A stretch of DNA of 64,000 nucleotides, taken from positions 6,324,001-6,388,000 of the forward strand of contig QCXZ01000053.1 in assembly GCA_025024175.1 (NCBI GenBank), written 5' to 3'. The DNA is from Rhyzopertha dominica (taxonomy: Eukaryota; Arthropoda; Insecta; Coleoptera; Bostrichidae). Below, piece after piece: positions 1 to 64,000 of this stretch. Every line of letters starts with the position of its first letter. Positions within the stretch are counted from its first letter, which is position 1. Both the position numbers and the translations under genes were made by a program. The notes beneath the pieces were generated by a model, which was given only the letters and a program-made list of their open reading frames with translations, was not told where the DNA came from and ran no database searches.

Positions 1-239
1 ATTTTCCACTTAATCAATTATTCATTTGTCTAATTAAAACATTTTATTTCTACTTAAATACCAAGTTGAAGCAAATCATGAGAAAGCCTGAGTTACAAAC
101 AACTGACTTAATCTATTTCTTCAAAGGCTACCATTGAGTAACATCACCTTTACTTTTTATACCAGCGGTTATTCTTCTTGGCATTGTATTCACTAAATTC
201 TGGCAATCTTGTGGTGTGAACTTATCCAATATAAATTAA

Positions 240-1130
240 AGTTTATGCCTTCATTTAGGAATCGACCTGGCAGGAGTTGCGCGCAGTTGTTTTTTCATAA
301 TGTGCCAAAGAGTTTCTATAGGAGAAAGGTCGGGACTACTGGATACCCATTTTAAAAGTGGAATACTGTTGTCGGTGAACCACTGTAAAGATCTTTTGGA
401 TACATGACATGCAGTGCTATCTTGTTGAAAAAAAATCATTTCCTGACGTCAATGGCCCTTCCCTTGTGGGTAGCCAAGATTCACTTAAGATATTAAGATA
501 TTTTGTGGTGTTCACAATACCCTCAATGAAATGTAATTTTCCTACTCCTCTTGCAGACATTGATCCCCACACCATAACAGATGCTGGAAATTTAACTTTT
601 CTCTTAAGACAATCTGGATGATAAATTTCTGCGACTGTCGCCTACACAAACTTCAAATCTAGACTCGTCGCTCTAATGTACACTGTTCCACTGCTCAGGA
701 CTCCAAGTTCTATGTTCTTTTGCCCACTTCAACCGATTTTTTTTTTGTTGCGTTGTTAACAGTGGCTTTTCCTTGGCCTAGACAATAAAAACACATTTTT
801 GTTTAAAACATTTCAAAAGTTAAAAACAAAAGATTTAACCTTGTAAGTTCCAATACCCAATCTTTGTGCTTCCAGGTGACAGGTGGATCTTGAAACATGT
901 CTTCCTGCAGCATCACTCCAAAGTGTGCTTAGATGACCGTAGTTTGCCCTCCTGTTCTGTTTAATTATTCGTTTCAACGCCCTCCGATCAGTACCAGTAA
1001 GTGCACTTTTTGCACATACCTCTGTTTAGGCTCGACATTATTGCTTGATTTGAATAACTGCACTACGTTGCGAACACTGTATCCTGACAACCCCAATAAC
1101 AATTTCTGCATTAGATCTGCCAGATTTATA
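240..1130 (-). pseudogene. Tc1-like DDE transposase relic
   Basis: Read on the minus strand, this interval gives the parts of a Tc1-family transposase in the right order. There is a DNA-binding/linker stretch near 1000-840 (GTDRRALKRI, then NRRANYGHLSTLW and AGRHVSRSTCHLEAQRLG). An SDESRFEV motif holding the first catalytic Asp lies near 690-660, VMVWGSMSARGVG near 590-545, QQDSTACH (second Asp) near 430-410, and SPDLSPIETLW (third acidic residue, Glu) near 340-315. Tc1 transposases cut and paste their element into TA sites. The frame is broken many times, including a stop just before SDESRF, so no active protein can be made. Convincing terminal inverted repeats were not found on either side. 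The superfamily call is firm; the subfamily is not. Confidence 0.85.
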
Positions 1131-1759
1131 TAAACGAATAATACTTGAACGAATGTTCGGATAAATAACTTTTCCTCTAGTCATTTTTTAATTCTTCAAT
1201 ACAAAATTCTATAATTGAAACTACCCAAAACGCTTTTGACGTCTGATGTCAAGTAAACAATATCTCTTAGTTACGCAAAATTGCACAGCCACCTCAAATG
1301 CTACATTCACCTGTATGCAAATTNCCGCAAATAATATAGATAGGAACCAGGGTTCGGCCTAAACAGTTGGTATTTTTTATTATACAATTTTGATTATTGA
1401 GATCAGTTGAATTATGCGTAAAAATTAATAGACCATAATTTAGAGAAGCTATGTATAATAAAAACAAATTCCAAGAAGCGATTTTGTTTAAAATTTTTGA
1501 GAAATTTTAATAATTCTGTTGATGGGCCAACTGAAATGGGACACTGCTCGTATTTACAAGGGTCATGTCATATTTCCTACACATATCTAGCTGGCGCTGA
1601 ACTGACCATGGCGAAAAAAGCAAGTGCTGCCGAATTTAAAAGTCTATCATTGGGACATCAATATCTCTATAATAGAGTGCGGGTAGTTCACTCAGTTTAT
1701 GTGTAAAAAATCTGGGTAGTTTTATGCATTGGAACGCATCACTGTAGCGGATTAAAGTG

Positions 1760-1980
1760 CTTATATAAAAATAAAAATCACGATTCACGACTAACCACAT
1801 TACTCCCTTCGAACGACCAAACGCATGGCCGGCGTCCTTCGCTGCTTCGTGAACCCGTGAACTCGATCACGACATAACGATTCACGGTTTATGCGTAATG
1901 ACGATCACGGCCGTGATCCGTGATTTGTAGATATCAGTGATTAAATCACAGTTCATGATATTTGTCGCATCCCTAGACAT
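1760..1980. repeat. GTGATCGTGATT-rich repeat, possible hAT end
   Basis: This stretch is dense in variants of TCACGATTCACG and GTGATCCGTGATTTG on both strands. It stops at CGCATCCCTAG (about 1968-1978), which reads CTAGGGATGCG on the minus strand. Such an end followed by reiterated GTGATTTAATCAC-type motifs is seen in some hAT-like elements, but no matching second end or 8-bp duplication was found. The class is inferred. Confidence 0.3.
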
Positions 1981-2879
1981 TATACTATCACCAAAGCGAT
2001 GGCAACGTGTTTTGGATATGCCAAGGGATTATATTGAACGATTTTATTGCAATTTTTAAAAATGTACGTTTCATTTGCGAGCTGTGTTCTTGCGTGCAGG
2101 AATTTTGACATGCGACCCATGTAATAAAAAATGTTTGTTCATAAAAATCCTTGGGTCATAATTCACAATTTTTACTGCTGAAGGGACAGTCTTTTGACCT
2201 CCGCAAGGATCGCTGCCGCCCGTAAATAAATTAACGATAAATAAAACATCGCTGTTTACACGCGGATTACTCCATAAAATTTACATATTATAGCAATTCG
2301 GCGCGGCTGGCGCGAGCAACTCGCGACGCTACAAGAAAAAAATTTCAGCAGTAAATCACCCGTCTGCGCGCACGCAAAAATTTCGAAATTACTACATCAA
2401 ATATGTTTTCGGATATCATCGAGGCTATATCGGTTCGTTACACGGACCATTACCCAAAATCCACTGTCACATCTCGGAGTCAGGGGCAATCGTGCATGAA
2501 CGAGGGAGAGTGAGGACGCGGGGGCGAAGTTCCGAGCTGGGAGCATTACAATCTGCTGCGGTTATCGGTCCGGTTGGAGCGATGCACCCGGAGGCGGTTC
2601 TTGCTTAGGAATCGCAATATTCATACGATGAGCTCGCAAAGCTTAATTTTTATTTTAGAATACGCCAACTTTATCTTTTGTAATGCGACTTGTAATGTTT
2701 AGTTTAAAAGTTAGCGCGCAAAGTCGCACACGCGTGGTCGGGCAATACTTTCCTGCATAGTCACTTGCATTTCACGGCCACTTTTCGTTACCATAATGTA
2801 TGAATGTTCCTGTGGTATATTTGTTTATGTGTTTGGTACGCTCGAATCTGATACACATTTTGGGTAAAAAGCAGCATGA
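1981..2879. other. No gene seen; GC-richer island
   Basis: No coding similarity was recognised. From about 2200 to 2620 the sequence is clearly richer in G+C and CpG than its surroundings (for example GGCGCGGCTGGCGCGAGC near 2300) and lacks a long open frame. It may be unique ancestral sequence between transposon insertions. Confidence 0.4.
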
Positions 2880-2996
2880 TTGATTCGGAATAGAGGTATC
2901 GACCAGTGTGTATGGGAATTGGTCGACTACAATAAACTCACTGCAAAAGTAATAGGGTTTATTTCGACACTACAAGTTGGTGACGAGGATGTGATA
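2880..2996 (+). mobile_element. LTR 3' end and primer-binding site of gypsy-like element
   Basis: An AATAAA-type signal (CAATAAACTC, near 2930) is followed about 40 bases later by a ...ACACTACA end. Immediately after comes TTGGTGACGAGGATGTGA (2977-2994). A TGG-type tract just inside the LTR is the usual form of the tRNA primer-binding site in gypsy-like retrotransposons, and the gag-like frame follows about 250 bases downstream. The LTR start is not defined and no 3' LTR was found. Confidence 0.5.
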
Positions 2997-3189
2997 TCCG
3001 ATGCTGTAATTAATATAGTGAACGGAGAGTGAAGTCAAATTTTTCAAGAATGACCTCAAGCATAAAACGAAAATGGCGGTTGCAGAACCCAGCGGTCAGT
3101 CAGCAAAGACGATGATGGGAAATCTAAGTTTGAAGGAATCGGAATTCGGAAGCCTACTGTAAAGAGGGCATTACGACTTAGCGCCTGTG

Positions 3190-4745
3190 ACGAAGAGCCT
3201 ACCGGCTTATCAACTGCCTTGACCTACCGGCTTTACAGGAATGGAAATCCCATGATAAATTGGTGAGGCTGCGCAATACTCATTTTAAGTCTGCTATCAG
3301 CCCATTGGCTCGAAGATACAAATTTTACAATGCAATGAAAAACGAGGACGAAACAGTGCAACAATTCACAGCGCTGGTGAGGTCACTGGCTACGACATTT
3401 GAATTTGGTCCGGAACTAGACGTCATACTTCGGGATAAATTTATATTATTTTATTTATGTAATCCGCCAATTATGGAAAAGATTTTTGAAGAAAAAGTCA
3501 CTAATTCATGGGAAAAGGTAATTCAAATTGCGTGCAGCCAAATGGAAAAACCAGCCATTGGAAACCTACAAATAAAAGAAGAGATATTTTTCATCACGGT
3601 GATAAAGCTTGCGGCGAAGAACTGGAAGGCGCGGGCGGCGACAGCAGCTGGGAACCAGCGATTAAAGTTCCAGTTCCAGCGCACAGGACAGAATAAAGGT
3701 TTCAACGTTGAGCCATGGACACGCGTCGCAGATAAGGAGAACAAACAAAACCATAACAAAGATAAGTGTTTTTATAAAAATGATGGNTCTGGAATATGCA
3801 ATGTTAAAGGTCATTTAGCCAACGTTTGCAAATACATATAAGCAAAAGAGCAATTTTTTAGAGGAAACTGAGAAAGAATTGTCTGATATAAGTGATGTTT
3901 TAAATACCATTTTTACATATTCTTCTGATAAGGTTTCCAAATGTAATATAAGGATAAAAATAGTTATGAATGAGACATTTCTCCTTTTTGAGTTATACAG
4001 GTGTATTAGTACCAGTTATTTCAGAAAAATTCTGGGAAAAACGTTTTTACTCATATCAGTTACATAAAACAAATAAAACTTTGGTAAGTTATGACGGGTC
4101 CCTTATTAAATCAATTGGGAATATTAAAGTAGAAATAAGTTTCAAGGGTTCAAAGAAACAAATTAGTTTGCACGTTATAAAACATGGGGTTTTTCCTTAT
4201 TGGGACGAGGTTTTTCAATTTTTGTTTATTGTCAATAACTCAGATTAAAGTAGGAGACAAAATGTATTCTAGTATTGAAAGATTAAAATGTGAATTAGCC
4301 AAAACATTTCCTATTGTATTTTCCTCAGCATTAGGTTGCTACAGTGGAAGCGCAGTACGGCTTGGGTTGCGAGGAGATGCACATGAAGTTCTTCAAACCC
4401 CGACCACTCACTTTTGCGTTGCGTGAAGCGGCAGAAAAAGAATTTGATCGTTTAGTTAAGAAGGGCAACTTGAATCCAGTATCATACTGCGATTGGTGAA
4501 CACGATTGTTCCGGTAGTCTTACATGTAGATAAGTATCCTTCAGCGAGAATTGAGGACATTTTTAGCAAGCTATATGGGGTATAATTCTCGAAACTGATT
4601 TGTCAAATGCTTATCAGCAAGTCAACTTAGATGCACATTCAAAATTGTTAACCACAATATCCCGTATATGTATATGTTTGCTGCATATCGCCCTCTTTCA
4701 AACGTCTAGCAACCGTCATGGCGCAATTTTACTTAAAGTCAAATG
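3190..4745 (+). pseudogene. Gypsy-like LTR retrotransposon gag-pol relic
   Basis: The open stretch 3260-3841 resembles a gypsy-type Gag: a capsid-like helix-rich part (RYKFYNAMKNEDETVQQF, then FEFGPELDVILRDKF), an EKVTNSWEKVIQIA helix, and a degraded zinc knuckle at its end (GICNVKGHLANVC). After a stop, 3970-4200 is protease-like. The usual active-site DTG reads YTG (YTGVLVPVIS), followed by LVSYDGSLIKSIGNIKVEIS. From about 4260 to 4700 come the first blocks of reverse transcriptase (AEKEFDRLVKKGNLNP; ...TDLSNAYQQVNLDAHSK), broken by frameshifts. The RT palm YxDD, RNase H and integrase are missing, so the element ends abruptly near 4745. It is clearly dead. Confidence 0.8.
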
Positions 4746-6789
4746 ACGTGAAATTGCATCTGCTATAGCACGCCTCGCCCTGTAGCAAAATGGTTGGTTT
4801 TAGAATATACGTGGATAAATTTTTAACATTATTTTGCAGCAAGGGAATAAATTTTGTTAATTCTATTCGTTTCGGGTACTGTCATAAAATTTGTCAGGGA
4901 ATAGTGCATTGTTAGAAAGGCTCGGTTATTGTAGTTCAGTCGGGATATTTTATTGCAACCAGATGGAGAAAGTTGGTCCTGTTCCTAGAGGGATACAGCC
5001 GTTATGGCTCTTTTGTGATTGGGGCACACGACCTAAAAATTACGATGGTTAGCGCGCGAAACCTCCCAGTTTATATTAGATTCAATAATAGTTGATAGAA
5101 ATGATTGGTTCGATTGCTGAACCTCCTCAGAATATTAAGTAAGGATTTAGTTAAGATTGGCAACCATGTGAAGTTTTTCCTGAAGTTTTCTTCGCATGTT
5201 GCATATTGGAGTGAAGCATGTTTTATTATAGTAGTCAAAGTCGTTGCCATATCGCGTGGTATCTTAACTTCAGATTCGGGATATCCACGAGTTAGATAAG
5301 TCTGATTGTAATTGTTTAGCTTTGATTTGGATTTTGATAATTGGACAATTGTTTGTCAACGGGAATATGACCAGTGCCGCGCTTAGATAATAGCAAGAGG
5401 GGGTAGTTTTGACCAATCAGGTCTCAAAAAGTTAGAATCTTCAGTTTACGTTCCATCCTCTTAGATACCAGAAGAAATGTAATTTCTAGTTAAGCTCGCG
5501 AAGTATAGAGTAATTTTAAGTAAAGTAAGTTAGCAAGTCTCGAAAGTTAAGTTAACGCCCCCGGGTATTTTGGAAATTCCTTGTTAATTAGTTTAAACTC
5601 GCGTGTAGGTCAAAATTGTTAATTTACGAGTTGAGGTCATATTCTCGTTTTAAAGAGTAAAGAATATTTGGGATGTACACCAGTTTTGTTGATTACGTTT
5701 TATTATTATAATGTTTATTATTCTCATTAATAATTGTTAAATATATTTGTTGTTTGAAACGTGGTTTTTTCATTCTTGCGACGAAAATGATTTATTGTGC
5801 TCATGTATATGTTCGAATAAAGGTAAGACACACACTTTTGCTTGTTTTGATATATTTAAGTAAGTAAGTAAGAACAGTAAGCATTCCCAGTAGTTAGCAT
5901 CGGCCAACCATTGGGTTTTATGACGGGGATCTTAGTATTGGCATTTAGAGCTTGCATTGTGAAATTGGTAGATCCGCTCGCCGTCAATTTTAATCGGTAA
6001 GCAAGCATGATAATTCGGCCACATTAAATTTGATGTTAGGCCTGCCACAGCACTCATTATTCTTCCTTAATTAAATTATGCAGGAATATGAAGTGAAACA
6101 CCTACAAAACTCACTTAGAACGAGGAAAAATTGCGGAAAAATACTCGCAACTACCAAACCAAATGAAAAAAAAAAAACATTTCTTTGCAATGAATTTTTC
6201 GTGCCCTCGCCATAATCCGATACGTTGTCCCGCAGCGCTTCTATTAGAGCGTAATTTAAAACAGATCCGGTTGCCTCTCGAGCTCAGCCCCGCGGGCTCC
6301 CTGTTTTTAATTTACCAAAGATAAATGGAGGCCGTTTCTGCTGATCCGCTTCAGGTGGTCGCGCCTTTTCGGCGACGGGGCTCCGGAGTCGCTTTTCGGC
6401 CGTAAAGGGATCGCATTAGCCGTGGCCGCGCAATAAAAATTATGGTGGCACTAAAAATTAAAGGGTAAATCCGCGCGGAGGGTGGCGGAAATGATGCGGT
6501 TTTTTGCCGGCACACTCGCGAGACAATGGGGCTTTGCAGTGGGGAAACAATTGCTCGGAAGCCGGCGGTGGATATTGTCGAGAGGTAGGTTCAGTTTTCC
6601 GACGAGAGCGGAGCCAATATGGAAGCTGAAAAAATAAAAGTCCTTTTGAGGTTTATGATTACGTTATTCTTAGATTACTGGTAATGGATAGATTCATTTA
6701 GACATTTTTCTCTTTGTCTCAGGAATAGACGATACGGAAAACTGGATTTTCTTTTTAATTTTTCATCGCAGTTGACATATTTTGTATAG
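4746..6789. other. No gene seen; GC-rich island at 6220-6560
   Basis: No coding similarity was recognised after the RT fragment stops. A short AAGT tetranucleotide run lies near 5862-5876. The stretch 6220-6560 is GC- and CpG-rich without an open frame and holds the 14-mer AATAAAAATTATGG at 6432-6445, which recurs at 13701-13714 in another island. Confidence 0.4.
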
Positions 6790-7346
6790 TATCAAGCAAC
6801 GATCTATAACACTGACTTATGCAGAGGGTTTTACAGCTTGATGGTCGGCCGTCGTAAACTATTGTATTGTAAATGAGGGTTTTTACAACCTTATGGTCGG
6901 CCGTCCTAAACTATTGGGATTAGTGGCACGCTTCAAAGTTCCTAAATGGACCGTATTCAAAAGAATCTTGTTAACTAAAATTTTAACTTTTCCACTATAA
7001 ATTTTTGAAATTTTTTGGTTGTGATAATTTAGCAATCAATAAAACGTAGTAGCTTTTATAAGAAATTTTATTTAATGCAGACCTGATGCTAACTGGCGCG
7101 ACCCGCGATCTATTTTTATGTGATACTTTATTGGGTTTAAATTTTCCGATGTATAAAATAAAAGCCTTTGCATTACATAACAAATTTATACAAATTTAAT
7201 ATAAATACATACAAATTAGTAAGTAGAAAATTATTTACATTTTTTAGAAAAAATTTACAATGGTGCACAATAAAATTTATACGTGGTATCGATTATGTTC
7301 ATTACAGCTTGTTAATAAGCACATTACAAGAGTCACAAGAGGATTT
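6790..7346 (+). repeat. End fragment of IS630/Tc1-mariner-type element, copy 1
   Basis: This stretch is almost the same, base for base, as 49501-50046. Both start with TATCAAGCAAC, run through two copies of a GGTCGGCCGTC-containing segment, TTCCACTATAAATTTTTG and GCAGACCTGATGCTAACTGG, and stop sharing at ...GAGTCACAA. In the second copy a minus-strand transposase begins immediately afterwards; here it is absent and unrelated sequence follows. The fragment is therefore the non-coding 3' end of the element, left by truncation or deletion. Confidence 0.85.
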
Positions 7347-8584
7347 GTCAAGCCGACGGGATGTAAAGGCATTAAAAAATTTCGAGGCTTGATTTTAATT
7401 AACTATGCTTCGAGTGTTATTTCTCGTTATAATAATCTGAAATAGTTTTCTCCTTTGAGTTTGCTATAATCGTCTTGCGTTTGCCACATACCCAAGTCAT
7501 AGTAATGAGTCTCATCATAACACGAGATTTCCGATGCCTCCTGATAAATCCCTGATACTACAACATTCACTGCAAAAAAACCTTGTTCCATTTATACAAC
7601 TGCTATCAGCTTAACCTTAGGTATGAAATTTTTATCAAAGGCCCCTGCATTACCGTCAGACTCCCTTTTTTCCGATTCAACATCTCATTCCACCTCTCAT
7701 TTCGCGCACCTACCAGGTTTCGCTTTCGGCGTCTTGGTCCCGTGCGGCCAACTACGACCGCATCCGGTCCATCTCGTCCACCGCCAAGGTAAAGGTCGTC
7801 AAATTCACGACTCCCGGTTTGATGTTACATCATCGATTTTCCGCACATTGAGTGGGTTACCAGTGGCGTTGGCTGGAAGGAAGTACGGTGCTTTCTTGCA
7901 CCGTTCTTTTCAAAATTGCAAATTTGACAAATTGTGTCATTGAAATGATTGGGTTTGTCGCAATTTCTGAAAATAGTACGACAAGCAGTTGTATACAATG
8001 CAAGTGACACTTATTGATGTTTTGTTGATAGATTTCTTTTTATTTCTTCAGAAATAAGCCATCTTGTTAGGTACTTTAAAGAGTTCATAGAGATGCTTCA
8101 GGTTATAAATCAGTTTGTCATAGTTATGCCAATTTCGACAATTATAACCCTTAAAGCCCGTCGAAATTTTATTATCCGACTTCGCTCAGTGAACTGTTGT
8201 AGGTTTATTTTATTTGTATTTAACTTATATAATAGTTTTTTTTTTCATTTAATATTAGGCAATTAATTAATGAGAATTTAGTTCATTCGGCAATGCAGAA
8301 ACAAAATGTGTATCCCATAATTTTCAATTAAAAAAGAAAAGTTTATATTGTAACACTGCTCGGTTTTCATCTCTAAAATGAAGTAACGTCGCCCTCAAAT
8401 TTTATTACTGCTCGAACTGGGTTGGGCATTGAACTGATTAACATTCTGTACTGCTCAGGAGCAGAAGCATCTCAAATTTGCTCTATTTTGGCTTTAAGTT
8501 CTGGTAATGTCCGTTGTAGATTATTCCTTAAAATTTGTTTTATTTCATACCACACCATTTTGGTAACATTACGGAGAAGGCCAA
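7347..8584. other. No recognised gene
   Basis: Two overlapping frames between 7583 and 8010 (one per strand, 60-106 residues) have no motif I recognise. The minus-strand one contains a CRTIF...CQICNF cysteine cluster but no complete zinc-finger spacing. From 8040 the sequence is AT-rich and featureless. Confidence 0.3.
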
Positions 8585-10918
8585 CCCAACCAACACAGTT
8601 AAATATAATTTATGTAACTATTACATAACACCACTTGCTTAAACCATGTTTGATATGTAACATGTATGGTACATGTACGCCGGCTGAAACGTGAGTCATC
8701 CGTAATATCTATGTTACATAAAAAAGCTACATAGCAGTCATGTAATTTTTATCTGTTGCAGCGATGTAGCTGCTCTGTTTATGGTACATGTATGATACCA
8801 ATTCGTTACATATATTTTATATCATTATTACGTAATGTCACTACGTTTGATATATTATATGTAAGCAACATTTATAGTTTGCGTACTTGAAAATACCGGC
8901 TCAAATAGGTGTGATCTGTAATATATCTGTTACGTAAAAAAGCTACAAAACAGACATGTACGTTTTATATATTACAGAGTACATACACTTTAAATTACTT
9001 TATGTTATTTATATGCACTCCAGTTGTGTTGAACATGCATCGAGATGATTACATATTACAAAAATATATCTTCAGAAATATCCTTGCCCCTTTCTGTATC
9101 CTTTCATAGGCAGTCTCTAATAACACAAACAGATGTACAACACAGCAGCAATTCAGGAGAATATGCATAATGTCTTATGGGCATATGGGATATCTACACA
9201 AAAGTAACCTACTATATTTTTTCTTCCGCGACACGCATCTGACGGAAAACATATTTGAAAGGATTTGAACCAAAGGTATTGTTTTAAATTGCAAACAACA
9301 GTATTAAAAAGTTCTGTTTCTTATCTGCAACTTCAGAAGTTAATGTTTTGAAAAAGATGTATAATAAAATAAAATACAGAGTAATTTTTGTATGTCCATA
9401 AAAAAATTGACAATGCACACTTAACACCCTACAGTCTTTACGAGTAAGAAGAAATAACAAACATGCAATGATTATGTTTGTGAAAAATTATATCAAAAAA
9501 TATAAAAACCACTCACTTTTTTGTATTAACCTTGATCCATCAAGACGTATCCATTCTGACGTTAGTTACTCACAATCGAGAATTTGCCTTAAAATTGTTA
9601 GTTATTTTTAATTTTTAATTAGTATTAAAACTTACCTTTTAAGGCTCTCGCGTAAACGTCTATTTCTATGCCCTAACCAGGAACAAGCATTTGCACAATG
9701 GTTAGTCACAATAGCTTTTGAACATCTACAGACGAAGCCTCTGACATTTTTGTCAAACGTTTGTGACAGATATTGTTTCTAAAACATTTTAGCCAGCATA
9801 GTCATACATATAAAATTTATGTCACTATAATATAACAATGTTTACGTATAACACAGCTATAATACTATTATAATGTAACAAATACATTACATACAAGGTA
9901 CACGCAGCGCACATACACTTATCAGATGTCGGCTCATACATATACAATGTTATACATAGCAGTTACAGAAATACCTAAATCTTTTTTCTCCACAATCTTG
10001 TATGATCCGAGTTAGTATTGATGCTCTTTTACCTTATTGTAGAACATTGAAGGGTGAATCTGTGCCTGAGTTAAGCTCTCAATGGTCCAATATAACTTTT
10101 TTTTTAACCGTATAGATATTTCACCATCAGGGTAATCCAATATATTCAGAATAGAAAAGACTGTACCCAAAAAAGCCCAAAATAATAATTAATTATCAAA
10201 ATGAGAGAAATGTTGGTCACACTTTTTAAATTTGATGGATGGGTTTATTATAAAATTCATCAATACTTTGTTAATTCAAAAGCTAGTGAAGTTTGTATCT
10301 AAAATGGATTTGTAGATTACACTCTTATGGCTCCGCATGGTAGAGTACTCTAGACTGCTAATTTTCATAACTAAAGATCCAACCTCTATTTCTTTTTTCT
10401 TCTCTGCGCTTACACTTACTTGAATCCAAAGTTTCTGCAACTGGTAGGTTTTATTACAAAATAATACATACACAGAAGTAATTTCAGCTCTAACCACATT
10501 TATGTTATTATCGTGAGTAATTCACATTACTACTTTGTGACCATTATCTCAATTAGTTTTTGTTAGTCGATACGTATATCTTCTATATTATCTTCGTTTT
10601 CTTTTTTACCTTGACGATACATAGACGCGACCTGTGTGCTATACAAAAATTACTCTGGCATATAATGTATTATATACATGTAGGACTTATGTAACATTAT
10701 ATATCCTAGACATAACAAAGTAAATGTATATGTTCAGTTTAGATGGCGTGTGATTGAATAAAAATAAACCAGTCTTCTGAACTAGATGAACTAGATGACT
10801 ATATGTTACATATTTTTAAAGCAAATTTCATATCTCTAGTACATAATTCTGTTATGTAGCTTTTGTAACATTGTTGTTCTTTGATATTTATGTATCATAC
10901 ATGTGTGTGTTGGCTGGG
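8585..10918. mobile_element. Candidate 2.3-kb TIR element, unknown class
   Basis: CCCAACCAACACA at 8585-8597 is matched by its inverted copy TGTGTTGGCTGGG at 10906-10918 (12 of 13 positions). The interior is crowded near both ends with variants of TATGTAACAT and GTTACATA on both strands, as subterminal transposase-binding repeats often are. Inside the left end, a segment of about 65 bases (CCGGCT...AAAAAAGCTACA...CATGTA) occurs twice, near 8682-8745 and 8893-8963. No transposase-like frame was seen, so if real the element is non-autonomous. A target duplication could not be defined. Confidence 0.5.
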
Positions 10919-12527
10919 ATTAATATTGTGGTCGCTAAGACGCTTTTTTTNCGGTTTTTCCTGCTGAAAAATTTAATTGTTGCCAACATTTAACTTTGCG
11001 ATGCTTTGTGTAGTGCAGCTAACGTTACTACCGCTTAGTTTACGAATTTTACTATTCAGACAGGCTAAAAACATCTTTCAGTCCATCATAGTACAATTAT
11101 TTAACAGACTTACTGTAGCCACAATCTCTCAATACGATACTAAATGTTATGCGAAACCTTGTCACCCCACAGCTCCGAAACGTAGCTTTTTGCAACCCTA
11201 AATTTGATTATCCCACACAGAATCTGTTGAAAACAGACACTCCCACGCGTTTTCTCATATTAAAATATATCAAATAATTCTAGAATCGACAGATGACAAG
11301 TATACGTCAAAGCAATAGTTGTTACACTAGACACGCTGTATATTTTCAAGTATTGGTAATTTCTCTTTTTGATGTAATGGCTAACGCTTTCGCTTCCGGC
11401 GTTTAAATGATGACGTGAAGCTTTTGGACTGGAAGGCCTTTTGCTTCCAGAAGTATCGCCGCCTACTACGATGGCAGGCACAATAGTTCACCACTGAAGA
11501 TGCCTACCACAGTAGTAGGCAAAATTTATGAAAACAGAAGAAGAAAAAGGCATCGACCACGGTCATCCAGTCTGGAAGCTTCGCTCAGTAATTTGTGTAA
11601 CAGTACATCATGATTTGACATGTTTACTATACTAAAACCCTACAAACTAACCATGCACTTAATACAGAAAAGCAAAACGAATGCCATGAAATTTAGGGTA
11701 TTGGGTTTCCCTTGTCATTTCTGAACTACTTGCAGAAAGTTGTTTTTCGGCGCCCCCTACATTATCTCAGTGCAAGCCGCCTCTGCAAGTTTCTATACTC
11801 AGGACGAAGTACTAAAGTTACAAATTGAAAGACGACGGGCATGTATCAAATTTCCAAGGAGACGGACTAACGAAATTAGTCCGCGGGGGCTAACACGGTG
11901 CGTTCCGCTGGGGGTGCTTCGTGTTCGATAAACAATTGGGGGTGCGTCACGCAGGAGCCCTGCCGGATCCGATCGGGGATCAACCGCGACTGTTTTGATC
12001 AACTGTGCCGATACGGATATTGCGTCGTGGGAAATAACTGCGGGAGCTTCAAAGAAACTCTTTTTTATTTGAGTGGTGAGGACATAAAGCGCGTTTCACA
12101 CTAAGAATAAGGTCTTTGTGAGGCCAAGTAAGAACAGCGGGTAAATCAGGATCCGACGGCTCAAAATTTTATGTGGGTAACACTAATTTTATGAACGCTC
12201 TTTTAGTGGACAATACTGTGGATCAAGGATCAACCTTTCAATGTTCTCTCTCAAATTCTACGGGGTTTCTATAAATGATCCGCGCAACGCAGGCCGCGTT
12301 GGTTTCTTTGTGTCTTTTTTTGTAACTGATGCCAAGCCACAATAAGCCCAATATACTGTCAACTGTCATATACTGCACTGAAGGTTGCGGATAAAGTTAT
12401 AGCTACGAAACTGATCATTTTATAAAAAAAAATCCAACAATTTACGGTTCTACGAGGGTGAATGCTTTCAGCGTCCATAATATAAAATAATATTTGTTCG
12501 GAAAGATCGCTGTCGTTTTAAAACACT
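10919..12527. other. No gene seen; PLE-type hairpin box at 11494-11524
   Basis: No coding similarity was recognised. At 11494 the sequence reads CTGAAGA, then a 6-bp stem GCCTAC/GTAGGC with a 7-base loop, then AAAA. This layout recurs in the window and is typical of regions flanking Penelope-like elements. The stretch 11880-12050 is a GC-richer patch with CpG but no gene. Confidence 0.35.
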
Positions 12528-13225
12528 GACCTCTCAGTCCTGTAGTAGCCAATTTGTTTATGGAAAATTTAGAAGAGGTAGCGATCAAGAGTTTTGCCTT
12601 TAAGCCAAAATGTTGGTATAGGTATGTAGATGACGCTTTTGTTATTTGGCCCCATGCTATAGAAGAGTTAGGTAGGTTTCTAAATTATTTCAACAGTCAA
12701 AATCCCGACACAAAATTTACTAGGGAACAGATTAAACTAGAAATTTTAAGAATTTTCTTTTGTGTGCCTTCCAAACTGTTAATGTAGAATTTTTGCGTAG
12801 GAAACCACAATAACCAAGATTCCTAAAATTTTCACAGTTGCGGTATATCAAGTCAAAGGCTCAATAGGCAGAAACAGAAGCACTTTGTACATATTCAGCA
12901 AATACATGTCGAGAATCAAATAATACACCAAAATTGCAAACAATGGCATGTGGAAGTAATTCTTGGTCGCCTATTTTCAATCAAAACCGAGAGCGTTTTT
13001 TCTTTCAAAAAGTAACAACAATGAATTTAGAGGTATACGATCTATTTCACGCATTTTAGCAGAAAGCGTATTTAGTAAATCAAACGTAAATGGCAACATT
13101 ATGGAGTGGACTGTATCATCTTCCTTATGCCTTTATTCTATACATTATAATTGTAAAGACTCTTTTTTACAAACGTTTTATGTAATATACTTATATTATA
13201 TGTTTGGATATAATTTCTAACGACC
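12528..13225 (+). pseudogene. Penelope-like element RT fragment
   Basis: The frame from 12528 shows LSPVVANLFMENLEE, then WYRYVDDAFVIWPHA with the catalytic YVDD intact, then FLNYFNSQNPDTKFTREQ. This is the palm-to-thumb part of the reverse transcriptase of Penelope-like retroelements, in which the E/FT-E block follows the YVDD by about 30 residues. The fragment starts inside the RT, loses frame near 12787 and fades by about 13225. Finger motifs and the GIY-YIG endonuclease are absent here. An enlarged DIRS or LINE assignment is less likely because of the SPVVANLFME...RYVDD spacing. Confidence 0.7.
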
Positions 13226-13998
13226 ACTTTAGATGGTAACTCTGTTATGCGCCTACTCTAGACTGATAAGCTATTATTAAAGTAATGCGACCCCTTCACT
13301 GAGTTTTATACCCTATTTTTGCATGAGAATACAGCCAATGAATGCTTCATCCATTTATATCATTTCGTCAGGCTGAATGATTGATTTCTTCATTTCCGTT
13401 TCCATTACTTCCGCAAGAAACTCATTCTAAAGTTTCACCTGCGCGTCCCGAGCTATCCATAATCCATAGACTTGCATCGACATAAAGGCCGTCGTAAAAA
13501 GTGCTCTGAATGCATCCGGAAGACGGGGAGCTCTTATTGAACCTATAGGAAGCAAATCCGCAAAACATTTGCAAGACAAATACAGGGAATGTCTGTATTA
13601 AACTCCAGCGGGGTGAATGTAAATTCCCATCCCCGAGAAGCTCGCTGGCGAACCGAGATAAAATTTCCTAGTCTCGGGCCCGGTCTCTTAAACCGCCATG
13701 AATAAAAATTATGGCGTCAAATCTGCCCGCTGCAAGAAACGCCCTGGCTACCGTTGATTTGTAAATTTTCTAGGGCGAGAAGGCGGAATTAGAAGTACGT
13801 TTCAGTTCATTATTCTTGTCGGCAATTCACATTTCGCACGAAGTTCAGAAGCGATGTGAAAAGGTTCGTTTGAATTCATTGGTCGAAACAATTTACATTG
13901 CTAACGCAAGTTGAACGCTTTTTGTTGAACAATACTTATAAGCACGTATCAACAAAGACATGATAATTTTGTTAGCGACAAATGACACAGTATTATTA
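13226..13998. other. No gene seen; GC-richer island
   Basis: No coding similarity was recognised. The stretch 13430-13770 is GC-richer and includes GCCAT/ATGGC flanking a copy of AATAAAAATTATGG (13695-13715), which makes a 5-bp stem. Confidence 0.35.
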
Positions 13999-15302
13999 TA
14001 TACAGGATGTTTCACCATGTTTCACGAATAATAATGACCCTGACGAAATCCATGACGGCTATGCGCTATGGTTCCTATCACTGTATTTATTAGCAGCCAA
14101 AATGTATTCAAATGATAAAAAAACAGATATGATTTTGATTTATGGTGAATGCAAGAAAAATGCTTCCGCTGCTGCCCGTTTATACAGACAACGTTTTCCA
14201 AACAGAAGAGCTCCTGCTGANACAACTTTCAAGAGACTTGAATTAACTTTAAGAACAAACTGGCCACCAGAGAAAAAGTCAAGAGAAAGAACAGCAACAG
14301 GCCCTGACAATGAAATTAGAGTATTGGAAATGATTGACCAAAATCTTAATATTAGTCAAAGGATAGTCTTAAGAGCAACCGGTATTAGTCTGTCTTCAGT
14401 ACGCTGAATAATTAAAGGCAACCAATTTCATCCGTATCACTTGCAATTGGTTCAGGCCTTAAAGGAGACAGATTATCCTAAAAGACTGGTTTTTTGTAAC
14501 TTTTTTCCAAAATTTGAATGTGAGATTTTATGACAACATTTGCTTCTCAGATGAAGCAAGATTTTCTAATAATGGTGGAGTTAACAAACATAACATGCAT
14601 TATTATGCGCAAAAAAAATCCACGTTGGATTCGAGAAGGACATTTTCAAACTATCTACTCGACGAATGTCTGGTGCGGAATATTGGGGAATTTTTTCGCT
14701 ATAGTTTAAACGGCAATACTTATCTAAATTTTTTAAAAAAACATTTTACCGGTACTTCTCCAAAACGTAAATTTACAAGTAACACAAGATCTATGGTTAC
14801 CAAGAAGAGGCAGCTGCGTTTTATCATAGAAATCATCTTGATTTTGGTTTTGCCTAACCGATGGATAGGAAGAGGTTCAATTAATCCTTGCCCACTGAGA
14901 AGCCCGGACCTTACTCCTTTGGATATGGCGGAATGGTAAAAGATCAAGTATACCAAACACCAATTGAAAGTGTAGAACTTTTAGAAAATAAAATACATGA
15001 TGCATGTAGATTGGGCAGGAATTCAAGCTTGTGAAAACAGCAGAGGGCGATATTTTGAGCATTTATTGCATTAATGTTATTGAATAACCATTTTAAAAAA
15101 ATAAAATTTGTTTTACAATACCGAATTTACTTAAAGCAAATGATTGAAGTTTATGTCAAAATTTACGAATTTATACAGCTCTCTGCGCTTTATATTTTTT
15201 AAGACGATGAACAATTATTATCAATTTTACCTCTGAAAATGTATTTTGGGTTACATTTTTAATTTCGTCAGGGTCATTATCATTTATGAAACATCCTGTA
15301 TA
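13999..15302 (+). mobile_element. Mariner-like element, copy 1, both TIRs present
   Basis: TATACAGGATGTTTCA at 13999-14014 is matched perfectly by its inverted copy at 15287-15302. The similarity continues inward through ...AATGACCCTGACGAAAT, giving an inverted repeat of roughly 40 bases in which the left end has an extra CACCATGTTT. TA lies at both outer edges, as expected for TA-targeting mariner elements. The body encodes one decayed transposase on the plus strand. The total of 1304 bp is a normal mariner length. Confidence 0.9.
14120..14940 (+). pseudogene. Mariner-like transposase with DUF4817-type N-terminus
   Basis: The first open part (to 14407) contains MILIYGECKKNASAAARLY followed by RQRFPNRRAP, the helix-turn-helix layout of the DUF4817 domain found on many insect mariner-type transposases. 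After a stop near 14405 the DDE part follows: NICFSDEARFSNNGG with the first Asp (near 14540-14590), LDECLVRNIGEFF, and LPNRWIGRGSINP near 14850. It ends in SPDLTPLD (third Asp) near 14905-14930. The block holding the second Asp has been scrambled by a frameshift near 14790. The gene cannot make an active enzyme. Copy 2 at 55351-58985 preserves that second block but has lost the first Asp. Confidence 0.85.
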
Positions 15303-18109
15303 GTATTCTATATCATTTGTATTTAAAAACAATGGNTTAATGTGAATTCCAACACTGGAGACGACATATTTTCCGTAGATGATTTGAAGTGAGCTTCGGA
15401 ACATGCTGAAAGAAAAATTGTTTAATACAAATAAAAGTATTCTAAATACTACTATATTACAAAAAAGTCCATGACAGTGATAGAGAGAGCTGTAGTGATA
15501 GCGTTTGAGATAAAATACATTTCAAATTTACGACGAATTAATCATGAGTCGAAATCAGATGATCACTTGATTATCTCTGCATTTTGTTGAAATCAGGGGT
15601 TTGGTTTTGTCACCAGTGTCAATCGGATCGAAAAATATTTCCTTTTCGTCTACTTAGTGTACAAGGAATCCGCACCAAGGGTTAACGCGTTATTGATGGT
15701 CATCAGTTTTTAGTATTCTTGAGACCCTCATACCGTAAGCGGATATTCCAAATTCTTAGTTGAAACAATTGAATAATTGAATCAATAATTCTTATTAATC
15801 GAAATGCAGAAGTCTTTGAGAACGATGACGATGGATTTTGATGACTTAAATACCGTTTACCTTGTTATTCTAGTGTAGAAAATAGAAGGAGAAGAAATGT
15901 ATTATCTAGAAGTTCATAAGCGCGCAGAAGACACTGGTATTATCAAGGGTCTGCCTCCACGAGAGAATACAAAAGAAAAACTAGCGTAGGGAGAATCCAG
16001 GTTGCGCGGTATGCCAAGCTATGACCAAAATGGAACGGGACGTGGTTCTAGTTGGTAATAACTTGCAATGATAATAATTATCGAAATCAGAAACTAAATG
16101 GACGCCACCCGAATTGTGCACTGTAACAAAATTGGCTACCACGACTTCCTCACCTTCACGTCAATCAATCCGGAAAATGAGGTCACCGGTATCAACAATA
16201 ACGGTAATAGAAAAATAAAAAAAAACGAAAACAGAAAAATAACCATAAAGTTTAGTGCAAATCAAGATCCACTTTATTACGTACCTGGATAGTTTGCAAA
16301 GGCAAGCATGCCAAACCCAAAGAATGATGCAAGTGGCAGAACTAGCGTGAATTCAAAGTGTAATGTGGAAAAAAAATTATTATTATAGGGTGAAGCGTTA
16401 AAGTCATTTAAAGTCAAACTAACTAAATTAACTAAACTCTGGTGCAATGTTACTATCCTGCACATGCATCAATAAAATTTACACGAAAATATCAACTGAC
16501 ATTATTTGAGATAAACGGCGGAGAACTAAAACTCGCCCTACAACTGGCTACATCAAACTGCTAGGGAAAACAAAATAATTACTAAAATGTGGTAAATCAG
16601 CTCAAAATCGTCTAATCTTATCTGTTTACACTCCAATGAAGTTATTTGACTTCGGAGATGGCATTCAGGAATTTTTACTGGCTTACTTCAGCAAGGCCAA
16701 GTTCTTGACTATATGCAGATTTCCTTGAGTTTAATGTTCCCCTGCTAGATGAAGAAAACGGCTTGAATGTTAACAGCGGAAGTGCTACAGATAGGACAAT
16801 GTTATGTAAGATTTATGAGCCTGAAAAAAAACTGGCCTGGTATTCAGCCAGACCGTGTGCTCTGAAGAAAAAACAAACAAGAATATTGGCTTTAGATTTC
16901 TGAAAACTCAGGACATGTTTGAGGTAACGGACCTAAATAATCCCACAAAGGCATTCCAACAGTGAATGTTCGGAAACACAATTTCATAGCGCACGTTTTC
17001 CACATGTAAACAAAAATGTGGCAAAATTTTACAATAGCCGAGTAGATAATGACTGACTGAGATAAATCACCAGATATAGGTCAATAACCTAGGACATTTT
17101 AAATTTTTAAAACCGTATGACAAGACCTACCCTGACTCTGAGAACTAGCAAACCTATCAACTTCCATCAAAACTTTCAAAACCGACAAAATATAAATTGT
17201 ATGGTTAAAAATGTGAGAATGACCATTCGAGAAACAGGATTTTATTATGCAGAATTGAGAACTTCACATCTTGTACTTCAGACTTCCCGCCAGCCCACAC
17301 TTTATATAGGATGGTTTCCGCCTAAGTCGACGTCATTTCTAGAAGGACATCTCGCTTTCACTGCTATCTATCCGTTTACAGGATCACTACTTAATATGGA
17401 ACTGCAGTGTCCACAGATGGCGTTAATTATTCTCTAGCAAGTAACACTTAATTCTTAACATGTGGACATCTTTGAAAGCAATCAGTTACTTGTTCCCAAT
17501 CTTTAATTTGTGAAAGTCCTAGGGTTACGCTAATATAACTAGATTTGCCAAACAGAACATGCACCTGGGGAGCTTTTACGTCGCTTTAGTTCCACTTGTC
17601 TTATATTCCATCTTCAATTCATATTTCATCCCCTTGCAATCCCCTTATCGACCTCCCTTTCCAAGGAACTACGACTTAATCGCTTAATTTCATTTTTCTC
17701 CTGACTGAGCGCCTTATGTCTTTTTCCAATAATCGACTATAAGTCCGCTGCATAACGTCGTTCGACGTTAACGTTCTGTTTATTGTTTTTATATATCCTC
17801 CGGAAACTTTTTCATTTCTTCCGATAACACGGCGAAAATATTGCGGCTCCGCTAACAAGCTGAGCTAGCACCGCGGGCACTTCTAGTATTAAATTGAGTT
17901 ACATTTCAGTCTTTATCGCTCACTGTTGCATGCGATGTTGCCGGACGACACTGTGTTATTTTGCAGCAGATAAAAGAAAAACAGCAGCTATATATTTGAG
18001 CAAAATAACAGCTGTAGTACGTAAAAAATCGAAACGAAAATTTATAAAGTAGTAAAAAAATTCAAGGCAAATTTGGAGAACACCTGTCATTTTCATCAGG
18101 TTTTCGGCT
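15303..18109. other. No recognised gene
   Basis: A 106-residue frame at 17117-17437 (+) and shorter ones elsewhere have no recognisable motif. A small hairpin CTGGC...GCCAG sits near 16833-16853. Nothing else was seen on either strand. Confidence 0.3.
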
Positions 18110-19270
18110 TGAGTGAATCCCTTGTCTAATTAGTTCTAACAAAGCGAATCTTGGGATCTGGCCTAAATCTGAAATTATTAAAGCATCTTCGTTCCTTTGT
18201 ATAAGGATACTTCCAAATATATTCAGGTCCTTGTTGTTAGAAATTAATATGTCATAGGAATTGGGATTCCGGCGAAATACAACACGACCAACATTGGAAG
18301 CAGTTAATCTATATGATCGTTCTTGGAACCACCTCGGAGTAGCAAATTCACCTATGCTATCTTTTTATATTTGATCAAGTCCTGCTGACGTTTTTGGAAG
18401 CAGTTCTCCCATTTGCTGCTGTTTATAGTCATCATCGATGACATCTTCTCCATCAGATTCACTATTGACTTGGCCATGAACTGAATCGGGACCAACAGAC
18501 TTGTTTTTCTTTTTTTGTGGTTGATCATCTGCGAAATTTTTTTTGTAAATTTTCCGGGGGTTCGTTTGGCAATTTTTCGATGAATTACTTGTCCCTGTTG
18601 CGTTGCTAGTAATGTTTAATAAAAGGTTATGACTAATTTTGCACTAATTTTTTAGAGCATGTGAGTTAATCGCCAAGCAAACCACATTCGTCCATCTCAG
18701 AAATGAAGTTCTCTTCGTTTGGTTTTGGTTCTGGTCAAAAATAATTTTCACAATTTTTATGATCACCAAATACATGCCTTGGGCAATTTTCAGTGTCTCT
18801 AGATAATCCTGCCAATTGTTCATCAAACGAAACATCCTCTGTTTTCCTGAAATTTAGGGCTTTTTTTTCAAACTCTTCCGCAGCTTCACAGGTAAACCTT
18901 ATTTTTTGTCGAACTTAAACGACCTTTTGCCATTTGATGGAATTCTGAGACAGTTTCTCAGCAGATGGTTTGTGCATTTGGCGAACTAGTTGTGGTCCGT
19001 AAGGTTTTGCGGTCAGAAGTCTGTCGCTATCACCTACCAGTTTTACATACTTCAGTCCATGCATATCAATAATTATATCGGATTCCATTCAAGTAGATAT
19101 TCCTTTCCAATTTTTTGTGCATCTGTGCTCTGCACTGGGATTATTCTCTGCCTTTGCACAATTGATGCAAAATTTATTTCGCACACCTAATATGTATAGC
19201 AGATTTTACTGTTTTAACCACCAAAAGTACCCTTTCCGCGTGTGTATTCAAAACTAAAACCTTCGAGTAG
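18110..19270 (-). pseudogene. Mutator/YqaJ-type transposon protein relic, copy 1
   Basis: This is the same sequence family as 37905-39125 on the same strand. From the 5' side on the minus strand it shows a cysteine/histidine motif with CTKNWKG and MESDII, then DSDRLLTAKPYGPQLV. A lysine-rich acidic linker follows (KKKNKSVGP; SESDGEDVIDD-like), then WFQERS and RLTASNVGRVVFRRN. The first motifs match the Mutator-like transposase domain of insect elements; the ER..R.TASN.G block is the start of a YqaJ-type (lambda exonuclease-like) nuclease domain often carried with it. Stops and small deletions occur throughout. A TGA interrupts ST/MESD at exactly the same place as in copy 2. Confidence 0.65.
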
Positions 19271-19581
19271 CATCTAAGATTTCCCTAATAATTAGAACAA
19301 AAGTGGTGACAGTTTTAAGAAGAGACAGTAAATACACATAATTTACGACCACAATGATCCATTTGCAAATTATAAGAGGATTGCAACAAGGGGTACATCT
19401 ACATAGTTTACGAGCACGAAGCTCCGCCCCGCAAAGCATTAAAGGTTAACTCCCTCGGTGCTAAAATGTTCAAAAAACAAAAATTCATTATTTTTGCTGC
19501 GATAAAGAAAAGAGCAAATGTTTTCGTATCAAAATTAAATTTTCTCTGGTGCTCTCGTCTTATTTTTTGTTTGTTTTAATC

Positions 19582-19804
19582 TTAATTTTTTCTTAAAAGT
19601 AAGAATTTAGGATGGCAATCCCATCTGTCAGCATTACACTGACATGATGACAAAGCCACCTAGCTGCCAAAACCAGTTCTATGCCGTGTTGTCTACACTA
19701 AACCTAAACTGCACTGATGAGCTGTAATGACAGCGAAATAGTACTATCTGCAGTTGGTTGAGGTGTAGACAGCACAGCATAGACATGCATTTTAATTTTT
19801 TCTT
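19582..19804 (+). mobile_element. Short insertion with 13-bp target duplication carrying a hammerhead
   Basis: TTAATTTTTTCTT occurs at 19582-19594 and again at 19792-19804, bracketing 197 bases that the paralogous repeat copy near 28000 lacks. The duplication length, variable rather than a fixed transposase footprint, suits target-primed reverse transcription. The insert has no open frame and no recognised poly-A or pol III boxes. It contains an imperfect palindrome whose arms (19678-19698 and 19763-19783) pair as an extended stem I of a hammerhead ribozyme. Short non-coding retroelements with hammerheads are known in animals (schistosome Sm-alpha, retrozymes, insect satellites). Assignment to any of these is inference. 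Confidence 0.75.
19707..19755 (+). ncRNA. Hammerhead ribozyme, type I
   Basis: All invariant nucleotides of a self-cleaving hammerhead are present and spaced correctly. The order is: stem I 5' strand AACTGCA (19707-19713); core CTGATGA (19714-19720); stem II GCTGT/ACAGC (19721-19725 and 19730-19734) with loop AATG; core GAA (19735-19737). Next is a short stem III ATAG/CTAT (19738-19741 and 19744-19747), then C at 19748, the cleavage position. Stem I closes with TGCAGTT (19749-19755), a perfect 7-bp match, and extends outward through AACC/GGTT and CTACAC/GTGTAG. Stem III is very short, as in other animal minimal hammerheads that cleave best as dimers. Activity has not been tested. Confidence 0.88.
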
Positions 19805-20009
19805 GTACCTTTTTATTAGTTTTCGGCAAAAGTCAGTGTGAATTTCCAAAAAGTACGATGACAACTCCCGAGGGAAATAATTTAAGCGCTCAGATAAAGA
19901 ATCTCAAATAGATATGATGGAAAATACGGATTTTATCCTGCATAAACCAAGTTGAGTAGTACGTATAGACAGCCTTAAAGGCATAAAGAACTTTACAGAT
20001 AATTAAAAT

Positions 20010-20575
20010 ACAATGGGCCCAAGAACCTGTGAATTCGATTAAACCACAATGGGGTAATGTTCTCTTCACGGATGAGTCTAGGTTTGGGTTTTGGCCAGAT
20101 AACGAAGAGTAAGGGTTTGGCGTTGAAAGGGTGAATTAGAGAGGATCAGGCCCATATGACAGAGGAGGATCTGTCATGGTTTGGGGCGGTATCATTCTCC
20201 ACCATAAAACAGACCTCATTTGCATCGACAGAATAATGACTCAGGATCAGGACCTGTTGTTCAACCACTCACATATGCTGCCGGAGCAGATTGGTCAGAG
20301 AGCAACCAACTGGTTGGCTGATGAACAGATTCGTGTTCTTCTATGGCCTCCTCAATCGCCAGACAAGAATCCTATTGAGCATGTGTGGGACATGCTTCAA
20401 AGAAGGTTAACACCATTTATGCCGAATATCCATAACCGTCCTGATTTTACAAATCTCTTGGGGGAGCAATGAAATTTGGTTCCACAAGCAGCCATTGATC
20501 AACGCATTTTGGGCATGCCTAGGAGATGTCAGGCCATTATTAAATCTCGATGTGGTAACACAGCGTACTAGGCTA
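20010..20575 (+). pseudogene. Tc1-like transposase relic with missing second Asp block
   Basis: The plus strand reads VLFTDESRFGFWPDNEE (first catalytic Asp) near 20060-20110. A stop follows, then GPYDRGGSVMVWGGIILHHKTD (quoted in parts: SVMVWGGI, HHKTDLI) near 20150-20220. Further on it reads RVLLWPPQSPDKNPIEHVWDML (RVLLWPPQSPD, NPIEHVWDML) near 20330-20400, then a C-terminal tail to about 20575. The normal QDNAxPH segment with the second Asp is missing: an internal deletion replaces it with FNHSHMLPEQIG. The protein would be inactive even without the stops. It is a different Tc1 lineage from the relic at 240-1130. Confidence 0.88.
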
Positions 20576-22010
20576 ACTAAGAATTGAAGAAAACTATATT
20601 TTTTCGTTCGTGTTCGTGTGTTGTAATTTATTATTATAAAATGTATTTTCTGTCTAATTTTTTATATAATCCTTCGGCTGGTATTGCTAGTTGCAGTTGC
20701 CAGTATTGTTAACGTTAGAATAGGCCCAAATTTAATCCCTTAGATCATTTTGAGCAGAGCAGGTTTGTTAACGCAATAAATTTTTATATGACCATACCTG
20801 TAAGTTTTTAGAGATACTTCGAAAGTCCTCCTTCCGCTTTACTCACTTCCTCGTCTCATTGCTACAGTCGGCCGCTATAGCAAATCTACTTTATCGGAAC
20901 GAATCAGCCTCCATTCTAGCGTAAAATAAATCTCTTTAGAATAATCTCAATAAGATATAATTATCCGTCTCGATGATTTTCCCTATCTAAGCGTGGCAAC
21001 GCCGCAACAGAAACCCGTCCCCAAGATGTGGCGTAGGGGGAAGACCGGGCTATTTTGTTTTATTCCACTTGGGAGCAATCGAGTGTCGTCACAGAAGAGT
21101 CATTCAGTATTCTGCGACAATAAAAGTTGATAGAGATTTTCATCTCCACCCTGATGCGCGACATGCCAGGCTCGGGGAAAGCTACGAAGATGTNTACACA
21201 TCTGAGCTCTCGTGACGTTTTTCCCAGCCACTTGACTCGCACATCTGCAAAAATGGCCCGATTTCTTTAGCAGTTTTCCGATACGCGCACTCCGAATATC
21301 GCTATAATGATTTTGCGCTATTTGCCACGGGTGCGGGGGCGTCGAAGATAACTTATTGGGTTTGACAACCGCGAACCGCAGGGGAGCGTTAATCCGCTAC
21401 GCCCGATGACAGGAGTGTTAATTAGTGATATGCCTGATTAGCATAATTTGCAAAAATCCTTACCGAGCCTAGTAAACATCGTATATCAAGAGGATTCGGG
21501 ACAGGTAAACAGCGTATAACAAGCTTACATTCATGAAATTTAATGAAATATGAATATCGTTGCTTTGCATTCTGTATCTAAAGGTCGTTCGATGAATTAC
21601 AAAGATACAGGTATGCTAATAACAACAATATTCTTGTACTTCTTAGATTGTCATTAATTGTTATCTTTATCTTGGAAACATATGTATTTAATAATGTTTT
21701 TAATACCGATGACATTACATAATTTACGATATTTGTCATAAAAATGAAAAAAAGCTATATACATAATTTGAACACATAACACTACAAAACAGTCAAAAAA
21801 CACACATTGACATTACAGAAAAACATTTTTAGAAAACTCCTTTAGTGAATAAAGTGAATAAAGCTTTATTTTATTTTTTAAATAAGATAGGTGACATTTC
21901 TTTAACTTTAGATGGCAAAGAATTGTAAAATCTAAAACAATTATAACAACATCCACCTTCAAGTATAACTGTTCTGTGTAATGGGTAAGTATAGCTATAC
22001 ACTTTACGTG
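20576..22010. other. No gene seen; GC-richer patch 20860-21440
   Basis: Nothing coding was recognised. The stretch 20860-21440 is GC-richer, CpG-containing and without a usable frame, like the other islands of this window. The remainder is AT-rich. Confidence 0.35.
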
Positions 22011-23064
22011 TTACCTTAAAATTTTGGTTTCAAAACTTTTGATCATGTTTTTGTGTTGTATACGTGAATCACGTGGTTTCAAATTATCTATTATTCTTAC
22101 AGCCCTTTTTTGTAACACAACAATTTTCCCCCAAAAAATTTTACCATATTTCATGATGTTATAAATTTTCCATAGTAAGCACTTGGCAGTTTTATTAACT
22201 ACTTTGTTTAATTCCTTGAGTACATAGCAAGCAGTACTCAATTTCTTTGTTAATATATCAAGTTGGGAATTCCATGTTACGTTATCATCCAAAGTGATGC
22301 CTAAAAATTTTGTATTACTATCCAATTTTGCATTAGTGTTAACCGAATTATCGGTAAAAGTTTTACGTTTATTATTTTGTTTTGTTCAAATTTAAACATA
22401 ACTTATGAGTCTTAAACCAATTTTGCAAACTTGAGGTGATATTAATTGCATTTTCAACAACTTAGTTTTTGGTGCTAGCTGAAATTGGAAAACTGGTGTC
22501 ATCAGCATAATTTGCATTTTTTGTAAAAATATGCTTTTCAAAATTATAAGCATGATCATTTATATAAACTATAAAAAAGGCTCAAGAATGCTGCCCTGAG
22601 GTACCCCTGTAAAAACTTCTTTTTCAGGGGGTGCATATTTGCAGCCTTTGCTTTCAACAACTACCCTCTGTATGCGCCCTTCCAAATATGAATTGAACAA
22701 CTGAAGAGTTGCCCCTCCTATACCATATCAGGAAGAAAACTATACTACTGTACAGCTGTTGTTGTAGAAAGATATTTCCTGAAACCATGTTGCGTCATGA
22801 AAAGTATCTTTTTACAGCAAACGAAGATATAATTCTTTCCAGCATTACTATTTCAAATATATTTGAAAAACACGGAATCAGGTTAATTGGTCTGTAGCTT
22901 TCCATTACAGGGATCACCTTTCTTAAAAAGTGACTTAACCACAGAGAATTATAACAATGTTGGAAACTTTCCTTTTTAAACGATGTGTTTATTATACAAC
23001 TACAAGTTCTTTTAATTAACATGTTGGAAATATTATCATATACAAATAACTTCAAAAATCGCAA
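22011..23064 (-). pseudogene. Jockey-like non-LTR retrotransposon RT relic
   Basis: On the minus strand the order of RT motifs is correct for a jockey-type LINE. A finger block with VIPVMESYRPINLIPCFSNIFE lies near 22910-22850 (VMESYRPINLIP, SNIFEIVMLERI). GGATLQLFNSYLEGRIQRVV follows near 22710-22650, TGVPQGSIL near 22610-22590, and ANYADDTSF with an intact YADD core near 22515-22490. The thumb-side NTKFLGITLDDNVTWNSQLD and the tail WGKIVVLQKRAVRIIDNL lie at 22325-22070. Several frameshifts separate these blocks. The N-terminal endonuclease is not present. Confidence 0.85.
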
Positions 23065-23067
23065 AAT

Positions 23068-23460
23068 AGACTTGAAGAAACCCTAGTCTTGTCATTGCTT
23101 GACTATGGTCTTACAGTTTTCTTTCGAGTTTAAACTCAAGAACACAAAATCGGATCTAGATAATCCAGAACAGTTGTTGTCGCTTTATATACAATCCAAG
23201 AAAGTTTGATCATGTTTCTGCTAAGATCAATATACTTAATTGGCTTTCCCTACATAGAGTATCTGAGACTTGCTTGACAAGCTGATAGTGAGAGGTGGTG
23301 AGAGGACAAACAACAACTTTCTAGTACAAAAAAGAGCGGTCAATACGATGAAATTAAAATTACAAGATTCAAGACATTCGTTCAACTCTTAAAAATGTTA
23401 ACTTGCCACACATGATATATTTATCCTAAATTCTACAAAACACAACTTTTCAAAACCTCC
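23068..23460 (+). pseudogene. Non-LTR RT C-terminal fragment
   Basis: The plus strand gives LEETLVLSLLDYGLTVFF, then after frameshifts IQESLIM/RKFDHVSAKINILNWLSLHRV. This matches the conserved end of many LINE reverse transcriptases (lVlSllDYg...vqN...Rfi...hvs..l..LnWL...R). It abuts the minus-strand jockey relic head to head, so it is a separate insertion or an inversion break. Confidence 0.55.
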
Positions 23461-24189
23461 TGATCAATTGATTTAATATTATTTCTTTAACGGAGGCAAG
23501 ATAGTAATTAATGTTGACAAAGAGCACCATTATTATCAATGAATGTATTGCACCGTTTCGAATGGAACGCCTATCGATTCCCATGAAAGCTACTTCAACT
23601 GCTACTCTATGATCTCCTACTCTTTCATAACTTCGATGATTTCTTTTTTTGCTGAGCGCAGAACCGCTTCTGCTTTTAGCTGATTGAGCGTATCAGCCTA
23701 GAGAAAGCTTGAAAGTAAACGTGTCAAATAACATAATAAAGTAATACTTTTTGAAACAAAATAAGATCCATTCCTTTCTAAAATTTACACCGTATTATAC
23801 CAATACTTACATCGAATTCAGTTTTTCAAATGTTCTCAACAAATTTGAGAAACTTGCCCCTACGTCCGGAAGTATGTAGAAGTATTTGGAAGACGTGGAA
23901 GTACTAAAGAAATATGTGGAAGTAGCTACTTTCTCGAAGTGGTGTGCGTCATGGTTAATTCCTCGTACAATCCTATAAACTGGGATGATGAATTAGAAAA
24001 ACAAAAAATATATTTTCTTTGATAATCAGACCATAAATATACAAGAGCACTTATTTGGCAGCCTACTTTGGTACGAAATATTTATCATGACTGTCGTCGT
24101 ATCAAAATCCTCGCATTGATCGCAGTTATAAAATGGGTTCTTACTACTTACTACTTAGAAGTCTATCACTTAACACCCAACTTTCACTA
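23461..24189. other. No gene seen
   Basis: The stretch is AT-rich with no recognised coding or repeat structure, apart from a local GAAGTA-rich run near 23860-23940 (AAGTATGTAGAAGTATTTGGAAG and relatives). Confidence 0.3.
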
Positions 24190-25730
24190 CGGTATGTTAA
24201 TATTGGTGTGTATAAATTGTCTTATATACCATCATTTTTGTCTTCTCACTTATNATAGTTATTTTCTTTTTACTTATTAACGTCCTTTTTAGTGAGTGGT
24301 ACACCTTTATTGCTCTAGTGATTTTTTCATTTATTTCTTCATCCATACTTCCATTGCTTTGTCCTAGGTACTTAAAACTTCTAACCCATTCTATTTCTTT
24401 TCCATTTATTAGTATGTCTATCCTTCTATCCTCCTTTCCTATGACCACTGTTTAGTCTTGCTGGTATTTATTAACACTTTACGTTTTGTTAGTTCTTTCT
24501 CCTACAACTCTACATTTTGTTGTAACTTCTCTTCGTTTTCTGCACAGATCATCAGGTTATCTGCAAATGCGCATTCTGCTAGCTTTACCAACTTTAATTT
24601 TCTATACCCTAATTTATACTTTCGTTGACCTTGTTGTTTCGTTCCCACAATATATCGTCCAATACCATGATAAACAGTGTTGGGCTTAGCACCATCTGCT
24701 ACCTGAAAATCCCGTAATTCCATATTATTTTTGTGTCACTGTATAAACTCTCTATGCTTTTTTCTGAGCTTGTTACTTATACCCCTTTTTTCATACTTTT
24801 CCAAACCACGTTTTAGGCATGTTATCAAATGCTTTCTGGAAGTCCAAGAATGCTAAACAGATTCCTTTCTCTTTGCCTATCTTTTCAGCCATTTGTTTAA
24901 TCGTAAATATAATTCCTCTGTAGTTCTTTTGTGTCTCCTTTTTTATGCATTGGTACAATTATCCCTATTTTACAGTCATCCGGTACTGCTCCTTTATTCC
25001 ATGCCAAGTTAAATAATTTTATTGGCACTCCATCCTTTTGGTCCCATACTTTTCAACATTTCTGGTGCAATTTTATCAAGCCCCGCCGTTTTCTTCTTTT
25101 TGTATCATGTATGATCTACTTTACTTCTTCCTCTTTTATAACGTTCTGTTGTTCCTCTTCAGTACCTCTTCTGTACAATTTGCTTCACTTTCTGGGTAAG
25201 TAGCTCTTCGAAGTATTCTTTCCATCTGTTCATTGTTTCACTGCCTTCTATCAGTATCCTTTGCTTGTTTTTTTTATCCGTCCTGAAACGTATTTTTATT
25301 CTTCTTTAGCATTTTATAGAATAGTTTTGGTTTGTTTTGCTGCTTTCCTCCATTTTCCTTCCAAATTCTTCCCAAGCCTCCCTTTTGGGTTCTTTTACTA
25401 ATTCTTTAACTTTTGGTCTCTGCTCTTTGTATCTTGTGTAATTCTCTAATGTTGGCTTTGCAATATATTGTTTCTATACGTCTTTTTTCTTTGCTACTTG
25501 GCTTTTCATCTTCTCATTCCACCAATGTGTCTGTTTTTTTCCCTTATCTACTAAGATTTTTCCACACACTTCCCTCGCTGAGCTCACTAATATTTCCTTA
25601 AATTCCAAACAGATTAGTTCTATATCATCTTCATTTTCTACGCTATTTATTATTTCAAACTATTTCTCCACGAGTTCTTGTTTGAGGTTTCAGTTTCACT
25701 TATTGCGTCTTTTGTTCTTACGATAATTAT
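24190..25730 (-). pseudogene. Non-LTR retrotransposon RT relic (CR1/RTE-like class uncertain)
   Basis: From 25330 leftwards on the minus strand come a REAWEEFGRKM-like block, NRWKEYFEELLTQK near 25230-25190, and TAGLDKIAPEMLKSMG near 25090-25040. Next are KKTAGLD-type and LAFLDFQKAF motif A near 24860-24830, AFADNLMICAENEEKLQ near 24570-24520 and FKYLGQSNGSMDEEI near 24380-24340. These are the RT blocks of a LINE in order. The palm motif reads FADN instead of FADD, so the second catalytic Asp is lost, and stops are frequent. A related fragment lies at 48380-48600. Clade assignment needs a phylogeny. Confidence 0.8.
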
Positions 25731-26742
25731 TATATAAAAATGCAGTCCTTTCCTTACCCGGTGTTTTAGAAACAGAGACCAAGTGCCTGCCGGGCCTTAT
25801 ATTACTCAATAGCACAAGGTAGACCTGTCACCAACATATTAAAAGAAGATGACAGTATATGATCTTATAGCTAGTCAACCTTTAGCCTTTACATTTACAC
25901 TTTTATAAAATAATGGAGGGATAGAATATTTATATGTAAATGTGTTAGCATTCTTACGCTTCCCGTTCTGCCTAGCACAATCGTATATATTCTTAATAGC
26001 TATCGAAGAGCGCACGTTCTAAAGCTGAAGCGTCCTTGTTGCAGCGATATTGCATATAAAAGTCCTCACGCGTCCAGAATTCATATCCGAGGAAGACGTT
26101 ACACGCGCAATAAGCGGATGGCAGATTGCCATATGTTACGGGAGACATAATCGCAACGCGTCACGTAATTTGCTATACGTATTCCGGAGTGAAAAAGATG
26201 CAGCCCGCCTCGGACCGACTTGTTCGTAAATTCTTCCTTTGTTGGCCCGTCCTCATGACGACGTTCGCGTGTGAATAATTTCGAGTTCGCACGCTTCCAC
26301 CTCACGGCTCGGCTGTCAAATTTTCGGGGCAATACGCAACATCTGCCTAAGGAGACGTACGGTGCAGTTTACCGGTGTCTGTTTGTTGCGAGATGAAAGG
26401 TTGTCCTTGAGGATCAGCCTCGCTGGGAAACAGCTCGGAAAAAGATTGGGGGTTGCAAACTTAATGCGACATCGGATATTTCATTTTCACTTTTCCCTAT
26501 GTATAACCAAATCGCTCCTGTCGTATTCTGTTGCACTAAGTCGACGACAGATGGACAATATTTTGGAGAATAGTTAGTTTAGCTTGATTTATTAGTAGAG
26601 ACATATCCTGAAAAACTAAAATACTTTGGTTGATTTGGAACATAAAACATAATACATAAAATAGTATTAAACAATNTTCTAAATAATAAGTTCTAAACAA
26701 GTACGCTTAATGGTGTAGGATAGCCCGTTCCTGGCCATGGCA
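25731..26742. other. No gene seen; GC-richer island 26030-26360
   Basis: No coding similarity was recognised. The stretch 26030-26360 has many CpG dinucleotides and short frames on both strands without motifs. Confidence 0.35.
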
Positions 26743-27003
26743 TTATATGTAAAACGATTTTACGTCCAGAGAAACCAATTCTAAAGCCACCCCTCCAATT
26801 TTTTGATATGTTGTCCTGTATACAAATCTCAAGGGCACTGCTTTGCGTATTTTTAATTTTTCCGTAAAATTTTTGTTAAAAAGCGACTTTTGTTTTAGCA
26901 TTTGCGTAATATGCTTATATTTCGGTTCATCAATAAAATTTTGGAAAAAATAAACAGCAGTGCCCTTGGAATTGAACACAGGAATGTGTAGACGTAAATT
27001 CAA
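26743..27003 (-). pseudogene. Possible Penelope-like RT fragment
   Basis: An 86-residue minus-strand frame ends with LELVSLDVKSFYI. This resembles RT motif A of Penelope-like elements (lvSfDVvsLftniP). The upstream part (KGTAVYFFQNFIDEPKY) does not clearly match. The call rests on one short motif. Confidence 0.3.
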
Positions 27004-27545
27004 TTTTGTATGTCAAGTATTGTAGTCACTGTTATCGGCATCTGATTTTAAGCTGTAACTACGAATGTGATTTGCCAAAATTTAAANTGACTCATGAAGG
27101 AAATAATCTCAAACAATCATTTTAAATCTATTAAAAAGAATATNTGCCTATTTGTATAATTAAGACCCGTAAAGGGGCGCATGCAGTTCCTTCGTTAGTA
27201 GTCAAGGATGCCATGTAAATAATGAAAATTATTGTTTGGAAACATTAGTTTGCATCCATTTTAACGAAAAATAAGATTTTATTAAAGCATATAATAAGTT
27301 GTGTTAATAGCTGATATATTGAAAATAAACCTAACAATATATTTGCTTAATAAGGAAAAATATGTAGGTACTCATTTCCGATCATAGCGATGCGACTGTT
27401 GCCCCTTTAAAAATTCTGGGTGCAAAATAACAATATCTGTCAAAAATATCTACATTTTTTTGTATCTACATGCCTTAGCGTGATACTGAGAACTGAGGGC
27501 ATATTAGGTTATTTAAAAATTCGCTACAGCTTTAAAATAAAAGAT

Positions 27546-27668
27546 ATTATAAAGACGACGATTGTACGGTTCAACTAAAAGCCTTACTTTTTGTTGTTAG
27601 TTGAATGTACAATCGCCGTTTTTATAATGTAATGTACACACCGCAACTCTCCAGTATTAATAGTTATC
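27546..27668. repeat. Hairpin next to a TATACAGGGTATCTCG transposon-type end
   Basis: Arms 27546-27577 and 27598-27628 pair over about 31 bases (ATTATAAA, then CGATTGTAC, then TTCAACTA) with a 20-base loop. Immediately beyond, near 27660-27676, the minus strand reads TATACAGGGTATCTCG, a form typical of insect mariner/MITE termini. A partner end was not found. Confidence 0.5.
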
Positions 27669-27804
27669 GAGATACCCTGTATATACAACGAAAATTGGGC
27701 ACTCTGTACCATAAATGAATAAGTTAAACTATGCCTGTACACAGATAAGTAACACTTGTAAATATTAGCAAATCCAAGTATGAATGGGGGTTTATCAAAA
27801 AGAA

Positions 27805-28175
27805 TTTTACGAGCGCAAAGCTCCGCCCCGCAAAGCATTAAGGTGAACTCCCTCAGTGCTAAAATTATTCAACTTTGTGCAATAAAAATTCATTATTTTT
27901 GTTGCGATAAAGAAAAGAAAAATGTTTTGCGTGTCAAAATTAAATTTTCTCTGGTGCTCTCGTCCTATTTTTTTTTGTTTTAATCTTTATTTTTCCTCTT
28001 GCATCTTTTTATTTTTTTTCCGCAAAAGTCAGTTTGAATTTCGAAAAAGTACGATGACAACTCCCGAGAGAAATAATTTAAGCGCCCAGATAAAAAATCT
28101 GAAATCGATATGATCAAAAATATGGATTTTTTCCTGCATAAACTATGTAGAGTAGTACGTATAAACAGCTTTAAG
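27805..28175 (+). repeat. Dispersed repeat family A, copy 2 (empty site)
   Basis: This aligns with 19397-19985 from ACGAGCGCAAAGCTCCGCCC to ACGTATAAACAGC. Where copy 1 has the hammerhead insertion, this copy reads TTTAATCTTTATTTTTCCTC straight on to TTTTTATT, so it shows the unoccupied target. It carries the same short frame (MTTPERNNLSAQIKNLKSI). Confidence 0.75.
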
Positions 28176-29446
28176 TGGAATAGCTACAGGTAGAATTTGC
28201 CTATATTTTTTATGCACTTACTTTGTTATATTCAGTGAGTATGTGCTTTATTTAATGGAATTTTATTTATTATTGGGCTAATAAAATATAGTTTAATTTT
28301 CTTTTTCAAGGTTAAGTAAAATAGCTTCTGCTAGACTTTGCCTTTATTGCTTGTGATGTATTACTCTCAGTATCTGCTCTTGTTTCAATAAAATCCATTT
28401 ATTATTATTATTACTATTATTATAATTTTCTTTAAGATTCACTTAAATATAAAAACAAAAGACGACAGTGAGATGACTATTTTCTTAAAAAAAAACGAAC
28501 CAGATAATTATCACGTGTTTTATACATCTTCGTTCCAAAATGCACCGCATTGTACAACACCCTATAGAGATGTGAGCGTTATTTCGACTAAACGAACCCA
28601 AAAAAATCAAAAAATTTTTGCAAATCTAAAAGTAGATTTAATCAGTTTTGCCTACGCAATAACTGAATGTTCGATAATTTCAAACAATACGTCAATTCAT
28701 ATATAAATTGAGATCGCAATGCAGTGCGTTTGAAACAAGGCCAGCAACACTGAACGATGCCCCAGACTATAAGGGCATGCTCAGCATACCGTGCAGCATC
28801 AGCGCCACCGAATTTCAGTTTGAGTTAGTGTTTGTTCAATATCTAATTCAATGTACATTAACTTAATATCGCAAGCTGAGTGGTTGTTTCAGGAACTCTG
28901 AAATTGCGCGCGCGGGGTCGGGAACGGCGTTGACGCTTTATACACATCGAAAGCACGGGCAGTTAAGAGCTGTTTACCTTTGTAACTCCTGAAAACGTGT
29001 GCATATACTATGAAACAAACCACTGTAGCTAAAGTGTATAGAGGATAGAGGAAGAGCTTTAGGGGTTAATGTCAATTTTCGCAATTTTGATGTTTTCATC
29101 TTGGTATAGATGTAAACAGTACCTTTATTTAGTTAAATACCGGATGAAATTTATTACTACGAAATAATAAAAAGTTAAAAAAAACGTTGTCCTCCTATAA
29201 TTTACGTGTACTTTGTACCACGGTATTTTAGAATATGCTACTGATAAACATAGTTGTTGATCTAAATTATATCTACCTAAAGTGGAAATAAATAAAGCAA
29301 AGGGAGTTTCAAAGACCTAAAACAATATACGACAGTTTAATTTTTTCAGACTTACATGGAACGAGTTAGGAGAAGTACTCGTAAACAACTTGAACACTGT
29401 GTAAATACCAAAGGTTGTAACTAAATACGAGGTAAAAAACAATTAA
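28176..29446. other. No gene seen; ATT microsatellite
   Basis: A TTA/ATT trinucleotide run lies near 28398-28430. The frame 28473-28706 (+) has no recognised motif. The stretch 28880-28940 is GC-richer. Confidence 0.35.
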
Positions 29447-29447
29447 A

Positions 29448-29762
29448 ATGCATGTCACTACAGTGATGAGCTGTAACGACAGCGAAATAGACTGTCTACA
29501 CCCAGCACCGGAGATGGAAGGACCTCTGAAGAAGCTTGCCACTCGTGCTAACGAAACGTTAGGAAGCAATTTCAACCGACGACGGACTTTAGACCCGAAT
29601 CAGAACAACAGCTCATCACCTGGCCGCGAAAGCCTTAACCAATTCGTCAATAAAGTCATCTCCAGCACCGAACTTGAAAACTTTGACATCAATGAGATGC
29701 TAGAGAACACTCCTTCGCGACGAGGCTATTCGTATAACGTAGAAGTTCATAGGATGTCATGA
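29448..29762 (+). CDS. Unrecognised 104-residue frame starting in a hammerhead relic
   Basis: The frame opens with MHVTTVMSCNDSEIDCLHP and continues with a hydrophilic, Asn/Ser/Arg-rich sequence (LKKLATRANETLGSN; SSPGRESLNQFVNKV) ending EVHRMS. I do not recognise the family. The first ~20 codons lie on the decayed hammerhead at 29463-29496, so the start may be accidental. The remainder has balanced, codon-like composition and no low-complexity runs, which could mean an exon or a transposon protein fragment. No splice or promoter evidence could be established. Confidence 0.25.
   Translation: MHVTTVMSCNDSEIDCLHPAPEMEGPLKKLATRANETLGSNFNRRRTLDPNQNNSSSPGRESLNQFVNKVISSTELENFDINEMLENTPSRRGYSYNVEVHRMS
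29463..29496 (+). ncRNA. Hammerhead ribozyme relic
   Basis: GTGATGA, GCTGT, AACG, ACAGC, GAAATAGACTGTC reproduces stem II, the GAAA core and a minimal stem III with C at 29496. The first core base is G instead of C (GTGATGA for CTGATGA), and no complementary stem I strand is found. It is therefore a homologous but presumably inactive copy of the 19.7-kb motif; 28 bases are shared with only two differences. Confidence 0.65.
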
Positions 29763-29877
29763 GTAATTCCTGCTAGAAACAGTTGCTTCCTAGCTTATCA
29801 AATGTAACAACAAAGGTCAAATATATTCGATTTCGTTGAAAATTGCTTTTTATGCTTATCCGTCTATATTTTCTACG

Positions 29878-30000
29878 TCACGTACTAATCCAAGGTATCA
29901 CTATCAAGCCTCTTTCGTTAGAACGAACTTTGTCCTGAATTATTTAAATGCTACTCAAAATGTTGGGGTTTTGTATACAACGATGGGTATGTAGGCATAT
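29878..30000 (+). repeat. Fragment related to the 32-kb foldback arm
   Basis: The segment AGAACGAACTTTG...GATGGGTATGTAGGCA matches the right arm of the foldback element at about 32590-32712, including TTAGAACGAACTTTGT and ATGGGTATGTAGGCA. Outside these limits the similarity stops. Confidence 0.65.
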
Positions 30001-31159
30001 TTTATTTTGTTCGACATAAACGAGTGAGAATTTGAAGAGTAAGAAGATTGTTGTTGTTTATGTCAAACTCTCCCTGTTGATAATATGAATTTGCAAAAAC
30101 TCCGCAAAAGAATTTACAATCCCTCTGAGTCAGAAAACCCCAAAGCCCTGTTATAAACTTTACTAGGAGTTCTTTCACGAAATTCCATAAATTTGTAGAG
30201 TTGGATTTGATATTTTATTCCATCGTGCCAAGATGAGCATTACAAGACTATACATATTTTCATATTTATGAATTTTTAGTCTTCTAAGGCTAATAATGGA
30301 TAGAGTGGATAATAATAATTTTCTGTCAGTAGTGGTGATTAACAAATACGAATATCTAAATTATAATTATAAGAACAAATCAGAAGACAATTGTTTCATA
30401 GTGTAATATCAAGAAGGCCTATAAATTGAGGAAAGAAAGGTGTTTTACGAGATACGACAAGAAATTAAAACTACAGAAAAGTATTAAATAATGGCCAATA
30501 AGAAGCTATTTCAATACAGAGGAAGAAAACTCAATGTCATCTGTAGAAACATCAGGAGGATCCTGAAGTACTCCTAGAATAATACTTTCTGAATAAGATA
30601 ATATTTACATAGGCCAATATCAATTAAGGATACAAGGCGAGTTTTCTGAACACTTAGCTATCTATAAATACCGTTTAGTTGCTTATAAATTTTAATTTGT
30701 AATAATATAAAATAAAAATTTAATATTGTTTTCTCAGTTGATGCATCGGCCTGCAAAGAAAATATTTTGGATGAAGATTTTTAACAAAGCTAGCTTTCTT
30801 AAATCTACTTTTTATTGTTACCATCTACAATTAAGAAATTAGAAACTACACAAATGCCCTTAAGTGACCTTTTTAACATATTAGAAGATGTAATGGGAAA
30901 TTTAAAGTTAGTTCCTGGTACCATCGGTGCTGAAATAAATTCAAAATTTGAAAAAGTGCTGTCTAGAAATCTTGGATACTATGAAATGAAAAGAATTTGT
31001 TACATTTTGTGAGGAGAGAATGTAGAAATTAATAATACGAATTCTGCAGATATAGCTATTATGGAATACCTCATCTGACGTAGAATGTTCATGTTCAAAT
31101 TATGAAAACGTCACTGAAAAACTTTAAAATCTCACTGGGAGCACATAAAACAAATTTTA
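30001..31159. other. No firm gene; weak hAT-like frame
   Basis: The sequence is AT-rich. The frame 30815-31012 (+) reads LPSTIKKLETTQMPLSDLFN, then NSKFEKVLSRNLGY. Similar LE...pl...K...vlsrNpg patterns occur near the ends of hAT/CGGBP1-like insect transposon proteins, but the match is too short to call. Confidence 0.25.
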
Positions 31160-31160
31160 A

Positions 31161-32058
31161 TTGTATACTGCAATAAGGCGAATAAAGAATAGCCTCCAAA
31201 TAAACTACTTACTTACCAGTTTCTCATGTATTTATCCTTATAAAAAATTTTGGAACTTTGTCAGTCAAAAGAAGCAAAGTACTTGCATTCAGGGCAGAAT
31301 GACTCTTGACGACAACGTGTTGACGTCGCAGCAGGACATCGTGGATGCATTTGCTTCCATCTTCTCGGATTCATTTGTGGGAGCTTCTAGTCACCACTGT
31401 GACGAGTTATGTGTCGTAGACACCGGGTGCTGTGAATTTTGTGGTCAGTTTTGTTGTGCTTGGCGCACCATGGAAGTGTGTATTGACTACAATTCTTGTT
31501 TGAACATGTCTGATGTTCAAGACTCTGATATACTTGAGGCTGTTAAAGGGTTAAAAGTTAACTTCCCGCAGTTATTATTGTAGACTGTATTACTAGTTTT
31601 TTATTACCTTGCGTCATATTTATAAGTTATTGTTAAAATCATCAGTGTACCCTGATTGCTGGAAAGTTGCACGATTTATACCTGTTTATAAGTCAGGTAA
31701 CAAATGGAATATTCGTAACTATAGGTCTATAGCATTGGGGTGTAATTTTGCTAAACTTTTTGAAGCTGTTTTAACGCAGGTTTTGTATTCCCATGTAAAA
31801 TGTAAAAAATCTGATGAAGAGCACGGATTTGTCAATGGCAAGTCAACCTCTACTTANGTGTTTGTGCAGTTTGTTTCTTCTGCTTTGGATCGTAGGCTGC
31901 AAGTTGTTGTGATTTACACAGACCTAACCAAGGCGTTTGATCGTGTTCNCACTGTATTTTGCTTCATAAATTGAGTCATTACGGAGTTAGCGACAATATG
32001 CTGTTTTTGTTTAGGTCTCTTGTTTTTGGTAGAAAGCAATATGTAGAATTTGGAGGCT
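31161..32058 (+). pseudogene. Jockey/I-like non-LTR RT relic, cut by a foldback element
   Basis: The plus strand shows KFWNFVSQKK (about 31240), SQQDIVDAFASIFSDSF and DILEAVKGLK. It continues with VYPDCWKVARFIPVYKSG and NYRSIALGCNFAKLFEAVL (about 31640-31780), then IYTDLTKAFDRV (motif A, about 31912-31948). It ends with NMLFLFRSLVFGRKQYVEFGG. These are consecutive RT blocks of a jockey/I-type LINE. The reading stops at GGCTATACAGGGT (about 32052), where another element's sequence begins; the expected GVPQGS and YADD blocks do not resume downstream. Confidence 0.85.
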
Positions 32059-33075
32059 ATACAGGGTCCGCCACCTAAAACTCCCCAAGCTCATATTTTC
32101 TTTGTTCTTTCAGGTATAACCTTATATTGCACGTCAAAATGTAGGTCTTTTTGAACTCTTTAAAAATAGCAGAGTGGGGGGTCCAAAATTTTTTTTGCAT
32201 ATTGTGATATTTTGCAAATAAAGTTAATTTTTGTAAATATTTTTAACCTTACCCCGTATAACAAATATTGCTGCATAATTGGATGCCGATTTTTGTCTTC
32301 TTCAATTTGTGTCATTACCGTGTATGCGTAATTTTTACTCCTTCTTAGTGAAAAACAAGAAAAACTAGTCGCCGCCATGTTCTGTTATAGGGCCGTTCAC
32401 AATTTTTTAAGTGTTAGTTTAGTAGCTTATTATGGTACAAATTATGCCTCCATACCCATTGTTGCACACAAAACCCCAAAATTTTGAGTAACTTTTAAAT
32501 AAATCAAGTACAAAGTTCGTTCTAAAGAGAGAGGTGCTAGAAAGCGAAACCCTGCGATGCGGCTAGTTTGGTTTTCTACATCGCCTACTAGCCTCGTCAC
32601 GGGGTTTCATTTCCTAGCCTCTCTCTCTTTAGAACGAACTTTGTACTTGATTTATTTAAAAGTTACTTAATATTTTTAGGTTTTGTGTGGAGCGATGGGT
32701 ATGTAGGCACAATTTGGACCGTAATAAGCTACTAAACTAATACTTAAAAAATTGTGAACAGCCTTATAACAGAACATAGCGGCAACTAGTTTTTCTTGTT
32801 TTTCACTAAGAAGGAGTAAAAATTACGCATACATGGCACTGACACAAATTGAAAAAGACAAAAGTCGGCATTCAACTGTGAAGCAATATTTATTATACGA
32901 GGTAAGGTTAAAAAATATTTACAAAAAATAGCTTTAAACACAAAATACGATAATCTGCAAAAAATTTTTGGACGCTCACCAAGCTATTTTTAAAGAGTTT
33001 AAAAAGGCCTACAATTGACATATAACTTAAGGTTGTACGTAAAAAAATGAAATGAAATGTGGTTCTTTGCTTTTT
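32056..33075. mobile_element. ~1-kb foldback (inverted repeat) element
   Basis: The arms 32086-32567 and 32587-33070 are inverted copies of one another along nearly their full length, with a central loop of about 19 bases. Matching landmarks are CTTTTTGAACTCTTTAAAAA, TATGCGTAATTTTTACTCC, AAAAACTAGT, AATTTTTTAAGTGTTAGTTT and TTAGAACGAACTTTGT on opposite strands. Differences are scattered substitutions and small indels. The left boundary starts with TATACAGGGTCCGCC at a TA within the RT relic; the right outer boundary is not clear. No coding frame was recognised. It resembles foldback/MITE-type elements in form only. Confidence 0.85.
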
Positions 33076-34346
33076 GTATACATTTAATTGTCCACTGTGG
33101 ACCATTTGGTTCGCTGGTTACAATAAATATTATTATTATTACAGTGCAGTATCGTTTATAGTGGTTTATTTATGTAGCTTTTACAAAATAAAAATTATTC
33201 TTCAGCGTATGCTTCTTCTTGTAACCGCATAATTATCCATATTTTAGGAATATCAGTGCATATATGGCAAATTTTAAGCGCATAGAAAAATTTATATTTT
33301 TTGTAGCATATAAATCAATAGTGTACAAAATTAAACGGTTAGTATATTTTTAAGCAGTGCATAAATAGTACTAAGGGTAGCGCTTAGTAGTAACATAGTA
33401 GTGTTTACTACAACAATGTAGCTTTATATCCTGTGATTTTTGTGTATGTAGGAATTACACAAGCACTCAGAAAATATTCTTGGGGTTGATTTATAAAACA
33501 TTTTACCTTAAAGTTATGCTTCCAAAAGTTTACTTAGCACATTTAAAACAATCTGTGCTAATTGGACTGTAAATTTGTCCTTGTCTAACTATCCCAAATT
33601 CACGATTCCAGGAATTTCCCCCGGAAAATCCCAGATTCCTCAAAAAAGCGTTGAAGACCCAGATTTTATACAATTTAAGAGCGCCGATGAGTTTCGTCGT
33701 TGAAGGGAGGCATACAAAAGAACTGTATGCTGGTTCTCGGTGATATTAAGGGACGGGGTGTCTGTCGCACAAAAGGGCCAAAAACGAACATGACGGTTCG
33801 CAGTTGAAATGCCACCGATGTAGTGCCGCTTCGATTTCGGCGTAGGAAGTGTATTGGAGGGCATTTATACGATGAGGAAATTTAATAACGTTCGCATCCT
33901 TCCTGCCAGTCACCTGCTGCGGCGGGTCGCAGAACGACAAGGACACCGCTCAGATGCAAGTAATTTCAGAGGTAAATAGGAGGAGTGCATTTTAATCTGC
34001 AAACATCATCACAGACTTCCCCTGCAGTTAATTTTTTAGTAGCGCCAAACATTAATTCTAAGATGGACGGATGAAACTAGCTGCAGAGAGGATTATTTCT
34101 GATTATGTCAGTTTATTGGAATAAACAGAATATAATTTGCGCTCTGCCTCCACAATTCCACTATAGTATCAAGTATTAGGAAACAGAAGTATATAAAACT
34201 TAACACAAGACTTCTGGCGAGGCCGCTGCCGTGTAAGCAGCAACAAAATAACAATTGCTTCTTTTTGTGGAACTCTTCCTAGTATATGGTTTTGTAGGTT
34301 TCGTGGGACTAGGTTCTGAAATGATAACTCGTTTGTTTAATTACTA
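33076..34346. other. No recognised gene
   Basis: The sequence is AT-rich to about 33600. Between 33640 and 33960, two overlapping minus-strand frames (66 and 74 residues) sit in a base-balanced stretch but show no motif. Confidence 0.3.
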
Positions 34347-34800
34347 CGTTTTGACCCTTTTTGTTGGGCCTTCTTCAGGCGTATTGTTTTTATTTTTTGT
34401 CTGAAAGTCATTGAGTATACATATTTAAAATACATTTGAAATACTTTGTACCTTGCACTAATAATAATAGGATAATCAGGTAGAGCTATTAAAGGTAGAG
34501 TTAAAGAACATGTTGCAAGTATAAATTCAAACAAAAGCACAACAGGTTTTGCTGACAATTGCATAAAAAATAATCATTATTTGGATGAAAGCGACGTTAA
34601 AGTTTTACATTGCGAAAGGAAAGATAAAAAACTGAACCTTTTAGAGCTTTTGGAAATTAAAAAAGCTCAGCATCAGCAAAAACATTTGGCAAATTCCTAC
34701 GTCCACGTGTGGTCGAAACGATCATCTGAGTTATCTGATAAATCAAGTGAGACAAAGCACATACGTTCAATCAGCTTGTTCCCAAGCTACCTAATTGAAA
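34347..34800 (+). pseudogene. Penelope-like element 3' fragment (GIY-YIG C-terminal side)
   Basis: From about 34495 the plus strand reads RVKEHVASINSNKS, TGFADNCIKNNHYLD, VKVLHCERKDKKLNLLELLEIKKA. This is the end of a GIY-YIG endonuclease module as in Penelope-like elements (R..EH...fA.H....H......L......L.LlE..EI). The catalytic GIY and YIG part lies upstream and is missing. A minus-strand box at 34347-34378 (CTGAAGA, stem GGCCC/GGGTC, AAAACG) precedes it. The tail 34710-34800 (GGTCGAAACG...CAAGCTACCTAATT) recurs at 40465-40555. Confidence 0.6.
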
Positions 34801-35234
34801 GTTAATTGATTATAAAATTAAATTAATACATACATACATTAATACATAATACATGTTGACAACTTGTTACGGTTCAAATTTTCGGAAATAAATAAAAGCC
34901 TTCTTATACTGAAAATAAGTATTTCATCAATTGGTGATCATATGCCATCTGTGTGTCTAAGTATGCATGTTAATCTTCTGAATGAGAGATTTCTTTGTTC
35001 AGCGATGTTTTCTGTAGATAGCTTAGTTTTTGTGGAAGTACGTTTTATCGAGAGAAAAACAGATTGTTCCTGGAAGGTGAATGGCGCTGTCGAGGTGTAG
35101 AGTGAAGTTTTCTGGGAAATATCTTCACAACCCAACAGGGGAAACACTATCCTTAGCAGTATTGTTTGGATAATCGATAGGGTTTGCTGGTGCAATATTT
35201 TCGACTGTTCTACTTAGAACTCAGAGATCTGACT

Positions 35235-35578
35235 TCACCTATTCCAGACCACGTGCTGAAGCAAAGATTGTTTACTTTTACTTTCAACCCTTGCTGCAAG
35301 CTGCAAGGTAAGGATTATTGTAGGGTTTTTTTTGTCACCCGGCGTGATATACTCAAGGGGGGCTAGATCATTGCTTCTGATCTTGGAAACCACCCCAGGA
35401 CGTGATCGAGGTACAACCACCACTGGTAGAGACTTCTGTCCAACAGGGTAGCTCCAAGCAGCCGATCCACGAAGGCATTACGTAGGCATCGTAGTATCCA
35501 CGACATATCTTCAACCAGGTCAGCTTTATCCATACTGGATATCCTGCCAGGGTTGTTACCTGATTCGAAGTACAGCAT
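35235..35578 (-). CDS. Unrecognised minus-strand frames
   Basis: Two overlapping frames (71 and 62 residues) occur in a base-balanced stretch: SSMDKADLVEDMSWILRCLR and LYQWWLYLDHVLGWFPRSEA in one, APLEYITPGDKKNPTIIL in the other. I recognise no domain. They lie just before an LTR-like segment and could belong to an LTR element, but this is only position-based. Confidence 0.2.
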
Positions 35579-35599
35579 CTTCGGGAATATTCGACGTTC

Positions 35600-36118
35600 C
35601 TACTAAATAAAAGAGGGTGTACAAACTGATTAATTTGTGGGCCTCATCAAGGCATTAATTTGGTTTACTTACCTGTAAAATTGGATTACTTACCTGTAAA
35701 CGTTCATAGAACAAAAGAACCCTATTGTTAAACTGTAAATATTGCATCTCTATATAATTAAGGGTAGAAATAGATTGTTTTTCGTGAATTATATATCATA
35801 GTTTTGGCTCTCTTGTACGTCTGATCACGCTACGCCGCTCGTGAACTTTGTTACGTAATTTTTGAGATCTTGAATCGCTTGCGGTACTACTACTGGCCAG
35901 GCGTGGTAGCGGAGCGTCGCGTTAGCATCGTGTTTGCTTTATTTTGTGTTTTTTTTTTATAAAATCGGGCGCTTCCTGTCGGAAAATTTATATAATATTG
36001 TATATAGCTTCACATTTATTTTGTTCAGCAAATAAAGGACACATTACATAAGTGAAATCATTGGTGTGTGAATTTATTAATATTCCTGTACCGTGTGTGG
36101 TGAGATAACAGAATTGAT
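35600..36118 (+). repeat. LTR-like segment
   Basis: The segment has a TATATAATATTGTATATAGC promoter-like stretch (about 35989) and then GCAAATAAAGGACACATTACAT (poly-A signal type, about 36028). It ends ...GTGTGGTGAGATAACA (36109), followed by GAATTGATAGGGGCAACA, which might be a primer-binding site. A partner LTR and adjoining gag were not seen. Confidence 0.3.
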
Positions 36119-37904
36119 AGGGGCAACATAGTGGTTAAATATTCTTTTTTATGTAGGTAACCCTTTTTCGATCATAATATCTAAGTTTCTTGATTATTAT
36201 CCCTGTTCTTGGTAGTGGGACAGGCCTCTTTTGTAGTTCGGGATTAAAAATACTATCTGGCGCCCAAATCAAATAGACATTAATATTTATGGTAATAACG
36301 TGATTGAGTGGAAACCCCGACCTTCTCCACTGAGTAGCCGTGAGCAACCCGAGCAATTTTTTTTGCTCTACGTAGAATTAAATAGGTAATAAACTTACGG
36401 CAAGCCTTAAATCATTCTCCAAAGTAAAGACGACAAACCTTCTTCGCAAAGAAAAACCACCAGCAACTGCAAGACTAAGTTTATTTAATTAAATCTTGCT
36501 CAGTTTCTTTTCACGTGCACCCAAAATCCTACCGACTGCACCATCTCAGCACGTCGACACGTTCATTTCGATATTTAATCATTCCCGCTGTGATCCCGCC
36601 GCCCCCATATCAGGATTGTTTCGTAACATTAATAAGCGTTATCCCTCAGCGTCGCTTCTTTTCATCGCTCTCATCAGTATTCCGAGCGCACCTTCCCCAC
36701 AGTTTCTCTATTACACCAGCCAACTACAACACATCATCTTTTCCATCACATCACCCACAGCCAACCTGATTACCAGTCAGTAGGAGTACACGGCGTCTTA
36801 GATGATCGATTCAGCGGTGTCACGCATGCTGCGGACGGAGGTTTTTTCGAAGGCGACGCAACCGGGGTGAGGACCCGTGCCGTCGGTTTTCATGTCGGGA
36901 TGGAAATTTTTGTGTTCAAATTCATTGCGCGAAGAGTTAATCTCATTCTTATCGACTTACATTAATGCTATTTTATTAGGGCAGATATTTTTTTGCTCAT
37001 TTGCGATTATTCTAAAGGGAACTTTGCCTATTGAAAAATGGCGATTTGGTAGAAATGCTCATTTACCAGATTAAAGTTTCTTTAGTTTCATCATCTTGCA
37101 ATCATCTGGATTCGCTTCCTTTTTCTGACCTTGTTTTCACTTGACATCATTACGTTAATTTTTATTTTTATTTTAGGCAACTAAGGCTGTTCATACCTTT
37201 TGGGCCAAGTAAAATTCTTAGGGCGGTAACATAATTAGTCCACGTGGCCGTGACAAAGTCTGTCACTATGTATATAGCAGCTGCACTATTGGTCTGCAAG
37301 ATAAGTTATGACCCCTAACCTGTCACTCTAGTATTGACAGCATATTGCACACAGACCAACCCTTTATGAGTACGGTAATTTGTCATTTGGGCAAAAGTTA
37401 CTTTTTCTGGGGAAACTTTTTTTAATTCAATTGAATTACGTGCAATTAATTTTACACCGAGTAAATTTATTACCTTCTTACAACTCTGACTTGTACCCTT
37501 TACCCCCAAGTAAAACTTTTTTGAGGAATAAATACTTTTATAAAATTTAAAAAAAGTAAAGTAAGTAATGGTATGTGTTATTATAAAATACAATCAAGAT
37601 AGATTTAATTTTTGAATATATTTGAAAAACTAAGAAACGTGAATTTTTACTATTAATAATACTAATGGCCGATTTTTATGTACATAAAGAGAGAAGCCAG
37701 TTAAAATGTAAATTCAAAATCATAAAAAAAATTATAATAATGTATATAAAATGACAATTACCGTTAATATAATTATACAGGAATGTTTGATAACTATTAT
37801 GGAGCTAGGATATTTAATTTAATATAATGGCAGTGTCATTGGTTGGACTGTCAGCAAGAAATTGGTGATTGCAGTGCACAAATAAACCAGAGTTTTTAAT
37901 TTTA
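36119..37904. other. No gene seen; GC-richer island 36490-36890
   Basis: Overlapping plus-strand frames at 36496-36783 are proline/serine-rich in shifted frames, which suggests non-coding sequence. The rest is AT-rich without recognised motifs. Confidence 0.3.
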
Positions 37905-39125
37905 AATCCAGTTAAAGTTTCAATTTTTTTGCCAAGTCTTCATTATCACTTCCCCAACGCATATATTTATTGCCTTTGGAGGGAGAGTGAAAAAAACTTA
38001 TAGCAAGAATGTCATAGTTATTAGGATTCCGGCGAAATACAACACGACCAACATTGCAAGCAGTTAATCTACATGATCGTTCTTGGAACCACCTCGGATT
38101 AGCAGATTGACCTATGCTATCTTTTTCTATTTCATCAAGTCCTGTTGAAGTTTTTGGAAGCAGTTCTCCCATTTGCTGCTCATTATAGTCATCATCGATG
38201 GCATCTTCTTCATCAGATTCACTGTTGACTTGACCATGATCTAAATCGGGACCAACAGACTTGTTTTTCTTTTTTTGTGGTTGATCATCTGCGAAAAGTC
38301 TTCTACAAGCTTTATCTCGTTTCCGCTTAGGAATACGTCTCATATCTTTTTTTTTAATTTTCCGGGGGTTCGTTTGGCAATTTGTCCCTGTTGCGTTGCT
38401 AGTAATGTTTAATAAAAGGTTATGAACATTTTGCACTAATCTTTTAGAGCATGTCAGTTAATCGCCAAGCAAACCACATTCGTCCATCTCAGAAATGAAG
38501 TTCTCTTCGTTTGGTTTTGGTTCTGTGCAAAAGTAATTTTCACAATTTTTATGATCACCAAATACATGCCTTGGGCAAGTTTTAGTTTCTCTAGATAATC
38601 CTGCCAATTGTTTATCAAACGAACCATCCTCTATTTTCCTGAAATTTAGGGCTTTCTTTATTGCTCCTCTCATTCGCTCTATATTAGATTTCAAACTTTT
38701 CCGCAGCTTCACAGGTAAACCTTATTTTTTGTCGAACTTAAACGACTTTTTGCCATTTGATGCAATTCTGAGACAGTTTCTCAGCAGAAGGTTTGTGCAT
38801 TTGGCGAACTAGTTGTGGTCCGTAAGGTTTTGCGGTCAGAAGTCTGTCGCTGTCACCTACCAGTTTTACATACTTCAGTCCATGCATATCAATACTTTGA
38901 AACTTTCAGCAATTATATCGGATTCCATTCAAGTAGATATTCCTTTCCAATTTTTTGTGCATCTGTGCTCTGCACTGGGATTGTTCTCTGCATTTGCACA
39001 ATTGATGCAAAATTTATTTCACACACTTATGTATAGCAATTTTCCTGTTTTAACCCCCAAAAATACTCTTTCCGCGTGTGTATTCAAAACTAAAACCTTC
39101 GAGTAGCATCTAAGATTTCTTTAAT
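37905..39125 (-). pseudogene. Mutator/YqaJ-type transposon protein relic, copy 2
   Basis: On the minus strand: KFCINCANAENNPSAEHRC, CTKNWKGIST, a TGA stop, MESDIIAESF (39020-38900); VGDSDRLLTAKPYGPQLV (38870-38815); KKALNFRKIEDGSFDKQLAGL and CPRHVFGDHKNCENYFC (38650-38540). Then come a basic stretch RRIPKRKRDKACRRLF, an acidic linker SESDEEDAIDDDYNE, and WFQERSCRLTACNVGRVVFRR (in two parts WFQERS, RLTACNVGRVVFRR). It ends with YMRWGSDNEDLAKKL. The cysteine/MESD part matches Mutator-like transposase domains of insects; the last two blocks match the start and the G..NE..A motif of YqaJ nucleases. Stops and at least one frameshift (near 38440) break it. Confidence 0.7.
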
Positions 39126-39950
39126 TGCTGGCAAGTTTGAGCTATATAACAGCCTTGGCAAGATGTACAATTAATTTCGTAAATCACATCAGTGTTATTT
39201 ACTAATGGCGTGTTATCTTTTAATTTTGTATACAGCGAACCTACTAACTTCGTACTTTTTTTGTAATATTTGTTATAATTTTTTGATAAGTTTATTAACT
39301 TTTGTGTCGGATTATTGTAATATGGTAACACTGCAAATTTTTTGGTTCACTTTTTATTGTAATTTATTTGTTACGTTAATTTCCTCACTTTGCACTCTCG
39401 AATTGTTACTATAATTGTTACTATAAAGTAATTTAGTTATTAGTTTTTTTGGGTATGCATTTTTATANGTGAGAATTCCAAAAATTTTAAATTTTTGTAC
39501 CTAAAGTCNTTATGTANTAGNGTTTCAATTCTATTTTTCATTTGAACTACAAAATTTAATTTAACTTTGTTTGAATGGTTTGACTCATAATGCAGGTATC
39601 TGCCTGTAGATGTAGGTTTCCTGTACCAATCTAATTTTATAGTGTTGTTTTGCCTCTATAAACTCTTGTATGTAAAAAAGAAACGCATCTGTCACTTTCT
39701 TTCTCTACAGTAAACTTAATGTTTGTAACAGAATCATTAAACACTTGTATTATCTCTTCAATACCATCAGGTGGAACAATTAGTATTAAATCGTCGACAA
39801 ATTCTTTTATATAATTTATATAAAACGACAGTTTTAGTATTACTTCTTCAAGGAGTGTGTTCATTACATACTGAGCCACGATTGGACATAATTTTGACCC
39901 CATAGCACATCCAAGTACTTGCATGTAGGAACTACCCAAATAGCTAAAAT
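39110..39950 (-). pseudogene. Penelope-like element relic (RT palm and GIY-YIG)
   Basis: At 39939-39640 the minus strand reads LGCAMGSKLCPIVAQYVMN, YIKEFVDDLILIVPPDGIEE, VTNIKFTVEKESDRCVSFL: the RT palm with FVDD and the KFT-E block. At 39331-39110 it reads KLVGSLYTKLKD, TDVIYEINCTSCQGCYIAQTCQQL. This is the GIY-YIG endonuclease start, in which the YIG-type glycine position reads YIA. Between them (39636-39340) the frame is lost. The order RT then GIY-YIG is diagnostic of Penelope-like elements. The fragment joins the Mutator-type relic directly. Confidence 0.85.
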
Positions 39951-40671
39951 AACTGTTTTGTTAATGACTAACTGACAAACTGGAATAGAATCATAAACTT
40001 TGCGGAGTAAACACATCAAATAGGTCTAAAGAACCTATAAGTCATGTTTCTCCAAAATCACTGACAATTCTCCGGTGATTTTATCAGAGTTGAACCCCAA
40101 CAACGAAATCTCAAGACGTACACTGCCCGCCATACCACACCACTACGAAAAATGTTTTCCCATCCGCAAGAACTAATAGCCCAGGACACTAGATACAACG
40201 CGGTCGAAACAAAAACAGGTAATGGCCCAGCGAGGCGGGCAAGAAGCATTTCTGTTATACAAGACAAATGAGAATCTCGTTAAAAGCTTACTACGATTAT
40301 ACAGCCAGGAGGAAAGCAGGCGAGTGCGTCTGCATTAGTACCAAAAGGGATATCTACTTTAAAATGGAGTATTTCATTAAGGGAAATTCATCCTAATTTC
40401 TAAGATATATACAATGTATAACTACAAAGCGTATAACGCTGTTATCTCTTTGACAATGACCGTATTTGGTCGAAACGATCCTCATAGTTATCTAATAAAT
40501 AAGTGAGACAAAGCACATACGTTCAATCAGCTTGTTTTCAAGCTACCTAATTAATTCAGCAGGTAAACCACATGGTTAGATTTTTTGATGCATATTCCCC
40601 AATATCTTATTTTTTCTATAATAACTTTTTGATTGTGTTTATACCTATTAATGACAATTTTCACGTAAGCT
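39951..40671. other. No recognised gene; shared PLE-flank repeat at 40450-40555
   Basis: No coding similarity was recognised. 40450-40477 reads TTGACAATGACC, loop, GGTCGAAACG. Together with the following ~80 bases (GAGACAAAGCACATACGTTC, then CAAGCTACCTAATT) it matches 34710-34800. Confidence 0.5.
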
Positions 40672-42203
40672 CAGTGATGGGCGTCATGTAGATTACGCTA
40701 TTGTCTACGCGTAAACTATGTAATATTCTACTTTGAAATTCTACTGTAGAAAATAGCATTGTGTAGATAATCAGAAATTTAGAAATATTTAGTTATTTAA
40801 TGGTGTCTATCACCATTACTGCTCTAAACATGGTAAATGTCTAAACAGCAATAACATATTTGGTCATACCTTAGGGTCAGAAGACCCGACAAGCGTGCTG
40901 TGAAAAGCACTTTGAAGCCCTCAGTCGGTCAAATGGACTTCTTAATGACTGTAAACTGTGATTTTATGTTCTTTCTTCTCTGTAAACAGAAATTTCATAA
41001 GCTACTCATGTTCTTTTATTGCAAATTCTTTGAAAGCAGATCAACAGGGTACACAAGCAGTTCTTGTTGCTGAACTAGATACATTGATCTAAAGAAGCAA
41101 CTAACTATGACCAACTAGTTGTGTTGTAGTAAAAAAATTCTTTGGAAAAAAATCAACTTGTAACTGCGGTACCGAATTTGATAGTGTGCTAGGAAAAGAA
41201 CTTATTATAGTTGTGGAAGGAAAGATGTTGTAAACATATGCTTTGTCTTTTGTGTTTTAAAGAAGTGAAAAAAACCGTTTGTATACACTGACTACTTACT
41301 AAAACATGATATATGTACAAGTTTGTAATATAATATTTACATTTACACCTATTTATTGTCTCAGACATATTAAAATCATAAGTTAAGAAAATAAAAATGT
41401 TTAGTAAACCGTGTAGTTATTTATAAGTCATTAATCTGTCTAAAACCAAAACTTCAAATTCCAAATAACATTATACATAAATGGATCGTATTTTGCATGT
41501 TTTAGTTGGCTCCTTATTATAAACCGCATTTTCAGTAAGGATCAACTACATGTTGTTATACTTATGTACCATTGTAAATGTTTATAGAAGCCCTGACGAA
41601 GATATGAAATAAAAATCGAAAGCTTGACAAAAAAAGAAGAGTAAACACTATTTTATAACTTCAATTGACTTGTTTGACGGCGCTAAATGAAACATTTTAT
41701 TAATAATATAATAATTATAACACTTGGAAATGTTTCAGATTTTATTGAGTTTAACCTCTTACATGTAAAATGAAACTTCATTTTGTAAACTCTTTGAGAA
41801 AGGCCTAATAAGCCGAAACATGTAAGAGGTTAAACTCAATAAAATCTGAAACATTACCAAGTGTTATAATTATTATATTATAAACACTATTTTAACATAA
41901 GAAGTCGATTTCTACTTATTTGCGAAGACCTTAATATAATAAAAAGCAACGGCTATGTCCATTTAACGTATTAGATATAAAAAACTATAAAATTTTAAGA
42001 AATTTGACACATGGAGAAGCCAACAAGACAGGGAAATTAGAATCAAACTAATTTCATTTTATTTTAGTATGTACTTAATACATTTTAGCCATAATATACT
42101 CGTTTTATATTTTCTACTTAAAATATACTCCAAAGTGCTTTATCTACATTTTCTACGCATGTAACGTAGAAAATTATAATTTACGCGTAAACGCCCATCA
42201 CTG
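40672..42203. mobile_element. Non-autonomous hAT-like element
   Basis: CAGTGATGGGCGT at 40672-40684 has a perfect 13-base inverted partner at 42191-42203. Further inward, TACGCGTAAA...TAT.AAT.TTCTAC is also shared between the ends, with a short insertion on the left. CAGTG-type ends are usual for hAT elements. No transposase was recognised and the expected 8-bp target duplication is not visible (CGTAAGCT versus TAGTATAT). The interior holds a 64-bp-arm hairpin (41703-41881) and a PLE-type box (41593-41623), so other insertions may have enlarged it. Confidence 0.7.
41703..41881. repeat. Near-perfect hairpin, 64-bp arms
   Basis: Arms 41703-41766 and 41818-41881 are inverted copies with a single visible mismatch and a 51-base loop. 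The loop contains GAGAAAGGCCTAATAAGCC followed by GAAACA. It lies inside the hAT-like element. Confidence 0.9.
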
Positions 42204-42320
42204 TAGTATATAGCGACCTCCTTTCTTCCTTCTTTCGCTGATTTGTTGTAATATCCTTCTTAGCTGGCTCCTTTTATATTAATATAAATATATATAAAGA
42301 GCTGAGTGTGGTTTGAATCT

Positions 42321-42434
42321 AATCGAAACATTAAAAAATAACCCTAACCACAATATTAGAAATTACAATATTCTATATACTGTATATTGTAATTTCTAAT
42401 ATTGTGGTTAGGGTTATTTTTTACTGTTTCGATT
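42321..42434. repeat. Near-perfect hairpin, 51-bp arms, with TTAGGG-like core
   Basis: Arms 42321-42371 and 42384-42434 pair with one mismatch around a 12-base loop (TCTATATACTGT). Each arm carries ATAACCCTAACCACAATATT or its complement and a terminal AATCGAAACA. Such low divergence suggests a recent origin or ongoing arm conversion. Confidence 0.92.
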
Positions 42435-43239
42435 GATATAAAATGTCCATCAGTATTATTGCTACCAAGTTTAAGCTGAAATGTGTTCATAATCTTATAT
42501 CATGATAGCAGTTGACTTCCCCGCGCATTGGATTAATCTTCTTGCAAAAGGACAAGCCAACGTTTATCGGATTGGTGTACAGCGCCCCGCTTGAAACGAG
42601 ACGGTTTTATGAACTTTTAATAGATTTTCGGTCTTGCTGGTCCATTTCTCAATTATCTGATCTCATGTCGACGAACGACGACCGACCGTGAAGTCGCAGG
42701 AAATTTATTTCGAAAGTTGAATCGCGAGGTATTATTTCGGCCGGGGCTGCACTTCCATCCCGTGCGTGGGCAGTGAAAACCGATACTAAAAACCCAGCCC
42801 TAATGGAAAAAACCGCGGCTCACTCGTAATCCAATTTAAATTAATTTATAGGTATTATTCTCTGAGGATCTTGCTTCTGTTTCGAATTTCCTCCCATATT
42901 TGCCCGTTCCATTGTCCTGCCATTAAAATTTTAATTATCCCTTTCCCGCTTTGTTCCTGGGCAAAAGCAGGCGCGCCTGTCTCCCGGTTAATAAACAAAC
43001 GCTGAGAGACCTATAGCTTGCACAAAATGACACGGGTCAGTTTGTGTAGGCCGAAAAATTAATTGTATGCCAGACAGTCTTTGATCGGTCATCTCTTACG
43101 ACAGTTATCTGAAAAAAATATGGTTAATAGCTGGCTACATTATTTTTTCGAAAATTGTCATCAAAACCTGACATTTTCGATAAATTTCCAGTTGAAAAGG
43201 GAACCTTTTTGGTCACCTAGCTGCGAAATACATTTGTAT
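42435..43239. other. No gene seen; GC-richer island
   Basis: The stretch 42520-43000 has raised G+C and CpG content and no open frame of note. A frame at 43063-43302 may reach into the PLE start but shows no motif before about 43250. Confidence 0.35.
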
Positions 43240-43244
43240 TCTAG

Positions 43245-45177
43245 AACAGATGGGGTTTTATCAAGATATACAAAGAAAATGCCATCGTGCCAGATAATGT
43301 AAAAACAACATTAGCATTAGGTACTAAATTTAATTTTCCAACTAACATTAAAGATATACGCTTAGGCAAACTTATAGCTGATATTGAAAATAACTTATTA
43401 TTTATAACAGAACAAAAAAGAATTTATATAGAGCAAAACTAACTAGTATAATCACAGGACTTGTGCATAAAAATAAAAATACCAAACATCAACTTGCTAG
43501 TTTATACATTGCAACAAAAAGATACTTTAAACAGAATCAAAATTTAATTTCATTAAATAGTGACAAGGGATCGGTAACGGTGGTAATCGACAGACATCAA
43601 TACCAAGAAAACTTGAACTCAATTGTAGCGGATACGAACTCTTTTGTCATGTTAAGGGGAGATCCAACCAGAACCATACAAACCAAAGCTAACGATTACA
43701 TAAGTAAACTAGGAAAAGTCAAATTTCTTACTAAAGAACAAGCCAAATTATACAAGATTTATAATGCTATAACTCCTCGAATTTATGGCAATCCGAAGCT
43801 TCACAAACCTGGTTTACCATTGAGACCTGTAGTATAAAGTATACAAAGTACGTCAAAAATATCAAAAATACTCTGTGATATATTAACAAACGCATATAAA
43901 ACTGATAATGGGTATTACATAAAAGATTCCTTTCAATTTGCTGAATTCATAAATAATATCAGAGAACCACCAGATCATGAACTAATATCATTAGATGCCG
44001 TAAATCTTTTTGGTAATATAACTGAACCTCTTGTGATTAAAGTGTTGAATCAACAGTGGAACACAATTGACCCATATTTTAAATGTTTTACATTAAGGCT
44101 AAAGAAAAAAAATAACTTTTCATTGATATGATAAAATTCACAGTAGACAATAACTATTTCGCGTATGAAGATAAATTCTTTAAACAAACCACTGGTTGTG
44201 CAAATATATAATGGATAATTTATTAGATACTTGTATACCTATATTATGCTACAATATAACATTTATAAAAAAGTACTTTGATGATTTAATAATGTTAGTA
44301 CCAACAAGGGCATTAGAACAAATAGAAAATGTGTTTAACTCATATGATCAATATATAAAGTTTACTATAGAACTAGAGGTAGATTGTGGAGTACCATTTT
44401 TAGATACTAAATCATACGTAAAAATGATAAATTAACACTAGATTGGTACCGAAAACCAACCTCGTCAGGAAGGTATATTAATTACTTATCAGATCATTCA
44501 ACACATATTAAAATTAACTTTGTAAAGCAGATGAAATTAAAAATTTTATAAAAAATTTACTATTACAAAATTTATATCCAAAAACGTTAATAAATAAAAT
44601 CTTATATTCTACTACTTATTTATCAACAAATGTAACACAAACACAACAAACTGTAAATAGCAATGTTATGCATGGTAACGTGGAGCAGAGTATAAATCCT
44701 GATCCCATGGTTGATAATAACACACTAATATTAGAACACAAAAGGTATGGATCACTAGCAAACATTTCTGGATTAACAACAAAATTAATTAAGACGTTTA
44801 AAAATGAAAAAAATAAAAATTGCACTTAAGAATAAAAAGAACGGTTTAACCTTACTAACAACATTAAAATCAAAAATACCCATAAAATTTCAATCGGATT
44901 TATATATTGTTTGGAATGTGAGGATTGTGAAGGCAAGTACATATGACAGACATCACGATGGATAGTTAATAGACTGGCCCTCCATAAAAGTGACATAAAT
45001 AAACAAAGGGATAGATGCTCACTTACAGAGCACATAGTCAGCAATGGTCATCATATTAACAGGGATAATGTCAAAATTTTAGATAAAGAAAGTAATGCTA
45101 ACAAAAGATTAATTTTAGAAATGGTTCACATAAATCAAAATTCAAATACAATAAATAAAAAGTCAGATACTCAATAA
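43245..45177 (+). pseudogene. Penelope-like element, most complete relic (RT and GIY-YIG)
   Basis: In order on the plus strand: an N-terminal ALGTKFNFPTNIKD block (43310-43360); LNSDKGSVTVVIDRHQYQENL; RIYGNPKLHKPGLPLRPVV (43780-43835); a TAA where Ser is normal; SKISKILCDIL; DHELISLDAVNLFGNITE (motif A). Next are FFKQTTGCAN, FIKKYFDDLIMLVP (YFDD in place of YVDD, 44260-44300), KFTIELEVDCGVPFLDT and DWYRKPTSSGRYINYLSDHS. The GIY-YIG part is GFIYCLECEDCEGKYI followed by TGA in place of the Gly codon and then QTSR (44900-44960). The C-terminal RCSLTEHIVSNGHHIN and a natural stop near 45177 follow. Only a few lesions separate it from an open frame, so it is the youngest PLE here, but it is inactive as read. 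Confidence 0.9.
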
Positions 45178-45180
45178 CTG

Positions 45181-45954
45181 AGTAACATTTACACGTACTT
45201 GCCGTAGAACTCTTTGCATTAGTTTAGTGGAAATAGGTCACCGGATTTTGCTTTTATGAAATGGGGCAGTATTTCAGCTTTTTCCAAAATATTCTGAGCC
45301 ATCAGCGCATAAAGTTGTTGGTGTCTTAGAAAGGCGTGGAAAATGCCAGTATACAGAAATTCAGTTTTCATCTAGTCCACTAGTCCATGCATGTATTCAT
45401 CAGGGCAATAAAATTTCCGGAACTTAATTCAATTTTCCAAGAAAACTACCGCGCTAAACCGCTCAATTTGTCTCTTTACAGCGCAAATCCACGCGGGAAT
45501 TCTGGCGCTCATCGCTAACACTCTGGTTAAAATCCATTACCACTTTATTGAGTTATCATAACCGTAAAAGCTCCACCGGCTCCTAAACACCCCCTCTCCA
45601 CGTGCCCTCTTTCGCCGTACAGACGAAACACCGCGCGATGCAATAATCTCATAAACTGCGGCGAAGTCGCGTTAATTGTTTAATGGATTGAACGCACATT
45701 CGCCGAGGACGGAGGTGGAAAACAGGAAGGGTGGATTAACCATGGATCTATCAAGCGGTGGATCGCGTTTGTGGAATGGATGAGAGTGTACAATAATTTT
45801 GAGGTCCTTGAATGTGTGATAAACTGTCCAGTAGGTTTCCTCACCATTTGTATAGCTGTCCTTGGTAGGCGGTTTCGGGGAGGGTGAGTAGAAAAGGGAC
45901 AATTACAGTTTTAGTTTTTCCAACAACTCTGGGGTTTACGCGTTTTGGTCATAA
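45181..45954. other. No recognised gene
   Basis: Base-balanced stretch. Short frames on the minus strand (45672-45902) lack motifs. 45540-45720 is GC-richer. Confidence 0.3.
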
Positions 45955-46440
45955 TCATGAGCCCTTCCCACCTTCCATACATTTAGCTGATTAATTAAGT
46001 ATGTATTTACGAAATTGTTAATGAAGTAAAATTTATAGACAAGTGTATTTCACAATTTTCATCCAAAATTCATATTTGACCTATGCAATTGACATTCAAC
46101 AAGTCGTCAAACGATTTCCAAGCTTATTTTGGGTTGTAGTCATAATACGATTTCTACTTTGTTCAGCTCCTCTAATACGTTTTCTTATTGGGATTATATT
46201 TGTGTTTGGCAGTAACTCCAATCTTCTTAGTTCCAAATTTCAAAATTAATACAGAAAAAACTTTCTAAAATATCAGTTATTTCGAGCAAAAATTCATCCG
46301 AACTAAGAGTTATGAAAGTTTTAGNAATCTAGTAGTATTATAAGCATGAATTCAAACCCGGTGTGCTGTTAAAATGCTAGTATACAAAATACTTTCTGAG
46401 TATAACCGATTAAATATATCTCAGTTTATTTAAATGAGCC
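45955..46440 (+). repeat. Dispersed repeat family C, copy 1
   Basis: This matches 60050-60250 plus 61803-62150. Shared landmarks are CCATACATTTAG, TATTTACGAAATTGT, GTGTATTTCAC, TTTCCAAGCTTA, AGTCATAA[T/C]ACGATTTCT, CATCCGAACTAA and CAGTTTATTTAAATGA. The copy at 60 kb has a further insertion in the middle. Class unknown. Confidence 0.8.
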
Positions 46441-48379
46441 TTGATTTGGTTAAAATATTAAGTGCTGGGTTAATTTTTGGAAACAGTGCACTGGCGGACA
46501 AGGAAGTTGGCTTAACTTAAAAAAAAATAATAGCTAAATCAAAAATGTGATAAACAAGTAAACCCAAAGGCTCAGTCTAAATAAAAGATGGTATATTCTG
46601 TACTGTGTTCATAACAAAGCACGTCATGCATAATTTTATGCAACTATCTAATTCTGATTTTACAGATTACTTACTCATAATATGTACAAAATCGTCGTCG
46701 AACATTGAAATGTAATATGCTATCATTTTACTGATATGTTGCGGTGTCTGGTTATTATCTACCATTTATATAATCGACTCAAAAGCACTATTTTCGATTT
46801 ATGCCCTGGTCATTATTTTAGCCAAAGAGCAAAAAGAAGTACTTAAATTTTATCTATTTAAAATATCAGATCATTGCGATCACGGCTTTTAATTCAAAAT
46901 TTGCTAATATCCAAGTTAGTGGAGTATCACGCAGTGCTCATATTCAGTTTCAGATGATAATATTAAGCGCTTTAAGCACATAAACTATGCATATATGATT
47001 AAAGGTAAAAACATAGATTACTTTTATGTCACTTAAAAATTGTCACAGAAGTAACAGTCAAAGTATAACTTACATTGACATAATAAGATTAAATTGATCA
47101 TAAAGAAATACCTACATTTGTAATAATTTATACTGTGCGTTTAATTGCTAATCCCTGCAGATTTCAGTATAGTCAAGTAATATCCGTAAAAATTTTTACA
47201 TACGTTTTTGGCGATATTGAGCCATATTTTGCGAATCAATGATAGCCAGCAAGATGAATATAATACATGAAAGGATTTTTGTAGTTTGAGAACAATAACA
47301 AATGGTGGTTTTAAAACGACCATCAATTTAATGCTGATTGATGGTGTTTGGCCAGCTGACGACGCATAATGCTGGGGCTTATAACTTGTATTTTTAGGTT
47401 TAACTAAGATTAACTAAACCAACGGCTTAATTCATTACAAATAGATACTGTTTCATGACTAGGTTGTTTCCTCATTCTCATTCACAATTTTGATAATTTT
47501 TTTATCTATACTAGCTACCTATTCAATTCTAACTTAAATTTCTAAAGCTTTTAATGCGAAAAGTTTAAACTAAAAAGCGCATCGGTTAATTAATTAATAT
47601 TTGATATGTGCGAATTCCAAATCATAAATCGTGGTTCTATTAGTAGATGCTTAATTTATATTTCTTTAGTACTTCGCTTGACATTACTATAGACTATATG
47701 GATCACGGATCTTTATTCTTCCAAATAAAATGTATCTACTCATCTTTTGTAAACGTGATAGACATGCAACTGAATGCGCTAGATATCGCCTAACTGATAT
47801 CATCAATAATTGAATTAGGAATAAAGAAGCTTTTGAAGATCAGTATATACAAAGAACATAAAAAGCTTGGGTCTTCACAGAAGATGTTTTAAGTCACCTT
47901 GCAGAAAATCAACGCAGATTGTTCATTAAATAAATACTTCGTTAATTACTTAGGTACATAATCCGATAAAGGCACAACTTTATCTATGAAGAATTATTCA
48001 GTAAGGGAAATTCCTGCTTTGCCCCCCCCCCCCTTAGACCAAAAGCTGGGTACGCCCATGCTTGCAGTAATTCTAATGAGCTTCACAGCGAGTTCTTTTA
48101 TAAAGACTGAGTGCCGTGTTGCGAAGACTGGTCATAAGTCGAAGAATACCAGTCAGTCATGGCGCCGGAGGGCGAGTGTATTTATGAGAAATTAAAGGTG
48201 CGTGAGCATCATATATTTGTAATAACATCTGAGGCGTCATATCATATCCTGAGCATTAAAATCTTTAAAAGATCAATAGTAAACAACGGTCATATTTAAC
48301 TCACAAGAAATGTCTGTTACTTATGTATTCATATCTGGATATTCCACTATATGTTCTTTATTTTTATTTTCTATCACAC
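46441..48379. other. No gene seen; C-run and transposon-type end at 48024-48061
   Basis: Mostly AT-rich without coding similarity. Near 48024 a run of about a dozen C is followed by TTAGACCAAAAGCTGGGTACGCCCATG. On the minus strand this is CATGGGCGTACCCAG...GGGGG, similar to the start of family C copy 2 (CATGGGCGTACCGAAGGGG at 59987). It might be the far end of family C copy 1. Confidence 0.35.
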
Positions 48380-48600
48380 TTCCTGGCTTTGTTTGTAACG
48401 TTCCTTAAAAAATTCCTTTCATCTATTAATTACGTTTTTCTCATTAGTCATTGTTCTGCCATCTCTTGATAATATATGCATTTGTTTGTCTGTTTTTCTT
48501 GGGCGTTTTTAATATTTCGAACAAGAGCTTCTGATTGCCCTGACTATCTATTTTCAAATTCTTGCCAAGTCTCCTGTTTTGACACCATATTAATGTTAAA
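48380..48600 (-). pseudogene. Non-LTR RT fragment related to the 24-25 kb LINE
   Basis: The minus strand reads RLGKNLKIDSQGNQKLLFEI, then LKTPKKNRQTNAYIIKRW (48600-48450) and scattered RNFLRN. It corresponds to the pre-RT linker W..f...i......K...ei..i...K......i..RW.eyF of the same LINE type. Short, and broken by frameshifts. Confidence 0.5.
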
Positions 48601-49500
48601 TAGTTAGAAAAAAAACTAATCGTCTCCAAAACAAATTCGACCCCTTTTACAATTTTTCTCGAATTTTTCTCTCAAAGGAATTATGGTGCATCTGAATGAT
48701 ACACAGGGATCCATCATCCAGATAAGTGCAAGGTGTATTGTTCCAATAAACGTGATCTTGCTTCTTCGGAGGAATCTGCTAGCGAACAACAACACAAAGA
48801 GCAGGAGCCGTCCACGAGTTAATAGCTCCATGGGCTTAACGCGTCCGAAACTCTCTATTAATTTCATACATCCCGGGGTGTAATATGCGGTGTCAGGAGC
48901 AGGAGAGGAGGTATATCGACGGAGCAGATAAACGACTGTTGCCTACCTGGTGGACCCGAGGAGAGGGTAATGGAAAATAGATGAACCCTTACCTTGGTGC
49001 TTTTTGCACGCGGCGAGCTGGATGTGGTTGTAAATCAAACGAATCCGGCGGACGTAACCTTGTCGGGGGATACAGATTACGTCGGAATTGGAATACGCAA
49101 AAAAAGCTCCGGGAAACTGCACGGGAGGTCGATCCGGCGTGATGCCGAACCTGATCGGTGATTAACGGATGGAGGAAGTGGTAAAGGTAATAGGGTATGC
49201 AAGAAATTAATTTTGCCCGAATATTAAGATTCAGCTTGATACTGTTCTGTAGACAGAAACACGGTTTTTGTACTGACATAGTAATCTAACGCCCACTATT
49301 ATATTCTGCCTACCTCTTCTAAATTGTTTGAGGCTCCTTTGTTTCCAAATGTTGATTATTAATATAATTTCCTCTGAACAACGCGGTTTTTCCACAGTTA
49401 CTAACTTGCTCTGCTATGTAAACTTTATTAAAATCTCAATGGGCAAAGCTCTAGAAATTCGTGGTTCGTATAAAAGATTTTAGTAAGGATCTTTCAATTG
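48601..49500. other. No gene seen; GC-richer island
   Basis: 48680-49200 is GC- and CpG-rich with short frames on both strands and no recognisable domain. Confidence 0.35.
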
Positions 49501-50049
49501 TATCAAGCAACTATCTATAAGACTAACTTATGCAGAGAGTTTTACAACTTGATGGTCGGCCGTCGTAAACTATTGTATTGTAAATGAGGGTTTTTACAAC
49601 CTTATGGTCGGCCGCCCTAAACTATTGGGATTAGTGGCACGCTTCAAAGTTCCTAAACGGGCCGTATTCAAAAAAATCTTGTTTGCTAGAATTTTAACTT
49701 TTCCACTATAAATTTTTGAAATTTATTAGTTGTGATAATTTAGCAATCAATAAAACATAGAAGCTTTTATAACAAATTTTATTTAATGCAGACCTGATGC
49801 TAACTGGCGCGACACGCGATCTTTTTTTATGTGATGCTTTATTGGGTTTAAATTTTCCGATGTATAAAATAAAAGCCTTTGCATGTCATAACGAACGTAT
49901 ACAAATTTAATATAAAACATACAAATTAGTAAGTAGAAAAATATCTACATTTGTTAGAAAAAATTTACAATAGTGCACAATAAAATTTATACACGGTATC
50001 GATTACGTTCATTACAGCTTGTTAATAAGCACATTACAAGAGTCACAAA

Positions 50050-50830
50050 CTAAAAAAAATCACTTTCACTGCTAAAATCACGATTAACTTCTATTATTAA
50101 TTTTTGTACATGATTCGTTCTGTACCGATTTCCAATGTCCAGTATATGCCGCACTGAATTTCTCCATGCATCGACACTTGTTACTTCAGCTTCGTGTCTA
50201 ATTTTTAGCAGCATTTCATTGCTAAATTTTCCACCGGTGTTCCTTCGTCGAATTCTTTGTTTCAACTGCCCCCATATTACTTTAATGGGATTGAAAATGC
50301 AATGATATGGCGGTAATCGCGGAATGGTGTGTCCACATTCAAAAGCGAGAATGTCAATTTTAAATTTCTTCGAAAATTTTTTTCGGCCAAGCACTTCCAA
50401 CAATTGTTTTTTTTTTGTGTAGTCCTCTTCGAAATATAAATCTTTTTTTCTTAAAAACTCTTACCCTATTAGTTGTTGTATTTGGAATGTTATCCAGTTG
50501 CTCCGAATGGTAACTATGACGCTGTTTGGTGGCGATTTGGGTAATAAAATGTTTTTCAACCAATTTTCAAACACTAACGCATTCATTTCAGAATGATAGG
50601 CGCTTACTTCTTTTAGGTTTTTACATACAAGATACAGGGCTCCAGGAACGAAGCCATATTCACCTCCTGCGTGTAGCATCATTATTCTTTTTCCTTTTGA
50701 CGCCAGAATATTGACGTTGCACTTCCCCGAGTCATCAACCCATCCTTTCTTTATTGTATCATGGGTATCGTACCATGTATCGTCGAGAAAAAAACAGCGG
50801 ACAATTTTCCTGCCTATAGATTTTTATAGA
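50050..50830 (-). pseudogene. IS630-like (DDE_3-type) transposase relic
   Basis: On the minus strand: FLDDTWYDTHDTIKKGWVDD (first Asp, near 50790-50730), SGKCNVNILASKGKR, IMMLHAGGEYGFVPGALYL, YHSEMNALVFENWLKNILLP, and NSVIVTIRSNW. It continues with a stretch around 50480-50340 containing FECGHTIPRLPPYHCIFNPI, and ends VIWGQLKQRIRRRN...DAWRNSVRHILD. This is the YHxEMN...VIVMDNASYH...LPPYHCxxNPIE layout of a DDE family frequent in insects. Two catalytic positions are lost: the IVMDN block reads IVTIR, and NPIE reads NPIK. Frameshifts also separate the blocks. The frame closes at 50050 next to the non-coding 3' end. Confidence 0.85.
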
Positions 50831-51631
50831 TTTTAAATAATCGTATCTCCACTTTCTTATTACCTAGCTTTCCATCAAGCATTGCTTCTTCTCCACCTTT
50901 TTCATTGAAAAGCCAATGGTTTTAACATACTTTTGCAGGGTATGCTCGGAGCAGTCGATTAAACACTCAGGTATATGCAGCGACAGATCCTAGTGATAAG
51001 AACGAACATATTTAATTGTTTCGGAGGTACTCAGTTGCCCCACGGTTTAAAATCAGCAATAGTTTGTTTGACCAGTTGCCCTACGAAATGTATTTGTCAC
51101 AAAAGTCTCTTAATAACTGGCTAAATGTAGGCATAGATGTAGGTATGACTGAATAAGTAAAAAATATTGCACTTGGTACGTTTATATGCTGTAAAACTTT
51201 AAAATATAAGTAAACACATATGCTTTCAATAACGTTTATAGTATTAGTATAATAGTTCCGATTTCTTCTTATTTTCAAAATAATATACAGGTAGGAACTA
51301 CGTTTATGACCCTCCGGATTAAAAAAAATTTTAACCTATGAAGAAACAGGGCAGAGGACGATTGCACACCGCGATCAAAAATTAGAAAGTATGGACTGCC
51401 GCATTGAAATTGGAATGTTTACCATTCATGGTTATAAAAATAGATACTCATTAAATTAGGAAAGAAACCATTTAATCATACATTAAAAGCTATTAGATGA
51501 GAAATATTTGTAGTTCAAATAGTAATGCCAAATAATGCTCATTGATTAATGTGTACGGAAAAAAAAATCTAAAAAAACCTAAAAACAATTTTTGGATACG
51601 GTCCACTCCGCTGCAAAACAGTGGAACGTGC

Positions 51632-53421
51632 ACAGATAAAACTGATTGTTTGGATTTATAAAACCAATTTGTTTGACTTACATTTCTTTAAGTCCAACAA
51701 ATTTATCTTCAAACAAACAAATTTTATTTGTAAGAAGAATATCACTTTGTTTGTAACTATTATACCATTTATTTGAGATCGAACAGAACTTGCGAGTTCA
51801 AGTAACCTAATAATTATTTGAGCGAATAAAATATTATTTTTCACGGTCAAACAATTTATTCCAATTAGTTAAAATTTCAAATATTTAAATTAAATGCTTT
51901 GAAGAATTATATCAACAAAAGTAAATGCTTGTTTCTAATAAATATATCTTTCGTTAAATCAATGTTTCTTTTTGTTATTCAACTATTTAATTGTTCAACT
52001 CAAACACACCTGTTGTTACAGCAAACAACATGTATTTAAACAGAATAAATGATGCTTTAATGCAACAATCTGTTTTTGGATACAAAGAAATAATTATTTG
52101 AATTTGCGTGTGCCACTAGCAAGGTGGAAGTTTGGGGTTCCGCTTCTTTAGCCATGGTTGGACACTGGACAGAATTTATCAAGGTAAATCGGGAAAAGCC
52201 GCCGTTATTTGTTTCTTATTATTGTTAGTTTATTTCATTAAATTGTGAAACAAAAGAGGAAGATGGTCACAGATTTTTAAAGTAAGTATGAAGCCTAAAT
52301 AAAGTATATTTGCTTAATATGATGTGCAAAATAAGGCATTCAAACAAGCACATGATCGTTAACGCAAGCTCTGTTACAAAATGACCATCTATGATTCGTA
52401 AGGATGATAATTATGGCGTTGTTTCTCTACATCTTGAAGTAAGTATATGTTAGTAAAGTCTGCTTAATGAAGCGCCCTATTTGTACCAAACTACTATTAC
52501 AAATAATGCGTTATTTATTCAGTATATTTGTAATACTAAAATGGAACACATTTATCACGCTATAGAAACCAGTAGATTTGTGATTGTCCTTTAAATTAAA
52601 ATAAATATCATACTTTCCGTCTGCATTATATTCGTACATATAAGTAGCAAAATTTACCTTGTCAATGGACTTGTCTAGGTTAGGCTGATTTAAATCAGAT
52701 GTTTTTTACTAAACCAATTACAGTTTTGCGGAAATGAATTGAGTGACATATTGTATTTTGAACTACAAGCACAACTTTTATACGCTCTTATAAAAAACAG
52801 GAAGCCACAGGAGTACACTTGCATAAAATACATAGACATATCGAAGTGGGATAATCAAAATTTATTTCTTTAACTTAAAAACAATTTATTCATATGTTTC
52901 AAGGGCTTGTTTGAATGCAATATTTATACAATCTAATTAAAAAAATATTTCATTAAAATTCACATGCAGTTTGCTGCAATAACAGAGATAATGAATTGAG
53001 CATATGAATTCTTGCAATCAAACAATTGTTTAATTCCAGGAAATAGCTGTTTCATTGGACTAAATCAGTGATATCTTTACTGCAAAGAAATATTTATTTG
53101 GTATGCAGAGAATCACTTACCTCTTCTCTGATTCCAAACAAATATTTGTTTCAGTCAAATTTAATCATATGTTTATTCCAAACATCTTCATGGTTTAGTG
53201 AAACAAATGCTTTGTTCTACAAAGGAAATGAGTATTCTTGACTCAATAGTTTCAAAAGTTAATTTAAAGCTTTGTATATATTATGTTAAATAAATATTCT
53301 TTTAGCCGCTTCAAGAATTTTGAGAGTTTGAAACAAACAAATCATTTACTTCGCCATATACAAACAAACAATTTGTTTGCCGTAAATAAATTTTTTCTTC
53401 CAAACAAATTGTTCTCTCTGT
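51632..53421. mobile_element. Nested 1790-bp TIR element with GTGC target duplication
   Basis: The 22-base ends 51632-51653 (ACAGATAAAACTG...) and 53400-53421 (inverted: ACAGAGAGAACAA...) agree at 17 positions, both finishing in TTGTTTGG. GTGC directly precedes the left end (51628-51631) and directly follows the right end (53422-53425). Many further TTTGTTTG/CAAACAAA motifs crowd both subterminal regions. No transposase was recognised inside. A 4-bp duplication fits classes such as Chapaev or Sola; the class is not determined. Confidence 0.75.
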
Positions 53422-53527
53422 GTGCCGAACCCGTCTGTTATTTACGACAGCTTCAGGTAATACTTGTAAGCCATTGTGAGCGGTAATCGGCTGTTCGTAT
53501 AATGAGTCTCATAGATTGTTGCTAGCA

Positions 53528-55350
53528 ACTGTAATTGTCAAGTCGAATTCGGCAGATAAAAATCGCCAGCTGTTTATGCTTGACAATTATTGTTCTATCT
53601 GGTATTCCTCCAGATTTTGTAGTTAAGACAAACATCCTGCCTTTGAAGCAAACGGGTTTTCGTAAGCGTCCTATGTAAGCTGAAGCTTGCATAGGATATT
53701 CTTGAACTGCTGAATTTGATTGTTATCAACAAATGATGCACGAGAAAAAACATTTACACAGCTGAAACATTTAAAATTTACCAGTGAAAGTTAAAATCGC
53801 TTGACATATAATAAGAGCCCTCTATCTTTAATAGTCGACCTTTTGGTGCTAATTGCTCTCCAATCATTTCCCTGGCAACATTTTTTAATTCAGAAAAAAA
53901 CATCTTTAAATCATGATTAGAATCAAAACGCTGATGTATTCAAATACAATCATTTTACACTTGTACAGAAAGCTATAATACTTAACTCTGGCACTCTTAG
54001 CACCCCTGACGAACCTTGAGAAAACCCATTTTCAGGGGGTCCCGCTTTCTTCAGAAGTCTTTCCCCATCGTCCGACGGCATTTCACTTTTAAGTGTGCCA
54101 TTTGCATATTTTATAATGAAGTGATCAAACGGCATCGTTGGAGAATGTAATTTGAGCGCTTGTAAATATTTAAGGGCCTCAAACGGAATACTAAACACGA
54201 TACTCTTAATAAAAAAGTTTGTCGTGGACGGATACAGCAGCGCCCTTGTCTGCCGAGGATTATGGGGGCAACGGAATTATTTATGCCTTGCTTGAAAGAC
54301 NGCNTCCATAAACAAGGGGGATGGCCANATTTTTCTTATTGACGCCGTACGCAATATACGTACCTTAGTTTGACAGCATACAGAAGACGAGAAAAAACAG
54401 GAGCGTTAAACATAAAATGAGATATCTGAAGAGCAGGTACTTGTTTCGTCGATGTACTTAGAAGAGAAACCTAAAAATGTAAGCCCAGTATATGTATTCG
54501 TAGATTCTGGCTGCTTATTGTATTAAATAAAACAAACTTGTATTAAATATTACGTTTCGACCTTTAATTTAGGACTTTTTCAAATATTTTTATTTTATAA
54601 TTGACAAATTGACATGAAATCAAATGTCATATTCATTGGAAATGAATATAACAACAAACCAAACAGCAGCGATAATAACAGATGGTAGTTGTCTAGTTGT
54701 ATACAGAAAACTATAAAGGACTTCCTCACCTATGTACTTGGCATGAAGTATTTACACTATGGTGGGAGCGCACCTATTGATATGGCTTTGCTTATGTTTG
54801 CATTTTTGTAGATTACGAAGGGTCATAATAAGCATGGACAAATGCTGTATCCTGTATAATCAAAGGAAAAATCCAACAAAACTGATCTAGATGAATTTGT
54901 TAGAAAAATTATTAACTAAACCTTCGACCACAGGAGGGCACAATTAATTGTCAGCCTAAATACAAAAAAAAATGCTAATTTCTTAAAATTTTACCTAGGA
55001 GGAGGGGTAAGAGTAGTAAGTGGTTAAATATACACCATATTTTACACAAGTTTTGATTCCCCGTGGCACAGGGAGGGGGCAGATATACAATAATAATTTT
55101 CGCTATAATTAGTGAATCATAACTATGTATCGTCCATTATACACAATGTTGGATTAAATGAAGATAGAAAAATTTATAATTTATTGTGTAAAAAAATACA
55201 GTGTAGGACATTTTAACCGCTCTAATTTTAAGCCCCCCTTCCTATTTTTAAACAAATCGTGTTATTGTGCGTTTTACCTATTTTTCTTTTCAGTTTCTGT
55301 TTATAGTTAAGGTCACTGAATCTTGAAAAGTAGCGACAACGGCTGCGTTA
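53528..55350. other. No recognised gene; unassigned frame 53950-54198
   Basis: The minus-strand frame 54198-53950 (82 residues: HSPTMPFDHFIIKYANGTLK, then LLKKAGPPENGFSQGSSGV) and weak continuation to about 53800 (IGEQLAP, KIEGSYYMS-like) read as protein-like but match no family I know. A PLE-type box (minus, 54553-54583: AAAGGTCGAAACG after a partial stem) lies downstream. Several n bases occur near 54301-54327. Confidence 0.3.
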
Positions 55351-56285
55351 TATACAGGATATTTCACGAATGATAATGACCCTGACGAAATTAAAAATGC
55401 AATCCAAACTACATTTGCACAGGTACCATTGCTAATTGTTCATTGTCTTATAAAATATAAAATATAGAGAGCTGTATAAATTCGTAAATTTTGACATAAA
55501 ATCATTTGCTTTAATTAAGTAAATTTGGTATTGTAAAACAAATTTTATTTTTGAAAAATGTTTATCCAATAACATTAATGTAATAAATACTCAACATGTC
55601 GCCATCCGCTGTTTTCACAAGCTTGAATTCGTGCCCAAAACGATCTTTTAACATGCATTAACATTTCTGCAGTTATGGATCTACATGCATCACGTATTTT
55701 ATTTTCTAAATGTTCTACACTTTCAATTGGTGTTTGGCATACTTGCTCTTTTACCATTGCCCACAGAAATAAATCCAAAGGAGTTAGGCCAGGGCTTCTC
55801 GGTGGCCAAGGATTAATTGGACCTCTTCATATCCATCGGTTAGGCAAAACCAAATCAAGATGATTTCGCACTATTCTATGATAATGCGCAGGTGCCCCAT
55901 CTTGTTGGAACCAAAAAACTCGCCTTACTTGTAAATTTACATTTTGGAGCAGTACCGATAAAATGTTTCTTAAAAGATTTAGATAAGTATTGCCGTTTAA
56001 ACTATCGCAAAAAAATAATGCCCAACAATTTGATTCCCCAATATTCCGCACCAGACATTCGTCGAGTGGATAGTTTGAAAATGTCCTTCTCGAATCCAAC
56101 GTGGATGTTATGTTTGTTAACTCCACCATTATTAGAAAATCTTGCTTCATTTGAGAAGCAAATGTTATCATAAAATCTCACATTCAAATTTTGGTGTTCC
56201 TGAAAAAAGTTACAAAAAGCCAGTATTTTAGGATAATCTGTCTCCTTTAAGGCCTGAACCAATTGCAAGTGATACGGATGAAATT
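55351..56285 (-). pseudogene. Mariner-like element copy 2, catalytic part, left of satellite array
   Basis: The end TATACAGGATATTTCACGAAT (first 16 bases 55351-55366) matches copy 1. On the minus strand the transposase reads LVQALKETDYPKILAF, NICFSNEARFSNNGGVNKHN (first Asp changed to Asn), LDECLVRNIGES, and VFWFQQDGAPAHYHRIVRNH (second Asp kept). Then come LPNRWI, PPRSPGLTPLDLFLWAMVKE (third Asp kept, SPD changed to SPG), and a tail ending GWRHVEYLLH with a natural stop near 55575. The N-terminal side is cut at 56285 by the satellite array. Confidence 0.88.
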
Positions 56286-58879
56286 CAGGAGGTCTGGATT
56301 AGTAAATGTGCTTGAAGTTATACAAATCGGAGGTGCAAAAATTTTAAGGTCCAAAAAGAACAGAGGGGTCAGCCTCTCATGTTTTGTGATTTTTCGGTGG
56401 AAACTAATTTTAGCTCTAATCGAGACACAGATGTATTTTGAGCTGCAGATTCCATAGATTTGATCAGAAATGAGCTAGGACGTCAGGCGGCCTAATTTAC
56501 TCCACTTTTGGATCGAACCGTTGTAGCTAGCGACAAACGGATACCATTCCGAAATTCAGGAGGTCCAGATTAGTAAATATGCTTGAAATTATACAAATCG
56601 GAGGTGCAAAAATTTTAAGCTCCAAAAAGAACAAAGGGGTTGTTAGCCTTTGATGTTTTGCGATTTTTCGGTGGAAACTAATTTTAGCTCAAAATCGACA
56701 AACAGATGTATTTTGAGCTGCAGATTCCAAAAATTTGATCAGAAATGAGCTAGGACGTCAGGCGGCCTAATTTACTCCGCTTTTAGATCTAACCGTTGTA
56801 GCTAGCGACAAACGGATACCATTCCGAAATTCAGGAGGTCCAGATTAGTAAATATGCTTGAAATTATACAAATCGGAGGTGCAAAAATTTTAAGGTCCAA
56901 AAAGAACAAAGGGGTTAGTTAGCCTTTGATGTCTTGCGATTTTTCGGTGGAAACTAATTTTAGCTCAAAATCGACAAACAGATGTAGTTTGAGGTACAGA
57001 TTCCAAAGATTTGATCAGAAATGAGCTAGGACGTCAGGCGGCCTAATTTACTCCGCTTTTAGATCTAACCGTTGTAGCTAGCGACAAACGGATACCATTC
57101 CGAAATTCAGGAGGTCCAGATTAGTAAATATGCTTGAAATTATACAAATCGGAGGTGCAAAAATTTTAAGGTCCAAAAAGAACAAAGGGGTTAGTTAGCC
57201 TTTGATGTCTTGCGATTTTTCGGTGGAAACTAATTTTAGCTCAAAATCGACAAACAGATGTATTTTGAGCTGCAGATTCCAAAGATTTGATCAGAAATGA
57301 GCTAGGACGTCAGGCGCCCTAATTTACTCCGCTTTTGGATCGAACCGTTGTAGCTAGCGACAAACGGATACCATTCCGAAATTCAGGAGGTCCAGATTAG
57401 TAAATAAGCTTGAAATTATACAAATCGGAGGTGCAAAAATTTTAAGCTCGAAAAAGAACAAAGGGGTTGTTAGCCTTTGATGTTTTGCGATTTTTCGGTG
57501 GAAACTAATTGTAACTCAAAATCGACAAACAGATGTATTTTGAGCTGCAGATTCCAAAAATTTGATCAGAAATGAGCTAGGACGTCAGGCGGCCTAATTT
57601 ACTCCGCTTTTAGATCTAACCGTTGTAGCTAGCGACAAACGGATACCATTCCGAAATTCAGGAGGTCCAAATTAGTAAATATGCTTGAAGTTATACAAAT
57701 CGGAGGTGCAAAAATTTTAAGGTCCAAAAAGAACAGAGGGGTTAGCCTCTGATGTTTTGTGATTTTTCGGTGGAAACTAATTTTAGCTCAAATCGACACA
57801 CAGATGTATTTTGAGCTGCAGATTCCATAGATTTGATCAGAAATGAGCTAGGACGTCAGGCGGCCTAATTTACTCCGCTTTTGGATCGAACCGTTGTAGC
57901 TAGCGACAAACGGATACCATTCCGAAATTCAGGAGGTCCAGATTAGTAAATAAGCTTGAAATTATACAAATCGGAGGTGCAAAAATTTTAAGCTCCAAAA
58001 AGAACAAAGGGGTTGTTAGCCTTTGATGTTTTGCGATTTTTCGGTGGAAACTAATTTTAACTCAAAATCGACAAACAGATGTATTTTGAGCTGGAGATTC
58101 CAAAAATTTGATCAGAAATGAGCTAGGACGTCAGGCGGCCTAATTTACTCCGCTTTTAGATCTAACCGTTGTAGCTAGCGACAAACGGATACCATTCCGA
58201 AATTCAGGAGGTCTAGATTAGTAAATATGCTTGAAGTTATACAAATCGGAGGTGCAAAAATTTTAAGGTCCAAAAAGAACAGAGGGGTTAGCCTCTGATG
58301 TTTTGTGATTTTTCGGTGGAAACTAATTTTAGCTCAAATCGACACACAGATGTATTTTGAGCTGCAGATTCCATAGATTTGATCAGAAATGAGCTAGGAC
58401 GTCAGGCGGCCTAATTTACTCCGCTTTTGGATCGAACCGTTGTAGCTAGCGACAAACGGATACCATTCCGAAATTCAGGAGGTCCAGATTAGTAAATATG
58501 CTTGAAATTATACAAATCGGAGGTGCAAAAATTTTAAGCTCCAAAAAGAACAAAGGGGTTGTTAGCCTTTGATGTTTTGCGATTTTTCGGTGGAAACTAA
58601 TTTTAGCTCAAAATCGACAAACAGATGTATCTTGAGCTGCAGATTCCAAAGATTTGATCAGAAATGAGCTAGGACGTCAGGCGGCCTAATTTAATCCGCT
58701 TGTAGATCGAACCGTTGCAGCTAGCGGCAAACGGATACCATTCCGAAATTCAGGAGGTCCAGATTAGTAAATATGCTTATAATTATACAAATCGGAGGTG
58801 CAAAAATTTTAAGGTCCAAAAAGAACAAATGGGTTAGCCTTTGATGTTTTGCGATTTTTCGGTGGAAACTACTTTTAGC
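56280..58879 (+). repeat. Satellite array, ten monomers of 271-276 bp
   Basis: GAAATTCAGGAGGTC marks monomer starts at 56280, 56551, 56826, 57102, 57378, 57653, 57924, 58199, 58470 and 58745. The last monomer stops after about 135 bases. Monomer lengths are 271, 275, 276, 276, 275, 271, 275, 271 and 275. Type A units (271) have CAGAGGGG, TTTTGTGATT, GACACACAG and CCATAG. Type B units (275) have CAAAGGGGTTGTTAGCC, AAGCTC and mostly CCAAAAATT. Type C units (276) have GGGTTAGTTAGCC and GATGTCTTGCG. The order is A B C C B A B A B plus a partial unit. All units keep TTTTCGGTGGAAACT and CGTTGTAGCTAGCG. No coding frame runs through. Confidence 0.97.
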
Positions 58880-58985
58880 ATTGCAAGTGATACGGATAAA
58901 ATTGATTGCCTTTAATTATTCGGTGTACTGAAGACAGACTAATACCGGTTGCTCTTGAGACTACCCTTTGACTAATGTGAGGATT
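58880..58985 (-). pseudogene. Mariner-like element copy 2, right of satellite array
   Basis: ATTGCAAGTGATACGG at 58880 starts a second copy of the 24 bases that end the left part (56262-56285, one mismatch). The mariner sequence then continues as in copy 1 (14455-14350 in reverse): TTGCCTTTAATTATTC, CTAATACCGGTTGCTCTT, CCTTTGACTAAT. It breaks off near 58985 where a Penelope-like fragment begins, so the N-terminal domain and second TIR are lost. Confidence 0.9.
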
Positions 58986-59215
58986 ATAAGTAAAGATTCA
59001 AAAATTTTAAAGTTTTTGTATCTAAAGTCTTTATGGTATAGCGCTTCAGTTCTGTTTTTCATAAGAATTATAAAATTAATTTGAAATTTTTGCAATGATT
59101 TGAATAATAATGCAAGTATTTCCCAATAGATGTAGGTTTTCTGCACCAATCTTGTGGTGTTGTTTTCATTTCTATATACTCTTATATAAAAAAGAAACCA
59201 ATCTATCATTTTTCA
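58986..59215 (-). pseudogene. Penelope-like element fragment
   Basis: On the minus strand: WFLFYIRVYRNENNTTRLVQ, KTYIYWEILALLFKSLQKFQ, then KNRTEALYHKDFRYKNFKI. This is the thumb region after the palm (FLD...vyrKpT...yl...S.hp...K...i...R). Its DNA also matches 39470-39680 (TAGATGTAGGTTT[C/T]CTG; TGTAAAAAAGAAACG-like). Confidence 0.6.
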
Positions 59216-59986
59216 TGCTAAAAACGCATACATTTTCTTCAAAAATAGGGCTTTTCCACCATAGTAAAGCCAATTACGGTTTCCATTTATAAGAAGTGTA
59301 TAATGTGTTTCAAAGCCATTGGCGTGGCGGTGTCTAGACAAAAAAAGTAACACATTTCTATTATTTGCTAACAAATCTATCAAACTCAGAATGCATAGCA
59401 GCGTCCACCTGGCTTTTTTCAACTCATCTCCAATCCTGAAAAGCTATCCAGCCGAAATGCACGCGGGAATCATTACATTGGCGATCTGCGTCATTGTTTT
59501 CTGCATCTGCCGGAATTTCCAGGCGCATCGGAATAAAATGATAATTCCTAAATCGGTCACGAATCTTATCAAGAACGGAACAGCCCCGAGGGTGGCGCGG
59601 TCTGCCCCCAGTTGGCGGCGTATAAAGAAGAGATAAGCGGCTGCCAAATATCCTGGCTAGGGCTTTCTGGCGCTGTGTAGGTGCGTAGACGCTGTATTTT
59701 TGTTCAGTCTAATAAAGAGTAACTTAAGGCCATATAAACAGAACTTTTGTTTGCCCATTTATATCATGGATTTGCTCGTGATGTAATATTAAAATGCCTA
59801 ATTGCGTTTAATGGTCGTAAACTTTATATTATTAGCTTTCCCTTACAGTAGGGGTTCTATTATTCTGATTACATAGTACCCAGTTGCATAATAATAGATC
59901 CACTGGTAATCGGAAACCAACTTGGTTAGTTCGGATATGAAAATTAGGTTTCTACAGTTGTTCATCATTAATAGTTATAGCACAGT
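59216..59986. other. No recognised gene
   Basis: The frame 59319-59636 (+, 105 residues) has a hydrophobic stretch (HAGIITLAICVIVFCICRNF) but no family match. 59430-59670 is GC-richer. Confidence 0.25.
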
Positions 59987-62170
59987 CATGGGCGTACCGA
60001 AGGGGAGGCAAGAGGGGCAGCTTCCCCCCCTGGACCTAGGAGCCAGCTCTGGGCCCTTCCTACTTCCCATACATTTAGTTGGTTAATTATGTGTGTACGC
60101 CTAAAAATTGTCTTATTTACGAAATTGTAAATGCAGTAAAATTTATGGGCAAGTGTATTTCACGGTGTTAATCTAGAACTCATATTTGACTCATGCAAAT
60201 GACCTTCTCTAATAAGTCATTGTCAAATGGTTTCCAAGCTTAATCGACACCATGTGCTTTTTGAAGCTGTGACTGCAACATTCTTGTTGTTACGATTCGT
60301 TGTCATAGGGCGGATATAGCTTTAAAACACTATGTGGCGTTTTTTTTTTTTAAAACAAGGAAAAAAAATCAAGAAACCAAACTAAGTAACAATTAATGAA
60401 AAAATATAACCCGAAAGATCAATTAATATGTGCGCTTAAGCGGGCTGCCAGCTTTAGTGGAGATGGGCGGGGTATTAACTGATAGTAAAAAAACAAGGGC
60501 GCCACGTGATTGAACCGCTAAGCGAATATCCGCCAATCACGAACCGCGGGTGAAAGATGTCAAAAATTCTGTGATCTAACAGGAATATCTCAACAAAAAA
60601 ATCCAACGATTGTTCAACAAATTCTATTCAACAAAAATACAACCCAAGTACTTACATGCATCCAGCGGTGTCCTCGGTATACGTATACCGAGGTATCCAC
60701 TGAAATATCTGAAAATTAATCACAAAAAGGCTGTTTCGGGTATCGTGACCCGAAACGAATTGAATTTAAAAATTATAACACTATTGAACAATCAAAGCAT
60801 AACTCTACCGTTGTAATAGAAACAAAACTATAAAGGCAAAACATTAATGCAAAATATTAACGAAACTAGTCAAAAGATTGAAGTTAATGTTAAATAATAC
60901 TCGATTACTTGACAATTAGAAAGAGATTTGAAAGTACAATATAAAATAAATTGATTTATATACAATGAATGAACGTGAATCTCAACGAAATATTAAAATA
61001 ACAAGTAGTATACATAGCTTAAGTTCGGGGCGATCTCTTCAGGTCACAAGGAACTGGTGAACATCAAAAGTAAATAGGTGCGATGACGATAGGCTCCCTC
61101 AGGCTAAGGCTAACGATGAACGGCTGTATATGGAATCCCGTGCCCCGCGATATCACCAGAGATAACAGGCCCTTGAAGAAACTCCTCGACAAAGAACGAC
61201 AGTACCTCTGCGTTGTAAATACTATTCGGCACTATTATAACCGACAGTAAAACCCTAGAATATCAGGTTCTTTAGCTAGAAAGCATGTTAAATGAAACTT
61301 ACAAGTAACCTCAGCTGGTCGAGGGTCAAATCACAATGCAGAATCGGCGTAGAAAATATGATTAAACTTCCACACAAACGATCGAGTAGGCTTCCGAATC
61401 CCCTAGCTCGGGCAACATTTGCTAACGCACAAAAACCAACCTAACGTGCGAAATTTCAGCAAATATACGTGTAACTAGTCCAAATAATCCCGAAAATCGG
61501 TGAGTACACTATAACCACTCAAAATGGAACCTAGCTACGAAGCTTTTACTCGATTGTGATTTATTTCCAAGTTAACACGAGAACGTATCGCCGTTTAATG
61601 ATAGATTTTTCCAGCTGAGAACGCGATTCTTATCAAGATACAAAAAAGAATGGAGCAAGAAACTCTCGAGCAGGACCGGTCGAGGTAAACCATGAAGTAC
61701 GCGAAGCAACGACCTGTTCTATTAAACCAATACATATACCAATGAATTATTGAATAAATGTAAAAAAGACTAAATATAACTTTTTCTAAATTATAGCGTT
61801 ACAACTATCTTGGTCAGGATGAGTCATAACACGATTTCTGCTTGATTCAGCTCTTCTACCTTTTCCTATAAAGATTGTTCAACTACTGTTATATGGAACA
61901 CACATTATAATCTGTCATATATTCGGTGATGACTCCAACTTTTGTACCAAATTTCTAAATTCGCATTACATTTTAACAATTAATACAGAAAAACAAAAAA
62001 CTAAAAATCCATCCGAACTAACGTTTATGAAAGTCAGTTTATTTAATATAAGTTTTAGGAATCCAGTAAAAGCATTATCAGTACGAATTAAAACCCGGTG
62101 TGTTGATAAAAATCCAATTAAATATATTTCAGTTTATTTAAATGAAACTCAATATTTTAAAATATTAGTA
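59987..62170 (+). repeat. Dispersed repeat family C, copy 2, with 1.5-kb insertion
   Basis: From CATGGGCGTACCGAAGGGG (59987) and CCATACATTTAG (about 60070) the sequence follows 45955-46440 to about 60290. It resumes near 61803 (ACTATCTTGGTC, then GAGTCATAACACGATTTCT) and runs to TTTATTTAAATGAAAC near 62150. The intervening ~1.5 kb (60288-61803) has TGTTACG...CGTTACA ends, which have the TG...CA form of an LTR, but no matching 5-bp duplication was found. GTTAC is present at both junctions. Confidence 0.7.
60672..60756. repeat. Perfect 22-bp palindrome and adjacent 9-bp hairpin
   Basis: 60672-60693 is a perfect self-complementary sequence (half: CCTCGGTATAC). Forty bases later GTTTCGGGT (60733-60741) and ACCCGAAAC (60748-60756) form a 9-bp stem with a 6-base loop. 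Both lie inside the 1.5-kb insertion. Confidence 0.9.
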
Positions 62171-62576
62171 GTCTGTTTATTTTTGACTATTTTTCATCTG
62201 CGTAATCAGAACCCGAATTGTAATAACTCTAAATGTGCTAATGTGAAGCCTAATCCTTTATGTATTAATTTGACTCAAATAACCCGAAACGATAACACGA
62301 AAGCAATTATAAAGTTAAAAAACAAATCAACTGCAGGAGTACAGGGTGTCCCATTTTCCATAGCCAACTTTTGAAAAATGTAACATTTCTTCAGTTCTCA
62401 ATATCTCGACTGGTTATGTAGACACAAAAAACTGTAAAGATATTTTTAATAGATATTTTTATTCTGAATCCAGTGGCGTATTCAGAATTTTTATAGGGGG
62501 TCACATTTTTGAGATATAACACAAACTTGCATTTTTTTAATGGAAACCATAGTTGGCTTTGCTAAGTAAGTCTGTA
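62171..62576. other. Transposon-type ends without bodies
   Basis: 62344 begins TACAGGGTGTCCCATTTTCC, a common insect mariner/MITE terminus form. Near 62471, CAGTGGCGTATTCAG then TTTTTATAGGGGG resembles another transposon terminus type. Partners were not located. The frame 62027-62374 (+) has no recognised domain. Confidence 0.35.
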
Positions 62577-62600
62577 AGTCTCATAGAGCGTTGCTTGATA
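62577..62600 (-). repeat. Terminus of the IS630-type element family
   Basis: On the minus strand this reads TATCAAGCAACGCTCTATG, then AGACT. It agrees at 21 of 24 positions with the ends at 6790 and 49501. Its element would extend toward lower coordinates, but the rest of that copy was not recognised. Confidence 0.65.
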
Positions 62601-63639
62601 CTTAACCTTGACCTAAAAGAAATTATGCGGTTGATTACCAGAAAGTTACAGATTTAACTAACGGCATTATCTACCTCAACAACAAAGCTTTTCCGGCTAT
62701 TTCTTAAGATTCCAATTCCAGCAGGTCATACCGGAATTTGGCAACAGAGCTCGGAAACACCACCGGAAAGCGAGATCGCGGCTGCCCATTGTGTGATCTA
62801 TGTCATAAATTCCATCCGCACTATTCCCGTACAGATAACACTGTAAATTTGCTCGGTGAGTTAATAACAGGGGGTGGTGGGCTCACCCTGCGGTTTATGT
62901 GCCGTCGCTAAAACATTCCGGGCCGATGAAAGGGGCCGTAAATCTCGATACCGCGAAATAAATAAAAATAATAAATCTCGGAGGAACCCACGTTGTCATA
63001 TGCTGTTTCAATAATTTATACTTAGGAACCGGGAATTGGGGTGAGGAAAACTTGGCCATGGAAAGATCGTTTTTTCTTTAGAGGGAGAAATGAGTTGTAA
63101 TATACGAAAGCACAATCTCTTACTATTCGTTGTTGAGTACGAAAGGTATAATTTCTAGATAGACTGGAAAGTTGAATTTTATTAAAAAGGTTAATATTTT
63201 GCAAGATAAACCAAATGCCAAGGATGGACACTTCTATGGATGATCCAGCCTATAAAAGTACATCATGACGGACAAGCAAAATAAAATCTTTCTAGTACAT
63301 TATAAACGTCCTTTAACCGCTCACGTAATGCGCCTGGCGAATGTGTCATTGGTTGGGAGCCATAGACAGGAGAGACATTCATTCGTAATCACCTAGCGAT
63401 TAGAGTACACAAATTAATAAATCGTTCATCAATGAGTGTGGTGTACCATTTCAGGTATACATATATTCTTATGAAAATCATTAAAACATTCTACAGTACT
63501 GTTAATTTCATGCGACTACGGTCGACTTTTATAAAAGCGTTGAAAGAAAAAAAAATATTTTCATTCAACGTTTAAGAGATCTCGCATTTGCGCTTTATCC
63601 ATAATAGATACATAAATGTATGTATTTATTCTGGATAGA
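62601..63639. other. No gene seen; GC-richer patch 62700-62960
   Basis: No coding similarity was recognised on either strand. Confidence 0.3.
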
Positions 63640-64000
63640 GTATTGAAGAAAACCGCAGAAAACTCTATTGTCTTAAGTCAGTCTTTAACACCTTCATCTA
63701 TGGATAGACGCAAAACCACCAGGCCATGCTGTACGGGGGCATCTGTTGACCATATGTCCAATTGTTTGGAGGGGATCTCCACATTCACAAGAAGGGTTGA
63801 TAGATGAATCCCGTCTATTAAGAAAAAACTTGCATTTCCCATGACCAGTGCGAAGGCGATTCAGAGTGACCCAAGACCTTCTTGGGAGGTCAGTTCCTGC
63901 TATCTCTTCCGTAGGATCGTCTATAAGCTGCTGATTGAATATATCACGTTTCTTAAGTTGCCAAACAGAACACCGTCCATCTTCAATGGTATAAGGAGCA
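63640..64000 (-). pseudogene. Non-LTR retrotransposon C-terminal fragment
   Basis: On the minus strand: LPRRSWVTLNRLRTGHGKCK, then NPSCECGDPLQTIGHMVNRC and PRTAWW. This is the end of insect LINE ORF2 proteins (W.tLNR.RtG.g.C...l...C.CG...QT..Hiv..Cp), downstream of the RT, with its C-x-C...H...C cluster. It continues beyond the window edge. Confidence 0.75.

Follow-up and report, generated by a model that had tools for sequence, protein, structure and literature searches.

A hammerhead-bearing insert in Rhyzopertha dominica is probably a head-to-head copy of a non-autonomous retrozyme, with an architecture pointing to two-site, two-strand priming

How did a short segment of DNA with a hammerhead ribozyme motif come to be inserted into a beetle genome, and is it an element in its own right or part of something larger? 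The locus that raises this question lies in a 64,000-nucleotide stretch of the Rhyzopertha dominica assembly (here called the window; positions refer to it unless a locus or the element itself is named), an insect host, as the original prediction had supposed. The segment is exactly 197 bp long and is bounded on either side by the 13-bp sequence TTAATTTTTTCTT, the left copy (19582-19594) and the right copy (19792-19804) being identical, as had been predicted. The claim that the segment is absent from a paralogous repeat near 28.0 kb was likewise borne out by sequence comparison: the repeat at 27881-28174 (27.88-28.17 kb, forward strand) is 84% and 87% identical in two ungapped flanks, contains no insert and represents a natural empty site, located at ~27.99 kb. 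A transposase piece at 20140-20472 (Pfam DDE_3, E=6e-7, above cut-off) is found beside the repeat that hosts the insertion.

The invariant hammerhead bases were found on the forward strand where they had been foreseen. Pattern search located CTGATGA at 19714-19720 and GAAA at 19735-19738, and the position relative to this core places the predicted self-cleavage site after C17 (19748), between 19748 and 19749. The three stems are also present: stem II comprises 5 bp, stem III 3 bp within the self-complementary 10-mer ATAGTACTAT (19738-19747, forward strand), which could pair with a second copy to give a dimeric stem III, and stem I is extended. The long outer arm announced for stem I, with 21 bases, is there and has 20 positions with one mismatch and one G-U pair (by eye). 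The complete motif with extended stem I covers 19679-19782 of the forward strand, as judged from the Rfam HH9 model, the fold and the pair table. The window contains a single match to the core pattern, and none of 100 shuffles contained any. The predicted folding energy of the 197-nt insert is -75.8 kcal/mol, whereas 200 shuffled versions average -45.1 (z -7.3). The Rfam test that had been proposed gave a divided answer: there were no matches at the gathering threshold across the whole 64-kb window, and a search of a 311-base stretch at a relaxed threshold returned Hammerhead_HH9 at 19698-19768 with 29.5 bits (E=1.2e-5; gathering score 52).

The insert is not the free-standing, monomeric carrier of ~197 bp that had been suggested. 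Sequence comparison shows it to be a rearranged piece of a retrozyme with a 352-bp unit, which is found in tandem arrays as well. A similarity search of the 479-Mb R. dominica assembly returned 60 matches (the best 40 of 749 candidates were scored), and at many loci the right part of the window insert was preceded by the left part in reverse; the tandem arrays had a period of 351-352 bp and reached up to ~3 units. One 352-nt unit of locus L022, numbered from the base after GACATGCATTTTAA, served as reference. In this numbering (u), the hammerhead core starts at u271, the predicted cut follows u305 (u305/306) and the extended motif of the window corresponds to u236-339. Two sites of the unit are central to what follows. 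They flank the hammerhead hairpin ~155 nt apart, site B on its 5' side and site A directly on its 3' side, 47 nt downstream of the predicted cut. In the window, the left 72 bp of the insert are the same element in inverted orientation. This B arm (19595-19667, or 19596-19667 by segmentation; minus strand, antisense) runs from u197 down to u126 with 97% identity to the unit and has its outer end at site B, and the A arm (19668-19791; plus strand, direct) runs from u225 up to u1 with 99% identity and has its outer end at site A. Segmentation extends the A arm to 19796, the element's final TTAA being at the same time the first bases of the right duplication. The window copy is thus a short form with a 72-nt B arm and a 124-129-nt A arm.

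Assembly-wide, a 30-nt core pattern had 3,109 matches with at most two mismatches and its reversed-pattern control had none, in keeping with the many copies that had been expected; no exact match to the retrozyme core was found in viral contigs. The unit has a GC content of 0.438, a longest stop-free stretch of 67 codons (in the doubled unit) and no reverse transcriptase or endonuclease ORF, and its predicted circular fold scores -140.1 versus a mean of -94.4 for 100 shuffles. Hammerhead pairs are mostly invariant in a 70-row alignment. The pair u281/288 is GC in 81 copies, AT in 4 and AG in 1, the pair u252/323 is AT in 66, GC in 7, AC in 4 and GT in 2, and u299/300 reads TA in 69 and AT in 17 (17 of 86 copies), the stem III palindrome being kept by both. 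Covariation is thin and lends modest support to a folded, possibly dimeric, ribozyme. Conservation of the core was dropped as a sign of selection because half of the loci had been chosen by the core.

To describe how copies are built, we used a positional sample, the first 41 core-list loci of contig C1 (40 loci and L034), and a second set of 40 loci (L001-L040) from the similarity search with the window insert. Viterbi segmentation against the circular 352-nt unit resolved 90 copies at 80 loci; in 40 shuffled loci, the same procedure gave two blocks of at least 15 nt. Among the 90 copies, 61 are head-to-head, with outer ends A/B in 58, A/other in two, other/other in one and A/A or B/B in none, short-armed B/B inserts being under-sampled since the C1 sample required an exact hammerhead core and the remaining loci were chosen by similarity to the window, and such inserts would escape both. 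The direct copies end at A in 22 cases, at B in three and elsewhere in three, and one copy is cut off. In the C1 sample (43 copies), the head-to-head class comprises 27 A/B and one A/other with no A/A or B/B, and the direct class 12 copies ending at A and two at B, with one cut off; about one third of all copies are accordingly not head-to-head (14/43 in the C1 sample). Classes were assigned automatically, L012 counting as direct A through one 15-nt end block although it is head-to-head by eye, and both members of the duplicated regions L007/L009 and L031/L032 entered the end-class, junction and duplication tallies. In the counts of outer ends, variant agreement and stops at the cut, each of these pairs was reduced to one.

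The outer ends are fixed and the inner junctions are not. The 148 outer 3' ends fall into an A class (80), a B class (61) and seven others; 58 of the 80 A-class ends are at u352 or u1, and 59 of the 61 B-class ends are within u191-204. Inner junctions, by comparison, were distinct in 59 of the 62 listed, among which L034 appears twice, and 39/62 have microhomology of at least 2 nt versus 17% in random joins. Some copies are longer than one unit and some dispersed copies are shorter than one. Genome-wide, the B region had 3,576 matches (25-mer, at most two mismatches), of which ~1,207 continue past B (38-mer, at most two mismatches), and the A region 6,273 (19-mer, at most one mismatch), of which ~1,391 continue past A (31-mer, at most two mismatches); there is no sign of a B surplus in this comparison, which is rough, as lengths and tolerances differ. 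Among 100 listed of the 6,273 A sites, five divergent pairs in C1, near 9.35, 11.11, 11.71, 11.85 and 12.71 Mb, are possible A/A inserts. Retrozyme cores on opposite strands and less than 3 kb apart were divergent in 10 cases and convergent in none (100 listed of 3,109). One retrozyme insert with matching outer flanks (L025:4459-6778) has 1,725 bp of unrelated sequence between its arms, which represents either captured DNA or a later insertion.

The retrotransposition-like mode of insertion that had been claimed for the window copy holds for the family. Target duplications of at least 8 bp were present in 55 of 89 copies versus 2.6% with swapped flanks, and duplications of at least 10 bp in 48 of 89 versus 0.2%. 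The commonest lengths were 13 bp (20/89) and 14 bp (12/89), and none was found in 9/89. An A-rich motif lies outside both edges of the duplication in the set of 40 head-to-head copies whose duplication measures 11 bp or more (L007 and L009 both counted), position -2 being A in 82% and 78% and position -1 mostly C or A. Given this like motif at both edges, one and the same activity seems to nick the two target strands, at staggered positions that leave 3' extensions. The targets themselves are mixed A+T-rich sites and not (AT)n.

The arms of a copy resemble each other more than they resemble other copies. At 15 shared-variant sites, the two arms of a copy agree in 227/237 comparisons and successive laps in 248/253, versus 73% between different copies. 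The C1 sample alone gave 90/93 for arms and 87/89 for laps versus 76% between copies, and a looser list of 45 sites gave 869/908 and 792/812 versus 87%. Variants are mixed between arms or laps in some copies (L020, L021, L033, L065, L066 and L079). Since the variants are shared between the arms, a single RNA was probably the template for both strands. Blocks stopping at the predicted cut (u303-309) were found in 0/80 A arms and 1/61 B arms. A cleaved linear monomer would stop there and the A arms do not, which suggests that the template ran continuously across the cut, either as a circle or as an uncleaved multimer. Most of the data would be accounted for equally well by circles and by uncleaved multimeric transcripts.

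Given our findings on ends, arms and targets, we consider it probable that a non-autonomous hammerhead retrozyme gave rise to the window insert and moves by two-site, two-strand target-primed reverse transcription, perhaps with an enzyme of Penelope type. An endonuclease would nick both target strands ~13 bp apart, and each 3' end would prime reverse transcription of the same retrozyme RNA, starting at site A on one strand and at site B on the other. Each cDNA may exceed one unit in length, and the two would be joined head-to-head via microhomology. With less assurance, we infer that the template was a circle, formed when the hammerhead RNA cuts and ligates itself, because laps share variants and A arms never end at the predicted cut. 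Least sure is the Penelope-like nature of the enzyme, which is proposed because Penelope-like copies in this genome obey a parallel two-site rule. A fuller version is tentative, and we lean somewhat away from it: one circular RNA would be copied from both strands of a single staggered break, the two dedicated start sites being held by stem I, and head-to-head rolling-circle arrays would result, the hairpin having a double role in circle formation and in docking a pair of Penelope-type enzymes. If this is true, the inserts would record in the genome the way in which animal retrozymes move, and twin priming would acquire a programmed form. Start sites paired at fixed points, a nick motif common to both strands and arms that point to a single template offer a concrete means of recognising a partner family and of rebuilding the reaction in vitro.

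Ordinary twin priming also makes inverted copies. In this process, a LINE enzyme starts at the 3' end of the RNA and the second strand sometimes primes internally, which leaves a 5' inversion; LINE inserts of this kind have an inverted 5' part, microhomology and a duplication length similar to those of the retrozyme, and their second sites are scattered along the RNA. We think it unlikely, though worth serious consideration, that LINE-mediated twin priming made the retrozyme copies. The duplications of 13-15 bp, the inverted 5' parts and the short junction microhomology all fit, and LINEs are left open as carriers in PMC7229834. The second sites, however, are not scattered but fixed, B ends lying within u191-204 in 59/61 and only 7/148 outer ends falling elsewhere; the majority of copies are affected, and some are longer than one unit. 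In addition, neither a poly(A) nor a simple-repeat tail follows CATTTTAA, the end of the unit, and a common motif marks both nick sites.

The inverted arm could instead arise by fold-back, a cDNA or antisense RNA folding on itself and priming its own extension, as was proposed in 2013 for rotifer Penelope elements, in which head-to-head inversions are common (PMC3846280). Under such self-priming, the inner turn should be fixed and the far end variable, whereas the retrozyme has fixed outer ends and distinct junctions in 59/62, and we regard it as very unlikely here. For Penelope-like inverted ends, too, our data favour priming by both target strands over self-priming.

It is just as improbable, in our judgement, that a monomeric hammerhead SINE of ~197 bp spreads as such. 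There are several copies of ~190-215 bp with similar junctions: L002, L003, L004 and L008 are 94-97% identical to the window copy, L008 has exactly its junction, and 1-2 bases separate L002-L004 from it. All four, however, had been chosen for their likeness to the window, and each is flanked by a target duplication of its own. The window's junction is absent from the positional C1 sample, in which both lengths and junctions vary widely. Spread by satellite-type recombination or an assembly artefact, with no retrotransposition, would account for the tandem arrays but is scarcely credible in the face of duplications far above the control, a natural empty site and dispersed copies of less than one unit.

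On the features compared, the element would be a metazoan non-LTR retrozyme. By description only, the element also resembles the schistosome Sm-alpha hammerhead SINE, a short hammerhead-bearing interspersed repeat. Like the metazoan non-LTR retrozymes of Cervera and de la Pena (2020; PMC7229834), it has a type I hammerhead (here below the Rfam gathering score), a tandem unit (352 bp here, 150-450 bp there), target duplications (mostly 13-14 bp here, >4 bp there), a low GC content (<50%), no long ORF and a self-paired RNA. Small animal repeats with type I hammerheads were described there as non-LTR retrozymes in insects already, so the possible new family of the original prediction is not new as an insect hammerhead repeat; what is new is the insertion architecture. 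In a feature that we did not find in that account, the copies in R. dominica are mostly head-to-head from two fixed start sites, and it is this architecture that points to a two-site, two-strand mechanism. In the open-access literature, which takes in few subscription journals and no supplements, we found no description of head-to-head retrozyme inserts, and no open-access paper was found that brings R. dominica and the hammerhead together. LINEs or Penelope-like elements have been named as candidate mobilisers of animal retrozymes (PMC7229834), and animal retrozyme repeats are described as having no conserved motif that helps to deduce the autonomous partner (PMC7761336).

Several likenesses link the retrozyme to Penelope-like elements as described in PMC11167929 and PMC3846280, namely type I hammerheads, head-to-head inserts, arrays that are wholly or partly tandem, and copying that starts at two internal sites and involves both strands of the target. 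In rotifer Penelope elements, a tail is found on one of the two inverted ends (PMC3846280), which is paralleled by the A/B ends in 58/61 head-to-head retrozyme copies. In vitro, a purified Penelope protein from a lizard cut each of the two strands and extended it, with starts at two sites inside the RNA, and its insertion did not depend on ribozyme activity (PMC11167929). Its start sites are the same on both strands (PMC11167929), whereas retrozyme inserts use one of each. Penelope-like elements also differ in that the retrozyme is devoid of their reverse transcriptase and (canonical) GIY-YIG endonuclease and its sites are ~155 nt apart and not ~34-40.

The window itself holds fragments that we take to be Penelope-like from a motif and from their arrangement (34476-34805, 39637-39960 and 43394-44131). 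Four window pieces and the frame of locus L083 were scanned against Pfam and NCBIfam; one of the five, 39640-39960, matched Pfam RVT_1 below the cut-off (E=4.6e-5), and the other four, including the supposed GIY-YIG piece, had no match in either library. A homologue search with the reverse-transcriptase piece 43394-43834 found none, as did a search for solved structures with 39640-39960. At L082 and L081, the pieces succeed one another as parts of one protein, and the end structure of the copies also counted towards the Penelope-like label, as did the naming of Penelope among the main retrotransposon groups of R. dominica (PMC8956072). From the protein libraries, support for the label is partial and weak.

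With one window reverse-transcriptase piece, 150 places were scored of 1,835 candidates in this genome. Among the 150 listed, 28 lie in frames of >800 codons (by eye), and matches on opposite strands less than 3.5 kb apart were divergent in 16 cases and convergent in none. Five head-to-head Penelope-like inserts from four families (L084-L093) each have one short end and another ~34-40 nt longer (by eye), and all five sit in long (AT)n runs. This suggests that the four families prefer a microsatellite target, unlike the retrozyme with its mixed sites. As candidates for the retrozyme's partner, these families are unsupported, because sites, spacing and targets differ from those of the retrozyme; in the neighbourhoods of retrozyme copies, a search for a partner element found fragments only. 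The pLTRs of Penelope-like elements in L083 (109-146), L088 and L089 contain minimal hammerhead-like motifs of the form CTGATGA...GAAAGCT, the one in L083, read by eye, lying ~110-140 nt upstream of the frame's first ATG, and a comparison of the L083 pLTR with Rfam gave no hammerhead match.

A further trace of the retrozyme may be present in the window. The 34-nt stretch at 29457-29490 (within 29449-29505) matches the retrozyme hammerhead core at 91%, with the first core base changed from C to G, and lies where a frame of 104 codons begins (29448-29762, stop included), for which a search for homologous proteins (29448-29759) found none. Next to this match are 14 bases that, by eye, equal the antisense of the element's A end, and the sequence is possibly a relic caught in the start of a gene.
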